Part shown: positions 1 to 38,328 of the stretch, one piece after another
How the letters are laid out: each line of letters starts with the position of its first letter
How positions within the stretch are numbered: position 1 is the stretch's first letter
Origin: Nitrospira sp.
Lineage (GTDB): Bacteria; Nitrospirota; Nitrospiria; Nitrospirales; Nitrospiraceae
Direction of reading: 5' to 3'
Assembly: GCA_023248215.1 (NCBI GenBank)
Contig: JAHFEW010000041.1
Span: forward strand, 1-38,328
Length of the DNA: 38,328 bases
Translations under genes and position numbers: made by a program
The notes under the pieces: generated by a model
Database searches by the model: none
What the model was told of the DNA's origin: nothing
What the model saw: only the letters and a program-made list of their open reading frames with translations

Positions 1-246
1 CACGCCATCGTTCATACGCACCGCAGGAGTCAGACGCTTATCGTCCAACTGCACGACCTGGCGAGCGAGCCATCGTCCATAAAAACGAAACGCCAGGACA
101 TAGATGCAGGCCGCCGCGACGACCAACCAGAGACCGTTCACCTTTTCATGGGGATTCACGAGACCGGTGACGAAGGCAAGAGAGGTAGCACCCAGTATAG
201 CGAGCAGAGCCCATAGGGCGAGCTTTAAGACAGGCATGCGCGGCAT
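1..246 (-). CDS. cstA: Carbon starvation protein CstA, N-terminal part (runs off the window)
   Basis: Reading the minus strand from the ATG at 244-246 gives 82 codons with no stop before the window edge. The product has a hydrophobic first helix, then a second segment containing VNGLWLVVAACIYVLAFRFY, followed by a LDD-x-R-x-TPA-x-R-x-NDG stretch. This is the signature of the N-terminus of the CstA family, inner-membrane peptide/pyruvate permeases induced on carbon limitation. The usual family length is several hundred residues, so most of the gene lies outside the window. A second ATG at 235-237 is an alternative start. A broken copy of this same 5' end occurs at 1375-1605. The family call rests on recalled sequence pattern; only the N-terminus can be judged. 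Confidence 0.82.
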   Translation of the reverse strand, partial: MPRMPVLKLALWALLAILGATSLAFVTGLVNPHEKVNGLWLVVAAACIYVLAFRFYGRWLARQVVQLDDKRLTPAVRMNDGV

Positions 247-253
247 ACTAACA
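238..253. repeat. 16-nt core repeat at cstA start, copy 1
   Basis: GCGCGGCATACTAACA. This core covers the cstA start codon on the minus strand. It recurs with one or two changes at 627-642 and 1597-1612, the other edges of the inserted toxin-antitoxin segments. Confidence 0.6.
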
Positions 254-371
254 ACCCGCTGGTCGCTTGTAAATCAAGGGTCTTCTCGCTATTTTCATGG
301 AGTCTGGCGAGTTTAGGGGTGGCTTTCAGCTGGGTTTTGTGGCCCTAGACTTCCACCGCAGAGAGGTGACC

Positions 372-557
372 ATGCCTTCAGCTAAAGAACAGATTACCAA
401 GATTCTTCAGGACCAGCCTGATGATAGTTCCTACGATGAGATTCTACGGGAATTAGCCTTTGCACGGATGGTCGAAAAAGGACTGGTGGATTCCGACGCA
501 GGAAGGACGATCAGCCACGAAGAGACGGGGCGCCGCATCAAGACATGGCGGAACTGA
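372..557 (+). CDS. Small antitoxin paired with a ParE/RelE-type toxin
   Basis: A 61-residue acidic, helical protein starting at the ATG at 372, preceded by a purine-rich ribosome-binding site (GAGAGGTG). An upstream in-frame ATG at 297 lacks such a site. The body contains SSYDEILRELAFARMVEKGL followed by a DSDAGRTISHEE segment and a C-terminal tail ending TWRN. This matches a common class of small antitoxins that sit directly before ParE-family toxins. The next reading frame starts inside it at 545 and encodes the beginning of such a toxin, so the two were translationally coupled. The toxin is broken, which leaves this antitoxin orphaned. The role in neutralising a toxin and repressing its own promoter is family knowledge, not shown here. 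Confidence 0.7.
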   Translation: MPSAKEQITKILQDQPDDSSYDEILRELAFARMVEKGLVDSDAGRTISHEETGRRIKTWRN

Positions 558-640
558 CCTGGACCGCTGAAGCCGAAGATGGCTGCGCGACATCCACGAC
601 TTCATCGCGCAAGATAAATATCGCACGCGAGGCATCCTAA
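545..640 (+). pseudogene. ParE-type toxin remnant, frameshifted and truncated
   Basis: The ATG at 545 overlaps the end of the antitoxin by 13 nt, the usual antitoxin-toxin overlap. The first codons read MAELTWTAEAED, a typical ParE/RelE-family N-terminus. The frame then breaks: if one T is restored after position 580, the text continues WLRDIHDFIAQDK, as expected for ParE. In the actual frame translation ends at the TAA at 638-640. ParE similarity disappears around 618, and the DNA from about 627 is a copy of the cstA-leader core repeat. The gene therefore lost most of its length as well as its frame. A functional toxin cannot be made from it. Confidence 0.75.
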
Positions 641-642
641 CA
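627..642. repeat. 16-nt core repeat, copy 2
   Basis: GCGAGGCATCCTAACA. It lies exactly where the ParE remnant stops resembling a toxin, and shares the core found at the cstA start (238-253) and at the truncated cstA copy (1597-1612). Following sequence is also loosely alike in copies 1 and 2 (CGCTTGTAAA versus CGCTTACAAA). Confidence 0.55.
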
Positions 643-687
643 ATCTGTCGAGCGCTTAGCGCTTACAAAGCGAGGCGGTCGCTTTGT

Positions 688-716
688 TTGCGTCTCAATC
701 ACAATGTGATTACAAT
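688..716 (+). promoter_or_regulatory. Sigma70-type promoter of mazEF
   Basis: A -35-like TTGCGT (688-693), a 17-nt spacer and a -10-like TACAAT (711-716) lie just upstream of the mazE start at 740. The -10 box overlaps the operator-like repeats, as expected for an autoregulated toxin-antitoxin operon. Assigned from consensus fit only. Confidence 0.5.
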
Positions 717-729
717 GTGACGCCATTGT
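700..729. promoter_or_regulatory. Operator-like inverted repeats before mazE
   Basis: CACAATGTG (700-708) is a nine-base palindrome. It is followed by a perfect inverted repeat, ACAATG (712-717) and CATTGT (724-729), with a six-base spacer. The word ACAATGTGA occurs twice, at 701-709 and 712-720. These repeats overlap the proposed -10 box and end next to the GGAGG ribosome-binding site (730-734). They are the natural place for MazE/MazEF binding, by analogy with known AbrB-fold antitoxin autoregulation. Confidence 0.6.
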
Positions 730-739
730 GGAGGCCCGT

Positions 740-991
740 ATGAAAGCGCATATCGTCCGGATCGGCAACTCAAGAGGTATCCGTCTCCCAAAGACCTTGC
801 TTCAGGAGGCCCAGCTTGAAGATGAGGTCGAACTCCAGGCTGAACCAGGCCGGATTCTGATTTCCAAGACAGCTCAGCCGCGAGCCGGATGGGCTGAAGC
901 CGCTCGACGCATGCGAGCACGAGGTGAAGATCGCCTACTCGATCCACTGCCCCAGACTCGATTCGAGAAGGAGGAATGGAAGTGGCGGTAG
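740..991 (+). CDS. mazE: MazE-like antitoxin, AbrB/SpoVT fold
   Basis: The product is 83 residues when started at the ATG at 740, which has GGAGG five bases upstream; a GTG at 728 would place the start before this site. The first 45 residues, KAHIVRIGNSRGIRLPKTLL and the following acidic VELQ strand, match the swapped-hairpin AbrB/MazE DNA-binding fold. The C-terminal half is charged, consistent with the toxin-binding tail. The downstream toxin starts before this gene ends (982 versus 991). MazE-family proteins bind MazF to block its RNase activity and repress their own operon. The operator-like repeats upstream fit that role. Confidence 0.88.
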   Translation: MKAHIVRIGNSRGIRLPKTLLQEAQLEDEVELQAEPGRILISKTAQPRAGWAEAARRMRARGEDRLLDPLPQTRFEKEEWKWR

Positions 992-1320
992 TGCAGGCAG
1001 CGGCGACCCGCGGTGATGTCTACCTCATTGAACTTAATCCTACCCGAGGCAGTGAAATCCGCAAAACAAGGCCCTGCCTGATCGTCTCTCCTGATGAGTT
1101 GAATGAGCATCTCCACACGGTGATCGTTGCGCCAATGACCACCGGAGGACAAACCTATCCATGGCGTGTGCGATGCCGATTCCGGAATCGAGTGGGATTC
1201 GTCGCAATAGATCAGCTCCGAACGGTCGATAGTGAGCGTCTTGTCAGGCGTCTTGGAAGAATCGTCCCCGGGACCCTCACAGCAGTTCTTGCGGTCTTGC
1301 AGGAAATGTTCACACCGTAA
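982..1320 (+). CDS. mazF: MazF/PemK-family endoribonuclease toxin
   Basis: The sequence contains RGDVYLIELNPTRGSEIRKT, then RPCLIVSP, VIVAPMTT and VGFVAIDQLRTVD, the conserved blocks of MazF/PemK mRNA interferases in the right order. The length (about 112 residues) is normal. The start is ambiguous: ATG at 976 lies only one base after the AAGGAGG at 968-974, whereas GTG at 982 has seven-base spacing, so 982 is preferred. It overlaps the end of mazE by 10 bases, giving coupled translation. MazF toxins cleave single-stranded RNA at short sequences when the labile antitoxin is depleted. This pair looks intact. Confidence 0.9.
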   Translation: MAVVQAAATRGDVYLIELNPTRGSEIRKTRPCLIVSPDELNEHLHTVIVAPMTTGGQTYPWRVRCRFRNRVGFVAIDQLRTVDSERLVRRLGRIVPGTLTAVLAVLQEMFTP

Positions 1321-1374
1321 TTCCTCACTAAGCGTATACCCATCGCAAGCTGATCGAATACATAGCCCTGTCGT

Positions 1375-1605
1375 TCAACACACCACCGGGTTCACGCGCT
1401 GGTTATTGGGATCGACGACCTGCCGGGTAATCCAACGGTCATAGAAGCGAAAGGCGAGCACATAGATGCAGGCCGCCACCACCAGCCAGAGACCGTTCAC
1501 TTTTTCATGGGGATTCATGAGACCGGTGACGAAGGCCAGGGAAGTCGCGCCAAGAAGAGCGAGAAACCCCCAGAGCATGTGTGTTAATGCCGACATGCGC
1601 GGCAT
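1375..1605 (-). pseudogene. Truncated duplicate of the cstA 5' end
   Basis: From the ATG at 1603-1605 the minus strand encodes 76 residues that align along their length with the cstA start at 1-246. Both share GATSLAFVTGL, NPHEKVNGLWLVVAACIYVL and AFRFY. The copy ends in VNPVVC and a TGA at 1375-1377. Nucleotides across the stop still resemble cstA (TGTTGAACGACAGGG against CGTATGAACGATGGC), so the stop arose from a one-base deletion. Similarity fades about 15 bases later. It is therefore a broken partial copy, not an independent small membrane protein, although a short hydrophobic peptide could still be made. The two copies bracket the ParE-remnant and mazEF modules. Confidence 0.8.
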
Positions 1606-1612
1606 CCTAACA
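1597..1612. repeat. 16-nt core repeat, copy 3
   Basis: GCGCGGCATCCTAACA at the start of the truncated cstA copy. It is the third member of the core repeat set (238-253, 627-642) marking the borders of the inserted region. Confidence 0.6.
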
Positions 1613-1651
1613 CAGGAAAGAAATGAAGTGTACAGAGGTGGAGCTTCCGCG

Positions 1652-1693
1652 AACAGGTGGGCATTTTCTCTCAACCGCATCTGCCCACCTGTT
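1652..1693. repeat. Perfect 12-bp inverted repeat (hairpin)
   Basis: AACAGGTGGGCA (1652-1663) and TGCCCACCTGTT (1682-1693) are perfect inverted copies with an 18-base loop. No T-run follows on either strand, so a classical intrinsic terminator is not clear. It lies between the truncated cstA copy and the end of the three-gene operon, where it could act as a bidirectional stop or be a mobile-element scar. Confidence 0.5.
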
Positions 1694-1727
1694 AGGTAAC
1701 CGGATCTCGAACTTTATACGCAAGAAG

Positions 1728-2186
1728 TTACAAATGCGGTTTGAAGTGGGTCCTTGCCAGATTTGCCAGTGCAGTGGCCTTCATTTTACGAGCAGGCTTA
1801 TCATTTGGCCAGCCAATGACGTTAGCATGGCGAGGATGAGGACGCGGGTGTTTCTTAACTTCAAGGTCTTGTGCTGAGAAATCCGAACCCTTCAAATCTC
1901 CACGTGCCAGTATGGGCCGACCATCTTTTCTTGGTCTCGCCACATACCAATCACCAAGCCACCAAATTTTTTCCTCCGTGCATGAGGCAGTTCTGTACAC
2001 AGATATATCTCCCCCTTCTTTGGGCATAAAGGCCGCAGCCTTAACGATTCCCTTCTCAATACTGAAATGATCTTTGGAGAAGATGAACCGGGAGATATCT
2101 TCGGCTGGATCGACGCGAGCAGGGACTCTCTCAAATCTTGAGAAAATAATTCGAAAGAGTGCTCGCAATGGTCTTGGGAAGTTCAT
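1728..2186 (-). CDS. Uncharacterised protein, third gene of TIGR04255-type operon
   Basis: The product is 152 residues from the ATG at 2184-2186, which lies inside the preceding gene (56-base overlap). A longer frame to 2240 is possible. Features include SRFIFSKDHFSIEKGIVKAA, an acidic patch, WWLGDWYVARP, and a C-terminal segment with PRPHPRHANVIGWPNDK followed by a basic helix. I recognise the RHAN-x-IGWP segment as recurring in short hypothetical proteins found beside other small accessory genes, but know no function. No signal peptide or membrane segment is seen. The overlap with the second gene indicates one transcript and coupled translation. The base composition is AT-richer than the flanking regions, suggesting acquisition as a block. 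Confidence 0.62.
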   Translation of the reverse strand: MNFPRPLRALFRIIFSRFERVPARVDPAEDISRFIFSKDHFSIEKGIVKAAAFMPKEGGDISVYRTASCTEEKIWWLGDWYVARPRKDGRPILARGDLKGSDFSAQDLEVKKHPRPHPRHANVIGWPNDKPARKMKATALANLARTHFKPHL

Positions 2187-2619
2187 TGATGAACTTTTCT
2201 TCACCGTAGAGCTTTCGGCTTGCTCCAATAATGCCGGCATAGATCAATCTTGGTCCCGAAACCGTCAAGGAGAATATCTTGTCTTTACCTAGATTCCACT
2301 CCAAGGCCAGCTCACCGTCAGGCTCAGGCACAATGCTCGGCTCCTGGATATTTCCAGGAAGCAGGTCAACAAGTCTAAGAGTCCATAACCTTGATGATCT
2401 GGAGATAGGATTTGCATTATAGCCATCCCAGCCCTCATCAGAACATCTAGTTGAGACTTCTTGTACCTGATCTTTGAGACCAGTTTGCCAACCCAGCGTC
2501 ACAGGCTTGCTCGCATGTTCCCGTGCACTCTGAAGGAGATCCTGAATTGCCCTAGATTCCGGACTGATTCCCTCATTGACTTGCCAGATGATGGCAGGGG
2601 GCTGCTCGTATTTGATCAT
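2131..2619 (-). CDS. Uncharacterised protein, second gene of TIGR04255-type operon
   Basis: The product is 162 residues and appears soluble. The central part reads SDEGWDGYNANPIS, followed by LRLVDLLPGNI and the strand-rich EPDGELALEWNLGKDKIFSL, then a GPRLIYAGIIG segment. A WDGY motif followed by a PDGE-LALEW block is a recurring pattern in small accessory-genome hypotheticals, but I know no biochemical role. Its ATG (2617-2619) overlaps the stop codon of the upstream gene by one base (TAATG), and its 3' end overlaps the third gene. Such tight packing argues that the three products act together. Confidence 0.72.
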   Translation of the reverse strand: MIKYEQPPAIIWQVNEGISPESRAIQDLLQSAREHASKPVTLGWQTGLKDQVQEVSTRCSDEGWDGYNANPISRSSRLWTLRLVDLLPGNIQEPSIVPEPDGELALEWNLGKDKIFSLTVSGPRLIYAGIIGASRKLYGEEKFINELPKTIASTLSNYFLKI

Positions 2620-3356
2620 TATCTAAACAACTCCTTCGTCTTCTCAGTGATGCACTTATCAAAAACCCTGTTCTTGAGATCGCGAAGTTTCGAAAGTATA
2701 ACCCAAATATCTTGACTCCTCGGTTCCAGATTAACTGACCTAGAAACATCCAAATCTAGGAGAATGGAGGTAACATTTGGGCTTTTCGAGGGTTGTGGCG
2801 CTTGTGTAATTATAGCCTTTGCATCGAATTCAGGAAAACCGATCACGATTCTTGAAAGGAATTCTTCCATAAGTTGGGATAGTCCGTTGGGTATTCTTGG
2901 AGGCTCGGCCAGATATTCCTCCAATTCAAACATCTTCTCCGGAATTTCAATAGAGTTTATGTACCGTAGCGCTAATCTCGTCACTTGAATAGGCTTTATC
3001 CCAGCCACATAAATATCCCACAGAGGCTGTGCCTCTGTTATCATCGAATCCCATGTTTTGTAAGGACGAAGGCGATTAAAGGTAAAACCATCGAGCCTAA
3101 ACTGCACCAACTGCTTCTCATCTGTTGACCAAAAAAGAATCCCATCGGGTCCCAAGTCCTTCGTCTCAGATACGGGGCTTGTCCCTTCTTTGAATTCGAC
3201 CTTTCCTTCCCATCTATGTCGCAATTTCTTTGTAGGATATTGCAACCTAATCTCGTCATGCAGTTTCTCTAGATGTGAGAGCTCTACGCCAGAAGGTAAC
3301 TCTACCCTGATATCTATCAAGGCCTCTGTGATAGGTGGATTGCGAAATGTTTCCAT
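2619..3356 (-). CDS. TIGR04255-type protein, first gene of three-gene operon
   Basis: The product is 245 residues, starting METFRNPPITEALIDIRVEL. The N-terminal PPI-x-EALIDIR motif and overall length match the TIGR04255 family, defined as sporadically distributed with no known function. Further features are a predicted strand LVQFRLDGFTFNRLRPY, a WDIYVAGIKPIQVTRLALRYINSI segment around residues 110-135, and an ILLDLDV strand near the C-terminus. No catalytic motif is obvious. It is immediately followed by two small coupled genes. Patchy distribution, AT-rich composition and position beside toxin-antitoxin modules fit an accessory or defence-type unit; that role is inference. Confidence 0.78.
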   Translation of the reverse strand: METFRNPPITEALIDIRVELPSGVELSHLEKLHDEIRLQYPTKKLRHRWEGKVEFKEGTSPVSETKDLGPDGILFWSTDEKQLVQFRLDGFTFNRLRPYKTWDSMITEAQPLWDIYVAGIKPIQVTRLALRYINSIEIPEKMFELEEYLAEPPRIPNGLSQLMEEFLSRIVIGFPEFDAKAIITQAPQPSKSPNVTSILLDLDVSRSVNLEPRSQDIWVILSKLRDLKNRVFDKCITEKTKELFR

Positions 3357-3716
3357 GCTAGGAAAGGATGGATTCGAGAAGACAACCGAGAGGCAAACTC
3401 AAAGGAAACCTCATTGACCCAGAGCGTACATAGAGTGAAAGATACTTTACCCAACTGTTCAAAGTAAATGTACATTCCTTCTGCCAAGCATCATTTACGG
3501 CCGCAGGTCTCTATTGATTTTATAGGCTTTCCTGATTGATGGTATAAAATATGTCGGCGGATTCCGAGACCAATAGCTGATGGCTAATTGCTGATAGCAG
3601 GAACGGGAATATGGCGGCTAGACTGTCATCTATTCCGCAAGCTTCTTGAGGGCTCGGCTAGGGCGACGATTCGCTTCGGCCAGTGCTGCACGGAATTTAT
3701 TCCGACGCGTAGTCTC
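3357..3716. other. Intergenic region, no gene assigned
   Basis: About 360 bases between the TIGR04255-type gene and the TfoX-domain gene, which both run on the minus strand. The part nearest 3356 is AT-rich and should carry the operon promoter; I see several weak boxes but none convincing. Near 3645-3716 the minus strand reads ETTRRNKFRAALAEANRRP and continues to a stop. That stretch is in frame with, and directly after, the TfoX gene stop codon, so it may be a decayed former C-terminus. Confidence 0.4.
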
Positions 3717-4079
3717 TTAATCCGGCACGGCTACACCTTTCGTTTTGCGCTTCTTGGGCGGCTTTGACTTGGCGCACTCGACGGCTTCGTCGAGCCATGT
3801 GGCGAGACCCGATGTCGTGCGACAGCCGGCTGGGCTGACGAGGAGAAATCCCCTCATCGGCTTGCCGGTGATGTCCATCACACTCGCGTGAGTCTTTTTC
3901 AAGAGCACCTCGTATCGATCCGGTGTGACACGGATCATCAAGCGCCTCTTGTGAATCCCGCAGCACATATGGCCGTTGAGCATGAAGCACAGCCCCCCGA
4001 ACATGCGCTTCTCTTCCACGCCTCTGCGCGTCTGGAAATAGCGACGGATCCGCTCGGCTAGTTGTTCGTCATACGCCAT
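3717..4079 (-). CDS. TfoX N-terminal domain protein
   Basis: The product is 120 residues. EEKRMFGGLCFMLNGHMCCG near residues 22-42, a VTPDRYEVLL segment and KPMRGFLLV match the TfoX/Sxy N-terminal domain fold. The protein consists of this domain only and lacks the C-terminal DNA-associated domain of full Sxy. It ends in a lysine-rich tail (KPPKKRKTKG). Single-domain members are common and mostly uncharacterised, so a role in competence should not be assumed. In-frame sequence continues after the TAA stop for about 28 codons, hinting that the protein was once longer. It stands alone, with the next gene divergent. Confidence 0.82.
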   Translation of the reverse strand: MAYDEQLAERIRRYFQTRRGVEEKRMFGGLCFMLNGHMCCGIHKRRLMIRVTPDRYEVLLKKTHASVMDITGKPMRGFLLVSPAGCRTTSGLATWLDEAVECAKSKPPKKRKTKGVAVPD

Positions 4080-4359
4080 ACCACGACCTCATTGCCGCGC
4101 CACTATCGGCGCCTATTCACAGCCGAATCGACCATCGGCCCAGCTGACTGCTGGCCCGGCGATCACGCCTTGTTGGAGATAAATACAGGCCCGAATCATA
4201 ATCCACGAGCTAAGCGACGTCACCAGATTCTTTGCCTCCGCCGCGAACGTGAAGGTGCTGAATAAAGCGAGGCTCTGAATGGCCAAGGAGGCCTGCCCCA
4301 ACGGCACATCTCTCAGCCTAGTTTGCTTCCGCCACCCATTACGATAGATCATAGCCGCC

Positions 4360-5376
4360 ATGCGTATTCTCAAGTGGCTGTTCGGTGTGCTCATTCTGCT
4401 TGTCATCTTAGGCGCGGGTTATCAGTTCGTCGGCATGGTGCTCGACCGAGCGCACTACCCGCCTCCCGGCCAGATGGTTGATGTCGGCGGCCATCGGCTC
4501 CACCTCTATTGCGTTGGCAAAGGAAGCCCTACGGTCGTGCTGGAGGCAGCGGCGCCTGGCTGGTCGCTATATTGGAGTCTGGTGCAGCCGAAGGTGGCGA
4601 AGGTGACGAGGGTCTGTGCCTATGATCGTGCCGGCCTCGGATGGAGCGAGCGTGGCCCGTTGCCTCGTACCGGACAGCGGATGGCGCGAGAACTCCATCA
4701 ATTGCTGAAGCGCGCAGACATCTCCGGCCCCTATATCCTCGTGGGGCACTCGCTCGGTGGCTTCGTCGCCAGACTGTACCGCCAGGAACATCCCACCGAT
4801 GTCGTCGGTATGGTCCTGGTCGATGCGGGACATGAATCGGAAATGCGGCAGGCCGAGTTCAGAACCTTCGTCAACACCGGCAAGTCGATGCTTCCTGCCA
4901 TCCGCGCGATGACGATCCTGGGCATTCCACGACTTTTCGCCTCGTTCGATAGTTTGCCGCCGTTTTTAAGTCAGCAGGAGGAGAAAGTGCCCGAGAAGGT
5001 TCGACCAATGCTGCGTGCCGGCTGGCTACGGACCAGCTATCCCAGGACGCTGAGTGATGAAGGCGACGCGCTGGTGGAGACGCTGGAACAGGTGCGCCGC
5101 ATCGGCCCACTTGGCGATCTCCCTCTAGTTGTCCTGACTGCGACCGGCCCTGTCTGGTGGCCAGACATACCAGGCGCCGTGAACCCCACCAAGTTTAGGC
5201 GAATGTGGCTAGACCTTCAGACTGATCTCACGAAACTTTCCACCAACAGCCGCCAGGTCTTAGCCGACGAGAGCAGCCACTTCATTCCATTCGACCAACC
5301 CGCCCTGGTCATCAAGGCCATTCGCCAAACGATCACCCTCACCCGTCAGGCCATCCCGCCGCCACCGCGGCGATGA
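4360..5376 (+). CDS. Alpha/beta hydrolase (lipase/esterase-like), membrane-anchored or exported
   Basis: The product is 338 residues. Residues 1-28 form an N-terminal hydrophobic segment (ILKWLFGVLILLVILGAG) that probably anchors or exports the protein. The hydrolase core contains HRLHLYCVGKGSPTVVLEA, CAYDRAGLGWSE, the nucleophile elbow GHSLGG (Ser131), LVDAGHESE (a candidate acid) and DESSHFIP (His307). These give a complete serine-hydrolase triad arrangement. The substrate cannot be deduced, although the fold group includes esterases and C-C hydrolases. The gene stands alone between a divergent TfoX-domain gene and a convergent glycosyltransferase; 37 bases separate it from the latter's stop. 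Confidence 0.87.
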   Translation: MRILKWLFGVLILLVILGAGYQFVGMVLDRAHYPPPGQMVDVGGHRLHLYCVGKGSPTVVLEAAAPGWSLYWSLVQPKVAKVTRVCAYDRAGLGWSERGPLPRTGQRMARELHQLLKRADISGPYILVGHSLGGFVARLYRQEHPTDVVGMVLVDAGHESEMRQAEFRTFVNTGKSMLPAIRAMTILGIPRLFASFDSLPPFLSQQEEKVPEKVRPMLRAGWLRTSYPRTLSDEGDALVETLEQVRRIGPLGDLPLVVLTATGPVWWPDIPGAVNPTKFRRMWLDLQTDLTKLSTNSRQVLADESSHFIPFDQPALVIKAIRQTITLTRQAIPPPPRR

Positions 5377-5413
5377 CACCCGATCCACGGGGCTGTGACA
5401 TGCGGTCGACGTC

Positions 5414-6979
5414 TTACGATCGACGGTCGGTTTCTCCGATCGGCAGCGCGGGAGATGGCCGGACCCGTTCATAGATCTGGTAGCGGCCGACCTTATGCAC
5501 CAGACGGATCTGCCCCCTTTCAACCGAAGTCTGATAGATCCCGGCCCAGCGTCCAAATTCTCCGACCACCACATAATCCGGATTGGCACCCAGCGCATCA
5601 TAGGAGAGATGGCGTTTCTGCTTCCACATTTGTGGAATGAACTCCACATTGAGTTGTGCCGGCGGGTAGTGATAGCGCCGGTTCAGCAGAAACAAGAGTT
5701 CGCTTTCATAGGTTTCGATCATGGCATCGGCCGGCACGTGGCCGTGCAAGAAAGCAATCACCTCTTGAACCGCCGTCCCATCCTCTCGAGCCCTAAATGC
5801 ATAGCGTGCCTGCACCGCCATCCAGAGGGATATGACTGCCAGGAGCACTACCCCAACACTTTTGAGCTGCGCTATTCCCACTTCTCTGGCGCCCATACGC
5901 GACCAAAGGGACATGGCCAGGGCTCGGACGTCATACCCCTGACTCCAGTCGTAGAGGAGCGTCACGACAAATGGTGTCGAAAGGAACCACGCAGGAAAAG
6001 CATAACGAGCCCCGCCCAGCGAGAGAAAAAAGAACCAGCCAAACCAGCTGACTGAAAATATCAGCAACATGACGCGGACCGCATCAGTCAGCTGGAACGG
6101 AGTGCGACTCCGCCACTGCCTGACCATGGTCCATATCGCATAGCCTAATCCACAGATGGTGGGCATTAGATAGCTGAGGGTAAAGACGAGGGCATCAAGC
6201 CGAATTCTCGGCACCAATACGATCGCCGAAGCTTGCAGGAGCCCGGGCATTGGCGGCACGGGCATGGTACGTCCTTGCAACACCAGCAACTTCAGTAAGC
6301 CCAGGAGGTATAACACCGCCCAGCCGCCAGCCGCACTGCTTACCAGCAGCGCCGTGATCCGTCGTTCACGTCGCAGAACACAGAGGAGACCGGGCACCAG
6401 CAATGCCAGGGTCCAGAATGGGCGCACCTGCACTTTGCTCATGAGCGCCAACCCCCAACAACTGATGGCCCCTACCCACCAGACCTGATGCCGCTCAACC
6501 AGGAGCAGACACACGGAGCCGGCTAGGAAGAAAAACACCATGGGCATTTCCCCCAAAACCTGCCGCCCCATGATGAGGGGATGCATCTGCCAGTTGGCGG
6601 GAAGGAAGAGCACCAGCGCCAGGGTACCGAGCGCCACATTGTGGTTGTACAGTTTCGAGGTGAGGTAGTAGAGCAGGCCCAGCGCGCCGAAGGCATAGAG
6701 CAATTCCACGAGTCTCGCTTGCCAGATGCCGATGCCGAACAGGCGAAAGCCGGCTGCAATAGACGCGACCACGGGGAAATGCCCCGCAAGAATGGGCGGG
6801 GCCGGCTGGCCCTCCAGCAAGCAACCATAATGACCGGTTTCCACCCATTGACGAGCCACACAGAGGGTCCAGCCTTCGTCCCACCAAAGTGGTGGAGTGA
6901 TTTCCAACTCAAACGCACCCATCACCAGCGCGGAGACGAGGAGGAAGAGCCCGATGCCAACCCGGCCGATGCTCATCAT
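5414..6979 (-). CDS. GT39/ArnT-like membrane glycosyltransferase
   Basis: The product is 521 residues, with about ten hydrophobic segments in the first 400 residues and a soluble C-terminal part. After the first helix comes LEITPPLWWDEGWTL (Asp34-Glu35), the acidic pair in the first periplasmic loop that is typical of GT39/ArnT/PMT-type GT-C enzymes. These use polyprenyl-phosphate sugars to glycosylate lipids or proteins on the outer face of the inner membrane. The C-terminal domain contains VPADAMIETYESELLFLLNR, a pattern seen in bacterial GT-C families. It is the last gene of the minus-strand glycan cluster, separated from the LarA-like gene by about 390 bases, so it may have its own promoter. 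Confidence 0.82.
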   Translation of the reverse strand: MMSIGRVGIGLFLLVSALVMGAFELEITPPLWWDEGWTLCVARQWVETGHYGCLLEGQPAPPILAGHFPVVASIAAGFRLFGIGIWQARLVELLYAFGALGLLYYLTSKLYNHNVALGTLALVLFLPANWQMHPLIMGRQVLGEMPMVFFFLAGSVCLLLVERHQVWWVGAISCWGLALMSKVQVRPFWTLALLVPGLLCVLRRERRITALLVSSAAGGWAVLYLLGLLKLLVLQGRTMPVPPMPGLLQASAIVLVPRIRLDALVFTLSYLMPTICGLGYAIWTMVRQWRSRTPFQLTDAVRVMLLIFSVSWFGWFFFLSLGGARYAFPAWFLSTPFVVTLLYDWSQGYDVRALAMSLWSRMGAREVGIAQLKSVGVVLLAVISLWMAVQARYAFRAREDGTAVQEVIAFLHGHVPADAMIETYESELLFLLNRRYHYPPAQLNVEFIPQMWKQKRHLSYDALGANPDYVVVGEFGRWAGIYQTSVERGQIRLVHKVGRYQIYERVRPSPALPIGETDRRS

Positions 6980-7367
6980 TGACCGATACTCGTCATTTGC
7001 ACCCGGAGAGCTCTGCCAGATATGGAGAGAGGATAGGCCGCCCTAAAGTGATGTCGCATCATTTCTTAAGCCCGATATGCGTACAACATGATGTTTTGAA
7101 ACCGGCCGGGAGAATACAGGGGCATGCAGACCGCATCCACTTGATAGTCGAAGCCCTGCGTCTTCGACATCGAGAGTGAGAGAATCGATGTCCTGTTCCG
7201 GCAACTGCCTGCGGATCACCTCTGAGAGGACGAGGGCCTCGACCATAATGATGTCCTTATGATGTACTTCGGCTTATGTGGGTAGTAGCGATTTATGCGC
7301 AAGGATTCGGGATTGGCCTGATCGACATGAAAAAATCCAGATGCCGCGATTCATGGCGCCGTACCGC
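6980..7367. other. Intergenic region, no gene assigned
   Basis: About 390 bases between the LarA-like and GT39-like genes. The only open frame here (7043-7246, minus) encodes a 67-residue peptide with no recognisable features and a composition expected by chance. I see no convincing promoter, RNA gene or repeat. Confidence 0.4.
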
Positions 7368-8702
7368 TCATGCCGATGCAGGCAGTCGTTGGGGATGGCG
7401 ACTGTCCGCCTCGACGGCTTGCGGCTCGGTCGCTCCGCTCGGAATGAGAAACGGAGCGCAACGGTAGACCGCCACGGTCACGGCTCCCTCTCCATGATGC
7501 GCCAGCAGGGCGGCCTTCAGCGTCGTCCAGTCTCCATACCATTCGGCATGGGGAAACAGCGCCTTCAAGTCCCATGGCTTCAAACCAGGTGATAAGACCA
7601 TCAGGTGGTGCTGTTTCTGTCGGATCAATTTGGCCACCGTTCGCATCTTCTCGAATGGACGGTCCAGATCAGCGAGTCGAAAGTGCCCGATGCGCCGGGC
7701 AATGCGCGACCAGAGCGGGCTGGCCACAGGAAATAATTCATGGGTACCCAAACCGAGAGGGCACGCGGCAATCACGACCCTGGACGCCCCCTCCATCGCG
7801 CGCTCGATCGGCCACATCCCTCGATCCTGGGCGAATTGCCAGCTGGTGTCGAAGGGATACATATCCGCCACCACGACATCGGCCTGAGGCAACAAGGACA
7901 CCCCATACATCCGCTGTGCCGCGCGAACGCCTTCCTCATGTGCCTGCACGACATCGCCCGCAAAAAGACCATTGATCTCCCGCCGGTGATTGAGTGTGAC
8001 ATTCGCAATAAAGTTCAGCCCTACCTTTCGAGCCACGGCGACCATATCGTGACGCAACTCCGTGTGAATCGAGCCTCCGCGCTCGCGGGAACCGCGCAGG
8101 TAGTCATGCATCATCCTGGTCGTCTCAACGCCGCAGACCGCCGGGAGAATGATCTTGGCACCGCCGGAAAATCCGGCTATCGGATGGGGATAGATGCACC
8201 CCACCCCGATCTTGAGGTCGCACTCCATCACGGTGCGATTGATTCGGAGCGGCAGGCCGCCCGGGGACATCCCGAGATCCACTAGGTCCCCATGGCTGTC
8301 ATGCGCCATCACTCGTATCGCCGGCGAAAGGTCCGATCCCACTTTCTTCCCCATGTCTTCACCGGAGGCCGGAGGATGCGTGCCGCCCGCGAGCATGACT
8401 GTGATCGCTTGAGGCGGGATGCCTCCACTTGTCACTTCTTCGACGAGCAACGGAAGGAGGTCGGCAGCAGGTGTGGGTCTGGTGAGATCGTCAACCACAA
8501 TGGCGGCCTTGGTTTTGCCCCTTGCGATCTCGGAAAGTCGCTGCGTGCCGATCGGCCGACTCAATGTGTCTCGCATCACTTGAGCCGTCAATGCCGGGCT
8601 GTCCGGAGGGCCGACCTCGATGACTTTCCAGGAAGGTGGAAAGTCGATCGCCAGCGTTTCGTCCCCGAACCAGGCTTTCGTGCGCAAATACACGTCACTC
8701 AT
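7368..8702 (-). CDS. LarA-family protein (nickel-pincer 2-hydroxyacid racemase/epimerase family)
   Basis: The product is 444 residues, close to the LarA length. Motifs visible in order are DDLTRPTP (Asp72, Arg75), AGGTHPP (His109), YPHPIAGFSGGAKIILPAVC (His173, Lys183) and MMHD (His199). They align within one residue with the Lactobacillus plantarum LarA residues Asp72, Arg75, His108, His174, Lys184 and His200, which bind the nickel-pincer nucleotide and substrate. The catalytic apparatus therefore looks intact. The family acts on many 2-hydroxyacids, so lactate should not be assumed as substrate. None of the cofactor genes larB, larC or larE lies in this window. The start overlaps the end of the upstream GT2 gene by four bases, placing it in the glycan operon. 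Confidence 0.87.
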   Translation of the reverse strand: MSDVYLRTKAWFGDETLAIDFPPSWKVIEVGPPDSPALTAQVMRDTLSRPIGTQRLSEIARGKTKAAIVVDDLTRPTPAADLLPLLVEEVTSGGIPPQAITVMLAGGTHPPASGEDMGKKVGSDLSPAIRVMAHDSHGDLVDLGMSPGGLPLRINRTVMECDLKIGVGCIYPHPIAGFSGGAKIILPAVCGVETTRMMHDYLRGSRERGGSIHTELRHDMVAVARKVGLNFIANVTLNHRREINGLFAGDVVQAHEEGVRAAQRMYGVSLLPQADVVVADMYPFDTSWQFAQDRGMWPIERAMEGASRVVIAACPLGLGTHELFPVASPLWSRIARRIGHFRLADLDRPFEKMRTVAKLIRQKQHHLMVLSPGLKPWDLKALFPHAEWYGDWTTLKAALLAHHGEGAVTVAVYRCAPFLIPSGATEPQAVEADSRHPQRLPASA

Positions 8703-9628
8703 GATTCGGATTCCACCCTGTGAGGATCAGATGTTTTGTCTGCAATCGATGCACTCGGCGTACCTCCCACTCTCTTCGTTCCGCTCAACAGCTCCCAGAG
8801 AAATCCGGCGGCCTGGCACTTCTCGCCAAACCAAAAGAGCCAGAAATGCCGCCTGCTTTGAAATGCCTCCCCATTGAACGGCCCGATGAGTTTAGTCCAG
8901 AGAGCCTTGGACCAGCGTGGATCAGTTTTCGCACCAGCCTGCCCCCACAACAGGCTATCTTGTGGCACGATGCCGCTCGTATCCGCGCGCATCACCCGAA
9001 ATAAGGTCGCGATCCCCGACCCGCGCTGGAACGAATGCCGCAGGTGTTGCCATGCCGTCGCCCGGCGCAGATGTGTGATCGGATTGGGTACGTACACCAT
9101 CCTGGCCCCGCGTTTCCGTAGTCTCAACACCAACTCCCAATCCTCGCCTGCCGCGGTGAAATAGGGATTGAAGGCATGTCCGTCTTCTCGAATACAGACA
9201 TCCAACCAGTCCCGCTTGATCAGAATATTGCCGCCGTTGCCGACCAATCCTCCCTGGTCGACCTGCTCGTGGTCCGGTAGCGGGTTGCGACGACGGATCG
9301 CGTCCAAGAGCGGATCGGTCTCTTGAAACGTGCCTCCCGCGGCTGCCGCCTGGTGACGGTCGAGCGCCGCGACTAAACGCTCCAACCAGTCTGGCGGCGG
9401 AATTCCATCATCATCAGCAAACGCAATCAGATCGCCCGTCGCTCGGGCGATCCCTTCATTTCTGGCCCAGGCCACACCACGCCGATGCTGGTCGATCACG
9501 ACAACCACTTCATCCGGCAGTCGCGTCTGCTTAGCCAAAGCGGCCTGGCACAGCGCCAAGGTGTCGCGCCCCAGGGTAGGAATGACGACCGAGACTTTGT
9601 GTTGATCGGCGGACATGCGACGCGACAT
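8699..9628 (-). CDS. Family 2 glycosyltransferase
   Basis: The product is 309 residues. VSVVIPTLGRDTLALCQAAL near the N-terminus, RGVAWARNEGIARATGDLIA, and the metal-binding acidic motif FADDDGIPPPDWLE are standard GT-A/GT2 features. TAAGEDWELVLRLRKRG supplies the E-D catalytic region. There are no obvious membrane segments, so it is probably a cytoplasmic enzyme adding a sugar to a lipid-linked glycan. Starts at 9628 and 9616 are both possible. It follows the flippase gene closely and overlaps the LarA-like gene by four bases (ATGA), indicating operon membership. Confidence 0.87.
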   Translation of the reverse strand: MSRRMSADQHKVSVVIPTLGRDTLALCQAALAKQTRLPDEVVVVIDQHRRGVAWARNEGIARATGDLIAFADDDGIPPPDWLERLVAALDRHQAAAAGGTFQETDPLLDAIRRRNPLPDHEQVDQGGLVGNGGNILIKRDWLDVCIREDGHAFNPYFTAAGEDWELVLRLRKRGARMVYVPNPITHLRRATAWQHLRHSFQRGSGIATLFRVMRADTSGIVPQDSLLWGQAGAKTDPRWSKALWTKLIGPFNGEAFQSRRHFWLFWFGEKCQAAGFLWELLSGTKRVGGTPSASIADKTSDPHRVESES

Positions 9629-9632
9629 GGAC

Positions 9633-11177
9633 CTAGTTCAACGCCACTGCCTTGAGTCTCAGCAGGACCGGTTCCAGACAGCGGAAGGTTTTCTCTCCCA
9701 CTTGCCGCAGGGCGCCCGGCAAGCTCTGCACCATTTGTTCAACTTCCTTGACCTGCAGGAGTCCGAGCCAAAAGACGCCGCTCCAATACACCAACACACC
9801 GACGACGATCCCCACCACGATCGACAGGATCGGCGTCGCGACCAATGCCGCGCCACCGGCGACAGCCACACCTGTTCCTAATACAAGACCGATCAGTCTG
9901 GAGACCGCAAACCCCTCAAATATGCGGACCTGTCGTCGGCGCAACACCCAGGCATAACCAAGCGCCACCAGCGCAAACGACACCGAGGTGGCCAACGCCG
10001 CGCCGGCCGCTCCCCAGCTTGGGACCAATGCCCAGCACAACAGCACATCCACCAACACGGTGCCGCTCATGACCCGAATCAAATGCGCCCCCTCACCTCC
10101 GGCTTGAATCACCGGCCACAACACGCGCGCCAACGCATAACAGAACGCCCCCGGCACCAGCAATCGCAACCCCAAGGCAGCCTCGGCGAATTGTGGTCCG
10201 AAGTACAGCGTGACAATCTGATCGCCCAACACGGAGACCAAAAGCAGCAGGAAGGCGGTTCCCAGCATCACATACCGCAGGAGCCGACTCACCAAACTGG
10301 TCACGTCCCCTACCCGCTGTTCGGCCCACAAACGAGCGGTCGACTGCAACATCACGCCCTCAACCGCGATCGGAATGAACCAGACAAATTGCGACCACTG
10401 AACGGCCGCCGCATAGAGACCGGCTTGGGCTTCACCGGCCAGGTGTCGAACCAGAATGACATCGAGTGAACACAACGCCATGTTCAATACGGAAAAGATC
10501 ATCGCCGAAACCCCGAATCGCAGCAGGTCCTGGGGCGGCAGGGGCATGACTCGATCCGACTTGTCTCGCCCTGTCCCATCGAGCAAACGCACGACCGCTC
10601 GGAGACAGACGACCGCCACAAACAGGTCCGCGACCAGAAGTCCCGTGAAGACACCCACCACGCCCATACCGCGCATAGCCAGCGTCACACCCAGCGCTCC
10701 CGCCATCACCACACCGATGATGCCGGGAATCGCCGCGCGTTCTTCTCGCCGGAGACCGTACAGAACTCCACGCGCATAGAACCACATCTGATCGAGCCAC
10801 AACACGCCCACGACGACGAGCGCGATTGGAACAGCAGTCGTCCCTTGTGGCGCGGTACTGACGAGGAGCAATCCCACCAGGAGGCCGACGATGGCCACAC
10901 CCGTTCCATTAATGAGGGCACCGGTCTCTGCCACCGCTCTGCACCAGGCCAGATCGTCCGACCGCTCCGCGATGCGTTTCGTCATGGTCTGCATCATGCC
11001 CACGTTGGCACACTGCGAGGCGAGGAGCAGCACGGCCAGGTAATAGGCATATTGCCCGTAGCCCTCGATGCCGAGGAGACGAGCCAGGATCGGCAACACC
11101 AAGGCCGCGGTCGCCAATTTCGCGATCGACCAACTCCCGACCGAGACAATCCCTTTAGACACTGCTTTCGCCGACAT
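9633..11177 (-). CDS. Wzx-like polysaccharide flippase (MOP superfamily)
   Basis: The product is 514 residues with about 12-14 hydrophobic segments spread across the whole length and short polar loops. The N-terminus SVGSWSIAKLATAALVLPIL followed by ARLLGIEGYGQYAYYLAVLL is typical of oligosaccharide flippases of the Wzx/MATE-like type. In the centre LAGEAQAGLYAAAVQWSQF matches the G-x-Y-A-A-A segment that follows the first repeat. Such proteins move undecaprenyl-linked oligosaccharide across the inner membrane. It lies between a GT4 gene (61-base gap) and a GT2 gene, as expected for an exopolysaccharide or O-antigen locus. Confidence 0.87.
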   Translation of the reverse strand: MSAKAVSKGIVSVGSWSIAKLATAALVLPILARLLGIEGYGQYAYYLAVLLLASQCANVGMMQTMTKRIAERSDDLAWCRAVAETGALINGTGVAIVGLLVGLLLVSTAPQGTTAVPIALVVVGVLWLDQMWFYARGVLYGLRREERAAIPGIIGVVMAGALGVTLAMRGMGVVGVFTGLLVADLFVAVVCLRAVVRLLDGTGRDKSDRVMPLPPQDLLRFGVSAMIFSVLNMALCSLDVILVRHLAGEAQAGLYAAAVQWSQFVWFIPIAVEGVMLQSTARLWAEQRVGDVTSLVSRLLRYVMLGTAFLLLLVSVLGDQIVTLYFGPQFAEAALGLRLLVPGAFCYALARVLWPVIQAGGEGAHLIRVMSGTVLVDVLLCWALVPSWGAAGAALATSVSFALVALGYAWVLRRRQVRIFEGFAVSRLIGLVLGTGVAVAGGAALVATPILSIVVGIVVGVLVYWSGVFWLGLLQVKEVEQMVQSLPGALRQVGEKTFRCLEPVLLRLKAVALN

Positions 11178-11238
11178 GGATTCACCCGCGCCATCGGCAC
11201 GTCGTTGGCCTAGGCTTATGCGGCGACCTCAGAGCGGG

Positions 11239-12348
11239 TCAGGCCGCAAAGCCCTCGTACTGTTGTCGATGGGCCTCCAAGGCCTTGGACGTTTCGTAGG
11301 TGTCGCGCACATATTCATAGGCGGCGCGCCCCTTCTCCAACGGCGCGTCTGCGAGGAGGCTTCGAATTGCCGCGGCATAGTCGTCGTCGTGGACTTGCTT
11401 GCCGAACTTCGTGGCGAATTGGTCCGGATCGACACGACTGATGATCGGGCATCCGTAGGCCGCCGCTTCCAGAAAGGTCAACGGAAGCCCCTCGCGCACC
11501 GCCGTACTGACAAAGATCCAGGTGTCCGATAAAATCTGGTGCATGCGCTCTGGCTCACGAAAGCGATTGATGAGGCCAGGCATCTCCAAATTCGGCACGT
11601 CACGAAAACGCCGGCGCAACTCGGCGTCGAACCCGGATTCTGCGGACGCGCTGCCCTGTCCCACCGCCACAAATCGATAGTCCGGAAACTGTTTGGCCAG
11701 CTCCAAAAAAATCCACGGCCGCTTGCGCTTGTCCCATCGCGCCACAAAGGTCATGGTCGGACGCGCGCTTTTCTTCGGGAGAACCGACGGCACATCTATG
11801 AGATTCGGCAGCAGCGTCGGCACCGTCGACAAGCCATACAACCGTTTAACCTTTTCCTTCAGAAAATGTGCCGGACAAAACACTCCGTCTGCTCGACGCA
11901 CCGCCTGTCGCACGAAGAGACCGGATTCGGTGAAGTAGTTGAACGGCGTCAAGAGCCGACGCATCGGGGTGGCGTAGAGAAATTCGATCCACCAGTCATG
12001 CAACTCTCTGGGGTCTCGACTGGTGACGAGATGAGTGCGACGTGGATGGAGGCGCTGCGCCAGGTAGGTCAACACGGTCGGGTCTTGAGAGTGAAAAATA
12101 TCGGCTCGCGAGGCCCGGATGATCCGGCAGGCCTCGAAGACGTTTCGCGGAGAGAAGCTCTGAATCTCGACCCCTCCGATCGTCTCGACCGGCTGTTGCC
12201 CCTGCCGCCCTGGGACGATGACGCTGACCCGGTAGCCGGACAGCACAAGACTTTCGGCAAGCTTGCGCGACATGCTGCCGAATCCGCCATAAATTCCCCA
12301 ATCGAAATACTGACTGGTCAGAATACAGACGTGCGGCTGCTTCCTCAT
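11239..12348 (-). CDS. Family 4 glycosyltransferase (first of two)
   Basis: The product is 369 residues from the ATG at 12346-12348; frame extending upstream to 12585 is overlap with the neighbouring gene. The N-terminal Rossmann part contains VCILTSQYFDWGIYGGFGSM and the C-terminal domain FVARWDKRKRPWIFLELAKQ. The donor-site motif EGLPLTFLEAAAYGCPII (the E-x7-E pattern of GT4 enzymes) is intact. The start codon overlaps the stop of the upstream GT4 gene by four bases (ATGA), so the two are translated together. The sugar and acceptor are unknown. Downstream is the flippase. Confidence 0.87.
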   Translation of the reverse strand: MRKQPHVCILTSQYFDWGIYGGFGSMSRKLAESLVLSGYRVSVIVPGRQGQQPVETIGGVEIQSFSPRNVFEACRIIRASRADIFHSQDPTVLTYLAQRLHPRRTHLVTSRDPRELHDWWIEFLYATPMRRLLTPFNYFTESGLFVRQAVRRADGVFCPAHFLKEKVKRLYGLSTVPTLLPNLIDVPSVLPKKSARPTMTFVARWDKRKRPWIFLELAKQFPDYRFVAVGQGSASAESGFDAELRRRFRDVPNLEMPGLINRFREPERMHQILSDTWIFVSTAVREGLPLTFLEAAAYGCPIISRVDPDQFATKFGKQVHDDDYAAAIRSLLADAPLEKGRAAYEYVRDTYETSKALEAHRQQYEGFAA

Positions 12349-13556
12349 GCCCGAGGTTCCTTGTGTAGATCGCCACGGACATCTACCCGTGAGCGGCCGG
12401 TCGTCCGTCGGCTCTCGGCCGAGGGAATCATCACCCGCGCACACAACTCGATGTACCTGGTCGCCAGTACCGGCCAGCCGAACTGCAGGGCTCGTCGTCG
12501 ACTCTCCGCGCCCATCTGACAACGAAGACTCTCCGCATTCAGCAAGTCCTGCAACGCTCGCGTGAGGGCTGGAACATCGCCCCATGAAACGATCTCGCCG
12601 TTCTGTCCTTGCGTCACCAGTTCAGCGGTCCCTCCCGTGTCGGTCACAATGACAGGCAGACCGGACGCCATCGCTTCCAACAACGCGATGGACATCCCCT
12701 CCTGCTGAGACGGCAAGACAAAGACATCCGCTTCCCGGTAAATGGGCGGCATCTGTTCACGCGACAGGAACCCCTTGAAGGTGACGGCTTCGGCCACCTG
12801 AAGACTGTCCGCCAATGCCCGCAACTGCGGCTCGGCGTCTCCGGTACCGACGAACATCAGCCGCAGCGGTTGTGCGCAGCCCGCTCGCAATCGCGCGAAA
12901 GCCTGCAACAGATGATGTTGCCCTTTGCGTTCGATCAAACGGGCGACACAGATGATGGTGAACGCCCGCTTCACCTCGCCGGGCACGAGAGCAAACAGTT
13001 CGGTATCGACTCCGTTGGGGATGGTCACCAGCGACAGGTCGGGCATCGTCCGATGCGCCAAGAGCTCCTGCTCCGCACTGATAGCCGTTACGGCACCCGC
13101 TCGCCGCCAGATCTTTTTTATCAGAGGCGTCAGCACAGGGTAGAGGTAGTTGTAGCGCGCCTCGAACCCCGGCACATCAGGCCCCTGCAGCGACAAGACA
13201 TAGGGCAGTCCGTGGGTCACCTGCAGCAGGTAACTGATCGCTCCGGCCGGTACGCCGGCCAAGGCGAAACTCACGTCATACCGATGCTGACTCAACAATC
13301 GCCGCGCCATGCGCAGCCCGCGCCAACTGTAGCGGAGCAATTCCCGGTTGCTCGCGTGGTGAATATTGCGGTTGTCGACCGGCACTTTGTAGATCGTGAT
13401 GCGATCGGCAAACCGCTCCGTTTCGTATGCCGTCCGGCTGCGCGACGACGTGACCAGATCGACGGTGACATCCTGGCGCTGAGCCATTTCCTGCAAGAGG
13501 TAATAGTTGACGACCCCGGTGCCGCCTCCGAGGGGAGGGAATTCGTTATCGAACAT
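12345..13556 (-). CDS. Family 4 glycosyltransferase (second of two)
   Basis: The product is 403 residues and starts MFDNEFPPLGGGTGVVNYYL, the glycine-rich N-terminal loop of GT4 (GT-B fold) enzymes. The core contains VTIPNGVDTELF, CVARLIERKGQHHLLQAFA and the donor motif QEGMSIALLEAMASGLPVIV with the E-x7-E pair. The annotated ATG is 13556, but a GAGGAG site at about 13577-13584 is too far from it. Extending the frame to an ATT at 13566-13568 would add IRIL and restore the usual RILMFDNEFPP beginning, so a rare ATT start is possible. The enzyme is cytoplasmic and its sugar is unknown. Confidence 0.87.
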   Translation of the reverse strand: MFDNEFPPLGGGTGVVNYYLLQEMAQRQDVTVDLVTSSRSRTAYETERFADRITIYKVPVDNRNIHHASNRELLRYSWRGLRMARRLLSQHRYDVSFALAGVPAGAISYLLQVTHGLPYVLSLQGPDVPGFEARYNYLYPVLTPLIKKIWRRAGAVTAISAEQELLAHRTMPDLSLVTIPNGVDTELFALVPGEVKRAFTIICVARLIERKGQHHLLQAFARLRAGCAQPLRLMFVGTGDAEPQLRALADSLQVAEAVTFKGFLSREQMPPIYREADVFVLPSQQEGMSIALLEAMASGLPVIVTDTGGTAELVTQGQNGEIVSWGDVPALTRALQDLLNAESLRCQMGAESRRRALQFGWPVLATRYIELCARVMIPSAESRRTTGRSRVDVRGDLHKEPRA

Positions 13557-13573
13557 GAGAATGCGAATGACGG

Positions 13574-14824
13574 CTATCTCCTCGTAATGCGGCGGGCCAC
13601 ATAAAGCGGGCGGCGTTTGACTTCGTCGGAAATCCTGCCGATGTACTCGCCGATCACTCCGATGGTCATGAGTTGAATCCCGGCGAGAAGGAAGATCGAT
13701 ACGACGAGTGTGGTGAATCCCGGGACCCCGACTCCCATCGTCACCTTCTTGATGATGTAGAACATTGCGACCAGGAAGGACAGCGCCGACACGGTAAAGC
13801 CCACGATCGTAATGATGCGGAGCGGCATGAAACTGAAAGAGATCAGCCCGTCAAGCGCCAGGTAGAGCAGCTTGCGGAAGGTATATTTGGGACACCCGGC
13901 ATGGCGCGCCTGCCGCTCATAGGGCACGCCGATCTGCTTGAATCCCACCCAGCTGCGAATGCCCCTGACGAACCGATTGCGTTCCGGCATCCCGACCAGC
14001 TCATCCACCACGCGGCGGTCCATGATACAAAAATCGCCGGCATCCAGGGGAATGTCGATGTTGGCGACCCGTTGGAGCAGACGGTAGAATGCGGCATAGG
14101 CCAGCCGCTTGCCCCACCATTCCTTCCGTTCGGTTCGAACGGCATAGACCACTTCCCATCCTTCTTGCCACTTGGCCAGGAAGGTGTGCAGCACTTCGGG
14201 AGGATCCTGGAGATCGGCATCCATGATGCAGACGACGCGGCCTCGACTATGCTCAAGCCCGGCGCTGATGGCGACCTGATGCCCGAAGTTTCTGGCGAAC
14301 TCCACGACGACGACCCGGCGATCCTCACTCTCCAAACGTTTCAAGATCTCAGGGCTCTGGTCCATGCTCCCATCGTCGACGAGCACGATTTCGTAATCGA
14401 ATCCCAGGCGGTTCAGCGCGTCCGTGAGGCGCGCATGCAGGGTGGGCAGATTCTCGGCCTCATTGAAGACCGGAATGACGATCGACAGCATCGGCGGGGG
14501 AAAGGACTGATCGGCCTGCGCAATCATGGCTGCCATATGCGCCGGTTGCAGACGATGGCCCTCGGCATCCGACACACCGTCCATCGCCGCAGCAAGGGCC
14601 CGGCAGAATTTCAACGCCTCGCTAGGATCTTCCAATGGAGGCGTCAGACGCCCCAGAATTCTCTCCGGTCCTACCATTTTCGAGGCCGTCTCCGGGGCTG
14701 ATTGACCCTGCGAACTGGAATGATCCGATCGTTGCATGATCTGACTCGCTCTTAAAATATACAGCATCCGCCCAAGGCGGCCCGTGCCCTGGTTCTGTCG
14801 CCACGAACTCTGTTTCAACGACAC
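13574..14824 (-). CDS. Polyprenyl-phosphate GT2 glycosyltransferase (DPM1/ArnC/GtrB-like) with extra N-terminus
   Basis: The product is up to 416 residues from a GTG at 14822-14824; ATG at 14737 is an alternative. The catalytic GT2 domain begins only near residue 112 (LSIVIPVFNEAENL) and shows VLVDDGSMDQSPEIL, FGHQVAISAGLEHSRG and MDADLQDPPEVL. A C-terminal part with two membrane helices (MPLRIITIVGFTVSALSFLV and a second hydrophobic stretch) ends ISDEVKRRPLYVARR. This is the layout of dolichyl/undecaprenyl-phosphate sugar transferases such as GtrB and ArnC. The roughly 110-residue N-terminal extension is unusual and carries no motif I recognise. Its product could feed the GT39-like enzyme at the end of the cluster. 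Confidence 0.85.
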   Translation of the reverse strand: MSLKQSSWRQNQGTGRLGRMLYILRASQIMQRSDHSSSQGQSAPETASKMVGPERILGRLTPPLEDPSEALKFCRALAAAMDGVSDAEGHRLQPAHMAAMIAQADQSFPPPMLSIVIPVFNEAENLPTLHARLTDALNRLGFDYEIVLVDDGSMDQSPEILKRLESEDRRVVVVEFARNFGHQVAISAGLEHSRGRVVCIMDADLQDPPEVLHTFLAKWQEGWEVVYAVRTERKEWWGKRLAYAAFYRLLQRVANIDIPLDAGDFCIMDRRVVDELVGMPERNRFVRGIRSWVGFKQIGVPYERQARHAGCPKYTFRKLLYLALDGLISFSFMPLRIITIVGFTVSALSFLVAMFYIIKKVTMGVGVPGFTTLVVSIFLLAGIQLMTIGVIGEYIGRISDEVKRRPLYVARRITRR

Positions 14825-15006
14825 TGTACCGGAGAGTGCGCATTTCAGCTACTTCTCGCAAGGAAATCACACAAAGAACTTTGCGGCGATGTAGGTGCCT
14901 GACTCATTCTACGACACTCGTGCAGACCAAACGTCGTCAGACATCGCGCCTGTCCCATGCCACAGACGGCCGAGGCTGACGGCCTGGATTCGATACAGCA
15001 GGAGTG

Positions 15007-16002
15007 TTAGTCGGTGGAGAGGGAGCGATCGACACCCTTCGCGACAACCGCCAGACAGGCGAGCCCGAGCGCGATCCAGACAAATTCTCGAAAGCGTCGC
15101 AGCAGCGCGAAGGTGATACCTGTCACCTCGCCATAGCCGAACGCGGTCAGCAAGAACAGGTTCCCGGCATCTTGCGCTCCCAAGCTGCCGGGGATGAAGA
15201 ACGTTCCGCCCTTGATCAAAACTGAGAGAGCGCCGATCGCTACGGCGGACATCATCGTAATGGGTTGTCCCAGGCAGACGATCATGACGAATACTTCCAA
15301 GGCTTCGGCCAGCCATCCAAGGAGAAAGAGTCCGGTCGATAACAAGAAAGCCGATCGCCGTTGTGCGTAGAAGTGGGCGATGGTGCGATCCAATTCGAGG
15401 AGCTTTTCCTCGCGCGACTCTAGGTAGTGCAACCGCAATCCGACGCGGCGCAGGACCTTCAGAATCCAGGAAAACATGCCCTGTCGTTGAACGATGACAA
15501 AGGCGCCAACCCCGAACAGCAGCAACCCCATACTGACCAAGCCCGCCGTGATGGTCTGCCCGGCCGATCCGCCGGCGCCCAACAACCAGAACCCCAACCC
15601 AATCCCGGCCAAGATGAAGAGAATCTGAGCGATCGTCATGGTGGTTTTGGCTGTCACCACCGACGCCAACCCTTCCACCAGCGGCACCCCCTGTCGTTTA
15701 AGGAGGAAGGCCTTCAGCGGTTCTCCGCCCACGTAGGCCGTGGGCGTAGTCATGTTCACAACTTCGCCGGCGGTGCGAATTGCCAGCACCTGCCAAAACG
15801 GAACGTCCTTCGCCCAGCGGCCCAGCGTCACGCGCCAGCCGTAGGCTTCCAGGACGTACATGAGGAGAGAGGGCAGCAGGATCATCAACATTGCGGCAGG
15901 ACCGAGTTGCGTCACCGCCTCATAGATGCGGTCGATCCCGATGTGCCAGATCAGTGCGGAAAGAGTCAGCGTCCCAAGAAGAAGGAGGGCCGCTTTAAGC
16001 AC
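15007..16002 (-). CDS. UPF0104/AglD-type integral membrane protein (LPG synthase-like flippase domain)
   Basis: The product is 331 residues with about eight hydrophobic segments. NMTTPTAYVGGEPLKAFLLK near residues 83-102 and a later FIPGSLGAQDAGNLFLL are the two signature loops of the lysylphosphatidylglycerol synthetase transmembrane/UPF0104 family (YbhN, AglD, HpnL). Members are linked to lipid flipping or lipid-carrier handling. Its start overlaps the stop of the CDP-alcohol phosphatidyltransferase fusion gene by eight bases. It could therefore move the lipid made by that enzyme, which is inference. It is the last gene of the headgroup operon; a gap of about 180 bases separates it from the GT2 gene. 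Confidence 0.85.
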   Translation of the reverse strand: MLKAALLLLGTLTLSALIWHIGIDRIYEAVTQLGPAAMLMILLPSLLMYVLEAYGWRVTLGRWAKDVPFWQVLAIRTAGEVVNMTTPTAYVGGEPLKAFLLKRQGVPLVEGLASVVTAKTTMTIAQILFILAGIGLGFWLLGAGGSAGQTITAGLVSMGLLLFGVGAFVIVQRQGMFSWILKVLRRVGLRLHYLESREEKLLELDRTIAHFYAQRRSAFLLSTGLFLLGWLAEALEVFVMIVCLGQPITMMSAVAIGALSVLIKGGTFFIPGSLGAQDAGNLFLLTAFGYGEVTGITFALLRRFREFVWIALGLACLAVVAKGVDRSLSTD

Positions 16003-17449
16003 GGGCGCGTGCCGAAGGTCGAATGACCCACACCATCAACAGCCAAAACACCGTTGAGCCGAGCGCGGCCATCCACAAAAACCAGTCGAGCTTGTCCAAT
16101 ATCGCGAAGAGGAACACCACCACGGAGAAGTCTCGGCTCGCCACATTCTTCAGAATGAAGTCGGACCAGGCCGCCTGCTTGGGCGTATTCCACCCACGCG
16201 TGGCGCCGATTTTTTGCGCCTTCGTGACCAACCAAAACGACATTGCGTTGCCGAACATAGCCGCGCCGCCCAGTACCAAGGGAACCCAGGCTCCATCCGT
16301 ACCCGCCTGCCGGAGGTAGGCCCCGCAGGCGATCCCGGCAAAAATGGCGATATGCACCACATTGTCCATGGCGATATCCAGCCAGGCGCCGAAAGGCGAT
16401 TCGGTAAAAGTCAGCCGCGCCACCTCGCCGTCGCAACAGTCGATGACGGCCGCCAATTGAAACAATAACGCGGCGATGATCCCGGCTTGATAGGTGCCTA
16501 ATCCGAACCCGACGGCCGAGAGCAGTCCGACAGCCGTTGCAACCATGGTGATGGCATTGGGCGAGCATTTCATCCATAAGAACGCTCTCGTCAGAAGGCG
16601 CGAGAAGGTCCGATTGAAGTACCGATCGACGAATCCCTCGGCCTCTCCCTTGAGCGAGCGAAAGAGGGTGCGTTCTGCGACGCCGGCACTCGCCTGGTCC
16701 CAGACGTCTCGATACCAGAGGCCGGCATTGGAGGCGGCCGCCACGACCCGCACGCGCCCTTCCGCCGCCGCTCGTTCCAGCCAGCGGCGCACGGGAATCA
16801 TGCCCAGCGGATCCGTCGCTTCACCGATCGCACAAGACGTTGTCTCGTTCGGCGGATTCAGAATGCTCGCCGGCAACACCACCAAATCGGCCGCCACCTG
16901 GTGGCCTTCATACGCAGTGTGGTGGTGAAAGGAGATGAGCCGGCCTTCCTCAAACGCAACGGCTGGGTTCCGCCGACCCATCGCCGGTTCGACCGGACCG
17001 GCTTCGCGCGTCACGACCACTGCTTCGCCGTTACGCACGGTCTGCCGTAAGTGCTCGATCAACTTTTTTGAAAACACCGCCCGTACCCCGGCAATCAAAC
17101 AGAAGCCGCGCACCTCGGTAGCCAGCGATTCCCACGTGCGCGGATCATCGAGTGGGAACTCCCGGACCGGCATCCATCGAACGGGAATGGTGACCCGTGC
17201 TCCCCGCGCCAGCGTATGTTTGAGCAACTCTTCATCGGCGCCCGCCAGGACGATCAATTGGCGAATGCCTGCCCCCTGCAGCGTGAGCACCGTGCGTTGA
17301 AAGAGACTCAGGCCCCCGATGAGGGTGAGCGGACCGACGTCGGTCAACCCACGCCCAAGACGATCACCAAAGAGACCTGCGCCCGGCAACAGAATGGCCG
17401 TGCTCAGTCCCTGTAATTCAGCGCCGCGTTCCAGAGTGCTTTCGCTCAT
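15995..17449 (-). CDS. Fusion of degenerate nucleotidyltransferase and CDP-alcohol phosphatidyltransferase
   Basis: The product is 484 residues from the ATG at 17447-17449. Residues 1-240 resemble an NTP-transferase fold (STAILLPGAGLFGDRLGRGL then LTLIGG), but the usual GxGxR...PK signature is missing. Residues 270-480 form a membrane domain with the complete CDP-alcohol phosphatidyltransferase motif: Asp337, Asp340-Gly341, Ala344-Arg345, Gly354, Asp358 and Asp362, beginning at DCCDGEVAR. The domain order matches the inositol-phosphate cytidylyltransferase/DIPP synthase fusions of thermophiles. The degenerate head probably relies on the separate nucleotidyltransferase encoded 22 bases upstream. 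The enzyme should transfer a CMP-activated headgroup to a lipid or polyol. The substrate is inferred from neighbours to be aminoethylphosphonate-like. Confidence 0.83.
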   Translation of the reverse strand: MSESTLERGAELQGLSTAILLPGAGLFGDRLGRGLTDVGPLTLIGGLSLFQRTVLTLQGAGIRQLIVLAGADEELLKHTLARGARVTIPVRWMPVREFPLDDPRTWESLATEVRGFCLIAGVRAVFSKKLIEHLRQTVRNGEAVVVTREAGPVEPAMGRRNPAVAFEEGRLISFHHHTAYEGHQVAADLVVLPASILNPPNETTSCAIGEATDPLGMIPVRRWLERAAAEGRVRVVAAASNAGLWYRDVWDQASAGVAERTLFRSLKGEAEGFVDRYFNRTFSRLLTRAFLWMKCSPNAITMVATAVGLLSAVGFGLGTYQAGIIAALLFQLAAVIDCCDGEVARLTFTESPFGAWLDIAMDNVVHIAIFAGIACGAYLRQAGTDGAWVPLVLGGAAMFGNAMSFWLVTKAQKIGATRGWNTPKQAAWSDFILKNVASRDFSVVVFLFAILDKLDWFLWMAALGSTVFWLLMVWVIRPSARARA

Positions 17450-17471
17450 GACAACCAGTGTCTCGCGGAGG

Positions 17472-18191
17472 CTACAGCCGCGGCAGGATCTCTCGCTCCG
17501 CCCGCGTGATATCCTCGGGAAAATCGATTTCTGTCCAGGGCAGCCCCCCGATTTTTTCATGCCCGACTTTCACGTCCTGAAAGTATTGCAGCAACCCGTC
17601 CTCGTATTCCATCTCCCATCGCCCTTGATCGATGTAGCTCTTGAGCGAGCCGATCACGTGGGCCGTATCGGCTCGACGCACTTTCAGAAATCCCACGCCC
17701 TCTCCTGCGATATCGTACCGCTCGGGCATCTTTTTGCTCAAGGCAATCACCCGTCCACCCTGGACCACCACCATACATTCCTCGCCGGTTTGCTTCACCG
17801 TATCATCCATCAGCAGACAGTTCGTGAACGGCGAGTCCACCAGACGGCGCAGGATCTCACGGTGGAACAATACATCCGCATCCATAATCACTACGTCGTC
17901 GGAGAGCGCCGACCGGGCGATCCACAGCGACGAAATACTGCCGCGGTGGAACTCTTCGTTCACCAGATAGGAAATGCTCACACCCCGGTGTTGCGTGCCG
18001 ACCGCGGCCCGAATCATCTCCTGCTTGTACCCGACCACAATGGTGACGTCTCTGATCTGGACGCTGGCCAGCACCTCGAGATATCGGGACAGCAGCGTCT
18101 GCCCCCCGATCTCGATCAAACATTTCGGCTTATGTTGCGTGACCGGCCAGAGGCGCTTGCCGACTCCAGCGGCCAGGATGACAGCTCTCAT
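17472..18191 (-). CDS. Nucleotidyltransferase, PntC-like (CTP:phosphonate/phospho-headgroup type)
   Basis: The product is 239 residues. It starts MRAVILAAGVGKRLWPVTQH followed by KPKCLIEIGG, the full GxGxR...PK nucleotide-binding signature that the neighbouring fusion lacks. VIMDADVLF (Asp104, Asp106) is the metal-binding pair. The length and motif spacing fit the sugar/choline-phosphate cytidylyltransferase group to which PntC (CMP-aminoethylphosphonate synthesis) belongs. Its start overlaps the stop of the PhnW-like gene by four bases (ATGA), placing it directly after formation of the amine. Activation of 2-aminoethylphosphonate with CTP is the most economical role. A sugar-1-phosphate or other alcohol phosphate remains possible. 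Confidence 0.82.
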   Translation of the reverse strand: MRAVILAAGVGKRLWPVTQHKPKCLIEIGGQTLLSRYLEVLASVQIRDVTIVVGYKQEMIRAAVGTQHRGVSISYLVNEEFHRGSISSLWIARSALSDDVVIMDADVLFHREILRRLVDSPFTNCLLMDDTVKQTGEECMVVVQGGRVIALSKKMPERYDIAGEGVGFLKVRRADTAHVIGSLKSYIDQGRWEMEYEDGLLQYFQDVKVGHEKIGGLPWTEIDFPEDITRAEREILPRL

Positions 18192-19288
18192 GTGTGCACA
18201 GCAGCGCCTGCAAGCACCTGCTCGAAGGCCGTGAGAAATCCTTGGATGTGCGGTTCAGTCAAGGCGCCCATGTTGGCAATGCGGAAGATCTTCGATTCCA
18301 ATTGCCCCTGCCCGGCGTAAATGACATACCCACGATCCTTCAGCTGATCGTGCAACGAGGCGTACGTGACGCCAGAGGGCAGATGAAACGCCGTGATCGT
18401 GTTCGATTGAGATTCCGGCGGCAGCAATGCCTTGACGCCCAATTGCCCCATGCGTTCCCGGATCCTGGTGGCAGTCCGCCTATACCGCTGCGTGCGATTG
18501 GCGACCCCCTCCTCCAACAATTCGTCCAAGGCTTCTTCAAACGCATAATAGACTTGAACGGCCGGGGTAAAGGGCACGGTCCCTTTGCCTTGATCGTCGA
18601 CATAGTGAGTCATGTGGAGATACCACGATCGCTTGGGATAGCCTCGCATCCGCTCCAGAAACCCCTTGCGAAGGAGGACGAACGAGACACCGGGAAAGCC
18701 TTGGATACACTTGCCGGCAGTTCCCGCCACCATATAGATGTGCGAGCCGGCAATATCGATCGCTTCACCCCCGAGGCCGCTGACGGAATCGACCACAAAC
18801 ACCCGGTTCTGACTATCGACGACCTCCGCAATCTCCTTGATGGGATTGATCAAGCCGGTGGTCGTCTCGTGATGCACCATGGCCACCGCATGAACCTCGG
18901 GGTGCTGGCGTAACGCCAACCGTACTCGCTCAGGATCCGGCTTGATGTGCCACTCCGACTTGAGTTCAGACACGCCGAGTCGATGCAGACCGATCATGTT
19001 GGAGAGCCGCTCGCCATAGACGCCGTTGTTGAGCACGAGCATGCGCTTCCCCGTCGGAAGGCAGGACATGACGGCGGACTCCACCGCAGCGGTGCCTGAG
19101 CCGGTCAGTACCACCGCAATATAGTCGGCTTCGGCCCCGGGCACGAAGGCCGTCAATAATTTCTGTTGAATTCGACCCAAGAGGTCGGAGAACTCGGACT
19201 CTCGATGGCAGATATCCGGACGCATCAACGCCTGCCGCACCCGTTCGCTCACGTTCACCGGACCTGGATTCAAAAGTATCATGTTCAT
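18188..19288 (-). CDS. phnW: PhnW-like 2-aminoethylphosphonate (or related) aminotransferase
   Basis: The product is 366 residues, the normal length for class V aminotransferases of the PhnW type. It shows LLNPGPVNVSERVRQAL at the N-terminus, LTGSGTAAVES, MVHHETTTGLINPI, VVDSVSGLGG (Asp167) and AGKCIQGFPGVSF (Lys193, the expected PLP lysine, at almost the same position as in Salmonella PhnW). PhnW interconverts 2-aminoethylphosphonate and phosphonoacetaldehyde with alanine/pyruvate. Behind a decarboxylase that forms the aldehyde, the biosynthetic direction is likely. A taurine-forming sulfoacetaldehyde aminotransferase is the main alternative, since the decarboxylase also resembles sulfopyruvate enzymes. 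Starts at 19288 and 19282 are both possible. Confidence 0.83.
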   Translation of the reverse strand: MNMILLNPGPVNVSERVRQALMRPDICHRESEFSDLLGRIQQKLLTAFVPGAEADYIAVVLTGSGTAAVESAVMSCLPTGKRMLVLNNGVYGERLSNMIGLHRLGVSELKSEWHIKPDPERVRLALRQHPEVHAVAMVHHETTTGLINPIKEIAEVVDSQNRVFVVDSVSGLGGEAIDIAGSHIYMVAGTAGKCIQGFPGVSFVLLRKGFLERMRGYPKRSWYLHMTHYVDDQGKGTVPFTPAVQVYYAFEEALDELLEEGVANRTQRYRRTATRIRERMGQLGVKALLPPESQSNTITAFHLPSGVTYASLHDQLKDRGYVIYAGQGQLESKIFRIANMGALTEPHIQGFLTAFEQVLAGAAVHT

Positions 19289-19351
19289 GCCTCAGGCTGT
19301 GGATCGGGACTGAGCGGAGCGGCCCCACACATCGCACTCAGCACACAGGTG

Positions 19352-19930
19352 CTATTCAATGGCTTTCATGAACCGAGCGGTAATAGCCGGCGGCTCATGT
19401 TGGACCCGGCCGGCATCCTCGACGAATTCGTTGACCTTGACCAGCAACATGCTCGGCCCGTCTTTTTTCAACAGGTCTTTGAATTCGTACAGGAGATCGT
19501 CCCGGTCGAGAACCCGCTCGACATGGACATACCCTGCAGCCTTGGCCACTTTCTCCAGCGGAACGACGTTGGAAATCGTCGGCTGATTACCCGTCGTTCC
19601 ATACACTTCATTGTCGAACACCACATGAATGAAATTTTTCGGCTTCAAGGCACCCACCGTCGCCAGGGTGCCCATCCCCATGAGCACATTGCCGTCGCCG
19701 TCGAATACGATGACCTGCTTGGCGGGCTTGGCCAACGCCACACCCAGCCCGATCGCCGCGGCATTCCCCATCGACCCGATCATATAAAAGTGGGTCGGCC
19801 GATCGGCTATCTTGTGCGCTTCACGAGACGGAAATCCATTGCAGACGATGACCGGCTGGTCGGTCAACAATTCAAGCAACACAGCCATGGCCTGTGCCCG
19901 GCTCTGCATGGTGCCTTCTTCCGGCCTCAT
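19352..19930 (-). CDS. TPP-dependent decarboxylase, C-terminal (PP-domain) subunit, phosphonopyruvate/sulfopyruvate type
   Basis: The product is 192 residues. The thiamine-diphosphate/Mg motif is complete: FDGDGNVLMGMGTLATVGAL (GDG at 78-80) then PKNFIHVVFDN (Asn107) and VYGTTGNQPT. This is the C-terminal half of phosphonopyruvate decarboxylase. Here it is a separate subunit, as in the ComD/ComE sulfopyruvate decarboxylase, rather than part of one chain of about 380 residues. Its start overlaps the stop of the N-terminal subunit gene by four bases, giving stoichiometric expression. With the partner it should convert phosphonopyruvate (or sulfopyruvate) to the corresponding aldehyde plus CO2. 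The GTTGNQPT tail is closer to what I recall from the sulfopyruvate enzymes. Confidence 0.82.
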   Translation of the reverse strand: MRPEEGTMQSRAQAMAVLLELLTDQPVIVCNGFPSREAHKIADRPTHFYMIGSMGNAAAIGLGVALAKPAKQVIVFDGDGNVLMGMGTLATVGALKPKNFIHVVFDNEVYGTTGNQPTISNVVPLEKVAKAAGYVHVERVLDRDDLLYEFKDLLKKDGPSMLLVKVNEFVEDAGRVQHEPPAITARFMKAIE

Positions 19931-20424
19931 GGATGCAACCCCTTGACGATGCCCTTTTTAATCACGAGCGCAAGCGGAACCCGCTGTTGCATAAATGTCT
20001 GCCCCACCCACCGGAGATCGTCTGCCATGGTCTGCTCCGACAGGGTGCGGTGCGGAATTTTCATGGTATCGAGCAACGGCAGCATCGTCTCGCCCATCAC
20101 TAAGTGTTCCGGCGCATCCTTGCCTTGGAAACCCCGCCATGACACGAGCAAGATGCAGGGCTGTCGATAAATCATGTTCAGGGAAATGAGCGCATTCAGG
20201 GACGTCCCTAGTCCAGAATTCTGCATGAGCACGGCGGGAATCTTCCCGGCCATATAGGCGCCCGCAGCCATGGCGACCGCTTCATCTTCACGCACGGCAG
20301 GGGTGTAGACCTTGCGCGTCATCAGCTCTTCGATGATCCCGCCCAGGATCGAATCGGGCACGCCCGTGAAAAAATTCACGCCCATATCCTGCAGCGCTTG
20401 CACAAACACGTCACTGTCGATCAT
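19927..20424 (-). CDS. TPP-dependent decarboxylase, N-terminal (PYR-domain) subunit, phosphonopyruvate/sulfopyruvate type
   Basis: The product is 165 residues from the ATG at 20422-20424, with a purine-rich GAGGCGGGG just upstream; a longer frame to 20460 runs into the proposed transcription start. It contains NFFTGVPDSILGGIIEEL, VREDEAVAMAAGAYMAG (Glu48, the likely TPP-activating glutamate) and LMQNSGLGTSLNALISLNMI, then VSWRGF. The QNSGLG-x-S-x-NAL block is typical of ComD and of phosphonopyruvate decarboxylase N-terminal domains. It forms the first gene of the operon, downstream of a near-consensus promoter at 20469-20497. It pairs with the subunit encoded at 19352-19930. Confidence 0.82.
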   Translation of the reverse strand: MIDSDVFVQALQDMGVNFFTGVPDSILGGIIEELMTRKVYTPAVREDEAVAMAAGAYMAGKIPAVLMQNSGLGTSLNALISLNMIYRQPCILLVSWRGFQGKDAPEHLVMGETMLPLLDTMKIPHRTLSEQTMADDLRWVGQTFMQQRVPLALVIKKGIVKGLHP

Positions 20425-20468
20425 GAACCCCGCCTCTGTTGCCCGAATGACCGTGCACAAGAGGGCGC

Positions 20469-20497
20469 ATTATAGCCAAGGGGTCCTCCATTCACAA
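20469..20497 (-). promoter_or_regulatory. Strong sigma70-type promoter of the headgroup operon
   Basis: On the minus strand: -35 TTGTGA (20492-20497), a 17-base spacer and a perfect -10 TATAAT (20469-20474). Transcription would start near 20462, leaving a leader of about 40 bases before the ATG at 20424. It is the best promoter match noticed in the window. Confidence 0.72.
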
Positions 20498-20533
20498 GAA
20501 CGCCGCCGAAGAGTTGCCGTCACCCCGACAACC

Positions 20534-21109
20534 ATGATAGCGTGCCGGACGAGATTTCTACAGGCCATGCCCTACGCATCTTCGATATGGTCACCCGTCC
20601 GCTCCGTCGGCCGCGTTATTGTTCTCGGGGCGCTCGTGGCGGCCTATGCCGGACCGGCGTCCGCCATTACCATGGCGAACGATCCGCACGGGTTTCATCA
20701 GCTTCCATGGGGCGTGCCCCTCACCGGCATCCCGGAACTCACAGTCACTCGCGCCAATTCTCATACCACCGATTACGAATTTCGCGATCGCCCGCCGGTC
20801 TATGCCGACATCCCGGTCGAGAGTGTTCAGCTCTCGACCGTCGATGCCCAGTTCGCGCGTGTCACCGTTCGCTACCGCGGCGCGCAGACCCATACGCAGG
20901 TGCTGCAATTTCTCGAACGCTCGTATGGCGTGATCGAACGCCTTCCCGGACAGATGATGCGGGGGCTCAATCAACAATATACCTGGCGCGGACCGGATAC
21001 CGAAATCAGCCTCACCTATGAAGCCAACCGGGACCGTGGATTTGTGTTCATTGAGAGCCGCAATCTGGCGCCTCGATTCCAGGATCGGATCTCGGACACG
21101 GCGGATTAA
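20534..21109 (+). CDS. Secreted protein of unknown function, first of a tandem pair
   Basis: The start is ATG 20534 or ATG 20567. From the latter, the product begins with a signal peptide: a basic region, the hydrophobic stretch VIVLGALVAAYAGPASA and a cleavage site before ITMAND. The mature part contains DPHGFHQLPWG near its start, VQLSTVDAQFARVTVRYRG and ISLTYEANRDRGFVFIES. The downstream gene is a clear paralog sharing the GF-x-x-x-PWG, STID/VDxxFARVxVRY and IES blocks. No catalytic motif is evident; a small periplasmic beta-rich domain is likely. One base separates its stop from the next ATG, so the two are co-transcribed. Confidence 0.72.
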   Translation: MIACRTRFLQAMPYASSIWSPVRSVGRVIVLGALVAAYAGPASAITMANDPHGFHQLPWGVPLTGIPELTVTRANSHTTDYEFRDRPPVYADIPVESVQLSTVDAQFARVTVRYRGAQTHTQVLQFLERSYGVIERLPGQMMRGLNQQYTWRGPDTEISLTYEANRDRGFVFIESRNLAPRFQDRISDTAD

Positions 21110-21110
21110 T

Positions 21111-21647
21111 ATGCACGGACTGGTCTCCATCCATCACAACCGGTGGGCAATCATCGCCCGGCTGGTAGTCATGGCCACGTGGCTCCCGGTGGCCGCCGCT
21201 CTGGCCGTCCCCATGCAGAATGACTCGAACGGCTTCGAAGGCATTCCCTGGGGGGCGGCCTTCTCTGAATCCGACACGTTCGTGAAGATCGAAGACGGCG
21301 GCCGGGTGCAGACCTACGAGCTCAAAGCGACGTCTCCGACATTGGGACCGGCCTCGGTCGATTCCATGCGATTCAGCACCATCGACGGAAAGTTTGCCCG
21401 CGTCATGGTGCGTTACAGCGGCAAGGAGACGCATGACCGCATCTTGGGTTTCCTGCAACAGCAATTCGGCCCGCTGGACCGGTCCCCCGGCCAGGTCGCC
21501 GGAGGCGTCGTGAAGTTTTTTGATTGGCAAGGCGCCGACAGCGAGATCATCCTCCGCTACGATGTGCGGACCAGCCAAGGTGTCATCTTCTTTGAGAGCC
21601 AGGCGTTCCGCGCCAAATTCACCGAGAGCACCTCGCCCGCGCCCTAG
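21111..21647 (+). CDS. Secreted protein of unknown function, second of a tandem pair
   Basis: The product is 178 residues from the ATG at 21111, one base after the stop of the first paralog. Residues 1-31 are a signal peptide (IIARLVVMATWLPVAAALAV region). The mature protein has NDSNGFEGIPWG, VDSMRFSTIDGKFARVMVRY, LGFLQQQFGPLDR and a C-terminal VIFFESQAFRAKF. The two tandem products share the same block order and length, indicating local duplication followed by divergence. NGFEGIPWG-type motifs recur in small secreted hypotheticals, but I know no function. The pair sits immediately before a TetR-regulated efflux operon and may be independent of it. Confidence 0.72.
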   Translation: MHGLVSIHHNRWAIIARLVVMATWLPVAAALAVPMQNDSNGFEGIPWGAAFSESDTFVKIEDGGRVQTYELKATSPTLGPASVDSMRFSTIDGKFARVMVRYSGKETHDRILGFLQQQFGPLDRSPGQVAGGVVKFFDWQGADSEIILRYDVRTSQGVIFFESQAFRAKFTESTSPAP

Positions 21648-21818
21648 TGACGAGCCTTCCGAGAGAAGAGGCGTGGTGCCCCAAGACACATTCAGCACCC
21701 CGCTGCTCGAACGAGCCTACTTCGACGGCATTTGAGCAGGCGTGTTTTCGGAGCCATCTGGAGATTGCGAAATTCTTAACCTCCTTGTCTTGCCATTCGG
21801 TCACGTGATAGCCTGCAC

Positions 21819-21840
21819 GGTGAGTGAATACTCACTCACC
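21819..21840. promoter_or_regulatory. TetR-type operator
   Basis: A perfect inverted repeat: GGTGAGTGA (21819-21827), spacer ATAC, TCACTCACC (21832-21840). It lies 14-35 bases before the preferred ATG of the TetR gene (21854), over the likely core promoter or transcription start. Size and placement are typical for autoregulation by the adjacent TetR protein, with control of the co-directional pump genes. Confidence 0.75.
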
Positions 21841-21853
21841 CGACCACAATGAC

Positions 21854-22501
21854 ATGAACCCAACGACCGCACTTTCGCGCAGCCCCAGCCGGGATCGCCA
21901 GGCCAGCCTGATCTCATCCGCCGCCGCCTTGTTCGCCGCGAAGGGCTTCAAGGGCACGACGACCAAGGAAATCGCCCGTGCCGCCGGCGTCAGCGAAGCC
22001 TTGGTGTTCAAGTACTTTCCGACCAAGCGGGCACTGTACACCGCGATCCTTGCTGAGAAAGCCCCGCTCAGCGAACTCCTCAGTGCCGTCGAGCAAGTCG
22101 CCCGCAAGCGTGACGACTATCGCGTATTTACGCTCATCGCCGGCTATCGCATCCGCCCTGGCGCCGACCCCACGATGCTGCGACTGCTGCTCTTCAGCGC
22201 GCTGGAAGGCCACGAATTGGCCGACATGTTTTTCGGCAAGCAACACCGCGTGTTTTACGATTATTTGGCCGGATACATTCAGACCAGGATTGAGGAAGGC
22301 GCCTTCCGCGAGATCGATCCGCTGCTGGCCGCGCGCGCGTTTATCGGCATGGTGGTCCACCATCGCCTGCTCCACGAAATCTTCGAGGTGCCGCTGCATT
22401 GCTCGCACAAGGAAATCGTGGCCACCTATGTGGAACTGTTCCTCCATGGACTGACACGTCCTCCCACCAGCAAGCCGCGAGGGCCGTCACGTGGTCGGTA
22501 A
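21854..22501 (+). CDS. TetR/AcrR-family transcriptional regulator of the RND pump
   Basis: The product is 215 residues from the ATG at 21854. A GTG at 21824 would add ten residues but lies inside the operator repeat, so it is disfavoured. The N-terminal DNA-binding domain is clear: SLISSAAALFAAKGFKGTTT followed by KEIARAAGVSEALVFKYFPTK, the TetR helix-turn-helix. The C-terminal ligand domain contains LFSALEGHELADMFFGKQ and resembles AcrR-type regulators of efflux genes. The 3' end overlaps the adaptor gene by 11 bases, so regulator and pump form one operon. It most likely represses the operon through the operator at 21819-21840 until a ligand binds. Confidence 0.9.
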   Translation: MNPTTALSRSPSRDRQASLISSAAALFAAKGFKGTTTKEIARAAGVSEALVFKYFPTKRALYTAILAEKAPLSELLSAVEQVARKRDDYRVFTLIAGYRIRPGADPTMLRLLLFSALEGHELADMFFGKQHRVFYDYLAGYIQTRIEEGAFREIDPLLAARAFIGMVVHHRLLHEIFEVPLHCSHKEIVATYVELFLHGLTRPPTSKPRGPSRGR

Positions 22502-23663
22502 CCCCATCAAACGACATCCCATCGTCATCCTGGGAATCATTCTGTTCGTTGCCGTCACGGCGCTGATCGTGTTTCGTCTCAGCAGCGGAGCCAAGACGGA
22601 CGCTCGAAAAAACCGCATCCTCACCGTCGGCACCATGAGCCCCATCAAGCAAGACCTGGACGTGCGACTGACCTACACGGCCGACCTCATCCCCAACCAA
22701 CTCGTGAACGTGTTCTCACGTGTGGACGGGTATATCGCCAAGATTTACGTGGACAAGGGCGACTTGGTGAAGGCCAATCAACTGCTCGTCGAAATCGATC
22801 ACACCGACTACGTCCATGCGGTCAACCAGGCGAAAGCCAATCTACTGTCCGCGAAGGCGAAGGTTGTTCAGCAGGAAGCAGCCGTGCGCAACGCCGCGCT
22901 CACACTGGATCGCATGCAAGCGTTGATCAAGGACCAGTTTGTGTCACAGCAGGACCTGGATACGGCCGAGGTGAACCGTGATGCGGCGCTGGCCATGCAG
23001 GATTCATTGCGCGCCCAGGTTCAACAGATGGCGGTGGCACTGGCTCAGGCTGAAACCAACCTGGCCTACGCCTCCATCCGCGCTCCGTTTGCCGGGTATA
23101 TCGCGGAACGCAACCTTGACCCGGGCTCCTATGTGAGCGGCACGACCGCCAGTACTTCCACCATGTCACGCGGCATCTTAAGCGTCCATGACATCGAAAC
23201 CGTCCGCACCCTGATCGAGGTCGTGGAGAAGGACGTCCCCCTAATAAAGATCGGGCAGCGCGCCGATGTTCGCGCGGAAGCCTATCCGAACGAGGTGTTT
23301 GAGGGCACGGTCACCCGCATCGTGCAAGCGTTGAACCGCGCCACCCGCACCATGACCGTCGAAGTCGACCTCCCCAATAAGGATCACCGTCTCAAGGGCG
23401 GCATGTTCGCCCGTGTCGAAGTCCTGGTCGGCAAGCACCCGCAGGCGGTCCAGATTCCGCTGGATGCGGTGAGCCGCCTGGAGGAGTCGCAGTATGTCTA
23501 TGTCGTCAAGGACGGGAAAGCCCATCAGGTCCCGGTCGAACTGGGGGCCCGTGTGGGAAACCGTGTCGAGGTCGTGAAGGGGCTGAACGGAGACGAACAA
23601 CTCATCGTCTCCGGAAAAGATCTGGTGAGCGAGGGCGCGCCGGTGCAAGTCCAACCACTTTGA
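22491..23663 (+). CDS. RND efflux periplasmic adaptor (membrane fusion protein)
   Basis: The product is 390 residues from a GTG at 22491. It has an N-terminal membrane anchor (VILGIILFVAVTALIVFRL), then lipoyl-domain halves: FSRVDGYIAKIYVDKGDLVK and, after the hairpin, YASIRAPFAGYIAERNLDPG. Between them is a long alpha-helical coiled-coil hairpin of about 90 residues (residues 95-190). The beta-barrel segment VRAEAYPNEVFEGTVTRI and a membrane-proximal domain follow. This is the standard HlyD/AcrA-type order. It links the inner-membrane pump to an outer-membrane channel; no TolC-like gene is present in the window, so the channel must be encoded elsewhere. It is followed after 77 bases by the pump. 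Confidence 0.92.
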   Translation: MVGNPIKRHPIVILGIILFVAVTALIVFRLSSGAKTDARKNRILTVGTMSPIKQDLDVRLTYTADLIPNQLVNVFSRVDGYIAKIYVDKGDLVKANQLLVEIDHTDYVHAVNQAKANLLSAKAKVVQQEAAVRNAALTLDRMQALIKDQFVSQQDLDTAEVNRDAALAMQDSLRAQVQQMAVALAQAETNLAYASIRAPFAGYIAERNLDPGSYVSGTTASTSTMSRGILSVHDIETVRTLIEVVEKDVPLIKIGQRADVRAEAYPNEVFEGTVTRIVQALNRATRTMTVEVDLPNKDHRLKGGMFARVEVLVGKHPQAVQIPLDAVSRLEESQYVYVVKDGKAHQVPVELGARVGNRVEVVKGLNGDEQLIVSGKDLVSEGAPVQVQPL

Positions 23664-23740
23664 CAGTTTCGATCCGGTGATTTGGTGATTGTCCCGAAAT
23701 GATTCCATCACGAAATCACTAACTCTCCCAATTCTTCATT

Positions 23741-26700
23741 ATGTGGCTGACGCTCCTCGCACTTCGTAACCGCATCGGCATCTTGATGCTGTCCCTGGCC
23801 ATGGTGATCCTGGGGGCCACATCGCTTGAGCGCCTTCCAGTCGATCTCTTTCCCAACATTCAGGTCCCGGTCGCCTTTGTCGGCGTCATCTATAAAGGCG
23901 CCCCCCCGCTCGACATCGAACAGAGCGTCGTCTACCCGATTGAGAAGGCCGTCAGTTCCGCCTCGAACGTCGAGCATGTGGAATCGTTCGCCAAACAGGG
24001 GATCGGAGCGGTCCAGATCTGGTTCAACTGGGGCGCGGATATCAACGTGGGGCAGATGGAGGTGATGCAGCGCATCACCCAGATTCTGAACAGCCTGCCG
24101 CCCGGCATTCTGCAGCCGTTCATCGTCAAATTCGACGTCTCCAACATTCCCGTCGCCATTGTGACGGCCGCCGGGGGAGACATGGACGAGCGGGCGCTCT
24201 ATGACCTGGCCTACAACACCATCGCGCCGCAGATCGAACAGATCGCCAACGTTGCGGCAGCCACGGTCGAGGGCGGAAAAATCAGGCAAATCAATATTAA
24301 CCTGGACCCAGCCCTGCTCCAGGCGCGCGGCCTCTCCATTCTCGATGTGGTCAAAGCGGTGAAGGCCTCCAACCTGATTCTGCCGTCGGGCGACATCAAA
24401 GCCGGGAACCTCGACTACAACGTCTTCACGAACACTCAGTTCAAAACGGTGGAGCCGATCAACGACGTCGTGGTCAAGATCGATCCACGGGGCAATCCCG
24501 TGCGCGTGCGCGACATCGGCATCCTGACGGATTCCTCGGACATTCAGACGAATGTCGTTCGCACGGACGGCAAACGCTCCGTCTATCTCCGTGTCAACAA
24601 GCAGCCGATCGCGAACACGGTGGAAGTGGTCGATGCCTTGCGGAAGGCGATCCCGAAAATGATCGGCATTCCGCCGGGCGTGCAATTGGGCATTTCATTC
24701 GACCAATCGACCTATATCCGGCAATCGATCAAGAACCTCATCGAACAGGCCTTCCATGGATCGCTGCTCGCGGCGGCCGTGATTCTCCTATTCCTCAGAA
24801 ACCTGACCAGCACCTTGATCATCTCCGTCGCCATCCCGCTCTCGATTCTCGTGACCTTCATCGTGCTCTATTTCACCAACCAGACCTTGAATGTCTTCAC
24901 CATGGGAGGGCTGGCGCTCGGCATCGGACGCCTGGTGGACGACTCCATCGTCGAATTGGAAAACATTCAACGCCATTTGAACGTCGACCGGAACCGCTGG
25001 GACGCCATCGTGAACGCCGCCCGCGAGGTCGCCATGCCGATCTTCGCCTCGACGGTCACGACGGTCGTCGTCTTCCTGCCGATGTTTTTCATCGTCGGCA
25101 TCGCGCGACTATTACTCATTCCGCTGACCCTCACCATCGCCATCGCCCTGTTCACCTCATTCTTCGTCTCCCGCACCGTGACGCCGGCGCTCTGTTATCG
25201 ATTTCTGAAACCGGAACAGGAGGCGCATCGTAACCTGCCGCACTGGTTCGTGAAGATCATGCAATGGAGCCAGCGACGCTACGAGGCCCTTGATGAAGGG
25301 TACGAGCGCAGCCTTCGCTGGGTCCTGGCCCACCGGCGTACATTGCTCGTCTCGGTCATCGCGATCTTCGTGAGCTCCCTCACGCTGCTGCCCTTCATCG
25401 GCACGGAATTTCTTCCGGTCTCCGATGAAAGCCAGTTTCGCATCGTCTTGCGGGGGCCGGTCGGCCAGCGGGTGGAAAAAACCGTCGAGCAGGTCGCCGA
25501 GGTCGAACGCGTGCTGCGGGAACAGATTCCACCAACGGAACTTGAAGCGATCGCGTCCAGCACCGGCGTCTTGGCGCAGGGACGCTCTTCGCTGTTCAAT
25601 CCCAACACCGGGCCGCATACCTCGGTCATTTCCGTCTATCTGGTGTCCCCCGACAAGCGCCGCCGCACCCAAGTCGAAGTCATGAACACCGTACGTCCAG
25701 CGATCCTGAAGCTCTTCCCCGGCGTGGCGATGTTCTTCGATCCCGGAGGCTTGGTCAAACGGGTGACAAGCTTCGGCTCCCAAAAATCCATCGATGTCGA
25801 GATTTACGGCTACGACTTCGAGAAGGCCCGCACCGTCGTCCACCAGGTGCAGGACACCATGCACAAAATACCCGGCATGGCCGACATCGAGGTCAGTCGG
25901 GAAGAGAACTACCCCGAGGTGAACGTGGTGGTGGACCGGGAGAAAGCCGCGCTCCTGGGAATCAGCGAAACGGATGTGGCCAATGCCGTGTTATTTTCCT
26001 TGAACGGCAACGGCCAGACCGACCCGATCATCTTCACCGACCCCCAGAACGGCAATGAGTACTACATCAGCGCCTGGCTCGCGGAGGAACATCGCAAGGA
26101 CCTGACGGATATCGAGCATGTGCTGTTGACGACGAAAAACGGGGAGCCGGTGCTGCTCAAAAACCTGGCCACGCTGAAGCTGAACGCCGGCCCCGTGAAA
26201 ATCGAACGCAAATATTTCCAGCGGGTGGTTCATATCACCGCCAATCCCGTCGGCCGCGACCTCGGTTCCATCGCCCAGGATCTGGAATCGGCCTTCGCCA
26301 AGCTGCAATTGCCGCCGGGCTTCAGCATCCGTCTTGCCGGACAGATCCAACAGCAGCGAGAAACGTTCGAGGGCCTCCTGTTTGCGAGTGTGTTGGCCCT
26401 CCTCCTCGTCTACATGGTGATGGCGGCGCAATTTAAATCGCTCATCGACCCCTTCATCATCATGTTCTCGGTACCGATGGGGATCCCTGGCGTAATCGTC
26501 ATCCTCTACTTGACCGACACCACCATCTCCACCTCATCGATGATGGGTATCATCATGATGCTGGGCATCGTCGTCTCGAACGGTGTGTTGCTGGTGGACT
26601 ACACGAATGTGCTGCGGCGCCGGGGATTGGACCTCTCCAGCGCCGTAGTCACGGCCTCACGCACCAGACTCCGCCCGATTCTCATGACCTCGCTGGCCAC

Positions 26701-26917
26701 GGTGGTGGGGTTGATGCCGATGGCCCTCGGCCTCGGCACAGGCAGCGAGACCAATGCGCCGCTGGCCCGCGCCGTCGTGGGCGGCCTCACGGTCTCAACG
26801 ATCTTGACCCTGTTCCTGGTCCCGACCGTCTATGCGATGTTGGAAGAACGGTTTCCGCGAAGCGCGGAACAACTGGCTGGGGCTGAATCGGGAACACCGG
26901 CGACTCAGCAGGCGTAA
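23741..26917 (+). CDS. RND-family efflux permease (AcrB-like)
   Basis: The product is 1058 residues, the normal length for a hydrophobe/amphiphile-efflux RND pump. The N-terminus RNRIGILMLSLAMVILGATS is followed by LPVDLFPNIQVPV. The transmembrane relay motif reads GLALGIGRLVDDSIVELENI, with the paired aspartates needed for proton transfer. Two large periplasmic regions and twelve membrane segments are visible as an internal duplication. The C-terminal half has MGIIMMLGIVVSNGVLLVDY and RPILMTSLATVVGLMPMALG. Substrates (drugs, solvents, lipids) cannot be read from sequence. It works with the adaptor immediately upstream under the TetR regulator. Confidence 0.94.
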   Translation: MWLTLLALRNRIGILMLSLAMVILGATSLERLPVDLFPNIQVPVAFVGVIYKGAPPLDIEQSVVYPIEKAVSSASNVEHVESFAKQGIGAVQIWFNWGADINVGQMEVMQRITQILNSLPPGILQPFIVKFDVSNIPVAIVTAAGGDMDERALYDLAYNTIAPQIEQIANVAAATVEGGKIRQININLDPALLQARGLSILDVVKAVKASNLILPSGDIKAGNLDYNVFTNTQFKTVEPINDVVVKIDPRGNPVRVRDIGILTDSSDIQTNVVRTDGKRSVYLRVNKQPIANTVEVVDALRKAIPKMIGIPPGVQLGISFDQSTYIRQSIKNLIEQAFHGSLLAAAVILLFLRNLTSTLIISVAIPLSILVTFIVLYFTNQTLNVFTMGGLALGIGRLVDDSIVELENIQRHLNVDRNRWDAIVNAAREVAMPIFASTVTTVVVFLPMFFIVGIARLLLIPLTLTIAIALFTSFFVSRTVTPALCYRFLKPEQEAHRNLPHWFVKIMQWSQRRYEALDEGYERSLRWVLAHRRTLLVSVIAIFVSSLTLLPFIGTEFLPVSDESQFRIVLRGPVGQRVEKTVEQVAEVERVLREQIPPTELEAIASSTGVLAQGRSSLFNPNTGPHTSVISVYLVSPDKRRRTQVEVMNTVRPAILKLFPGVAMFFDPGGLVKRVTSFGSQKSIDVEIYGYDFEKARTVVHQVQDTMHKIPGMADIEVSREENYPEVNVVVDREKAALLGISETDVANAVLFSLNGNGQTDPIIFTDPQNGNEYYISAWLAEEHRKDLTDIEHVLLTTKNGEPVLLKNLATLKLNAGPVKIERKYFQRVVHITANPVGRDLGSIAQDLESAFAKLQLPPGFSIRLAGQIQQQRETFEGLLFASVLALLLVYMVMAAQFKSLIDPFIIMFSVPMGIPGVIVILYLTDTTISTSSMMGIIMMLGIVVSNGVLLVDYTNVLRRRGLDLSSAVVTASRTRLRPILMTSLATVVGLMPMALGLGTGSETNAPLARAVVGGLTVSTILTLFLVPTVYAMLEERFPRSAEQLAGAESGTPATQQA

Positions 26918-27033
26918 CGTAGCAATCTTTTAAAGACGCACGCGGTCAGAAGACAGGGCTGCCGCAAGTAGAGCGTCGAGACAGGCGCCGTATGTTAGGT
27001 GGATCGAAGAAGCGGGAGCGGAAACAGGGAATT
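26918..27033. other. Intergenic region after the RND operon
   Basis: About 116 bases with no gene and no clear intrinsic terminator. It leads into the extended part of repeat copy A. Confidence 0.35.
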
Positions 27034-27350
27034 TAGCAGGTTGTGGAAAAACGATGGTGATACGCGAGAACTCCGATGGTATGTACGTGTGGCAACACAG
27101 AAAAACCCTCCCTCAGGATGCTCAAAAAGGCCGTCCAGCAAGGCCGCAGCGAGGTCCACGGCGCGAAGAATAATGAGCGCCATGTTTGTGGACGCCGGCG
27201 AGACGGTGAGCCGGCAGTGTCTTGGCCCGAAGGCGTCACGTTCTTACCCGCCCACCCCGAGCCTGCAGAAACAGGCTCTGTTCCCATAGGGGGTACGTTG
27301 AGGGTCTGAACGAGGCGAGAACGCTGCTGGCGGACTTTTTCAGCATCCTG
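27034..27350. repeat. Hairpin-ended repeat, copy A (long form)
   Basis: The core 27114-27350 has terminal inverted arms beginning CAGGATGCTCAAAAAGG on the plus strand and ending CTTTTTCAGCATCCTG. About 80 bases further left, from TAGCAGGTTG at 27034, are also shared with copy D (36422-36737). The two are nearly identical over the core. The right arm ends 10 bases before the stop codon of the minus-strand SCP2-like gene, so the element lies directly downstream of that gene. Open frames through it are not genes. Confidence 0.85.
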
Positions 27351-27360
27351 TTAGATGACG

Positions 27361-27705
27361 TTAGGGGCGAAGACTGGGAAAGAGCGAAGCCAGCTGCAGT
27401 GCCAACCCCATATCGCCGCTGATGCGCAAGCGCCCGGACATGGCCACCGCCGTGCCGCTTACCTGACCGTTCAACACCCGGAGGCAATCCTCCCCCGACA
27501 TCGCCAGCGTCACGTGCGGATCCGGGTGGGTGCCTTCTGAAATTTGGCAGGTACCATCCCGGATCTGCAGTTGATACTGTCCTCCATCGGCGCCGTTCAA
27601 ATCGAACTGGTAGACCGCATCCAGTCCTTCGGCCGCCTCCGGATTCAGCTTGCCGGGGAGTGTGGAGAAAAACGCCCGCACGGTTTTGGGGGGACTCTGA
27701 TTCAT
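27361..27705 (-). CDS. SCP2 sterol-binding-domain protein
   Basis: The product is 114 residues from the ATG at 27703-27705 (MNQSPPKTVRAFF); frame extends to 27756. The body has YQFDLNGADGGQYQLQIRDG, a conserved acidic strand, PHVTLAMSGEDCLRVLNGQV and a C-terminal amphipathic helix with GRLRISGDMGLALQLASLF. That is the SCP2 fold, a hydrophobic-pocket domain for lipid-like ligands. The ligand is unknown in bacteria of this kind. It lies 60 bases downstream of the SpeD-like gene on the same strand and probably shares its transcript. Repeat copy A follows the stop codon. Confidence 0.83.
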   Translation of the reverse strand: MNQSPPKTVRAFFSTLPGKLNPEAAEGLDAVYQFDLNGADGGQYQLQIRDGTCQISEGTHPDPHVTLAMSGEDCLRVLNGQVSGTAVAMSGRLRISGDMGLALQLASLFPSLRP

Positions 27706-27765
27706 CGCATGGGCAGCCAGCAAGACACCGAGCCCTACAGGGGCCGGGAATCTCACGACTCTGGC

Positions 27766-28209
27766 CTAATACCGCAACATGGCCCGATGGCTCGAACGAC
27801 GGGCGCCGAAAAAGGCTTTGGAAAATTCTTCGACGACGGCCGGATCGTAGCCCTTGCAACTGAAGATGTCGAGATAGGCGCTGTTGGTATCGTTGGCGAA
27901 GTGACCGCTGATCAACGAGGTCTCGATCAACTGCACCATGCTGTAGCCGGCCACGCGTCCCTCTCCGAAATGGACGATCTGGCAGGCGCCATAGCGCTTC
28001 ATCTGAATCAGTTCGCAGAGCTGGACGACATAGGCTTCGATTTGTTTGGCATCGCGGATACGGTCTGGGATGCAATCGTGGAGGTCAACGGAGGTGCAAA
28101 TTCCCCAGGCTTTGCCGGGTCCGACGGAGTCCGGGTGGACCGCGGAGTCAGCAACCCTGGCTGAAGATGATGAGATGTCGTCGGAGGTGACACCTTCGGC
28201 GTTGTGCAT
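27766..28209 (-). CDS. SpeD-like pyruvoyl-dependent decarboxylase (S-adenosylmethionine decarboxylase family)
   Basis: The product is 147 residues from the ATG at 28207-28209, with AGAAAGG upstream. It contains ICTSVDLHDCIPDRIRDAK, YVVQLCELIQMKRYG, MVQLIETSLISGHF and AYLDIFSCKGYDP. The candidate self-cleavage residue Ser98, His103 and Cys118 have the same spacing (5 and 20) as Ser63, His68 and Cys83 of Thermotoga maritima SpeD. The residue before the serine is Thr rather than Glu, and the WPE that follows the histidine is missing. The family normally decarboxylates S-adenosylmethionine for spermidine synthesis. No SpeE gene is nearby, and SpeD-like proteins with other substrates exist, so the substrate is open. 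Confidence 0.78.
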   Translation of the reverse strand: MHNAEGVTSDDISSSSARVADSAVHPDSVGPGKAWGICTSVDLHDCIPDRIRDAKQIEAYVVQLCELIQMKRYGACQIVHFGEGRVAGYSMVQLIETSLISGHFANDTNSAYLDIFSCKGYDPAVVEEFSKAFFGARRSSHRAMLRY

Positions 28210-28263
28210 GTGCGATACGACCTTTCTGTTGAGGATGGGTGGAGTGGAGAGACATATGCTTGC

Positions 28264-28292
28264 AATATACTCAACGTTTGAAACGCTGTAAA
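28264..28292 (-). promoter_or_regulatory. Sigma70-type promoter of the SpeD-like gene
   Basis: On the minus strand: -35 TTTACA (28287-28292), a 17-base spacer and -10 TATATT (28264-28269), about 55 bases before the ATG at 28209. It sits in an AT-rich divergent region shared with the zinc-ribbon gene. Confidence 0.6.
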
Positions 28293-28363
28293 TGTTTATC
28301 TCCGAAATTTCTGCTCGCGGAGCACATTGACAAACTCTCGAACCCTTAGCGAGAATACCGACC

Positions 28364-28549
28364 ATGACTGACACATCCGCGCCACAAACAATCACCCCCC
28401 CTCCCCTCGCCGACCTGCCTGACCGCCTGTGCACCTGGTGCAAGGTCGCGATGACCAAACGGCTGGTCGCAGGCGGTCAGTTTATTCATTACACCTGCCC
28501 CAAGTGCGTGTTTCAACATACCACCAAACGAGTCCCGAAGACTGATTAG
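28364..28549 (+). CDS. Small zinc-ribbon protein
   Basis: The product is 61 residues with two CxxC knuckles, CTWC (Cys23, Cys26) and CPKC (Cys45, Cys48), spaced as in a zinc ribbon. Between them is a short basic beta-hairpin (TKRLVAGGQFIHYT). It has no signal peptide. The gene is divergent from the SpeD-like gene and upstream of repeat copy B. Function unknown; nucleic-acid or protein binding is a guess from fold only. Confidence 0.65.
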   Translation: MTDTSAPQTITPPPLADLPDRLCTWCKVAMTKRLVAGGQFIHYTCPKCVFQHTTKRVPKTD

Positions 28550-28583
28550 ACCGACAACTGCCTCACACTCGGTACAACCACAT

Positions 28584-28704
28584 GGGCCGCTCAAAAAGGT
28601 TCGCCAGCAAGGCCGCAGCGAGCGAAAGACTGAGACGTACTGTTCTTGTACGTCGAAGAAGTGAGCGATGCGAGAACGACGCTGGCGGCCTTTTTCAGCG
28701 GCCC
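28584..28704. repeat. Hairpin-ended repeat, copy B (short form)
   Basis: Arms GGGCCGCTCAAAAAGG (28584-28599) and CCTTTTTCAGCGGCCC (28689-28704). The outer arm bases differ from those of copies A, D and E but differ on both sides, so pairing is kept. Inside are the family words GCAAGGCCGCAGCGAG and GCGAGAACG. The right arm ends one base before the stop codon (28706) of the minus-strand flavin reductase gene. Confidence 0.8.
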
Positions 28705-28705
28705 G

Positions 28706-29416
28706 TCAATCGTCGTAATACTTTTCCCGATAGATCGGGCACAACCCCTTAGCACTGAGCCTAGCCGTCACATCCTTGATCATGCCGCTCCCGCCGCAGA
28801 GATAGACCGCAAGGTTCGTCACAGAAGAGACCCGCTGTTCGACGAGAGCCGTCACGCGCCCGCTGGCACCCTCCCACCCTGGTTCCGGCCTGGAAAGCGT
28901 CATCACACAGGAAAACTTGGGATAGGTCCGAGCCAGTTCCTGCAGTTCCTCCTGTAGATACAGATCCCGCTGGCTGCGGAGTCCCCAGAACAAGGTCACC
29001 GACTGCGATGTGGCCCGTTCCAGTTGAGCCAGGATCATGCTGCGGAGCGGCGCGATGCCGGTGCCCGTGGCGACGAACAGCAGGTCTCTTGCCCCATCAT
29101 CCCGCAGGTAGAAGGCCCCGGCCGGCCCTTTGAACTGGGTGTGTGATCCTTCCCGCAGGCTGAAGAGGTAACTCGACCCGGGGCCGCCTTGGACGAGATT
29201 GAGGACGAGGAGGAGACGGTCCCGCTGACCTGGCGGTGAGGCAATAGAATAGGGCCTTGTGACGGGACGAGGCAGCCCTTCCTTCGGCACCTCGAACGAG
29301 ACGAACTGCCCGGCCTTGAAGGTGATACTGCTTGGCTCCAAAAGTTGCAGCTCAATGGCCCGCACGTCGTGCGTCAAATCCTGGATGCGGCTCACCTCAG
29401 CGGTAAAGCACTGCAC
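28706..29416 (-). CDS. Ferredoxin-NADP reductase-like FAD oxidoreductase
   Basis: The product is 236 residues. The FAD-binding barrel carries RPYSIASPP (residues 54-62), and GGPGSSYLFSLREG follows. The NAD(P) domain has LLFVATGTGIAPLRSMIL (GTGIAP at 118-123) and a C-terminal VYLCGGSGMIKDV. This is the FNR-superfamily arrangement without a 2Fe-2S domain. It resembles reductase subunits of multicomponent oxygenases and nitrate/CDP-sugar reductases that use an external iron-sulfur partner. No partner gene is adjacent. Repeat copy B abuts its 3' end. The substrate or electron acceptor is unknown. Confidence 0.85.
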   Translation of the reverse strand: MQCFTAEVSRIQDLTHDVRAIELQLLEPSSITFKAGQFVSFEVPKEGLPRPVTRPYSIASPPGQRDRLLLVLNLVQGGPGSSYLFSLREGSHTQFKGPAGAFYLRDDGARDLLFVATGTGIAPLRSMILAQLERATSQSVTLFWGLRSQRDLYLQEELQELARTYPKFSCVMTLSRPEPGWEGASGRVTALVEQRVSSVTNLAVYLCGGSGMIKDVTARLSAKGLCPIYREKYYDD

Positions 29417-29469
29417 AGCGCCTCCATAGGGACCTGGTGGATGAGCATTGACCGAGATACAGCGGTTGG

Positions 29470-30183
29470 TCAGCTACGTGCGGAAGGCAGCAGCAGATGC
29501 GTCTCATAACTCATGATACCAAGAAATGCCGCGAGACCAAGATAGTACAGCCCATAACTGACCCTGGTCGCAAGCGGCACATCATAGTAACGTTCCGGCA
29601 GACCATGTGGACCACCCCGAAACGTGGACATCACGTGCGGGATGGCCAGGATGGCAATCAGCAACAGCATGGGACTGTGATTCATGACGAACAGCCCGAT
29701 CAGAATCGGCACACCCAACCACCAGACCTTCGGCGAGATGATCGCCGTGATCCGGCCGCCGTCCAACGGTGAGAGCGGGATCAGATTGAACAAATTGATC
29801 ATGAACCCGGCATAGGCCAGGGCCAGCAACAATTGGCTATGGGTATATTCCGCCGCGTAATAACAGGCCATGGCCGCCACGGTCCCGGCCACCGGCCCGG
29901 CTATGCCGACGTAGGCCTCGGTTTCGACATCCATCGGCTGCTCTTTGAGCTGAATCCAGGCCCCTACAAAGGGGATGAAAGTCGGCGCGCCGACGTCCAG
30001 GTTGCGTTGCTTAGCGGCGGCGTAATGGCCCAGCTCGTGAAACAGAATCAGCAACACAAACCCCACCGCATACCACCACCCAAAGATAAAGCTATAGACC
30101 ACCATGGACAGCAGCATCGTCCCGCCGGTCAGCGCGACCTTGCCCAGCTTGAGTCCCGCGAGCAACAGCAGCAGAACCTTCAC
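29470..30183 (-). CDS. Site-2-protease-like (M50) membrane metalloprotease
   Basis: The product is 237 residues from a GTG at 30181-30183; the longer frame to 30324 overlaps the upstream gene and is not needed. It has about six hydrophobic segments. The zinc motif is LFHELGHYAAAK (His49, Glu50, His53), followed by FNLIPLSPLDGGR (Asp141), the second metal ligand motif of the M50 family. NLDVGAPTFIPFVGAWIQL lies between, as in minimal site-2 proteases lacking a PDZ domain. Its start overlaps the stop of the DUF2167 gene by four bases (GTGA), so translation is coupled. The protein substrate is unknown; the DUF2167 partner may be functionally linked. Confidence 0.87.
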   Translation of the reverse strand: MKVLLLLLAGLKLGKVALTGGTMLLSMVVYSFIFGWWYAVGFVLLILFHELGHYAAAKQRNLDVGAPTFIPFVGAWIQLKEQPMDVETEAYVGIAGPVAGTVAAMACYYAAEYTHSQLLLALAYAGFMINLFNLIPLSPLDGGRITAIISPKVWWLGVPILIGLFVMNHSPMLLLIAILAIPHVMSTFRGGPHGLPERYYDVPLATRVSYGLYYLGLAAFLGIMSYETHLLLPSARS

Positions 30184-31073
30184 GACAAGCCTCCTCCGCC
30201 ACCGCCCAATTGTTCCGGCTTGGGTTTCCTGTTCAGATACTTTGCCGCCAATCCACCGAGCGCGATCACCAGCAGCACCAGTAACTTCTTTCCCGCCAGC
30301 ACCAAGGGGATGATGAAGGCCCACAATTTGGCCAACAGGCCGGACTTAATCGCCGCGCCGGCAATGAGCGCCGACAGGCCGACGGCGGCGACCTTGTCGG
30401 TCGTGCTGTCGAAATCGCTATACCGTTTCCCTTCGATAAATTCCACGTTGGACAGGAGAAGGCCCACATGCGGCTTCAGGGTCGGCAATTCCTCCAACGA
30501 ACCGACCATGTTCATGCTGAGATACCCCTGCCGCCCTAAGGCCAGAGTGTTGTAGTTGACCCCCACCGACTCTCGCTCCTGTGCCGCGATGGCCCACACC
30601 ACCTTGTTCGCCGCCTTGTCGTAATGGGGCTTTTCTTCCCAGCCGCGAATGACTAATGGAGGAAATCCCTGCGCCTCCCGAGTCTTGTTGTCTTCATCCG
30701 TTCCCTCTTTGATCGAGGTCATGAGCGCATCGGCATCCCAATTGGCCGCCTCGTCATCTTTGACGTACCCTGCATCGATGTAGCGGACCACCATAAACCA
30801 CTGCTCCCCTTCCTTCGTCGGGGTAATCAGTCCCAGCTCGGAGCCGGACGGGAAATTGCCCATCTGTTTCAGCAGGCGTTGGGTCTCCTGCGACCCTAGG
30901 AACCGATAACCCTGCGGCACCTTGAGTAGCGCCTGGTCGCCCAACTTGGCGTCGGTCGGCCCAACTTGCCAGGGCAATGCCTGAGGCGGCTCCTGGGCCG
31001 TGGCCGGTAGGGTCGCAAGCCACAACACCAGGCACCCTATCGATACAATGAGCCGGACATACTGCAATCCCAT
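30180..31073 (-). CDS. DUF2167 membrane protein
   Basis: The product is 297 residues from the ATG at 31071-31073, chosen because GAGGAGG lies eight bases upstream. It has a signal peptide (LIVSIGCLVLWLATLPATAQ), then a periplasmic domain with GPTDAKLGDQALLKVPQGYRF, FMVVRYIDAGYVKDDEAANW and VIRGWEEKPHYDKAANKVVW, the typical DUF2167 blocks. Two membrane segments near the C-terminus (LWAFIIPLVLAG and LLVLLVIALGGLAAKYL) are followed by a short glycine-rich tail. The family has no established function. It is the first gene of a two-gene unit with the M50 protease. Confidence 0.87.
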   Translation of the reverse strand: MGLQYVRLIVSIGCLVLWLATLPATAQEPPQALPWQVGPTDAKLGDQALLKVPQGYRFLGSQETQRLLKQMGNFPSGSELGLITPTKEGEQWFMVVRYIDAGYVKDDEAANWDADALMTSIKEGTDEDNKTREAQGFPPLVIRGWEEKPHYDKAANKVVWAIAAQERESVGVNYNTLALGRQGYLSMNMVGSLEELPTLKPHVGLLLSNVEFIEGKRYSDFDSTTDKVAAVGLSALIAGAAIKSGLLAKLWAFIIPLVLAGKKLLVLLVIALGGLAAKYLNRKPKPEQLGGGGGGLS

Positions 31074-31096
31074 AGCTAGACCTCCTCTGATGGGAA

Positions 31097-31351
31097 TCAT
31101 GGAGCGATCATCTTGTCATAGTCAGCGTGAGTTCCGATCCAGCACCAGTTGATTCTATCCTGGACATCGAAACCAAGCGCGGTAGTGGTCACCGACTCGT
31201 GAGACCACAGCTCTCCAATGCGCTTGAGGTGAAGAGAAGGATGGCGCGGGTTGGATTTCAACAGCTGGAAGTTCTTGTCGGCCAGCGAGCGGACGTGTTC
31301 CCGAAGGGCCTGATACGCAGTCCAAAACCGTGACGATGCGGAATGCTTCAC
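31097..31351 (-). CDS. RelE/ParE-family toxin with an internally frameshifted core segment
   Basis: The product is 84 residues from a GTG at 31349-31351. VKHSASSRFWTAYQAL, LADKNFQLLKSNPRHPSLHL and INWCWIGTHADYDKMI are the conserved blocks of a RelE/ParE-like toxin family. Between WS and LGFDVQ the read frame gives HESVTTTA, while an alternative frame of the same bases (about 31181-31204) reads RVGDHYRA, the residues normally found there. A one-base loss before and a two-base loss after would explain this and keep the overall frame. The central strand is therefore scrambled, and the toxin may be inactive, unless this is a sequencing artefact. It overlaps the antitoxin by four bases. Confidence 0.75.
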   Translation of the reverse strand: MKHSASSRFWTAYQALREHVRSLADKNFQLLKSNPRHPSLHLKRIGELWSHESVTTTALGFDVQDRINWCWIGTHADYDKMIAP

Positions 31352-31548
31352 AGGGGCCGGGCTTTGCCCTGTTCGAACTCGGCGCGTGCTTCCGCAATCA
31401 GTAGATCCAGTTTTCCTGCCTTGAGATCTGCCTCGATCTGCTGATCCCACACGCGTTCATCGAAGTCGAGAAACCACGCACGAAACTGTGCCAAATCCTT
31501 GGGAGGGAGATTTGCTACCGTTTTCTCTAGCTGTTCAATCTCACTCAT
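31348..31548 (-). CDS. Antitoxin paired with the RelE/ParE-like toxin
   Basis: The product is 66 residues from the ATG at 31546-31548 (MSEIEQLEKTVANLPPKDLA), with GGAGGG upstream. FRAWFLDFDERVWDQQIEAD and a C-terminal AEARAEFEQGKARPL are characteristic of the small acidic antitoxins preceding this toxin family. The stop overlaps the toxin GTG (GTGA), so translation is coupled. A perfect palindrome at 31566-31580 just upstream is the probable autoregulatory site. It would neutralise the toxin by binding; whether the present toxin still needs neutralising is doubtful. Confidence 0.8.
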   Translation of the reverse strand: MSEIEQLEKTVANLPPKDLAQFRAWFLDFDERVWDQQIEADLKAGKLDLLIAEARAEFEQGKARPL

Positions 31549-31565
31549 GGCACCCTCCATCACGC

Positions 31566-31580
31566 TAGAATTGAATTCTA
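31566..31580. promoter_or_regulatory. Palindromic operator of the toxin-antitoxin pair
   Basis: TAGAATTGAATTCTA is a perfect 15-base palindrome around a central G, 18 bases before the antitoxin ATG. Its minus-strand half TAGAAT could also be the -10 box, so repressor binding would block transcription. Confidence 0.6.
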
Positions 31581-31773
31581 CACCAGTTCGTTAGGGTTGT
31601 CCCACGCCGGCTCTTGCCCAGCGCTGGAAGAAGGGGCGGAGCAATGGCTTGCCTCCGTCTTTGATCTGGGTAGCGCACAATTGAATAAAAACCCAGTTTA
31701 GCGTGATTCTCCTCGGTGCTGGATGTCAACCCAGGCTAACACCCCTTGTCGTCCCAACTCATCCTTGCAATCG

Positions 31774-32166
31774 TCATCCGAGAGGGATGATGGCTCGCAC
31801 CCAGATCTCCACCACCAGCACCGCATTGGGCGGAATCAGGTCAGAAATACCCTCATCCCGATAGGCCAGGTGCGGACTGACGCGCACCTTTCGATAACCC
31901 CCTACCTTCATACCCATCAGCGCATGTTCGATGCCGGCGATGGCCTGGCGCCGCCCGAGCACAATCCTATGATCGATGAACGTGATGCCTCCCTCGACTC
32001 GCACCATTTCGGCCGGTACTTGCTGAGCCTGTAGCTTATTGAGCGGCATCTCGTCCCCCTGATTGAGAAACAGTCTGCTGTTGTAGACCACGCGATCGCT
32101 CTTTTGCGCCGCTTTGCCCTCGCCTTCACGCTCTTCAAGGAGCTTGAGTCCACTGATGCGCTTCAT
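31774..32166 (-). CDS. FKBP-type peptidyl-prolyl isomerase-like protein
   Basis: The product is 130 residues. KSDRVVYNSRLFLNQGDEM, RRQAIAGIEHALMGMKVGGY, RKVRVSPHLAYRD and PPNAVLVVEIWVRAI match the FKBP fold, including the conserved G-IEHAL-GMKVGG-R block and the closing VLVVEIWV strand. There is no signal peptide, so it acts in the cytoplasm. It should catalyse proline isomerisation or act as a folding helper, although FKBP active-site aromatics are only partly visible. It lies 21 bases after the DUF2914 gene on the same strand, probably co-transcribed. Confidence 0.85.
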   Translation of the reverse strand: MKRISGLKLLEEREGEGKAAQKSDRVVYNSRLFLNQGDEMPLNKLQAQQVPAEMVRVEGGITFIDHRIVLGRRQAIAGIEHALMGMKVGGYRKVRVSPHLAYRDEGISDLIPPNAVLVVEIWVRAIIPLG

Positions 32167-32187
32167 GGAATGCCTCGATTCAACCAG

Positions 32188-33297
32188 TCAGTAGACGACC
32201 GTGTTCAACGAGTGTGGCCCCTTACTCCGCTCCTCCACTCGGACCGCAACCCGCCCAATCACGCGACCGTCTTCGGTTTCGACATCTACCCGCCACTCGC
32301 CGGGATCGAGCCCTTGCTTGAAGGTGTAGGCCCGGTATCCCCCCTCACGCCCCCCGGAGATTTTCAGGGGAATCTTGTCGGCATGGCTAAACGGCTTGCT
32401 CTTGTCGCTGCGGTAGTACCAGTGGTGATAGACCGTGGCCTTCAACGTCACCGGCGCAAAAACCGCGGTGAAACAGTAGATCGGCTCGTTGGCGGTGAAC
32501 GTCGTATTCGACCGCTTCCAGGCCTCATACCACTCTCTCTCGTACGACAATTCGAAGTGGCCGCCGGATCGCTTCACCTCGTGATACATCCCCCCGAATT
32601 TCATCGACAGCGGCACGGGCGGAATCCAGTTCAGGAAATAGAACCCCACTAACAAACCGATCAGGGCCAATGCCGGCGCACCGGCCAGCATGGCTTCGCG
32701 ATTGGTACGTGCCGAGTTCCGCCAATAGATGAGCTGCACGACGCGCAACACGACCAAAACCGTGAGGCCCGCGCCGGCGAGAAAGATCATCTGGTTCATC
32801 CACCCCGTGATGACGGGGAGAAAGAACGTGAAGAACGCGAAGCACACCAGGGCATAGAGACTGATCAACAGCTGAACGTTCGAGAGCCGATCGCGCAAAA
32901 ATTCATTGGCCACCAGAAACCCGACCAGCAAGCAGAAAAACACAGCGGTCCCGGTAAAGGTGGCACTTTTCGAATAGAAGATCGTGTAGGCGCTGAACAG
33001 GCCTCCCAGCAGAAACTGAATGGCCATCGGGGCATAGGGCTTGGCCTGGATGACCCATTTCATGAGAGGCGGAGCATCCGGCGGGAGATCCTCGACCGGC
33101 GCCTCATTCGTCCCCAGCCGACCCGTCAGGACGATGAGAAAGCCCAGCAACGTGAGATAGAGGAAGAGCAGGAGATTGTCCTGCAGCCGGTCGATGCGGG
33201 TCAGCGTCACCGTGTCATACGTTACCCCGCTGAAGAAGAACAGCGGCGGGAGGTAGGGCTTCCCCAAGACGGATTGGAAGCGCTGCATCGAAACCAT
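32188..33297 (-). CDS. DUF2914 membrane protein
   Basis: The product is 369 residues. The first 220 residues hold about seven hydrophobic segments (for example NLLLFLYLTLLGFLIVL and LLVGFLVANEFL). The soluble C-terminal domain contains NEPIYCFTAVFAPVTLKATV, VYHHWYYRSDKSKPFSHADK, GGREGGYRAYTFKQGLDPGE and WRVDVETEDGRVIG, the hallmark of DUF2914. The domain is probably periplasmic and beta-sandwich-like. No function is established. It is followed by the FKBP gene after a 21-base gap. Confidence 0.85.
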   Translation of the reverse strand: MVSMQRFQSVLGKPYLPPLFFFSGVTYDTVTLTRIDRLQDNLLLFLYLTLLGFLIVLTGRLGTNEAPVEDLPPDAPPLMKWVIQAKPYAPMAIQFLLGGLFSAYTIFYSKSATFTGTAVFFCLLVGFLVANEFLRDRLSNVQLLISLYALVCFAFFTFFLPVITGWMNQMIFLAGAGLTVLVVLRVVQLIYWRNSARTNREAMLAGAPALALIGLLVGFYFLNWIPPVPLSMKFGGMYHEVKRSGGHFELSYEREWYEAWKRSNTTFTANEPIYCFTAVFAPVTLKATVYHHWYYRSDKSKPFSHADKIPLKISGGREGGYRAYTFKQGLDPGEWRVDVETEDGRVIGRVAVRVEERSKGPHSLNTVVY

Positions 33298-33867
33298 GGA
33301 GCTAGAGTTCAGGAGAAGCGAGGGATTGTCAAACGAAGAGAGGAAATAGATGAGTAGAGTCGAGCGTATGGATCATTGGAAAGCGTTAGACGCGGCAACC
33401 TCGCTCCACATTGCACGAGATACGCTTCACGGCGTACTTCTGCCGTCGACAACGCGACAGGATGCTCAAAACGGCTATCCGGCACAGGAAGTGGCGATAC
33501 CCGGCAGCTCAAAATGGCGACCTTCTTACCCGCCCAACCCCGGCGCGCCAAGACGCGCCTTGTCCCAGGCAAGGCCGCAGGGAAGAAAGAATCGGAGGCG
33601 TACCCTTCGGGTACGTTGAGGATTGTTTCGACCCGAGAACGACGTTGGGGACCATTTTCAGCTGCCGGCAACAGCACAGGATGCTCAAAACGGTTATCCG
33701 GCAAGACCGCAGCGAGGTGCACGGCGCGATGAATAAAGAGCGCCACGTCTGGCGCCGGCGAGACGGTGAGCCGGCAGTGTCTTGGGGGCGAGGCGTACCT
33801 CTGCTGTGGTACGTCGAGTCCCCCGAGTGAAGCGAGAACGCCGCCGGGAGCCGTTTTCAGCATCCTG
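33298..33867. repeat. Cluster of hairpin-ended repeats: partial copy, copy F and copy C
   Basis: No gene is supported here. The stretch contains a truncated repeat starting CAGGATGCTCAAAACGG (33458), then a full copy F with arms CCGGCAGCTCAAAATGG (33501-33517) and CCATTTTCAGCTGCCGG (33652-33668), then copy C with arms CAGGATGCTCAAAACGG (33677-33693) and CCGTTTTCAGCATCCTG (33851-33867). Copy C ends at the base before the stop codon (33868) of the next minus-strand gene. Bases 33298-33457 hold no recognisable feature beyond the likely DUF2914 promoter. Long open frames through this stretch, such as 33309-33893, are repeat-derived. Confidence 0.78.
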
Positions 33868-34929
33868 TCAGACGAAGGGGGGGAGAGGCGCATACAGGAC
33901 CGGGTACCCCAACAGGCGCTCCAACCACGCTACCATATGTTCCTCAGGAAGCGGGGCGCGGTTCAACCGCATTTCCAGTTGAAAACCGCCGGCGCTGCCG
34001 ACAATGCCGATGATGGCCGAGGCCTCATCTCCGTCCGGCAGCAACTCCTGGGTCTGAAACTCACAGAGCGTGCTGTACAGGCGGCCCTGCGGCTCGATCG
34101 TACCCAGCACTTCGGGAAGTTCGCCCAGCCCGCAATGCACGGAACAGCGATACACGGAACGGGCGCCGGGCTGGACGGCGGAAAATTTCTCCAACGTCGC
34201 TTCCGAGAATCCCGTCAAATAGGCCCGCACGCCGGCTGGTTGCGGAGCGAACGTAGCGGCCAGTTTGCTTGCCGGCACGAGAAATTCATACGCATCCGAA
34301 GAGTTGTATTCGAACTGGCAGGGGCCGAAGGCATCCGGCCACGAACAAAAAAACGGGGTTCCCGGGTCCGCCGGTGTCAACAGCAGACTGCCTTTCTCCA
34401 CTGATGTTTCGACCGGAAGGTCCAGCGTGGTGATCGCGTCCAGAAAGATCGTCCGGCGTTCATCGACCCAGTCGACCCGCCGCGCGTCCTCGCGTGTTTC
34501 TCCGGGGGTCACCACCGCCTGCGTATGCAGGCGCACGCGAATAAAGGCATGGTTATGCCGGAAGCCCAGCCACAACATGCTGGTCGGGTGGTGAAACCGC
34601 AGGGGCCCGCTGGTGCGCCAGGGATGGCTGATCGAACAGTAGGTGCCGACGTCCTGGTACCGCTGATAGACCGTGTGGTACCCGCCCGCCAGCAGAAAAA
34701 AATCCCCCTGCCACGCCTCGCGGACATGAAGCAGCGTCACGTCTTCCGTGGCCCAGTGATCGAGCTGATCAAATGCTTCAGGGGAGTCGACCGCCCAATC
34801 CTCAACGTAGCAGATGACGTCCTTGGCGGGAGGTGCCGGCTTCAACCCTAACGCTCCGAGTCGCTCGCCGACCGCCAGGATGTCTCGAAAGGTCAGCCGG
34901 CCAGGGGTTTCCCACCGCCGTTCACGCAC
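33868..34929 (-). CDS. Uncharacterised cytoplasmic protein
   Basis: The product is 353 residues; I do not recognise the family. It lacks signal peptide and membrane segments. Visible segments are VICYVEDWAVDSPEAFDQLD, REAWQGDFFLLAGGYHTVYQ, LRFHHPTSMLWLGFRHNHAF, PADPGTPFFCSWPDAFGPCQ, and a C-terminal half with two repeated-looking beta-rich segments around residues 250-320. Many aromatic residues and few lysines are notable. The stop codon abuts repeat copy C. It lies 45 bases downstream of the lipoprotein gene on the same strand, so the two may share a transcript. Confidence 0.7.
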   Translation of the reverse strand: MRERRWETPGRLTFRDILAVGERLGALGLKPAPPAKDVICYVEDWAVDSPEAFDQLDHWATEDVTLLHVREAWQGDFFLLAGGYHTVYQRYQDVGTYCSISHPWRTSGPLRFHHPTSMLWLGFRHNHAFIRVRLHTQAVVTPGETREDARRVDWVDERRTIFLDAITTLDLPVETSVEKGSLLLTPADPGTPFFCSWPDAFGPCQFEYNSSDAYEFLVPASKLAATFAPQPAGVRAYLTGFSEATLEKFSAVQPGARSVYRCSVHCGLGELPEVLGTIEPQGRLYSTLCEFQTQELLPDGDEASAIIGIVGSAGGFQLEMRLNRAPLPEEHMVAWLERLLGYPVLYAPLPPFV

Positions 34930-34974
34930 AACACCCCTCCGCAGTCCCTGTGCCGCTGTTGAAGCAGGAGCACC

Positions 34975-35625
34975 TCACTTGGCGGACTTCAACGCGCGGC
35001 CCTCGATTTTCGTATCGGTGAGAAAGCGCTCAATGCCATCTTGCAGGAGGCCGGACATGAGGGTCTCGACATCCTCGCTGGTGAACCAGAACACGAGCTT
35101 GGTCTGTTCGCCCTGAATATTGCGCTGCGTGGTGCTGTCGTCCGCAAGATTCTTGACCCGGATGACCAGGCGACTCTCGCCCGTCAATTTCGTATTGAAG
35201 ACACGGCTTTTCGCATTCGCCGAAAACTCCCGTATTTCGCCGCCGATCACGATATCGGCTCCCGATATCGCGACGCCCGACTGCACGACCCGCGCATCCC
35301 AGCCGCGGCGGTTCCACCCACGCTGGCGCAAGGTTTCGGCCAGGGCCTCCGCAATCGTCACCCCCGGCTGTCCCCCGCTGACGTTGAAATTCGTGACCCC
35401 GCCGCCCAAATGGGTGCGCTGGCCGATCCTCGATTTTTCCGCTCGGAGATCTTCAAATGGCTCAATGACAATCTTCAACGGCTCGGGCTGGCCGCTCTGC
35501 ACGAACGGCTGCTGCGGTTGAACATTGAGCGAGACCATCTCTCCGGTTCCGGCACAGCCCCAGAGCAGCGCCAGACCCACCGCGATACAGACCTGACTTG
35601 CGATTCGACATCCCTGTGCAATCAC
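34975..35625 (-). CDS. YajG-like outer-membrane-type lipoprotein
   Basis: The product is 216 residues. The N-terminal signal SQVCIAVGLALLWGCAG ends in a lipobox with Cys24 (LWGC), so it is a lipoprotein. The mature part has VIEPFEDLRAEKSRIGQRTH, a DR-x-x-x-IG-type segment, GVTIAEALAETLRQRGW, and VIGGEIREFSANAKSRVFNT, matching the YajG/DUF-type lipoprotein fold. Residues 200-216 end in a basic tail. The function of the family is not settled. It stands upstream of the uncharacterised 353-residue protein. Confidence 0.8.
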   Translation of the reverse strand: MIAQGCRIASQVCIAVGLALLWGCAGTGEMVSLNVQPQQPFVQSGQPEPLKIVIEPFEDLRAEKSRIGQRTHLGGGVTNFNVSGGQPGVTIAEALAETLRQRGWNRRGWDARVVQSGVAISGADIVIGGEIREFSANAKSRVFNTKLTGESRLVIRVKNLADDSTTQRNIQGEQTKLVFWFTSEDVETLMSGLLQDGIERFLTDTKIEGRALKSAK

Positions 35626-35788
35626 ACATCCCTCCCTGTCAGTAAGTGGGTTCTCCTAAGACGGGCCACAGTCTACCCAACTCGAAGCTGGATGACAAAC
35701 AGGAAGCATACATTCGGAAGGGGCGCGGTACCTGGGCTGATGGGCGGAGGGCGTCGCGCGCCGGAAAAGAAGGACGCGGAGAGGCGGA

Positions 35789-36415
35789 TCAGGGACTCAG
35801 GAGCGGAAGCAGGCTCCGGAAGGTGTCGCGGCCCAGCTCCGGCAGTCGGCCTTCGCACAGCGCCGGTGAATCCAGCGGTACGAACCGAGCGATCTTGAAG
35901 GAGGACCGCCCCGAAAGGACTGCCGCCAGCTGAGCTTTCCGGTCGTGGGTGATCGGCAGGGTATACCCCTCCCCCCGCTTCCATTCCCAGAGCGTGGGGG
36001 CCAGCGAGAGTTCCAACCCCTGACCGGCCAGTTGATGGAATCGATCGACAAAGTTCTTCTTATATTGCTTGACCCGTCCGCCCTGTACGATCAGCGCGAA
36101 GACGAGATGGTGCCCCCACCAGCACAATGATCGAAAGGTAAACTTATCATCGCCCAGAAAATGTTTGGGATAGTCCAGATATTGGTAGGGGCAGTTCTCG
36201 AGGCGCTCGCCCTTCACAAACTGTGTTTTACTTGGATCGAACTCTGGCGGCAGCAGCAGGCTCCGGCCAAGATCTTCTTGAAGACCCCGCTGAAGCCCGG
36301 TGAGTAAGTCCCGAACCTTGAGGATAATCCGTTCTTTGGAGCGGAACAGATCCCTGTCCGCGACCAGCCTGAGCTCATCCGGCGTCAAGGACAGATCCTG
36401 TGGGGGAAAAGCCAT
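35789..36415 (-). CDS. Uncharacterised cytoplasmic protein
   Basis: The product is 208 residues from the ATG at 36413-36415; the frame upstream of it runs through repeat copy D and is not real. It starts MAFPPQDLSLTPDELRLVAD and contains a helical N-terminus (ERIILKVRDLLTGLQRGLQE), then KGERLENCPYQYLDYPKHFL, FRSLCWWGHHLVFALIVQGG and a C-terminal FKIARFVPLDSPAL. I recognise no domain. Its 5' flank is repeat copy D, whose left end lies only seven bases before the ATG, so its promoter must lie within or beyond the repeat. Codon use looks like that of the neighbours. Confidence 0.68.
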   Translation of the reverse strand: MAFPPQDLSLTPDELRLVADRDLFRSKERIILKVRDLLTGLQRGLQEDLGRSLLLPPEFDPSKTQFVKGERLENCPYQYLDYPKHFLGDDKFTFRSLCWWGHHLVFALIVQGGRVKQYKKNFVDRFHQLAGQGLELSLAPTLWEWKRGEGYTLPITHDRKAQLAAVLSGRSSFKIARFVPLDSPALCEGRLPELGRDTFRSLLPLLSP

Positions 36416-36421
36416 GCAGGC

Positions 36422-36737
36422 TAGCAGGTTGCGGAAACATGATGTTGATATGCGGGAACTCCGAGGGTCCGTACGTGTGGCACTACAGGAGAACCCTCTC
36501 GTAGGATGCTCAAAAAGGCCGTCCAGCAAGGCCGCAGCGAGGTCCACGGCGCGAAGAATAATGAGCGCCATGTTTGTGGACGCCGGCGAGACGGTGAGCC
36601 GGCCGTGTCTTGGCCCGAAGGCGTCACGTTCTTACCCGCCCACCCCGAGCCTGCAGAAACAGGCTCTGTTCCCATAGGGGGTACGTTGAGGGTCTGAACG
36701 AGGCGAGAACGCTGCTGGCGGACTTTTTCAGCATCCG
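36422..36737. repeat. Hairpin-ended repeat, copy D (long form)
   Basis: Nearly identical to copy A (27034-27350) over about 315 bases, including the left extension from TAGCAGGTTG. Core arms start at 36503 (AGGATGCTCAAAAAGG) and end at 36736 (CTTTTTCAGCATCC). The right arm is directly followed by the stop codon (36739-36741) of the next minus-strand gene. The left end lies seven bases upstream of the start codon of the 208-residue protein. Confidence 0.85.
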
Positions 36738-36738
36738 G

Positions 36739-37113
36739 CTAGGACTTTTGGTGTGATTCAAACGTCGACACTTGCAGATCGAACATCCGGCGGCACTCGG
36801 CACAGCGCAAGCCGACGTTGTCGCGGATCACATCCAGCTCCCGAATGGTGACCGCCTCCGGATGCGCCTGAAGGCAGGTCGCCAGGAGTTCCTTCGCCGT
36901 CGGGATCGCCTTGGCACTGGTCATCTCGCCGCCGAGCGGTACGGCGGCCACTCGCGCCACCACTTGCTCAGTCAGCATGTGATGCACCATGCGGCAAGAG
37001 GTGCAGGCGACGAGAAGCCGCCCCTCGCCGTCGATTCGCTTCAGCGATAAACACAGGGGATGGACTGCGAAACATTGTTGCACGAAGGCGCCGCTTTGAA
37101 ACCGCTGCCCCAT
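36739..37113 (-). CDS. Small protein with two CxxC motifs
   Basis: The product is 124 residues from the ATG at 37111-37113, with AGGTGG just upstream; a GTG at 37132-37134 is an alternative. Two CxxC pairs, CTSC (in LLVACTSCRMVHH) and CAEC (in LRCAECRRMFDL), are 68 residues apart and could together bind one zinc. A conserved-looking RELDVIRDNVG segment precedes the second pair. No family is recognised. The stop codon abuts repeat copy D, and copy E lies upstream. Confidence 0.65.
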   Translation of the reverse strand: MGQRFQSGAFVQQCFAVHPLCLSLKRIDGEGRLLVACTSCRMVHHMLTEQVVARVAAVPLGGEMTSAKAIPTAKELLATCLQAHPEAVTIRELDVIRDNVGLRCAECRRMFDLQVSTFESHQKS

Positions 37114-37175
37114 AGCCACCTGTGGAAGTGCCACCCGACGCGATTGCGTCCTGTCCCCGTCTAGCAGATTATTTA

Positions 37176-37299
37176 CAGGATGTTCAAAAAGGCTGTCCAG
37201 CGAGGCCGCAGCGAGTGAAGAGGCGAAGCGTACTCTGTGCCGTACGTTGAGCCTCTGAGCGACGCGAGAACAAAGCTGGCGGACTTTTTCAACATCCTG
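37176..37299. repeat. Hairpin-ended repeat, copy E (short form)
   Basis: Arms CAGGATGTTCAAAAAGG (37176-37192) and CTTTTTCAACATCCTG (37284-37299). Here the GC of copies A and D is GT on the left and the matching AC on the right, so pairing is conserved. Inside is CGAGGCCGCAGCGAG and a GCGAGAAC word. It ends exactly at the base before the stop codon (37300-37302) of the next minus-strand gene. Confidence 0.82.
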
Positions 37300-37635
37300 C
37301 TACAGTTTCGCCAACCCCAGCATCATCAGCACGCCGAGGGCATATGGAATCATACAGGAATACAACACGGCGTTGAAGGCCCGGTCCGGCGAAGCCGATC
37401 GGACCGTGTGATCTTTGTAAATGAACTCGTAGGCAAGAATGAGCAACGTGAGCGTCAGCACGAATACCCGGCTCGTTCTGGGCCACGTGTAGTGCCCGCT
37501 CATGATGAAATTGGACGTAAAGAACCCGCTTGAGACGAACAGCAACGGTGCGAGCACATAACGTAGAGAGTGGGAGAAGAACACGTGCCAGGCAGGCCTG
37601 GCTGAGCGTTGCTGTGGATCGAGTAGGAGGGTCAT
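37300..37635 (-). CDS. Small integral membrane protein
   Basis: The product is 111 residues with three hydrophobic segments (about 27-45, 56-73 and 88-109), for example VLAPLLFVSSGFFTSNFIM and VFVLTLTLLILAYEFIY. The N-terminus is polar (MTLLLDPQQRSARPAWHVFF). I recognise no family. The start overlaps the stop of the upstream zinc-protein gene by four bases (ATGA), so the two are translated together. Repeat copy E follows the stop codon directly. Confidence 0.7.
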   Translation of the reverse strand: MTLLLDPQQRSARPAWHVFFSHSLRYVLAPLLFVSSGFFTSNFIMSGHYTWPRTSRVFVLTLTLLILAYEFIYKDHTVRSASPDRAFNAVLYSCMIPYALGVLMMLGLAKL

Positions 37636-37922
37636 GACCCGACTGGCGCGGGTTGGCTGGAAGGGGGAAGAACGACTTGCTTCGCTTGTTCCTCAGCCGC
37701 CCGGCAGGTCTTGCAAATGCGCGGACGCGCCTTCAGAAAACTGACCTTCCCGCTGGCAAGACAGCTGTAATGCACGAATTCGTCGCACACGGCACAGCGC
37801 GACCACCCGCCACGCAACATCGTTTTGTCGCGGTACAAGCCCTGCTGGCACACCTTGCAGTTCCGGGGCTCAATCCCCAGCAACATGGGCGCCCACTCAC
37901 CGGCAGCTTTCCTGATACTCAT
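37632..37922 (-). CDS. Small protein with a PHD-finger-like C4HC3 zinc pattern
   Basis: The product is 96 residues from the ATG at 37920-37922; the longer frame to 38219 runs through an inverted repeat and is rejected. Ligand-type residues are Cys22, Cys25, Cys43, Cys46, His51, Cys54, Cys70 and Cys73. That is C-x2-C-x17-C-x2-C-x4-H-x2-C-x15-C-x2-C, the C4HC3 order and spacing of a PHD finger. The visible blocks are NCKVC, CAVCDEFVHYSC and ICKTC. Such cross-brace zinc folds are usual in eukaryotes and rare in bacteria. It could be convergent, and the function is unknown. It overlaps the downstream membrane-protein gene by four bases. Confidence 0.72.
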   Translation of the reverse strand: MSIRKAAGEWAPMLLGIEPRNCKVCQQGLYRDKTMLRGGWSRCAVCDEFVHYSCLASGKVSFLKARPRICKTCRAAEEQAKQVVLPPSSQPAPVGS

Positions 37923-37963
37923 AACGCGGAAGTATAGCGAAGGGGTCGAAGGAAAAACAAGGA

Positions 37964-38062
37964 GGGAGGATGGCCTAGTGATCTCCCGTGCTCGCGCAAC
38001 GCGCGGCCTCAGAAGGCCCTCGTTGGACGCGCGCAGTTGGGAGACCACCAGGCCACCCTCCC
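37964..38062. terminator. Long imperfect inverted repeat, likely terminator or MITE-like
   Basis: Arms GGGAGGATGGCCTAGTGATC (from 37964) and its near-complement ending GCCACCCTCCC at 38062 pair over about 24 bases with three mismatches; the GC-rich loop can fold further. On the minus strand the hairpin is followed by TTGTTTTTCC, so it should terminate transcription of the antitoxin gene at 38104-38328. It is unrelated in sequence to the CAGGATG-type repeats. Confidence 0.6.
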
Positions 38063-38103
38063 GGGAAAAAGAGCGAGATGAAAAGACCATAAGTTTGCCA
38101 GGT

Positions 38104-38328
38104 TCACAGATGGAGTTCCTTGCGGATGTCGCGTAACGCCTTGGTTGCCAACATCGGTTTAGTGAGCTTTCGTTTCCAGGCGGAAAACCGCTGTTCTGCC
38201 GCTGCAACCCAGGCCTCATCCACGGCAGTCAGACGTTCATCCTTCATCTCTGCCATGAGGCGCTCGACCAAACGTTCGCGCTCCGTCGCGGATAGTTTGC
38301 GAGCTTGTTTTTCAATGGCTAAGACAAG
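38104..38328 (-). CDS. Addiction-module antitoxin (PF09720-like), partial at window edge
   Basis: Reading the minus strand from 38328 gives 74 codons to a TGA at 38104-38106. The text includes KQARKLSATERERLVERLMA, a DEAWVAAAEQRFSAWKRKLT segment and a C-terminal ALRDIRKELHL. The LSATERERLVERLMA...W-x-x-A-x-x-R pattern matches the short unstable antitoxins of the PF09720 type, usually encoded just before a RelE-type toxin. Only the start lies outside the window. No toxin gene follows: a strong hairpin begins 40 bases downstream. The gene is therefore an orphan or is arranged with the toxin upstream. Confidence 0.72.
   Translation of the reverse strand, partial: LVLAIEKQARKLSATERERLVERLMAEMKDERLTAVDEAWVAAAEQRFSAWKRKLTKPMLATKALRDIRKELHL

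What the first reader, a model, noticed from the sequence alone, without database searches (positions are those of the whole stretch)
2131..3356. AT-rich TIGR04255-type three-gene operon: candidate undescribed accessory or defence system
The sequence shows three minus-strand genes (3356-1728) coupled by a 1-base (TAATG) and a 56-base overlap. Their composition is visibly AT-richer than the flanks, and they lie next to toxin-antitoxin modules and a rearranged cstA 5' end. The first protein matches TIGR04255, a family known only for sporadic distribution; the other two carry recurring but functionally unknown blocks (WDGY...ALEW and RHAN-x-IGWP). Tight coupling of three unknowns in an accessory setting is typical of defence or toxin-like modules.
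Basis: partly seen in the sequence, partly recalled or inferred. Interest (0 to 1): 0.68.

Follow-up and report, generated by a model that had tools for sequence, protein, structure and literature searches.

The report
Three-gene module with swappable toxin pair
The three genes form a mobile operon that recurs across about ten bacterial phyla and looks like a three-part toxin-antitoxin (probably anti-phage) system, in which the first protein (TIGR04255) is a shared part that other bacteria pair with several quite different toxin-antitoxin pairs.

Summary
In detail: A (3356-2619, TIGR04255), B (2619-2131) and C (2186-1728) form a tight AT-rich operon (46% GC against 59%). The operon is conserved: nearly every C homologue I found has A and B before it in the same order, in Nitrospirota and in genomes of about ten other phyla.

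Surveying 132 distinct TIGR04255 genes showed more. A is the constant first gene of many three-gene operons, while genes 2 and 3 swap as a pair. Gene 3 can be PIN/VapC, zeta toxin, HEPN, HicA-like (weak), DUF7689, an unnamed 'QGD..SQ.CDL' family, or C. C is predicted to fold like an ADP-ribosyltransferase (nearest KptA/Tpt1, HopF2, Tse2, RES). B is a distant relative of one half of the PADLOC candidate PDC-M32A, whose other half is not TIGR04255.

Best reading: C is an ART-fold toxin, B its antitoxin, and A a shared clamp or sensor that binds B's Ser/Thr-rich N-terminal tail, comparable to chaperone-controlled (TAC) systems but with a different third protein. Defence is inferred from restriction-modification neighbours, phage and plasmid carriage, and a variable insertion site. 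No function was tested.

The parts
2619..3356 (-). Gene A: TIGR04255 protein, 245 aa; constant first component. Predicted duplicated beta-alpha-beta-rich saddle.
   Evidence: 136.5 bits; pLDDT 94.6; TBP-like / guanidino-kinase-like sheet
2131..2619 (-). Gene B: putative antitoxin, 162 aa, WDGxGA core with a variable N-terminal tail
   Evidence: (32 of 45 relatives match the C-terminal part of PADLOC PDC-M32A)
2440..2619 (-). N-terminal tail of B (residues 1 to about 60), the candidate A-binding segment
   Evidence: Ser/Thr-rich in gene 2 across classes; tail short in B genes without a front gene
1728..2186 (-). Gene C: putative toxin, 152 aa, predicted ADP-ribosyltransferase-like fold (alternative ATG at 2240)
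   Evidence: pLDDT 91.6; VIA-align
1806..1832 (-). RHANVIGWP motif of C (residues 119-127); H120 invariant
1378..1680 (-). Decayed copy of the cstA 5' end
19..282 (-). Second decayed copy of the cstA 5' end (internal TGA)
728..1320 (+). MazE-like / PemK-MazF-like toxin-antitoxin pair, separate cargo of the same variable interval
4360..5376 (+). Alpha/beta hydrolase marking the right edge of the variable interval; near cstA in most genus members

Best explanation
The operon encodes a tripartite toxin-antitoxin module, most likely an abortive-infection (anti-phage) system. C is the toxin, with an ADP-ribosyltransferase-type fold. B is its antitoxin: its conserved WDG core binds and blocks C, and its Ser/Thr-rich, poorly conserved N-terminal tail is held by A. 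A is a saddle-shaped protein acting as a clamp or chaperone that keeps B stable, and possibly as the sensor. When A is titrated or altered (for example by a phage protein), B is lost and C stops growth. Shown computationally: operon conservation, swapping of the B-C pair for other pairs behind TIGR04255, known toxin families at position 3, predicted folds of A and C, and the link between B's tail and the presence of a front gene. Inferred: toxicity, neutralisation, who binds whom, NAD use, phage trigger.
For: Order A-B-C in relatives: of 29 Nitrospirota C relatives, 27 show A, 29 B and 28 C, in order. The 43 genome-contig loci are titled Nitrospira/Nitrospirae, Pseudomonadota classes, Desulfobacterales-type, Planctomycetota, Verrucomicrobia, Chlorobi, Bacteroidetes, Gemmatimonadetes, Dehalococcoidia, Thermoanaerobaculia and Nitrospinota. 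A-to-gene-2 junctions are tight: 115 of 122 within 35 nt, 69 with the same 4-nt overlap. Gene 3 behind TIGR04255 is PIN (E 4e-12, 2e-16), zeta toxin (6e-10), HEPN (2e-4, above cut-off), DUF7689 (5e-44) or HicA-like (0.005, below cut-off). On the TIGR04255 tree the classes need at least 20 changes, e.g. PIN nested in a QGD clade (support 100) and PIN in a HEPN clade (95). The same mixture occurs in the class of L094, a Pseudomonadales record. C model: the best 19 VIA rows (Z 7.5 to 4.4) are KptA/Tpt1, HopF2, Tse2, CC0527 and RES, ART-type folds as I know them. Tail: Ser/Thr 20.2% in the first 45 residues of gene 2 against 11.0% later, 22 of 25 classes, 0 of 2000 shuffles as high. In the three B-C loci without a front gene the W of WDG is at residue 25, 35 and 46, against median 68 (43-75) with A. 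Immediate neighbours are most often ResIII, DEAD, Methylase_S, RmuC, RadC and GmrSD_N.
Against: No experiment. All ART matches are below Z 8, which may reflect a common arrangement only, and no Pfam model links C to an ART family. The classical ART glutamate is not evident; H120/N122 lie on the strand where I would expect it. B was not modelled and no complex could be predicted. The PADLOC neighbour comparison (167 models hit around A against 46 in controls) counts redundant models, so it is suggestive only. Some B-C pairs exist without A, so A is not strictly required. Ten of 91 Nitrospirota TIGR04255 genes have no coupled pair. Part of the C set was selected by the RHAN motif.
Confidence: 0.55

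Rival explanations
1. A-B-C is a tripartite toxin-antitoxin module whose main role is maintenance of islands, prophages and plasmids (addiction), not phage defence.
For: Carried on viral contigs L065-L067 and L069, TIGR04255 operons on plasmids, a variable site with other toxin-antitoxin genes.
Against: Some TIGR04255 modules sit inside restriction-modification operons (HsdR and an HsdS-like gene around the DUF7689 type in L200; type III-like genes around the HEPN type in L033), which suits immunity better.
Confidence: 0.2
2. A is a regulator or sensor (TBP-like DNA or ligand binder) that controls transcription or activity of the pair, without holding B's tail.
For: Foldseek's best hits for A are TBP (prob 1.00, E 1e-3); A is shared by unrelated pairs.
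Against: The overall superposition with TBP is poor (rmsd above 11). The conserved residues E11, R131, N134 and D201 do not look like a DNA face (inference). The link of B's tail to the presence of a front gene argues for contact with B.
Confidence: 0.2
3. The genes are an ordinary accessory enzyme or stress operon with no toxic component.
For: No function of any of the three is demonstrated; C lacks an evident canonical ART glutamate.
Against: Position 3 is filled by established toxin families (PIN, zeta, HEPN) in sister operons; class swapping on the tree; sporadic, mobile distribution.
Confidence: 0.05

Closest known systems
TIGR04255 (NCBIfam 'sporadTIGR04255')
   Same: A is a clear member (136.5 bits, cut-off 30).
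   Different: The family carries no function; no paper in the held library mentions it. Its link to swapping toxin-antitoxin pairs is, as far as I could check, new.
PADLOC candidate PDC-M32 (PDC-M32A + PDC-M32B)
   Same: B matches the C-terminal part of M32A (32 of 45 relatives), and C weakly matches M32B (6 of 44). The gene after a full-length M32A (L249) has C-like motifs (LSVDRSSLT, NPAHSL) by eye. Reported as a candidate in a Sinorhizobium prophage (PMC12429752).
   Different: The N-terminal 265 residues of M32A in L249 show no similarity to TIGR04255 (hhalign probability 0.4%); in this operon the front protein is a separate TIGR04255 gene.
TAC systems, in particular CmdTAC (PMC11618068)
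   Same: Three genes; an ART-type toxin; an antitoxin with an unstructured tail; a third protein that in TAC stabilises the antitoxin and in CmdTAC senses phage capsid.
   Different: The third protein of TAC is SecB-like and the chaperone-addiction region is C-terminal; here the third protein is TIGR04255 and the variable tail is N-terminal. Stabilisation is not shown here.
ART-fold toxins and relatives: RES (Xre-RES), Tse2, HopF2, KptA/Tpt1
   Same: Predicted fold of C residues 20-152.
   Different: No detectable sequence relation; different motifs (R33, S62, H120-A-N122).

Membership tests
TIGR04255 | Score over the curated cut-off of 30 bits along the model | tested here: met
   136.5 bits, model 2-251 of 252
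PADLOC PDC-M32 | M32A: N-terminal domain fused to a B-like domain (375 aa) | tested here: not met
   B matches only positions 272-324; the N-terminal domain is absent and unlike TIGR04255
PADLOC PDC-M32 | M32B homologue next to it | tested here: inconclusive
   P0003 matches M32B at E 0.003; 6 of 44 relatives at E 0.01 or better
ADP-ribosyltransferase superfamily (C) | ART fold | tested here: inconclusive
   AF2 pLDDT 91.6; best rows nearly all ART types but Z at most 7.5
ADP-ribosyltransferase superfamily (C) | [R/H]...[S/Y]...[E/Q] catalytic signature | tested here: inconclusive
   R33 (43/44) and S62 (44/44) conserved; no conserved E on the expected strand, H120-A-N122 instead. KptA also lacks the classical signature (own knowledge).
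Toxin-antitoxin systems | Adjacent toxin and neutralising antitoxin genes | tested here: inconclusive
   Tight operon; gene 3 toxin families in sister operons; neutralisation not testable here
TAC (toxin-antitoxin-chaperone) | SecB-like chaperone as third gene | tested here: inconclusive
   A is TIGR04255; the listed structural matches are TBP and guanidino kinases, which does not exclude others
TAC (toxin-antitoxin-chaperone) | C-terminal chaperone-addiction extension on the antitoxin | tested here: not met
   The variable tail of B is N-terminal
Anti-phage defence system | Protects from phages | not testable with these tools
   Only association: RM neighbours, PADLOC counts 167 against 46 models

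The most novel reading that the evidence does not exclude
TIGR04255 is a general non-SecB clamp/sensor that plugs into at least six unrelated toxin-antitoxin pairs by gripping a disordered N-terminal tail of the antitoxin, so that one sensor fold arms many effectors; conversely, the B-C pair is also armed by other front proteins (219-aa, 239-aa and the M32A domain). This would be a two-way combinatorial immune platform.
Probability: 0.4. Interest if true: 0.85.

Novelty: new variant of a known kind. Interest (0 to 1): 0.66.

Why it matters
TIGR04255 has been a nameless 'sporadic' family. Linking it to swappable toxin-antitoxin pairs gives it a testable role, predicts toxins for many operons (including DUF7689 and the 'QGD..SQ.CDL' family), and offers a parallel to chaperone-controlled toxin-antitoxin systems such as CmdTAC with a different third protein, making the question of how such systems sense phages testable in a new fold.

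Tried and rejected
Idea that PDC-M32A is a TIGR04255-B fusion: rejected, its N-terminal domain is unlike TIGR04255. Idea that the 219-aa and 239-aa front genes of some B-C loci are divergent TIGR04255: not supported by sequence (hhalign below 1%). SecB fold for A: not among listed matches, which does not exclude it. Sequence search of solved structures with A, B, C and the 219-aa protein: nothing useful. C against viral predicted structures: no named relative. Plasmid search with B and C: none; phage-record search with A: none. A genome-contig scan with the wide C alignment failed; a narrower one was used. Gene-3 classes ART2, ART4 and ART10 were tested as C relatives: ART4 yes (94%), ART10 via ART4 (94%), ART2 weaker (66% to ART4). 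The tree is the quick version; the careful search did not finish. Literature searches gave no paper on TIGR04255 or DUF7689.

Full report
What is there. Three minus-strand genes, A (3356-2619), B (2619-2131) and C (2186-1728), overlap by 1 and 56 bases. The operon has 46% GC against 59% for the rest of the window. A is a clear TIGR04255 member and the only one in this 4.69-Mb genome. B and C match no Pfam or NCBIfam model. In PADLOC, B weakly matches PDC-M32A and C weakly matches PDC-M32B.

Conservation. C relatives occur in 33 of 395 Nitrospirota genomes. In 29 fetched relatives A was found in 27, B in 29 and C in 28, always in the order A-B-C. A genome-collection scan gave 43 C loci from about ten further phyla, mostly with the same operon. 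Over all loci then held, 75 of 90 B genes had A before and C after, 11 had C but no A, and 4 had A but no C found. Four viral contigs carry A-B-C.

The wider family. TIGR04255 is in 81 of 395 Nitrospirota genomes and 28 of 274 sampled genomes of the class of L094, a Pseudomonadales record. I fetched the neighbourhoods and extracted genes 2 and 3 behind 132 distinct TIGR04255 genes. In Nitrospirota (91 distinct genes): 43 C-type (32 close, 11 divergent), 16 of an unnamed 'QGD..SQ.CDL' type, 6 DUF7689, 5 PIN, 5 HicA-like, 4 HEPN, 1 zeta, 1 other, 10 without a coupled pair. Pfam confirms PIN, zeta, HEPN and DUF7689; HicA is weak. The divergent C types are linked to C by profile comparison, one of them only weakly. 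The sample from the class of L094 shows the same mixture.

Swapping. On a quick maximum-likelihood tree of TIGR04255, the twelve labels need 20 changes, where 11 is the least possible and the shuffled mean is 63.8. So pairs are inherited but also exchanged: PIN L046 lies inside a QGD clade (support 100), PIN L039 inside a HEPN clade (95), PIN L172 inside an ART4 clade (98), and DUF7689 L038/L045/L051/L128 inside the C-type part. The front gene is also exchangeable: some Desulfobacterales-type B-C pairs have a 219-aa or 239-aa gene without detectable similarity to TIGR04255, and PDC-M32A fuses another domain to a B-like one.

Folds. AlphaFold2 models: A pLDDT 94.6, C pLDDT 91.6. For C, the best 19 VIA-align rows are KptA/Tpt1 (Z 7.5, 92-94 residues, rmsd 2.9-3.5), HopF2 (6.3), Tse2 (6.2, 103 residues), CC0527 (5.3) and RES (4.4); NarE (3.2) and C3bot1 (2.7) follow, among unrelated rows at 3.4 and below. 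That these are ART-type folds is my own knowledge. Z under 8 is not proof. Conserved residues R33, S62, R65, H120 and N122 lie on predicted strands. A has two beta-alpha-beta-rich halves; the nearest matches are TBP (Foldseek E 1e-3, poor superposition) and the guanidino-kinase sheet (Z up to 9.0, 181 residues, rmsd 3.8). B was not modelled.

The tail. The first 45 residues of gene 2 are Ser/Thr-rich across 25 gene-2/gene-3 classes: 20.2% against 11.0% later in the protein, 0 of 2000 residue shuffles as high. In three B-C loci without any front gene the tail is short (W of WDG at residue 25, 35, 46; with A the median is 68), and with other front genes it is longer (87-141). Three loci are few, but this is what one expects if the tail binds the front protein.

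Setting. Immediate neighbours of TIGR04255 operons are most often restriction-modification genes (ResIII 6, Methylase_S 5, then RmuC, RadC and GmrSD_N; 128 proteins); some modules lie within such operons. Flanks hit 167 PADLOC models against 46 for arbitrary regions of the same genomes; this is redundant counting and only suggestive. In this window the operon lies between cstA and an alpha/beta hydrolase gene. These are divergent neighbours in much of the genus, only 0.55-0.7 kb apart in seven relatives and up to 5.5 kb apart in others, with toxin-antitoxin and transposase-like cargo (cargo named by reading). The window has two decayed cstA 5' ends around MazEF, while an intact cstA is on contig 46. 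The hydrolase is up to 83% identical to same-genus copies, so the contig does not look foreign.

Mechanism. Most likely a tripartite toxin-antitoxin module working as in TAC systems: C toxin, B antitoxin, A stabiliser and perhaps sensor. CmdTAC, with an ART toxin, an antitoxin and a SecB-like chaperone displaced by phage capsid, is the closest described parallel (PMC11618068). Toxicity, binding, NAD use and the phage trigger are inferences.

Limits. Most data come from metagenome-assembled genomes; gene 2/3 calls were made by simple ORF rules; part of the C set was found by the RHAN motif, so conservation of that motif is partly selected (H120 is also invariant in the unselected set); the tree is the quick version; no complex prediction was possible.

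Noticed in passing
window 1-4360: Variable interval between cstA and an alpha/beta hydrolase in this genus, holding MazEF, the A-B-C operon, a TfoX-N gene and two decayed cstA 5' ends; short (0.55-0.7 kb) in seven relatives.
   Followed up: partly
L036, L042, L047, L049, L059, L256, L258 and others, gene 3: Unnamed family with 'QGD.[FL]...SQ.CDL' as gene 3 behind TIGR04255, often beside methyltransferase- or helicase-like genes; no Pfam match.
   Followed up: partly
L045, L038, L051, L128, gene 3: DUF7689 as gene 3 behind TIGR04255; in L045 (L200) the module lies between an HsdR gene and an HsdS-like gene.
   Followed up: partly
L072, L078, L079, L080 (219 aa) and L085 (239 aa): Other front genes before the B-C pair in Desulfobacterales-type genomes, with no detectable relation to TIGR04255 and a longer B tail.
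   Followed up: partly
L249 1435-2580 (-): Full-length PDC-M32A protein whose N-terminal domain ('GTRLPVEVLSDLPAF') is unnamed here and unlike TIGR04255; a C-like gene follows.
   Followed up: partly
L067 5983-7662: A-B-C operon on a 55.5-kb viral contig, wedged between 949-aa and 700-aa ORFs.
   Followed up: no
window 15995-20460: By reading only: a possible phosphonate (2-aminoethylphosphonate-type) gene group with a two-subunit decarboxylase, an aminotransferase, a nucleotidyltransferase and a CDP-alcohol transferase fusion.
   Followed up: no
window 297-600: By reading: an antitoxin-like gene (MPSAKEQI...) followed by a frameshifted RelE/ParE-like toxin remnant; related sequences lie at the same site in relatives L241, L242 and L244.
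   Followed up: no
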